Origin: Acetobacteraceae bacterium
GTDB lineage: Bacteria > Pseudomonadota > Alphaproteobacteria > Acetobacterales > Acetobacteraceae
Reading direction: 5' to 3'
Assembly: GCA_003164305.1 (NCBI GenBank)
Contig: PLSZ01000329.1
Span: 3,524 to 20,035 of the forward strand
DNA length: 16,512 nt
The notes beneath the pieces were generated by a model, which saw only the letters and a list, made by a program, of their open reading frames with translations, was not told the origin of the DNA and did not search any database. Shown piece after piece: positions 1 to 16,512 of this stretch (positions within the stretch are counted from its first letter, which is position 1; the number at the start of each line of letters is the position of its first letter). A program made the position numbers and the translations under genes.

Positions 1-70
1 ACCAAGAACCTTACCAAGAAAGCGCCGCGTGAACGGTGACGAACGGCAGCGGTCATTAGGCAGACACTGG

Positions 71-96
71 TGGGCCGCCAGTATGTGCGCGGCCCA
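71..96. other. GC hairpin, 8-bp perfect stem
   Basis: TGGGCCGC at 71-78 pairs perfectly with GCGGCCCA at 89-96 around a 10-base loop. It lies beyond the 3' end of the minus-strand gene that ends at 160. No T-run follows on either strand, so it is not a classic intrinsic terminator. It could still act as a 3'-end stabiliser or a weak terminator; that role is inferred. Confidence 0.45.
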
Positions 97-108
97 ATGT
101 CGTCCTCG

Positions 109-122
109 CCCGCATAGGCGGG
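109..122. other. Short GC hairpin downstream of the proteasome-like gene
   Basis: CCCGC at 109-113 and GCGGG at 118-122 form a 5-bp stem with loop ATAG. It lies between the stop of the gene ending at 160 and the stronger 71-96 hairpin. No T-run is seen. This may be part of a transcript end for that gene, but the short stem could also be chance in GC-rich DNA. Confidence 0.25.
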
Positions 123-159
123 ACTGGCGGGGGGAACTGCCGACCTACTGCCCGCCGTC

Positions 160-834
160 TCACTGAATCGGAGCGGTAGGTGGTTTGGTACTTTCGATCT
201 TTCCAAGCAGTACGTCTCGGAAACTTGTGAAATGCTCCGTGGCCGCTTGCACCAAGTCCTGGGTTTCCGAAAGCTCATCGTCCGATAGCATCCAAGGCTC
301 CAAACGGCCGTTGTGTTGACCAAGTGCAGCTATCTTGATCGGGATATTGATGCCGCCCGGATTCACATCGCATGCATGTTTGAGCGCCCAATATGCAGTG
401 AAGATGCCCCCCTTCACGTCAGGTGGGCCATCGGTCCAAAAAATCGTCTTGAACAGTGCCAGAAAGGGATCGGTAATCGACTGACCGCTACCCATCGACG
501 TGAACCAAAGATCATCGATCCGCTTTACCTCGGGTTGGAATCCAGTAGACCCCACTAATTCACATAAACACGGCTTATTATTCGCCTTGTAGGCGACCAG
601 CGCCGAGTATTGAAAGTTGGCGGTATTGAATGCAGGAATGGTTGATGCAAAATCGTTTACGCCGACGCGGGCCAGATGCTTTGCTGTCTCAATTTCCGAC
701 TTATTGTCGAACTCCTTTTTAGCGTTAGCGTCTCTTATGGCTTCGACAAATCGCTGATGGTGGCCCACATAACCTGTCCCAGCAACAATCAGTCGGTTGA
801 GGGTGCCAACGATTTCGACCTTTCGTTCGGACAT
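160..834 (-). CDS. Proteasome-like (Ntn-hydrolase fold) protein, N-terminally short
   Basis: The 224-residue product resembles the C-terminal three quarters of bacterial proteins related to proteasome subunits. Recalled family landmarks are an LIVAGTGYVGHHQRF segment (residues 15-29), a YSALVAY strand, LWFTSMGSGQSITDPF (about 108-123) and a late VNPGGINIPIKIAALG segment (about 157-172). In this fold the catalytic Thr sits at the extreme mature N-terminus, with Asp and Lys partners about 17 and 33 residues on. The chain here begins inside the fold, so the segment expected to hold Thr is absent. Two in-frame stops, TAA and TAG, lie immediately upstream of the ATG at 834, and no purine-rich ribosome binding site precedes it. 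The adjacent frames upstream show no convincing N-terminal piece. Base use is lower in GC than the neighbours: hand counts of single 60-base rows gave 43% at 601-660 and 53% at 721-780, against 68% at 4741-4800. It could be a decayed remnant or a non-catalytic homologue. The family call is from recognition, not a search. Confidence 0.5.
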   Translation of the reverse strand: MSERKVEIVGTLNRLIVAGTGYVGHHQRFVEAIRDANAKKEFDNKSEIETAKHLARVGVNDFASTIPAFNTANFQYSALVAYKANNKPCLCELVGSTGFQPEVKRIDDLWFTSMGSGQSITDPFLALFKTIFWTDGPPDVKGGIFTAYWALKHACDVNPGGINIPIKIAALGQHNGRLEPWMLSDDELSETQDLVQAATEHFTSFRDVLLGKIESTKPPTAPIQ

Positions 835-1018
835 CTAGAGTTATGTGCAATGGGTTTCTCGCACCAGTATCATGATATTTGTTATCGGCGTTCCGGGCGC
901 CGTAATGGCCGCGCGCGGCTGCTCCTCGAATCGGCATCGGTCAACACGCTGACGAATGGCAATCGGCCAAGATGCGTCGAAGTTTGCGAACCGTCGGGAT
1001 GGCGGGCGGCTGCAACGA

Positions 1019-2107
1019 TCAGGGAGCGAACGAAGCTTTGACCGCAGCGGCCTGGAATGCTGGGTCCGCCAAGGGAGATTCGGGAGGGACAGGAACGGCG
1101 CCCCTGTTCAACACAGCATACACTATGAATTCCTCGCCGGGACCGGCCAGGACAAAATAGTGAAGTGAGTTGGCGCCGGTCGAGTCTTTGCATCCCGTGA
1201 AAGCCCTTACGACGATCTTCCCATCAACGAGTTCGCTGGAACGGCCGGAGGCAAAATCCCCCTTGCACCCCGCTCCGTCGCCGGCGATCAAGTTGGACGC
1301 AATCTGTTGGGCGTCAGTACCAGCCGATCGAGGAACGACATCGACCGCACCACCGCCGATATCCGACTTCCACATTACGCCGTGACCTTGTAGCGCCTTC
1401 GGCGTCTCGGCCTGCGAAACAATCTGCGCATTGGGGAACTTTGCTTGCAAAAGCAAATTCGACGCGACCCGCATCGCAAGCAACTCGGATTGCGTCTGTG
1501 CTGGTTGGGGCGGGGGAGCGGACGGATTGACCGACCTTGGTTGCCCGTCTGCAATTCTGGGTGGTTGATCGCCACGTTCAAGTGCCAATTGCCCGCGAAC
1601 ACAACTGACTAATTCTAGCATCAGGCGGGAGGTTCCGTCGAGATTGAAAACGAATGTCTGACCAGCCGCGAGAACCTTCATCTCATATGCGCCACGGAAA
1701 ACGTTGATCAGGCTGGAATTGTCGGCCATCGGGATCATTGCCATCGTCTGTCCGATCGCGGTCCCCGAACCCGTCCAAGGTGAGCGGTCATCAAAAGTAA
1801 TCGCCAAAGGTATTTGCTGTTTCAACGTGAGGTTCCAGGCGGGATTCAAGAACGCAAGGTTCCAGGCATAAATGCGATTGACTGTTACGTACATCGTTGT
1901 GCCGCTGCGATACGGAACCCATGCGGAACAGTGGGAAAACTGGTGCGTCTGGTCATTACTGAACGCGGCGCCCTGCCACAAGCCGACGGGGGAAATTGAG
2001 AAAAGTTGCGCTGCTTCAGCTTGTCGGCACGGGACTATCGTAAGCGCCATTGCGAGCCAGGTGACCAGCGTGACTGATCGGCGAATGGCAGCGCGCACCT
2101 GTTCCAT
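1019..2107 (-). CDS. Secreted protein of unknown function
   Basis: Starting at the ATG at 2107, the product is 362 residues. It opens with a typical Sec signal peptide: basic n-region (MEQVRAAIRR), hydrophobic core (LVTWLAMALTIV) and a likely cleavage after AEA in CRQAEAAQLF. The mature N-terminal part is rich in Trp and aromatic residues (SHCSAWVPYRSG, YAWNLAFLNPAWNLTL) and resembles conserved hypothetical exported proteins of alphaproteobacteria. A Pro/Gln linker (PSAPPPQPAQTQ) separates it from a C-terminal part with one Cys pair (GAGCKGDF and FTGCKDS). The frame runs on to 2197, but GGGGAG at 2114-2119 lies 6 bases before the 2107 ATG, and the signal peptide only makes sense from there. 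The product probably acts in the periplasm or outside the cell. No catalytic motif is visible and the function is unknown. Confidence 0.75.
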   Translation of the reverse strand: MEQVRAAIRRSVTLVTWLAMALTIVPCRQAEAAQLFSISPVGLWQGAAFSNDQTHQFSHCSAWVPYRSGTTMYVTVNRIYAWNLAFLNPAWNLTLKQQIPLAITFDDRSPWTGSGTAIGQTMAMIPMADNSSLINVFRGAYEMKVLAAGQTFVFNLDGTSRLMLELVSCVRGQLALERGDQPPRIADGQPRSVNPSAPPPQPAQTQSELLAMRVASNLLLQAKFPNAQIVSQAETPKALQGHGVMWKSDIGGGAVDVVPRSAGTDAQQIASNLIAGDGAGCKGDFASGRSSELVDGKIVVRAFTGCKDSTGANSLHYFVLAGPGEEFIVYAVLNRGAVPVPPESPLADPAFQAAAVKASFAP

Positions 2108-2113
2108 GATCGT

Positions 2114-2119
2114 CTCCCC
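2114..2119 (-). promoter_or_regulatory. Ribosome binding site that decides the start of the secreted-protein gene
   Basis: On the minus strand, GGGGAG lies 6 bases upstream of the ATG at 2107-2105. The alternative first codon at 2197 would put about 30 uncharacteristic residues ahead of the signal peptide. This site therefore favours 2107. Confidence 0.6.
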
Positions 2120-2138
2120 ATCGATCATCCAAACCGCA

Positions 2139-2166
2139 ATATTACGCGGTTGACGGCCTCCCGCAA
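2139..2166 (-). promoter_or_regulatory. Possible sigma-70-like promoter for the secreted-protein gene
   Basis: On the minus strand, TTGCGG (2166-2161) and TAATAT (2144-2139) are separated by 16 bases and lie about 31 bases before the ATG at 2107. The -10 match is fair and the -35 match is only TTG. Its position inside the longer open frame agrees with the shorter gene start. It is weak evidence on its own. Confidence 0.28.
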
Positions 2167-2309
2167 TAGAAACCGCCGAAGTGCCTTTAATCGTCATGGC
2201 ACCAATGCCAAAGGTAGACCCGCATCCAACCGCGAGGCCACATTTAGAAGACCGGTGGGGGCGGATTAGGAAATTCGGGAATAATGGTCTTTGTATTAGC
2301 CCTCAGTCG

Positions 2310-2576
2310 CTATCTTTCTTCGTCGTCAGAAATCGTCGCTAGGAACCGTAGACTCTGCCGAAGCAACGCCGTCACAGCGCGCCTTTCCGCCACCGCCTCA
2401 GCCGTGTGCAGCCCTTGCCCGTAAGCACCGTTGTGCGCCCCTTTCGGCCCGCCGCCTCCCGCGCCATGGAAGCGGCAGACCGTCCAGCCTGTGACCGCCG
2501 GGGCCTGACACCGCACCCGTGTCCGCTTCGAGGTCGCGGTACAGCGTGGGGACATGTGCATAGGAAGTGCTGCCAT
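2310..2576 (-). CDS. Small Cys/His protein of the 'HGG...KHG' type
   Basis: The product is 88 residues from the ATG at 2576; a GTG one codon upstream is an alternative. It has Cys spaced C-X10-C-X10-C-X2-H (C12, C23, C34, H37), reading PRCTATSKRTRVRCQAPAV then VCRFHG, which suggests a small zinc-binding knuckle. A Gly-rich stretch (GAGGGGPKGAHNGAYGQG) and a basic/acidic helix (HTAEAVAERRAVTALLRQ) follow. Small alphaproteobacterial proteins often read RCxAxTxxGxxCxxPA...CRMHGG...GAPxGNxNAxxHGxYT, with the same AERR helix. The knuckle and helix are kept here, while the middle motif has diverged. The function of the family is not known to me. The ATG overlaps the stop of the upstream gene as TGATG, with AGGA 8 bases before it, so translation is probably coupled. 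The family is recalled as a frequent neighbour of the 'GGQAIVG' proteins, which fits the tail fused to the giant gene here. Confidence 0.7.
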   Translation of the reverse strand: MAALPMHMSPRCTATSKRTRVRCQAPAVTGWTVCRFHGAGGGGPKGAHNGAYGQGLHTAEAVAERRAVTALLRQSLRFLATISDDEER

Positions 2577-3073
2577 CACGGGGTTCCTGGGTTAGCGTCC
2601 ATCGGCATTGCTCGCGTCCAATTGCGGTGTGAATACGGCTCCAGATAAAGGCGAAGCGCTTGGGAGAGCCCCGGATAGCTCCAGGCATCATTCCAGCCCG
2701 GCGCGTTGCCATGCTTGGTTTTGACCCAGTGATACAGGTCGCTATGCGGCACCAGGAACCAATCCCGCCCGGGGATACTGCCCGCAGGATCAGGAAAGAG
2801 CATCCAAATTGAAAGATCGCCGCCATACCTCTTGGCGTCAACAGTCGGCCGCGCCTTCAATTGAACGACATGCAGGCCGCCACGCGGCGAACGGACCACC
2901 AAATCTTCGCCGTAGGAATCAGCCTCGGGTCGATAGACGCGGAACCCGGTCCGGATCAGTAGCGCTGTCGCTTCCGCGCGATTGGCAGCCTCTCGCTCAT
3001 TAGAGGTCAGGTGGACCGGCGCAATCTCTCCCGTCGGATCATGGGTTGGTTGCGGAGACGTAGCGCCTTTCAT
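2576..3073 (-). CDS. PD-(D/E)XK nuclease-like protein
   Basis: The product is 165 residues. The core looks like a compact PD-(D/E)XK fold. A helix carries a Glu (NRAEATALLIRTGF, E34), a strand carries an acidic residue (SYGEDLVV, D57), and the next strand reads HVVQLKARPTVD with Q71 and K73. Q-x-K in place of E/D-x-K is known in some members of this superfamily, so activity is possible but unproven. The following RYGGDLSIWMLFPD and DWFLVPHSDL segments match the beta-rich remainder seen in short proteins of this kind. The start is the ATG at 3073-3071, sharing ATGA with the stop of the giant gene; GGGAGG at 3081-3086 lies 7 bases ahead. Its own stop shares TGATG with the next gene. It is likely a cytoplasmic DNA-acting or formerly DNA-acting protein. 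The family call is by motif reading; a substrate cannot be given. Confidence 0.6.
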   Translation of the reverse strand: MKGATSPQPTHDPTGEIAPVHLTSNEREAANRAEATALLIRTGFRVYRPEADSYGEDLVVRSPRGGLHVVQLKARPTVDAKRYGGDLSIWMLFPDPAGSIPGRDWFLVPHSDLYHWVKTKHGNAPGWNDAWSYPGLSQALRLYLEPYSHRNWTRAMPMDANPGTP

Positions 3074-6000
3074 GGGGCCGCCTCCCGATTTCCTGCCCCC
3101 CCGGTGCCGCCGGGCGTCTGTGTTACCGCCCCCACGATCGCCTGCCCGCCTTCATTCACCGTGACGTGATGCACGGTCACCTTTTGCTCACCCCCCGTCC
3201 GATAGCGTTTAAGCGCCTCCATCTGCACCGCGAACGTCCGGGCCAGCTTGTTGAACGCACGTTCCGCACTGTCCTGCTGCTGGATGTTATCGACATGCGC
3301 GAGGCGCCGGGCAAAAGTCATCGTCATCGACTTAACCGGTCTCCCCGACACCACCAGCGGCGCCGCCCCGCGTGTTTCCCACGCCAGCGCGGTATCCGGC
3401 GCCAACCGAGCGGCGAAGTCCGGGAACAATCGGATCGTTTCGCCATGTCCGTGCTGATTGAAGTTCGCCCGGTCGCCGAGTTCCAGATAACTCTCCACCG
3501 TCAGACCCTCGGCCAGGATGACCTCGTGCCGAGGCAGTTCGACGTGGAAATACCGCACCCGGTCGCGCTTCACCTGAGTGACGCGCGTGCCGTCGATCAG
3601 CAGTTTCACCGGAACCAGAACGTCATTCACGAACACCGCGTGATCGGGGGACAAATAAAGATCTCTCATCGGAACGTTCTCGCCGAACGCCCCGGCGCGA
3701 ACCCGCACTGGCCACACTGTCTCCGGCCGCGGATGCCGATCGCAGTTCACCGCCCGTTGCCCGATCCAGACGATCGGCTCCTCGTGTCCATCCACGGTGA
3801 GCACAATGTCTCCAACCGCCAGGTCTTCCACCGCCACCGCGCCGCGCGAAGTCCCGATCCGCGTGCCTTCGGCGAAGCACGCCACCGCCTGCACGGTGTC
3901 GCCGTTGACGACGGTGAAGCTGCCCGGGGTGATCGCGGCGGCAAAGATAATCGAGTCGATGCCCCCGTTCCCCGCGGCCGTTCCGCTGTCTGTCACCGTC
4001 AGCGTGTCGCCGTTGGCGACACCGAGGTTCGACAAGGTCCCGCCCGTGATCACGAACGAATCCCCGGCCTTCCATGTCGCCACGGTTCCCGCGAAGCCGG
4101 CGATGTCGTCCAATTGAAGTACGCCGGTGCTGTCCTGAAACACCACGTCGATCACGCTGTTGTTGACCGAATACGTCCCCGTCGGAGTCAGGTTGTCGGT
4201 GAACGTCGTCGTCGCGGCGTTTAGCACCGCGCCGGTCAGCTCTATCGTGTCGTGGGTCCCGATCTGCAGAATCCCGGGCCCATTGACCGAAACGGAGCCC
4301 TTGATGTCGGCGGTGCCTCCGCCGACCAGCGTGCCTTGCACGACTTCGGTCTGTTTGCCGGCCTTGCCGCCGTTGGAAAGGATCGTTCCCTCGAGCAGAA
4401 TGAAATCGGACGCGATGGTGCCGAACCCGCCCGTCGTACTGCCGCCATTCTCGATGTACACGGTCGGGTCCAGCAGGCCGCCTTCCAGCACGACCCCGCC
4501 TTGCAGATTGACCACCGCCGCGTTCACCACCGCGCCTGGGCCAACCGTCAGATCGCCGGTGCCCAGAGCCGTGCCGATGTTCAACTGCCCCGAAATCGAC
4601 AGCAGCGATCCGTTGCCGGACACCACCAGCGCGCCCGAACTGTCCGTCTGCGAGCCGATCGTCAGCGACTGCGCCGAGAACGTCGCCCCGCTCAACACCG
4701 ACAGCACACCGGTCCCGTCATCGGCCACGGTGGCGGCGTTTGTGACCGACAGTTCGCTGCCACTGCCGGAGACGCTGATCTGCCCGATCGCCGCCGCGCT
4801 GTTGGCGGCGTCCAGCGACCCCGTGGTGACCGTCGCGCCGTTGCTGAGTTCCAGCACGCCAGAGCCGGCCACGCCCACGTCCAGCAGCCCCCCGACCTGC
4901 CAGTTCGAGCCCGCGCCGGACACATTGACCGACGACCCGCTGGCGCCCGTCGTGTTCGCGATGACCGCTCCGGCGATGCCGGCGACGGTGCCCGGCGTGG
5001 TGATCACGGTGCCTCCACCCTGGATGGAGAGACCGCCCAGGCCACCGTCGCCGACAACGAATTCTCCGGTGTTACTCAGCAACGATTTGGTGCCGCTGAC
5101 GACCGCGTCGCCGGACCCGCCACTGGTTTTCGCGATATCGAGACCCTGCGCGCTGTTGATCGCGGTGGTGCCAACCGTGACGGTCGCCTGGCTCTCGACC
5201 AGCAACCCGCCCAGTCCGGACTGGCCGGCGTCGAGTTCTCCCTCGGCGGTCAGCGCGCCGGCATCGACGGTCACCGCGCCGCTGCTGGAGCCCTGATCGA
5301 GCTGCATCGCCGCCCCGGGATCGACCAACAAAGTGCCGATGCCGGTCACACTTCCCGTGAGTTCCAGCGTGCCGCCATTCGCCGTGATCGTGCCAATGTT
5401 GGTCACCGCGCCCGTGACCGTTCCATACCCGCTGATATTGCCCTGGGCATCGACCGTCACGGGGTCGGTTTGCACCGTCCCGCCGGCCAGCGACAAATCC
5501 CCGGAGCCGACCTCAAGATTGATGATTGTCACGGTGCCGCCGACCGTTGTCGTGCCGGCGCCGTCGAGCACCAACGACTGGATCGTTCCGGTCGGAACGA
5601 TGCTCGGGTTGGCGACCACCTGGTCGAGCGAAACGACCTGCCCGCTCGCGGGGGCGTCGGTGATGGTGGTGCCTTGCATCGTTACTGCTCCAATGAAGCC
5701 GCTGTTGGTGAGTTCGAATACCGTGCCGTCGCTGTTGGCCCCGCCGCTTGAGGTCGTGCCGAACAGGTTACCCGCGAGATCGGCGATCAATCCGCCCTGC
5801 GCGCTGTCCCCGTTGGTGCCGTTGAAGCTGACAAGCGTGGCCGCGGTATTGGCGTAGCCGGCGGCGGTCTTCGAGACCCGGAACACGGTTCCGTCGTCAT
5901 TCGACCCACCTGCCTCGGTCGTGCCGAAAAGGTTGCCAGCGGAATCGACGATCACGCCGCCGGACGGAAAGAACCCGGTCGTGGTGTTGAAACTGACCAA

Positions 6001-9000
6001 CGTGGTGGGCGTGCTGGCATAGCCGGTGCTGGTGTTCAGGATCTCGTAAACCGTGCCATCTCCGCTCGTGCCACCTTGGAATGTGGTACCAAAGAGGTTC
6101 CCGGCGGCGTCCGCGACCAAACCGCTGGTTGGGTCCGCGCCGTCCGAATAATCGAAGCTGAACAGCGTCGTGGGTGTGCTCGCGTAGCCGGTTGCCGTGT
6201 TCACCACTTCGAACACGGTGCCTTCGTTATATTGGCCGCCGGACTGCGTGACTCCAAACAGGTCCCCGGCGGCGTCGGCGATCAAGGCGCCCGCGGGACT
6301 GCTTCCGTCGCCCCCGGCGAAGGCGATGAGCGTGGCCGGCGCGCTGGCGTAGCTGGTTCCGGTCCTGGCGATCTCGAACACGGTGCCATCGCTGTTCTTC
6401 CCGCCACCCTGGGTCGTGCCGAACAGATCCCCGGCGGCGTCGGCGACCAAACCATTGGGTCTCGAACCGTCAGTGCTGTTGAAGCTGGCCAGAACAGTTG
6501 GCGTGCTGGCATATCCGGTTCCGGTCTTGCTGATTTCGAACACGGCGCCATCGCTGAACGCACCACCTTGCGACAAGGCGCCGAAAAGGTCGCCAGAGGC
6601 GTCGGCGATCAGACCGGTATTTGGACCTGGTAGCGAGTTGACGAAGTTGGCCAGGACCTTTGGCGTGGCGGCATAGGTCGTGCCTGACCTGACGATCTCG
6701 GACACCGTCCCAACGCCTCCCTGTGCCTGCCCGCCGAAGAAGGTCGTGGCGTAGAGATCGCCGAGGGAGTCGGCGAGCAATCCACCGACCGGTTCCGACC
6801 CGTCGGTCCCGTTGAAATTGACCAGCGTGGTCAGGGTTGGAAAGGTCTGCGTCGCGTTGTTCGAGAACTCGATCGTGTCGCCCTGCGCGAAACCGAGGAT
6901 CACGTTGGGAACAGGTCCCGCGGTCGCGGGCAGCATCAATGTTTCCGGCGCGCCGGCGCTGAACATGATCGACAGTCCGGAGCCCAGAGCACCGTCGATC
7001 CGCAACGTGGCGCCGGATGCGATCGTCATCGACCCGGTGCCGCTGACCGAGCCGGTGATTTCCAGCTCGCCGCCGCTCGAAGAACTCAGGTTGTTGGTCG
7101 CCAGGATCGCGCCATTATCGACGACCGATGCCGCGATCAGGCCGTCACCCCCCAGCGTGTCATACTGGTCGATCGTGATGGCGCCGGCCGCATCCGCGCC
7201 GCTGTAGCCGACATCGACCCCGGATGTCGCGTCCACCGACAGCGTCGAGCCAGTCCACAGAAACGCGCCCGACGCTTGCAGAAAGCCGCCATTATCGACC
7301 GCCACCGTTCCGGTCGCGGTTCCCGATCGGCTGAACGCGCCGCCGCCGAGTATGAGGTCCCCGTATGTTTGAACCGACCCGCCATTCCGCACGGTCAGCA
7401 TACCGCTGCCCGACGCACCGACCGTCAGGCTGTTGAACGCCAACAGGTTGGAGCCGGGATCCGATACCAGGATGGTGCCGCTCGCGTTGGTGCTGCTCCC
7501 GATTGTAATGCCGTCGCCGGCCTGGACCGAACCGCCGTTGAGAACATTCAGGATGCCCTGACTGAACAGCCCGAGAAACATCGTGCTGGAGTCTTCCAGC
7601 AGCGAATTCGCGCCACTGACCGTGATCGTGCCCGCCGTCCCCAGCGTGTAGCCGACGAAAATACCGCCGAAGTTGGTGACCGTGGTGCCGCCCGACAGAT
7701 AATGCTGCTCCCCACCTCCGACATTGACCGTGCCGCCGTTGGTGACCGCCAGGGACGCCGCTCCGCCCGCCGAGAGAACCAGGAATCCGCCCGCGTTTGT
7801 CCCGATGTTCCACTGGCCGCCGGAGGACACCGTCACCGAGCCCGCGCTGTCGATCGAGTCGCCGACATAGGCGCGCGTATCGTTCAGCGTCGCGCCGTTC
7901 TCCACCGTCAGCACCGCCGCTCCGGCATACGGCGATTGGGCCACGCCCGCCGGAGTGCTCGCCGCGTAGCCATTGAACCCGACCGTCATATAACCGCGGC
8001 TGTTACCGGTGTCGCGCGGATCGAGTTCGTCGGTCCAGGTCGTGCCCGGGCCGGTCAGGGTCAACTCGCCGAACGATGTCGGATCCGAACCGAGTTCGGT
8101 AAACGTGGCGCTGACCACCCCCCCGTTCTCAACCGTGACCTGGGCCGGCGCCCCCGCGTATCCATAGCCGATGTAGAACGAACCACCGTCCGCCCCGGGC
8201 GTTGTCTGGCTCGTTCCGGCATCCAGCGTCGCGCCGTTGATCAGCGCCGAGCCGGCGATGCGCACGCCAATACTGTTTCCGGCCTGGATCGTGACCGTGC
8301 CATTGATCGATATGCTGTAATTCAGCGCGCCCGCCACATCGAGCACCGATCCGGGATCCAGCGACAGTTGCGCGCCGGTGCCGTATTGCACGAGATATCC
8401 GGCGGTCAGTGTGTTGCCATTGGTCACCTCGAGCGTGCCGCCGAGCATGCCGATGCTGTCCGGCACGGTGGAACTCGCGCCACTGGCGGCCGTCACCGAC
8501 GTCGCGCTGGTGATGCGCACCAGGGCGTTCGAGTCGTCGAGCAGGAAGCCCGCCGTCGTGAGCGGCGACGAACCGGTCGTCAGCGTGAAGGCGCTGGCGC
8601 TGTCGAAGCCGATTTCGGTCGTGTCCAACGTTCCCGGCGCGCTGCCCAACGACCAATCGCCGCCGGTCTGCCAGGGCCCGGACGCGTCGTTCCAGACATC
8701 CGCCGCCGCCGCGGTGGTCAGCAGTGTGTCGCCGTCGGCGCCGGTGCTGAAGGAAAAGCCGTCCGCCTGACCGCCGGTCACCGCGAAGGTGCCGTAGTCA
8801 TGCACGCCATCCAGCACCAGCGAGGCGAGAATGGTCCCGGCCGCGTTCTCCAGCGACAGCAGATCGAACGCACCGAGCGTACTGCCGTAAACGATCGTCG
8901 CGACGGTCAACGCCGCGCCAAGGTCGATCGTGTCGCCTGTCGCGAAGCCGCGAATATGGCCGGCGGAGTCGAATTGCGTGACGTTGTCGATTTTCAGAGT

Positions 9001-11322
9001 GTCGCCGGTGACGCCGCCGGCGAAAATATAAGTCGGGCCGAAATATCCCAGCGACGAGGCAACCGCGATGTTCGTCTCGATCGTGCCGCCGTCCTCGATG
9101 ATCGCCTCGCCGGACACGCCCGCATAGCCGGCGTCAATGACGTTGGCGGCGGTGTCGATGAACACCGAGCCACCGTTGGCGATGATCGAGCCGGCGTTGA
9201 ACAGCGCCGTCGTCCCGGCGATGGCGATGGTCAGCGTGTTGCCGGCATCCGCCATGATCGTGGCGTCGTTGATGAAATACCCGGGCGCCGTGCCATTCTG
9301 CGCCACGTTCAGCGTGAACGAACTGCCCGCCGGCCCGTCCGCCAGAATCGTGCCCAGATTGACGAAGCGGCCGAAGGCGTTGAGCACCGTCATTCCCGGC
9401 GCCGCCTGCCCGGACACAAGGCTGTCGATCAGGCTGCCAGCATCGACGCTGGGATTGCCGTGGGTGATCGCGCTGTCGCCCGTGAAGCTCAGCACCGCCG
9501 CGGCGCCGGTGCCCGCGACCTCCACGATGGCGGAATTCAACGTCTGATCAAGCAGTTCTTGTAACGTTCCGCTGGTGACCGCGATCACGTCCGACATGGT
9601 GGTGGTCATTACCGTGTCGCCATCGGCGCCGGTGCTGAACTGCAACACTCCCGCTATGCCGGTGGCGGGATTGACCCGCAGGGTGCCCGGCTGGCTCAGA
9701 TCGCCGATCGCCAGCGCGGCAAGCACCGTCCCTCCGCCGCTCTCCACGTCGAGGATGCCGCCACTGTAAACCACCTGGCTCACCGCGAGCGAGCCGCCGA
9801 GATCGATCGTGTCGCCGGCGCCGAAGCCCTCGATCCGGCCGCCGAATTGCGTTGGCGTATCGATCTTCAGCGTGTCGCCGGTGATCCCATCCGCGAACAG
9901 GAACGTGTTCGTGGAGCCGCTGGCGCTGGCGGTGCCGGTCGCGTTGGTTTCGATCGTGCCACCGCCGCGGATCACCGCGGTGCCCGGCGTCTGGGCGTAG
10001 AGCGCTCCAGCCGATGCGTCGATGAACAAGGAGCCGCCGTTGGCGATCAATAAGCCCGCGTTGAACAGTTCCGCGCCGGCGGCGATCGAGATGACCATGC
10101 TGTTGCCGGCATCGACGCGGATCGTGCCGTCGTTGGTGAAGCCGCCCTGGGTTGTCACGCCGTTGGTGGCGTTCTGCGTCACCTCGATCGTGAACGTGCC
10201 GCCGGCGGGACCATCGGCCAGAAGCTGACCGCTGTTAACGAAAGTCCCCGCCGCTTGCAGCACCGTCACGCCAACGGCGGTCTGACCCGGGATCAGGCTG
10301 TCGATAACGCCCTGGCCATCGACGCTCGGGTTGGTCGCGGTGATGACGGAATCGCCGGAAAACGCCAGCACCGCGGCGCCACTGGTGCCCGCGACCTCGA
10401 TCGTGCTGCCGTTCAGCGTCGCGTCGAGCGGAGTCTGCATCGTTCCGGTATTGACCGCGACGCTGGCACCCACCGCGTTGGCGGCGGCGATCGAGGCGAT
10501 CGTTCCGGGAATGTCCTGCAAATTCACGCTGGTGAACTGCGCATTGGTCAGATACGGAACATTGAGCAGCACCTGCCCGGTCGAAACGCGGGTGAGTTGC
10601 GCGCTGGAAACGGACAGGTTCAGCAGGCCCAGGTTGCCGGTGCCGACCAACGAGTCGATCAACGAACTGGTCAGCGTGACGGGAAACGTGCCATCGATGA
10701 CAAGTTGATAATCATTGGAAACGAACGTGAGGCTCGTGGCCCCGAAGGTCAGCGAGCCGATCTGGGTGCCGTCGTTGGTGATAACGATCGAGGACAGGCT
10801 GATGGCCGGCCCGCTGTACGTGCCGGCGGCGATCGCCTGCACGGCGGCCGCGGTATTGGGCAAATTGACGCCGTTCAGCGCCACTTCCATCGGCCCGCTG
10901 GAGACGGTCATCTGACTTGCGCTGAACGTGGCCGAGGCGATGATCGTTCCGCCGGTGACGGTCCCGTTCTTGAACGATCCGCCGGAGTAAAGCTCGGCCG
11001 CGGTGACCGTGCCGTTGACGGAAGAAAGCTTGATGCTGCCCGGGTCCAGAATGCCCAGAAGCGTGGCGCCGGCGATCGACATGCCGCTGCCCTGGATCAG
11101 CAGCGTATAGGCGCCGTTGTCGGTGGAGAGGGCTATTTGCGCCGTCGAAAGTTGCAGGTATTTCGTCGATGCCGAGAACTGCTGGGCGAAGCTTTCCAGC
11201 GCGTTGAGATTCGGCAACTGAAACTCGTTCTCGATCTGATTTTCTATATCCGGCAACAGGACCGAAAAGAATGCCTCATCGTTCAAGGAAATTCCGCCAT
11301 TTGAGGATGTACTCTGGCTCAC
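3070..11322 (-). CDS. Giant repeat protein with C-terminal Hint domain and fused tail
   Basis: The product is 2750 residues, starting at GTG 11322 with GGGGGAAG 6 bases upstream. In order: a Ser/Thr/Gly-rich N-terminal region (1-290) with no Sec signal peptide; two tandem ~290-residue modules (292-575 and 576-871), each ending in FSTGADGDT; an autotransporter-like strip (WNDASGPWQTGGDW, about 876-890); beta-solenoid repeats of T5SS/PEP-CTERM type to about 1450; seven GloVer-type repeats (1498-1876); more solenoid repeats to about 2400; a GDTLTVTDSG linker; a Hint domain beginning at C2482; and an 85-residue tail (2666-2750) unlike Hint proteins. Proteins built this way in Acetobacteraceae are thought to be exported adhesin-like surface or matrix proteins, some probably by type I secretion; here that is inference. 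Composition is poor in Cys and Lys, typical of secreted solenoids. Its stop overlaps the nuclease-like gene, so expression of a surface protein and two small, probably cytoplasmic, proteins is tied together. The many open frames on the opposite strand are by-products of the repetitive GC-rich coding sequence. Confidence 0.9.
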   Translation of the reverse strand: MSQSTSSNGGISLNDEAFFSVLLPDIENQIENEFQLPNLNALESFAQQFSASTKYLQLSTAQIALSTDNGAYTLLIQGSGMSIAGATLLGILDPGSIKLSSVNGTVTAAELYSGGSFKNGTVTGGTIIASATFSASQMTVSSGPMEVALNGVNLPNTAAAVQAIAAGTYSGPAISLSSIVITNDGTQIGSLTFGATSLTFVSNDYQLVIDGTFPVTLTSSLIDSLVGTGNLGLLNLSVSSAQLTRVSTGQVLLNVPYLTNAQFTSVNLQDIPGTIASIAAANAVGASVAVNTGTMQTPLDATLNGSTIEVAGTSGAAVLAFSGDSVITATNPSVDGQGVIDSLIPGQTAVGVTVLQAAGTFVNSGQLLADGPAGGTFTIEVTQNATNGVTTQGGFTNDGTIRVDAGNSMVISIAAGAELFNAGLLIANGGSLFIDASAGALYAQTPGTAVIRGGGTIETNATGTASASGSTNTFLFADGITGDTLKIDTPTQFGGRIEGFGAGDTIDLGGSLAVSQVVYSGGILDVESGGGTVLAALAIGDLSQPGTLRVNPATGIAGVLQFSTGADGDTVMTTTMSDVIAVTSGTLQELLDQTLNSAIVEVAGTGAAAVLSFTGDSAITHGNPSVDAGSLIDSLVSGQAAPGMTVLNAFGRFVNLGTILADGPAGSSFTLNVAQNGTAPGYFINDATIMADAGNTLTIAIAGTTALFNAGSIIANGGSVFIDTAANVIDAGYAGVSGEAIIEDGGTIETNIAVASSLGYFGPTYIFAGGVTGDTLKIDNVTQFDSAGHIRGFATGDTIDLGAALTVATIVYGSTLGAFDLLSLENAAGTILASLVLDGVHDYGTFAVTGGQADGFSFSTGADGDTLLTTAAAADVWNDASGPWQTGGDWSLGSAPGTLDTTEIGFDSASAFTLTTGSSPLTTAGFLLDDSNALVRITSATSVTAASGASSTVPDSIGMLGGTLEVTNGNTLTAGYLVQYGTGAQLSLDPGSVLDVAGALNYSISINGTVTIQAGNSIGVRIAGSALINGATLDAGTSQTTPGADGGSFYIGYGYAGAPAQVTVENGGVVSATFTELGSDPTSFGELTLTGPGTTWTDELDPRDTGNSRGYMTVGFNGYAASTPAGVAQSPYAGAAVLTVENGATLNDTRAYVGDSIDSAGSVTVSSGGQWNIGTNAGGFLVLSAGGAASLAVTNGGTVNVGGGEQHYLSGGTTVTNFGGIFVGYTLGTAGTITVSGANSLLEDSSTMFLGLFSQGILNVLNGGSVQAGDGITIGSSTNASGTILVSDPGSNLLAFNSLTVGASGSGMLTVRNGGSVQTYGDLILGGGAFSRSGTATGTVAVDNGGFLQASGAFLWTGSTLSVDATSGVDVGYSGADAAGAITIDQYDTLGGDGLIAASVVDNGAILATNNLSSSSGGELEITGSVSGTGSMTIASGATLRIDGALGSGLSIMFSAGAPETLMLPATAGPVPNVILGFAQGDTIEFSNNATQTFPTLTTLVNFNGTDGSEPVGGLLADSLGDLYATTFFGGQAQGGVGTVSEIVRSGTTYAATPKVLANFVNSLPGPNTGLIADASGDLFGALSQGGAFSDGAVFEISKTGTGYASTPTVLASFNSTDGSRPNGLVADAAGDLFGTTQGGGKNSDGTVFEIARTGTSYASAPATLIAFAGGDGSSPAGALIADAAGDLFGVTQSGGQYNEGTVFEVVNTATGYASTPTTLFSFDYSDGADPTSGLVADAAGNLFGTTFQGGTSGDGTVYEILNTSTGYASTPTTLVSFNTTTGFFPSGGVIVDSAGNLFGTTEAGGSNDDGTVFRVSKTAAGYANTAATLVSFNGTNGDSAQGGLIADLAGNLFGTTSSGGANSDGTVFELTNSGFIGAVTMQGTTITDAPASGQVVSLDQVVANPSIVPTGTIQSLVLDGAGTTTVGGTVTIINLEVGSGDLSLAGGTVQTDPVTVDAQGNISGYGTVTGAVTNIGTITANGGTLELTGSVTGIGTLLVDPGAAMQLDQGSSSGAVTVDAGALTAEGELDAGQSGLGGLLVESQATVTVGTTAINSAQGLDIAKTSGGSGDAVVSGTKSLLSNTGEFVVGDGGLGGLSIQGGGTVITTPGTVAGIAGAVIANTTGASGSSVNVSGAGSNWQVGGLLDVGVAGSGVLELSNGATVTTGSLDAANSAAAIGQISVSGSGSELSVTNAATVADDGTGVLSVLSGATFSAQSLTIGSQTDSSGALVVSGNGSLLSISGQLNIGTALGTGDLTVGPGAVVNAAVVNLQGGVVLEGGLLDPTVYIENGGSTTGGFGTIASDFILLEGTILSNGGKAGKQTEVVQGTLVGGGTADIKGSVSVNGPGILQIGTHDTIELTGAVLNAATTTFTDNLTPTGTYSVNNSVIDVVFQDSTGVLQLDDIAGFAGTVATWKAGDSFVITGGTLSNLGVANGDTLTVTDSGTAAGNGGIDSIIFAAAITPGSFTVVNGDTVQAVACFAEGTRIGTSRGAVAVEDLAVGDIVLTVDGHEEPIVWIGQRAVNCDRHPRPETVWPVRVRAGAFGENVPMRDLYLSPDHAVFVNDVLVPVKLLIDGTRVTQVKRDRVRYFHVELPRHEVILAEGLTVESYLELGDRANFNQHGHGETIRLFPDFAARLAPDTALAWETRGAAPLVVSGRPVKSMTMTFARRLAHVDNIQQQDSAERAFNKLARTFAVQMEALKRYRTGGEQKVTVHHVTVNEGGQAIVGAVTQTPGGTGGAGNREAAP
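3073..3327 (-). other. C-terminal tail (residues 2666-2750) fused after the Hint domain
   Basis: The segment starts MTMTFARRLAHVDN, continues NKLARTFAVQMEALKRYR and ends with HHVTVNEGGQAIVGAVTQ plus a Gly-rich end. As I recall, this is the C-terminal half of a short alphaproteobacterial protein of unknown function (roughly 150-180 residues), whose middle reads AAMTFARRLAHV and whose end reads QKVTVQHVTVNEGGQAIVG. Such proteins are often encoded next to the small 'HGG' protein, as here. The preceding residues APLVVSGRPVKS match the usual end of Acetobacteraceae Hint proteins. The join therefore falls at about residue 2665 (base 3328). No stop, start or frame change separates the two parts. Confidence 0.65.
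3460..3879 (-). other. Hint (hedgehog/intein-type) domain, residues 2482-2621
   Basis: The domain begins with Cys in CFAEGTRIGT (C2482) and continues AVEDLAVGDIVLTVDG, the usual first block. The second block reads DLYLSPDHAVFV, with H2561 in the TxxH-like position (here SPDH). The last block reads RYFHVELPRHEVILAEGLTVESYLELGDRANF. This pattern fits the Hint_2-type family found at the C-end of large alphaproteobacterial proteins. Hint folds can break the peptide bond before the first Cys. The C-terminal Asn and +1 nucleophile of true inteins are not seen, so N-side cleavage without splicing is the reasonable expectation, by inference. Confidence 0.85.
4500..5210 (-). repeat. Second block of T5SS/PEP-CTERM-type solenoid repeats (approximate limits)
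   Basis: Within the giant protein, units alternate between forms like LSIQGGGTVITTPG, VNVSGAGSNWQVGGLLDVG, LELSNGATVTTGSL, ISVSGSGSELSVTNAATV and LTVGPGAVVNAAVV. This 'G-x-G-x-L-x-V-x-x-G-x-x-V' rhythm is typical of the T5SS/PEP-CTERM-associated repeat and predicts a beta-helix. The units are diverged, so the limits are approximate. Confidence 0.6.
5695..6831 (-). repeat. Seven GloVer-type repeats (residues 1498-1876)
   Basis: Seven units of about 55 residues follow the pattern L-x-x-F...GLIADAAGDLFGTT..GG..DGTVFEI...TGYASTP. The invariant parts are the (V/I)xDxxGxLFG and GxVFE motifs. Unit starts read TLVNF, VLANF, VLASF, TLIAF, TLFSF, TLVSF and TLVSF. The first unit is the most diverged (GDLYATT). 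Seven such units are the number expected for one closed beta-propeller; that structure is inferred. The block follows the segment GFAQGDTIEFSNN and interrupts the solenoid. Confidence 0.8.
7330..8145 (-). repeat. First block of T5SS/PEP-CTERM-type solenoid repeats (approximate limits)
   Basis: Units such as VTVENGGVVSATFTELG, LTVENGATLNDTRAYVGD, LAVTNGGTVNVGGG, LNVLNGGSVQAGDGITIG and LTVRNGGSVQTYGDLILG recur, linked by GTITVSGANSLLED-like strands. They predict a right-handed beta-helix, the usual stalk of large surface proteins. Confidence 0.6.
8710..10449 (-). repeat. Two tandem copies of a ~290-residue module
   Basis: Copy A (10449-9598, residues 292-575) and copy B (9597-8710, residues 576-871) share the same order of landmarks: IEVAG / VEVAG, FSGDS / FTGDS, TNPSVD / HGNPSVD, IDSLIPGQTA / IDSLVSGQAA, LADGPAG in both, DAGNSM / DAGNTL, IIANGGS-like, GGTIETN in both, GDTLKID in both, GDTIDLG in both, and FSTGADGDT in both. 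Related DNA is also visible, for example GGCGCCGGTGCTGAA near 8738 and 9625. The copies have diverged clearly at the protein level, so the duplication is not recent. Confidence 0.85.
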
Positions 11323-11328
11323 GGTATG

Positions 11329-11336
11329 CTTCCCCC
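11329..11336 (-). promoter_or_regulatory. Ribosome binding site supporting a GTG start for the giant gene
   Basis: On the minus strand, GGGGGAAG lies 6 bases ahead of GTG at 11322-11320. No other suitable start is nearby. This supports a GTG start and the absence of any upstream signal peptide. Confidence 0.65.
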
Positions 11337-11366
11337 GGTCGCTGGAATCCCACGATCGTAAGCTGA

Positions 11367-11395
11367 ATTAGCACGGGGCAGGACCAAGATGTCAA
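11367..11395 (-). promoter_or_regulatory. Sigma-70-type promoter for the giant gene and its operon
   Basis: On the minus strand, a perfect TTGACA (11395-11390) is followed after 17 bases by GCTAAT (11372-11367), which matches TATAAT at four positions. The start of transcription would fall near 11360, giving a leader of about 38 bases before the GTG at 11322. It lies in the 93-base gap shared with the divergent outer-membrane gene. No equally good promoter was seen for the plus strand. Confidence 0.55.
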
Positions 11396-11415
11396 TGCGG
11401 CGAAGGTAACGATCC

Positions 11416-12381
11416 ATGCACGGAACAAACGATGAATCGCGCGAGGTCGCCAGCAAATCGACAACCCTGATTCGCCTTCTGATAAATACTTCACGTAAGC
11501 GTCGCACGCGTGCGCTTTTCGTGACAATGTGGTTCAGCTGGTTCGGGATGGCGAGCGCGTCGGCCGCTGATGATGGCGCGCTGTTGGCGTGCGTTGCCGT
11601 TCATGACGATCGCGCGCGTTTACGGTGTTTTGATGAAGAAATGGCTTCACTCACGCGATCGAATCGGCATTTGGCGTTATCCGCCGCCGCGGCCGGGCAA
11701 TTGCCTCGGTCCGAACCCCTTCCGGCCGTTACCCCTGCTGTTGCAATTGCCGAGACGGCCGTGGCCCGTGCCGGTCCTCGGATCCGGGTCGCGTTGGGGT
11801 ATGGTTTCGGTGTCGGTGATCACACGGGTTCGTTCCGTATCCCAACAGGTTCGGTCGCGTTGCGGTCCGCCGCGGGAGGGTCGGGTGCCCTGGCATCGGG
11901 GCAGCTGTGGATCGACCGCTGGATCGGTGAAAACTGGTCGATCGGGGTTGAATACGCCGCGTTCCGGAATCAGGGAAGGTTCGACGTGGCGTTGCCGCAA
12001 GGTCTGTCGATCCTGACCGACCCGGTGCAAGCGGGCGCGCAGGCGAAAGTGCGCGCCGATTTCGGCTTTCTGAATTTGGAATATCGCATGGCCGCCGGAG
12101 CCGTACATCCTTTCGTCGGCGGCGGTTTTGGCATTGGGTACGGTCATGCATCAGCCGGGTATTATTTCCAGAATGCGTTCCTGGGCGACGTGGCCCAGGT
12201 GGTGGCGGTCGGAAAGCCGATCGCGGGGGTGCAACTTTTCACCGGCGTGGAATTCGATCTGGCCCGCGGTCTTTACGTCTCGGTCATGCCAAAAGTCATC
12301 GCGGTGGATGGGCATCCGATCGGACTCGATCAACGTTACCTGGAGTTCGGGGTTGACGGGATGGTGGGTTGGCGCTTCTGA
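11416..12381 (+). CDS. Outer-membrane beta-barrel protein
   Basis: The product is 321 residues. The start at 11416 has GAAGG 9 bases upstream and supplies the basic n-region RKRRTR for a signal peptide with core ALFVTMWFSWFG and likely cleavage after ASASA (residue 50). Starting at M38 instead would leave no positive charge. The mature N-terminus carries CVAVHDDRARLRCFDEEMA (C59, C71), a short two-Cys motif seen at the N-terminus of many proteobacterial envelope proteins. From about residue 120, alternating strands (RIRVALGYGFGVGD, NWSIGVEYAAF, FGFLNLEYRMA, VHPFVGGGFGIGYG, QLFTGVEFDLA, GLYVSVMPKV) end with YLEFGVDGMVGWRF. A terminal Phe is the usual Bam recognition signal for outer-membrane barrels. 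About eight strands suggests a small OmpA/OmpW-size barrel. Ligand and role are unknown. It is transcribed away from the giant gene and may share regulation with it through the 93-base gap. Confidence 0.8.
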   Translation: MHGTNDESREVASKSTTLIRLLINTSRKRRTRALFVTMWFSWFGMASASAADDGALLACVAVHDDRARLRCFDEEMASLTRSNRHLALSAAAAGQLPRSEPLPAVTPAVAIAETAVARAGPRIRVALGYGFGVGDHTGSFRIPTGSVALRSAAGGSGALASGQLWIDRWIGENWSIGVEYAAFRNQGRFDVALPQGLSILTDPVQAGAQAKVRADFGFLNLEYRMAAGAVHPFVGGGFGIGYGHASAGYYFQNAFLGDVAQVVAVGKPIAGVQLFTGVEFDLARGLYVSVMPKVIAVDGHPIGLDQRYLEFGVDGMVGWRF

Positions 12382-12385
12382 AACA

Positions 12386-12409
12386 AGATATCGAAGCAGT
12401 CCGATATCT
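12386..12409. other. Inverted repeat AGATATCG-(8)-CGATATCT after the barrel gene
   Basis: The arms are 12386-12393 and 12402-12409, a perfect 8-bp match with loop AAGCAGTC. It starts 4 bases after the stop of the outer-membrane gene. No T-run follows. It could be a 3'-end stabilising stem, a weak terminator or a protein-binding operator. The position favours a transcript-end role, but this is inference. Confidence 0.35.
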
Positions 12410-12630
12410 GGCCGGCCGACCTGGACATATGCCGAGGTCAGTTCCTGAACCGACCGGGAGGACGCGATGTATCAGAACGCCATCGCGGGGCATGGCGCTC
12501 CCGGGAAGCCACGACATCTTCCCGTCAGGCTCAGCGATGGTTACCTGGCTACTGACGGCGATCATTCGAAGCAACGTGACGACGCGGTTGATCGTCAATG
12601 ACCATGGCGGGTCAAACAGATCATGCCAGA

Positions 12631-15165
12631 TTACTCCACCGCTTCTTTTTCCCACCGCCGATTGTTTGACGCGCTGAGAATCTCGTCAAGAATATCCGCC
12701 AGCAGACGGGCCTGATTGTCATTGAACCAGATCGCTGGTGCCTCGCTCAGCATGAAGCGACCGGCGGCTTCGTTAAGGACCCAGTTCATGGGCGCCGCGT
12801 CGCCGGCCCCTGGCCGTGGTAGCGCGATGTGGATGAGACGGTTCTTGCCCGGATCGTCCGGATGGCAAAGTCGCCGCCGCAGGATCTGAAGGCCATCGAC
12901 GCCATGCGCGCCTCTTGTCGCGATCAGGCCAATCACTGGCGCGCCGCCCTCGATTGTCGGCGATCTGGCGGCCTCTCCCCGCGCCGCCAACGTCTGATGT
13001 AGCTTTAGCGAGTTGGCGTTCAGATTGTCATTCCCGGCTACCTCCGCGCTGGCGGGCGGCGCGTCGGCATCTGGCAACGACGGATATGGTTGCAGACACG
13101 ACGCCGCGAATCGTGGAAGATCGTATTGCGCGGTGTCGGCGTCGTTGGTGACCAGGACGACGATCGGCACCAGATTCCAGCCGTTCGCTTTGCCGATGCG
13201 CTCGATCGCGAGCACCAGGTCGTCGGCGGTTCGGCTACCGTAATTATCGAAATAGCCGCCGTCGATCACCTGCCGCCCAGCTATCCGGCCGGGCGGCGAG
13301 AGCAGCGGAAAGCGCGCCGAATTGGTGACCGCCGTCGCCGCGGCCACGTCGAACCCGAACCGCCCCAACAGATCTTCCGCCAGCGGGAATTCCTGATCGG
13401 CCGGATCGAACCTGACGGTCGAGGTGATCAACCGGCGTCCGTTGTCCACGTCCGTCCCATTGAGAAACAAATGCGGCGCGAGGTCCCCGAGACTTTCGCG
13501 CAACGAAACGAACCCTTCGCGCGACGTCGTCCAGCCTTGCCCGGCCTGAGATTTCGGCCACCAATCGACCCAGTTCCGCTGGAAGCCGTATTCGAGCATG
13601 ACCGCTCGGTCGTTGTAGTTGCCCCACACGCGGTGCAGCGGCAGTAGCCGCATCAGCGCGTCGTTGAGGAAGAAGCCGGCGAGCGCGGGCGAAAGGGGAT
13701 CGCTCGTCACCATGGTCCCGAGGCCGGCGCTCATCGTGTCAGGGCGCGGCCCATGGCACGGACTGGCGTGGTTCGCGCGATCGACGTTCAGGGCCTGTAG
13801 ATACGTAACCGCCCCCAGACTGCCGCCGGATACGCCACTGATGGCGAACAAGTACTGACCGAACCGCCCGGCGGTGTGCTTGTCGTCATCGAGCATGGCG
13901 GCGGCGGAGAGGAACCACACGGCGGCGCGGCTGGCGCCACCCTCGGCGGCGGCGATGATCACTGGCAACGGGGCCTCGCGCGGATGCCCGCAGGTATTGA
14001 TTTGCGCGTCGCGCCAGCGCGCCAAAGCCTCTCGCAGGCCCGGCAGCGGCGGGAGCGGCAACGACGAGTCGATCAGGTGAATCTCATAGAGTTTCGGCGA
14101 TAACAGTTGCTCGAGGCCGGTCGGGGTGGCGAACACCAGCCAAACGAAGCCGGCGGTGCCAACGAGCAGTTTGGCGGTGCGGCCGCCCGGAAGCGCCGCC
14201 CATGCGCGCCAGGGAAACGCGAGTGACCGTACGACGATCAGTCCCAGGGCGAACGGGCCGGCGACCAGGCCCAGGGCGACCATGGCCGCGGACGGCGCGC
14301 GGAACAATGCCGGCACGACCAACGGCCACGTGTCGGAGGCGTAGCAGGCCACCGCGGCGGCGGTCAGCACCAAAATTCCGACCGGCCAGCCCAGGGGTGC
14401 TCCGGCGATCAGGCCGAGAGGCGGATAGCGCCATATCCATTTGGGAATGTGCTTCGGCACCCAGTCACGACGTTGCGCGACATACGCCAGGACCAGAAGT
14501 ACGGTCACCGTGGCGATGGCGATCCACCACGGGCGCGTGCCATCCGGCATCGTGAGCAGCAGGACAAACCACAGCGCCAGCGGCACGAGAGCGGCCGCGA
14601 CATTGGCGCGGCGATAAATCGTGAACGGCAGCACGCTCGCCAGGAATATCGCCAGCGAAACGGCGGCCGCCCCGAAATGGTAAGGCAAGTTGAGCGAAGG
14701 GTGCAGCCAGGCCAGAACGGGAGGCGAAATGGCCATCAGCGCGGCGGGCAACGCGGCCCAGCGCGGCGCCTGATGATAGCCGGCCTTAAACCAATCCCAG
14801 AATGGCGTGGCTCCGGCCAATGCCGGATCGTAGGGCGCGTCACGGTCGTCCTGACCGGCTTCGGCGTTCAGTCCCGCCCGGGTCCAGTACCACGAGGCGA
14901 GGCCGAGCACGCCGGACGCACAGCCAAGCCCTCGGCCGAGGCGCCACCATCCCTGTCCATCGGCACCATCCGCCATGCCCGCGAACATGTCCGGCATTTG
15001 CGGGGCGAGAAGGATGATGCCAAGCGCGATGCACGGGGTGACGACACCGGCGGGCGCCAGCCACCAGGCATGCAACAGCCCGGCGAGCGCGCCGATCCGG
15101 GGACCGCGCAGGGCCCGAAGCAGCGCGATGAGCAGCAGAAGGCAGACGATCGATGGTGTTGGCAT
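12631..15165 (-). CDS. Polytopic membrane protein with patatin-like phospholipase domain
   Basis: The product is 844 residues; GGAG lies 8 bases before the ATG at 15165. The first ~350 residues hold about ten hydrophobic segments (near 5-17, 36-54, 77-95, 137-154, 163-183, 189-206, 213-229, 260-277, 290-312 and 331-347). The C-terminal half carries the three patatin signatures in order: an oxyanion-loop Gly/Arg motif (AAEGGASRAA, 406-415), the nucleophile elbow GVSGG with S446, and the Asp of the Ser-Asp dyad in VIDGGYFDNYG with D635. TNSARFP (614-620) lies between, as is usual. Patatin domains hydrolyse acyl esters of phospholipids or related lipids. All catalytic residues are present, so activity is expected. 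The membrane anchor suggests action on bilayer lipids; which side of the membrane is not clear. The gene follows a lipoprotein gene by 64 bases, with a strong hairpin between, and probably shares its transcript. It is unusual in being a patatin with a long polytopic N-terminal half. Confidence 0.88.
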   Translation of the reverse strand: MPTPSIVCLLLLIALLRALRGPRIGALAGLLHAWWLAPAGVVTPCIALGIILLAPQMPDMFAGMADGADGQGWWRLGRGLGCASGVLGLASWYWTRAGLNAEAGQDDRDAPYDPALAGATPFWDWFKAGYHQAPRWAALPAALMAISPPVLAWLHPSLNLPYHFGAAAVSLAIFLASVLPFTIYRRANVAAALVPLALWFVLLLTMPDGTRPWWIAIATVTVLLVLAYVAQRRDWVPKHIPKWIWRYPPLGLIAGAPLGWPVGILVLTAAAVACYASDTWPLVVPALFRAPSAAMVALGLVAGPFALGLIVVRSLAFPWRAWAALPGGRTAKLLVGTAGFVWLVFATPTGLEQLLSPKLYEIHLIDSSLPLPPLPGLREALARWRDAQINTCGHPREAPLPVIIAAAEGGASRAAVWFLSAAAMLDDDKHTAGRFGQYLFAISGVSGGSLGAVTYLQALNVDRANHASPCHGPRPDTMSAGLGTMVTSDPLSPALAGFFLNDALMRLLPLHRVWGNYNDRAVMLEYGFQRNWVDWWPKSQAGQGWTTSREGFVSLRESLGDLAPHLFLNGTDVDNGRRLITSTVRFDPADQEFPLAEDLLGRFGFDVAAATAVTNSARFPLLSPPGRIAGRQVIDGGYFDNYGSRTADDLVLAIERIGKANGWNLVPIVVLVTNDADTAQYDLPRFAASCLQPYPSLPDADAPPASAEVAGNDNLNANSLKLHQTLAARGEAARSPTIEGGAPVIGLIATRGAHGVDGLQILRRRLCHPDDPGKNRLIHIALPRPGAGDAAPMNWVLNEAAGRFMLSEAPAIWFNDNQARLLADILDEILSASNNRRWEKEAVE

Positions 15166-15178
15166 GGTGATCGCTCCG

Positions 15179-15210
15179 CCCGCGCGCCGCCGGGTTACGC
15201 GGCGCGCGGG
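15179..15210 (-). promoter_or_regulatory. 12-bp GC hairpin between the lipoprotein and patatin genes
   Basis: CCCGCGCGCCGC at 15179-15190 is a perfect inverted copy of GCGGCGCGCGGG at 15199-15210, with the loop at 15191-15198. On the transcript the stem ends 13 bases before the patatin ATG, directly next to the GGAG ribosome binding site. No U-run follows, so plain termination is unlikely. It may stabilise the upstream lipoprotein message or limit ribosome access or read-through to the patatin gene; the role is inferred. Confidence 0.5.
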
Positions 15211-15229
15211 TCAGTTCAGCCGGTGGGGG

Positions 15230-16282
15230 TCAGTGAACGGCGGCGACACGGCGTACGGGTGTTGAGGCCGCCGCCGGGCGTGGCAGGCCGGCAAGGTAGC
15301 CTTGCAGCAGACTCTGACAGAAACGGCTGCTCAGCATTTCATTGCTGGAGCCCCCTCTGCCAACCCGCGCCGGCGTCGTGTCGTCGGCCGAAGCGATGCA
15401 GGCGGCGATCACCGGACCGGTCGCGCCCAGTGTCAGATAATTCTTCTGCATCTCCTCCAGCGCCTGGGCCACCGCGGTGGGATCGGACGCGGTCGTTACA
15501 CTCGTGGTGGACGTCGCCGGTGAGGCGGGTTTGCCGGCCACGGGTGTCGCGGGAGCGGTGGGAGTGGCCGATGGCGTCGCGGGCGGGGTCGCGGGCTGAA
15601 CCGTCGTAACGGTGGCCGCGTCCGTCGCGGTGATCAGCAACGGCCCCCCGGAGAGCGAGGCCAGCCGCACCGGCACGTCCGCCGCCGCGGGGTTCGCCTT
15701 CGCGGTCTGGGTCGCGGCGGCGCCGGCCGCTTTCGGCGCCGGCGTAGTGCCGGAGCCACCGGACGGATTGAGGCTGGCGGTGAGTGTGACGGGTGCCGGC
15801 CGGGTCGAGGCGATCATGTCCTCTCCCAGCATCAGCGTCACCAGCAACTCGCCATAGCGGCCGAGCGCGAGGGCATAGGCGCTGTCACCGATCGCGCCAT
15901 TGGCCCAGGCTTCACACAGCCGGTAGGTGCTGTCGCGCAGCGCGATCACGCCGGGGACCCGGCCGGCGAGTTCCATCGCCTGCTCCACGGTCTGACTGTC
16001 GAGGGCACCTTGCCCGCTGGCGGTGCTCGAGACGTTGGCGCTGGCGCTCAACGACAGCGCGGTCGATAGCGCCTTCGCGACGTCGGGTGAGGGTTCGGTG
16101 CAGACGGCGCGCCGGCCCGGCGAACCGCCGGGAAGCGGCGGCGGCCGATCGGTGACGATGCGCAGGTCGGCCGATGTGAGCAGCGCCGGCGTGTCGCCGA
16201 TCTGGGCGTTGACATGTTGGGGTTCGGTGCAGCCGGCCAGCAGCACGGCGGCGCAGGCGGGAACGAGAGCGGCGTAACGCAT
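15230..16282 (-). CDS. Lipoprotein with low-complexity linker, unknown function
   Basis: The product is 350 residues; AAGGGG lies 9 bases before the ATG. A short signal peptide ends in lipobox LAGC with C18. The next residue is Thr, not Asp, which predicts outer-membrane sorting. Residues about 58-157 form a helical region (CTEPSPDVAKALSTALSLS, VIALRDSTYRLCEAWANG, YALALGRYGELLVTLMLGEDM) resembling a conserved proteobacterial lipoprotein family of unknown function, by recall. A long Ala/Pro/Thr-rich stretch (about 160-265) follows, typical of a flexible or wall-spanning linker. A second helical part (AQALEEMQKNYLTLG, VIAACIASADD, SRFCQSLLQGYL) ends the protein with two Cys, C295 and C322. It is probably the first gene of a two-gene unit with the patatin protein. 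A functional partnership with that lipid hydrolase is plausible but not shown. Confidence 0.8.
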   Translation of the reverse strand: MRYAALVPACAAVLLAGCTEPQHVNAQIGDTPALLTSADLRIVTDRPPPLPGGSPGRRAVCTEPSPDVAKALSTALSLSASANVSSTASGQGALDSQTVEQAMELAGRVPGVIALRDSTYRLCEAWANGAIGDSAYALALGRYGELLVTLMLGEDMIASTRPAPVTLTASLNPSGGSGTTPAPKAAGAAATQTAKANPAAADVPVRLASLSGGPLLITATDAATVTTVQPATPPATPSATPTAPATPVAGKPASPATSTTSVTTASDPTAVAQALEEMQKNYLTLGATGPVIAACIASADDTTPARVGRGGSSNEMLSSRFCQSLLQGYLAGLPRPAAASTPVRRVAAVH

Positions 16283-16469
16283 GATTTTTGCCCCTTGAGT
16301 TTGTGACGTGGTGAGAAAGTTCGTCTCCGCGCGGCATGCGGTTGCATGAGGCGGCGGTCAGCGTGGGGAGCATCGCTGAAGTAATGTTAGGCCAGCGTGA
16401 TCGTTTTTGGGTTCGATCGAGGCAGCGGGGTGACGGGGATCGCGATTACTGAGGTGCCGGGGTAAGAAC

Positions 16470-16491
16470 GACTCACGGTGGACTCACGGTG
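16470..16491. repeat. Perfect tandem direct repeat, 2 x 11 bases
   Basis: GACTCACGGTG occurs at 16470-16480 and again directly at 16481-16491. It lies about 190 bases upstream of the lipoprotein start, in a 230-base stretch (16283-16512) with no recognised gene. It could be a tandem regulator site or slippage; nothing else supports either. Confidence 0.35.
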
Positions 16492-16512
16492 TCGCAAGCA
16501 GGGTATCGCCGG

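Follow-up and report, generated by a model that had tools for sequence, protein, structure and literature searches.

The described elements closest to the gene neighbourhood treated here are the satellites known as PICI (PMC6092414) and PICMI (PMC10803314), whose gene content is similar to that of a set of islands marked by two genes that we refer to as FAM and HGG. FAM is a label coined here for an unnamed, widespread family of stand-alone proteins with a model length of 216 positions. Like PICI and PICMI, some FAM-HGG loci bring together in ~4-6 kb a tyrosine integrase, AlpA, a gene for replication or for a primase, and a tRNA close by. For PICI and PICMI, helper phage, excision and packaging belong to the description, whereas the FAM-HGG loci are known here from their genes alone, and the passages on PICI and PICMI do not name FAM or HGG. 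Searches of the literature for HGGxSTG / HGG_STG, and for a Hint domain together with Acetobacteraceae, found no publications.

A second point of comparison is provided by Hint_2 proteins that carry T5SS/PEP-CTERM-associated repeats. Hedgehog/intein-type domains can self-cleave at their N-terminal Cys. The window (the whole stretch of 16,512 nucleotides that was analysed, from contig PLSZ01000329.1 of an Acetobacteraceae bacterium) shares the passenger repeats and the Hint_2 domain with these proteins, but its Hint protein ends in a fragment of FAM. A plausible explanation, and in our judgement the probable one, is that this tail comes from a FAM gene reduced to its broken 3' end, the remnant of a decayed island that became fused in frame to a Hint gene.

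The fused reading frame

The window contains a giant open reading frame of 2750 amino acids on the minus strand (3070-11322), in which a repeat passenger is followed by a Hint_2 domain and then by the C-terminal fragment of FAM. The passenger repeats match TIGR04393 (T5SS/PEP-CTERM-associated) and TIGR03803 (GloVer) above the curated cut-offs. The Hint_2 domain (PF13403) lies at residues 2482-2614 (3481-3879, minus strand), with a score of 156.5 bits against a curated cut-off of 28.4 and an E value of 8.1e-46, and Cys2482 is present at its N-terminus. The nearest relatives of the Hint part show 75-77% identity across 68% of the searched stretch. A reading of the sequence alone had already proposed that two unrelated families are joined in frame at about base 3328, and both the open translation (...WETRGAAPLVVSGRPVKSMTMTFARRLAHVDN...GGQAIVG...NREAAP*) and the match of the tail to a family other than Hint_2 bear this out. 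At the join, APLVVSG is followed by the five residues RPVKS and then by MTMTFARRLAHVDN, which continues up to the stop. The origin of RPVKS (3328-3342, minus strand) is ambiguous: its codons can be clearly assigned to neither side, and the position of the join is therefore uncertain by ~15 nt (3328-3342). DNA matches in the 397 genomes compared stop before it or begin after it.

Homology to FAM covers residues 2666-2750 (3073-3327, minus strand), and the profile match extends to 3339, so that window residues 2662-2750 correspond to profile positions 128-216, approximately the last 40% of the 216-position model and hence somewhat less than the C-terminal half suggested by the sequence-only reading. 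In an alignment of 30 FAM relatives and the window, homology begins at about residue 133 of one full-length relative (P0005, 216 aa). The N-terminal part of the family varies whereas the C-terminal part is strongly conserved, and of the two only the C-terminal part occurs in the window: it lacks the N-terminal 127-132 positions, as that reading had also predicted, and the Hint protein stands in their place. With homology confined to positions 128-216, the tail is a fragment rather than a whole-length member of the family, although FAM residues and reading frame are intact within it. When residues 2667-2750 were searched alone against proteins of ~72-229 aa, 3946 of 3969 candidates matched at E ≤ 1e-3, and the best relative was 90% identical over the 84 residues searched. 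The best 120 of the 3946 matches were listed and the sequences of 57 of these were examined. Stand-alone proteins starting upstream of the join were found in this search as anticipated, but with another length than the 150-180 aa given by the sequence-only reading, full-length relatives among the matches listed having ~205-229 aa, where the upper figure is the limit set by the ~72-229 aa admitted and any longer relatives would have escaped the search.

Neither the tail nor FAM matched a known domain above cut-off or convincingly in Pfam, NCBIfam or PHROGs; the match of FAM to phrog_11268 (function unknown) had an E value of 6.6e-4. Foldseek comparison of the modelled FAM fold with PDB and with viral models gave no hit at E ≤ 0.001, terminase small subunits were reached at E 0.88-2.6 only, and the VIA-align rows for FAM were generic helical hairpins. 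In the FAM model (mean pLDDT 76.8) the break falls within a predicted helix at positions 117-141. Blocks of the tail average 40-53 in a model of the fused protein (mean pLDDT 62.7); this is weak evidence, because low confidence starts already in the last part of Hint, which is equally low, and so does not single out the tail. Third-position GC is similar (0.75 in the tail versus 0.78 in Hint) and codon usage in the tail does not depart from the range seen in the passenger, so that a recent origin of the tail is neither supported nor excluded by composition.

A search with residues 2470-2750 among 3639 candidate proteins of ~1510-4810 aa gave 107 matches. Ends could be placed in 92 of the 107; they extend a median of 29.5 residues beyond the point that corresponds to the join (middle half 21-42), and are of other sequence where the window has the FAM fragment. 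Pairwise comparison of 86 ends found 68 of 3655 pairs alike at E ≤ 1e-3. Short and mostly unconserved as they are, the C-terminal ends of Hint proteins appear, on sequence grounds, to be tolerant of change. We consider it very improbable that the tail is a functional domain recruited by Hint surface proteins: its frame and FAM residues are intact, but only one of the 107 giant Hint proteins carries it, namely the window's own (P0123), the FAM profile found nothing convincing in the 86 other Hint ends (best E 0.073), and the fragment begins, according to the model, in the middle of a helix.

FAM-HGG islands

A genome scan yielded 34 FAM loci. Their titles include Methylobacterium, Bradyrhizobium, Acetobacteraceae and Rhodobacteraceae, and some of the loci belong to MAGs that bear the labels of other phyla. 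The scan used two C-terminal FAM words and could thus find no copy lacking the C-terminal part, which biases the apparent retention of FAM 3' ends. In 32 of the 34 loci FAM is succeeded by an HGG gene of the same orientation, and the longest frames that can be read for the two genes overlap by four bases in 8 of the loci L001-L022. L026 and L027 represent a single Reyranella-titled region in two MAGs, with HGG upstream: at 5169-6240 of either locus the order is reversed, HGG preceding a FAM piece (positions 113-193), with an integrase adjacent. The pair was also seen in L099 and L115, besides L001-L034. With the FAM profile, 24 of 397 Acetobacteraceae-group genomes gave a match, mostly distant. 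To the disadvantage of an island origin, FAM was rarely met in viral contigs (0 and 1 loci by search, 0 by pattern), absent from the phage records searched, and present in 5 plasmid records, none covering 80% of FAM.

Genes typical of islands, where found, lie mostly on one side of the pair. Among the 26 loci with at least 3 kb of upstream sequence (L027 being left out as a duplicate), a tyrosine integrase was found upstream of FAM in 10, AlpA, replication or primase genes in 11, and either in 13; the other 13 have no island gene upstream. Downstream of FAM-HGG, integrase was found in 0/25 and AlpA, replication or primase genes in 1/25. It is this contrast between upstream and downstream that is informative, because the island-gene profiles were seeded from the same loci, and with these profiles integrase, AlpA and primase occur all together in L021 and L024 only. 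In scanned examples, Pfam confirmed Arm-DNA-bind_3, Phage_int_M, Phage_integrase, AlpA, Toprim, PriCT_2 and Prim-Pol. L014 has tRNA-Leu, integrase, AlpA, an HTH protein, FAM and HGG in 4.4 kb, and in L032 a partial repeat of a tRNA-Ser end (14/16 nt) lies on either side of the stretch from integrase to HGG. tRNA genes were detected in 5 of the 18 loci searched, and L032 is the one of these five with a good tRNA-end repeat. On the question of whether HGG is related to terminase small subunits, comparison with phrog_9231 gave E 4e-5 for the protein of L002 and E 0.2 for that of L005.

We tentatively suggest that an undescribed family of small, tRNA-associated islands resembling phage satellites, found mainly in Alphaproteobacteria, could have FAM and HGG as its signature pair, possibly with a role in packaging, and that the FAM-HGG end might be a recurrent edge at which cargo is gained or the island is cut back, occasionally fusing host or cargo genes to FAM ends, as with the Hint gene of the window. 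Should these islands prove to be satellites, a role open to testing would follow for many hypothetical alphaproteobacterial proteins.

Genes downstream of the fusion and other broken FAM copies

As in intact FAM genes, the stop of the FAM fragment overlaps the next start. In the window, however, this start (ATGA) belongs to a 165-aa open reading frame (2576-3073, minus strand) that separates the FAM piece from HGG. The 165-aa protein is weakly PD-(D/E)XK-like, with 15 bits against PF11645 (below the cut-off of 26.1) and E 0.002 against PADLOC PDC-M02A, for which no cut-off is given. Relatives were found in 5 of 397 genomes, in no plasmid record and in one viral contig, and neither FAM nor HGG was present in the 3.3-10.4 kb around each. 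The protein is 59-61% identical to stretches in L109, L110 and the 47-kb viral contig L114.

The HGG gene of the window (2310-2579, minus strand; 89 aa from a GTG, with the matched part at 2334-2561) scored 98.1 bits against a profile of FAM-linked HGG proteins and 17.4 bits against HGG_STG (NF041373), below the curated cut-off of 29. HGG thus follows FAM on the same strand here too, and its location 0.5 kb downstream of the fusion, which the sequence-only reading had pointed out correctly, is accounted for by the intervening 165-aa frame (2576-3073). Next comes a secreted-looking protein of 392 aa (1019-2197, minus strand), with homologs that follow HGG in L022 and lie near HGG in L115. This family is rare (5 of 397 genomes), and since four of these five genome copies have no FAM or HGG in the 3.7-8 kb examined around them, its link to FAM-HGG rests on the window, L022 and L115.

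A counterpart of the window is L022, a locus in a MAG, where a MazF gene precedes a FAM copy that begins at position 124, and HGG and a relative (49-52%) of the 392-aa protein come next. The order of FAM end, HGG and secreted-protein gene is common to L022 and the window, while the breakpoints differ. At 5406-8572 of L022, a small open reading frame, the MazF-type gene, the broken FAM, HGG, the 392-aa homolog and a serine recombinase gene are consecutive. The IMG/VR contig L115 contains Prim-Pol, FAM, HGG, a radical-SAM/Nif11 cargo block and a second FAM end with HGG, while the opposite strand encodes a 33% homolog of the 392-aa protein. Its cargo block is flanked by a direct repeat of 300 nt (5118-5417 and 8351-8650, 95%) that comprises the FAM 3' end and the start of HGG.

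FAM ends also occur on other proteins. Among proteins of ~350-1120 aa, the tail was found in 13 of 214 candidates, none of which lists a Hint domain. Nearly the whole of FAM is present in 6 of the 13 according to the profile, and in three (P0236, P0237, P0241) FAM starts from positions 52, 44 and 149, respectively, after a different protein for which a Pfam domain had been precomputed. In P0234, P0240 and P0242 FAM starts from positions 121-143 at residue 1 of the protein, and in P0239 from position 139, with 42 residues ahead of it. The partner in P0241, an M28-type peptidase, precedes FAM from position 149 on a contig of 2.1 kb and may be part of an assembly chimera. In L100 a broken FAM adjoins an IS1380 transposase. 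FAM fusions thus appear, from the sequences, to recur with varied partners and breakpoints, and in the light of these broken or fused copies (L022, L100, P0236, P0237, P0241) the domain combination in the window looks like one instance of decay around a mobile element. A fixed recombination site inside FAM was considered and ruled out by the differing profile start positions of the broken copies (128 in the window, 124 in L022, 113 in L026/L027, 101 in L100 and 171 in the second copy of L115).

Origin of the join

The same join was found nowhere else in the proteins and genomes searched, as had been suspected from the sequence. Besides the single hit among the 107 giant Hint proteins, we searched DNA spanning the join (3073-3700 of the window, with the join at query base 373) in 397 genomes from the family to which G001, the Acetobacteraceae-titled genome with L022, belongs, and scored two candidates per genome. 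Matches were obtained in 48 of the 397, none of them across the join: the matches listed end by base 357 or start from base 377. The protein searches covered lengths of ~72-229, ~350-1120 and ~1510-4810 aa.

An alternative is that the join is an assembly or library chimera, the conserved C-terminal part of FAM being so abundant in metagenomes (3946 matches) that it could act as a misassembly-prone repeat; P0241 might be a similar case. We regard this as unlikely. The join lies ~20 codons ahead of the most conserved FAM block, the reading frame is preserved, and the downstream gene order matches that of L022. The protein cluster of P0123 has 6 member sequences, the longest contig being 24,740 bases, but these members may not come from independent samples. 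Furthermore, when the Hint DNA (3328-3912) was compared with FAM genes from 14 of the 34 loci, the longest exact words in common had 8-13 bases, close to the means for shuffled FAM (8.8-10.1). Words of this size would not suffice for an overlap error of the assembly, and they also argue against homologous recombination at the join.

It is also quite improbable, in our view, that the C-terminal stretch is a separate short FAM gene, started at an ATG or by re-initiation and overlapped by a Hint gene that has merely lost its stop. There is an ATG at codon 2666 (3327) with GGGGAG 13 nt upstream, but this spacing is long for a ribosome-binding site and the giant frame is open all the way through. 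In favour of this reading, the broken FAM of L022 has a small open reading frame whose GTG overlaps the mazF stop, and some catalogued relatives of 82-97 aa begin at or near the start of the window's fragment, though many of these are on short contigs.

We therefore return to a decayed island as the probable source of the tail. The FAM-HGG pair often closes small integrase/AlpA/primase islands, and a copy of such an island may have been next to the Hint gene's 3' end or have come to rest there. Rearrangement, by deletion or insertion, would then have taken the last ~20-40 Hint codons and the first ~130 FAM codons, the frame being kept by chance; the island could have lost its left side in place, or an already broken island end could have come there. 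The sequence-only reading had proposed a deletion or recombination that joined two genes, which holds for the in-frame join but missed the islands, the inserted 165-aa frame and the other broken FAM copies. In contrast to PICI and PICMI, the window copy has no integrase, AlpA or primase: no match to any of these was found in the window, nor any clear flanking or telling repeat in window positions 1-5000, and its island origin consequently rests on FAM, HGG and one neighbour.

Translation would now end at FAM's own stop, and the overlap of this stop with the start of the next frame means that translation of the 165-aa protein and HGG is possibly coupled to that of the giant protein. The tail itself probably does no work, since its first residues fall within a predicted helix, its model has low confidence and it takes the place of Hint ends that are short and mostly unconserved. 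If Hint self-cleaves at Cys2482, the tail would be released together with the Hint part, leaving the surface passenger as it is. The fusion, unique in what was searched, is most readily explained as a leftover of island decay; as a protein it is probably a by-product of limited interest and not purpose-made, although it illustrates how an island remnant may supply a surface protein with a new C-terminus. The better lead is the FAM-HGG islands, a very common unnamed gene pair with satellite-like content that is broken in several places.

Lastly, the window also encodes, at 12631-15165, a protein of 844 aa that matches a patatin-like phospholipase (PF01734, E 5e-8) and has a long N-terminal stretch that by eye looks membrane-like.
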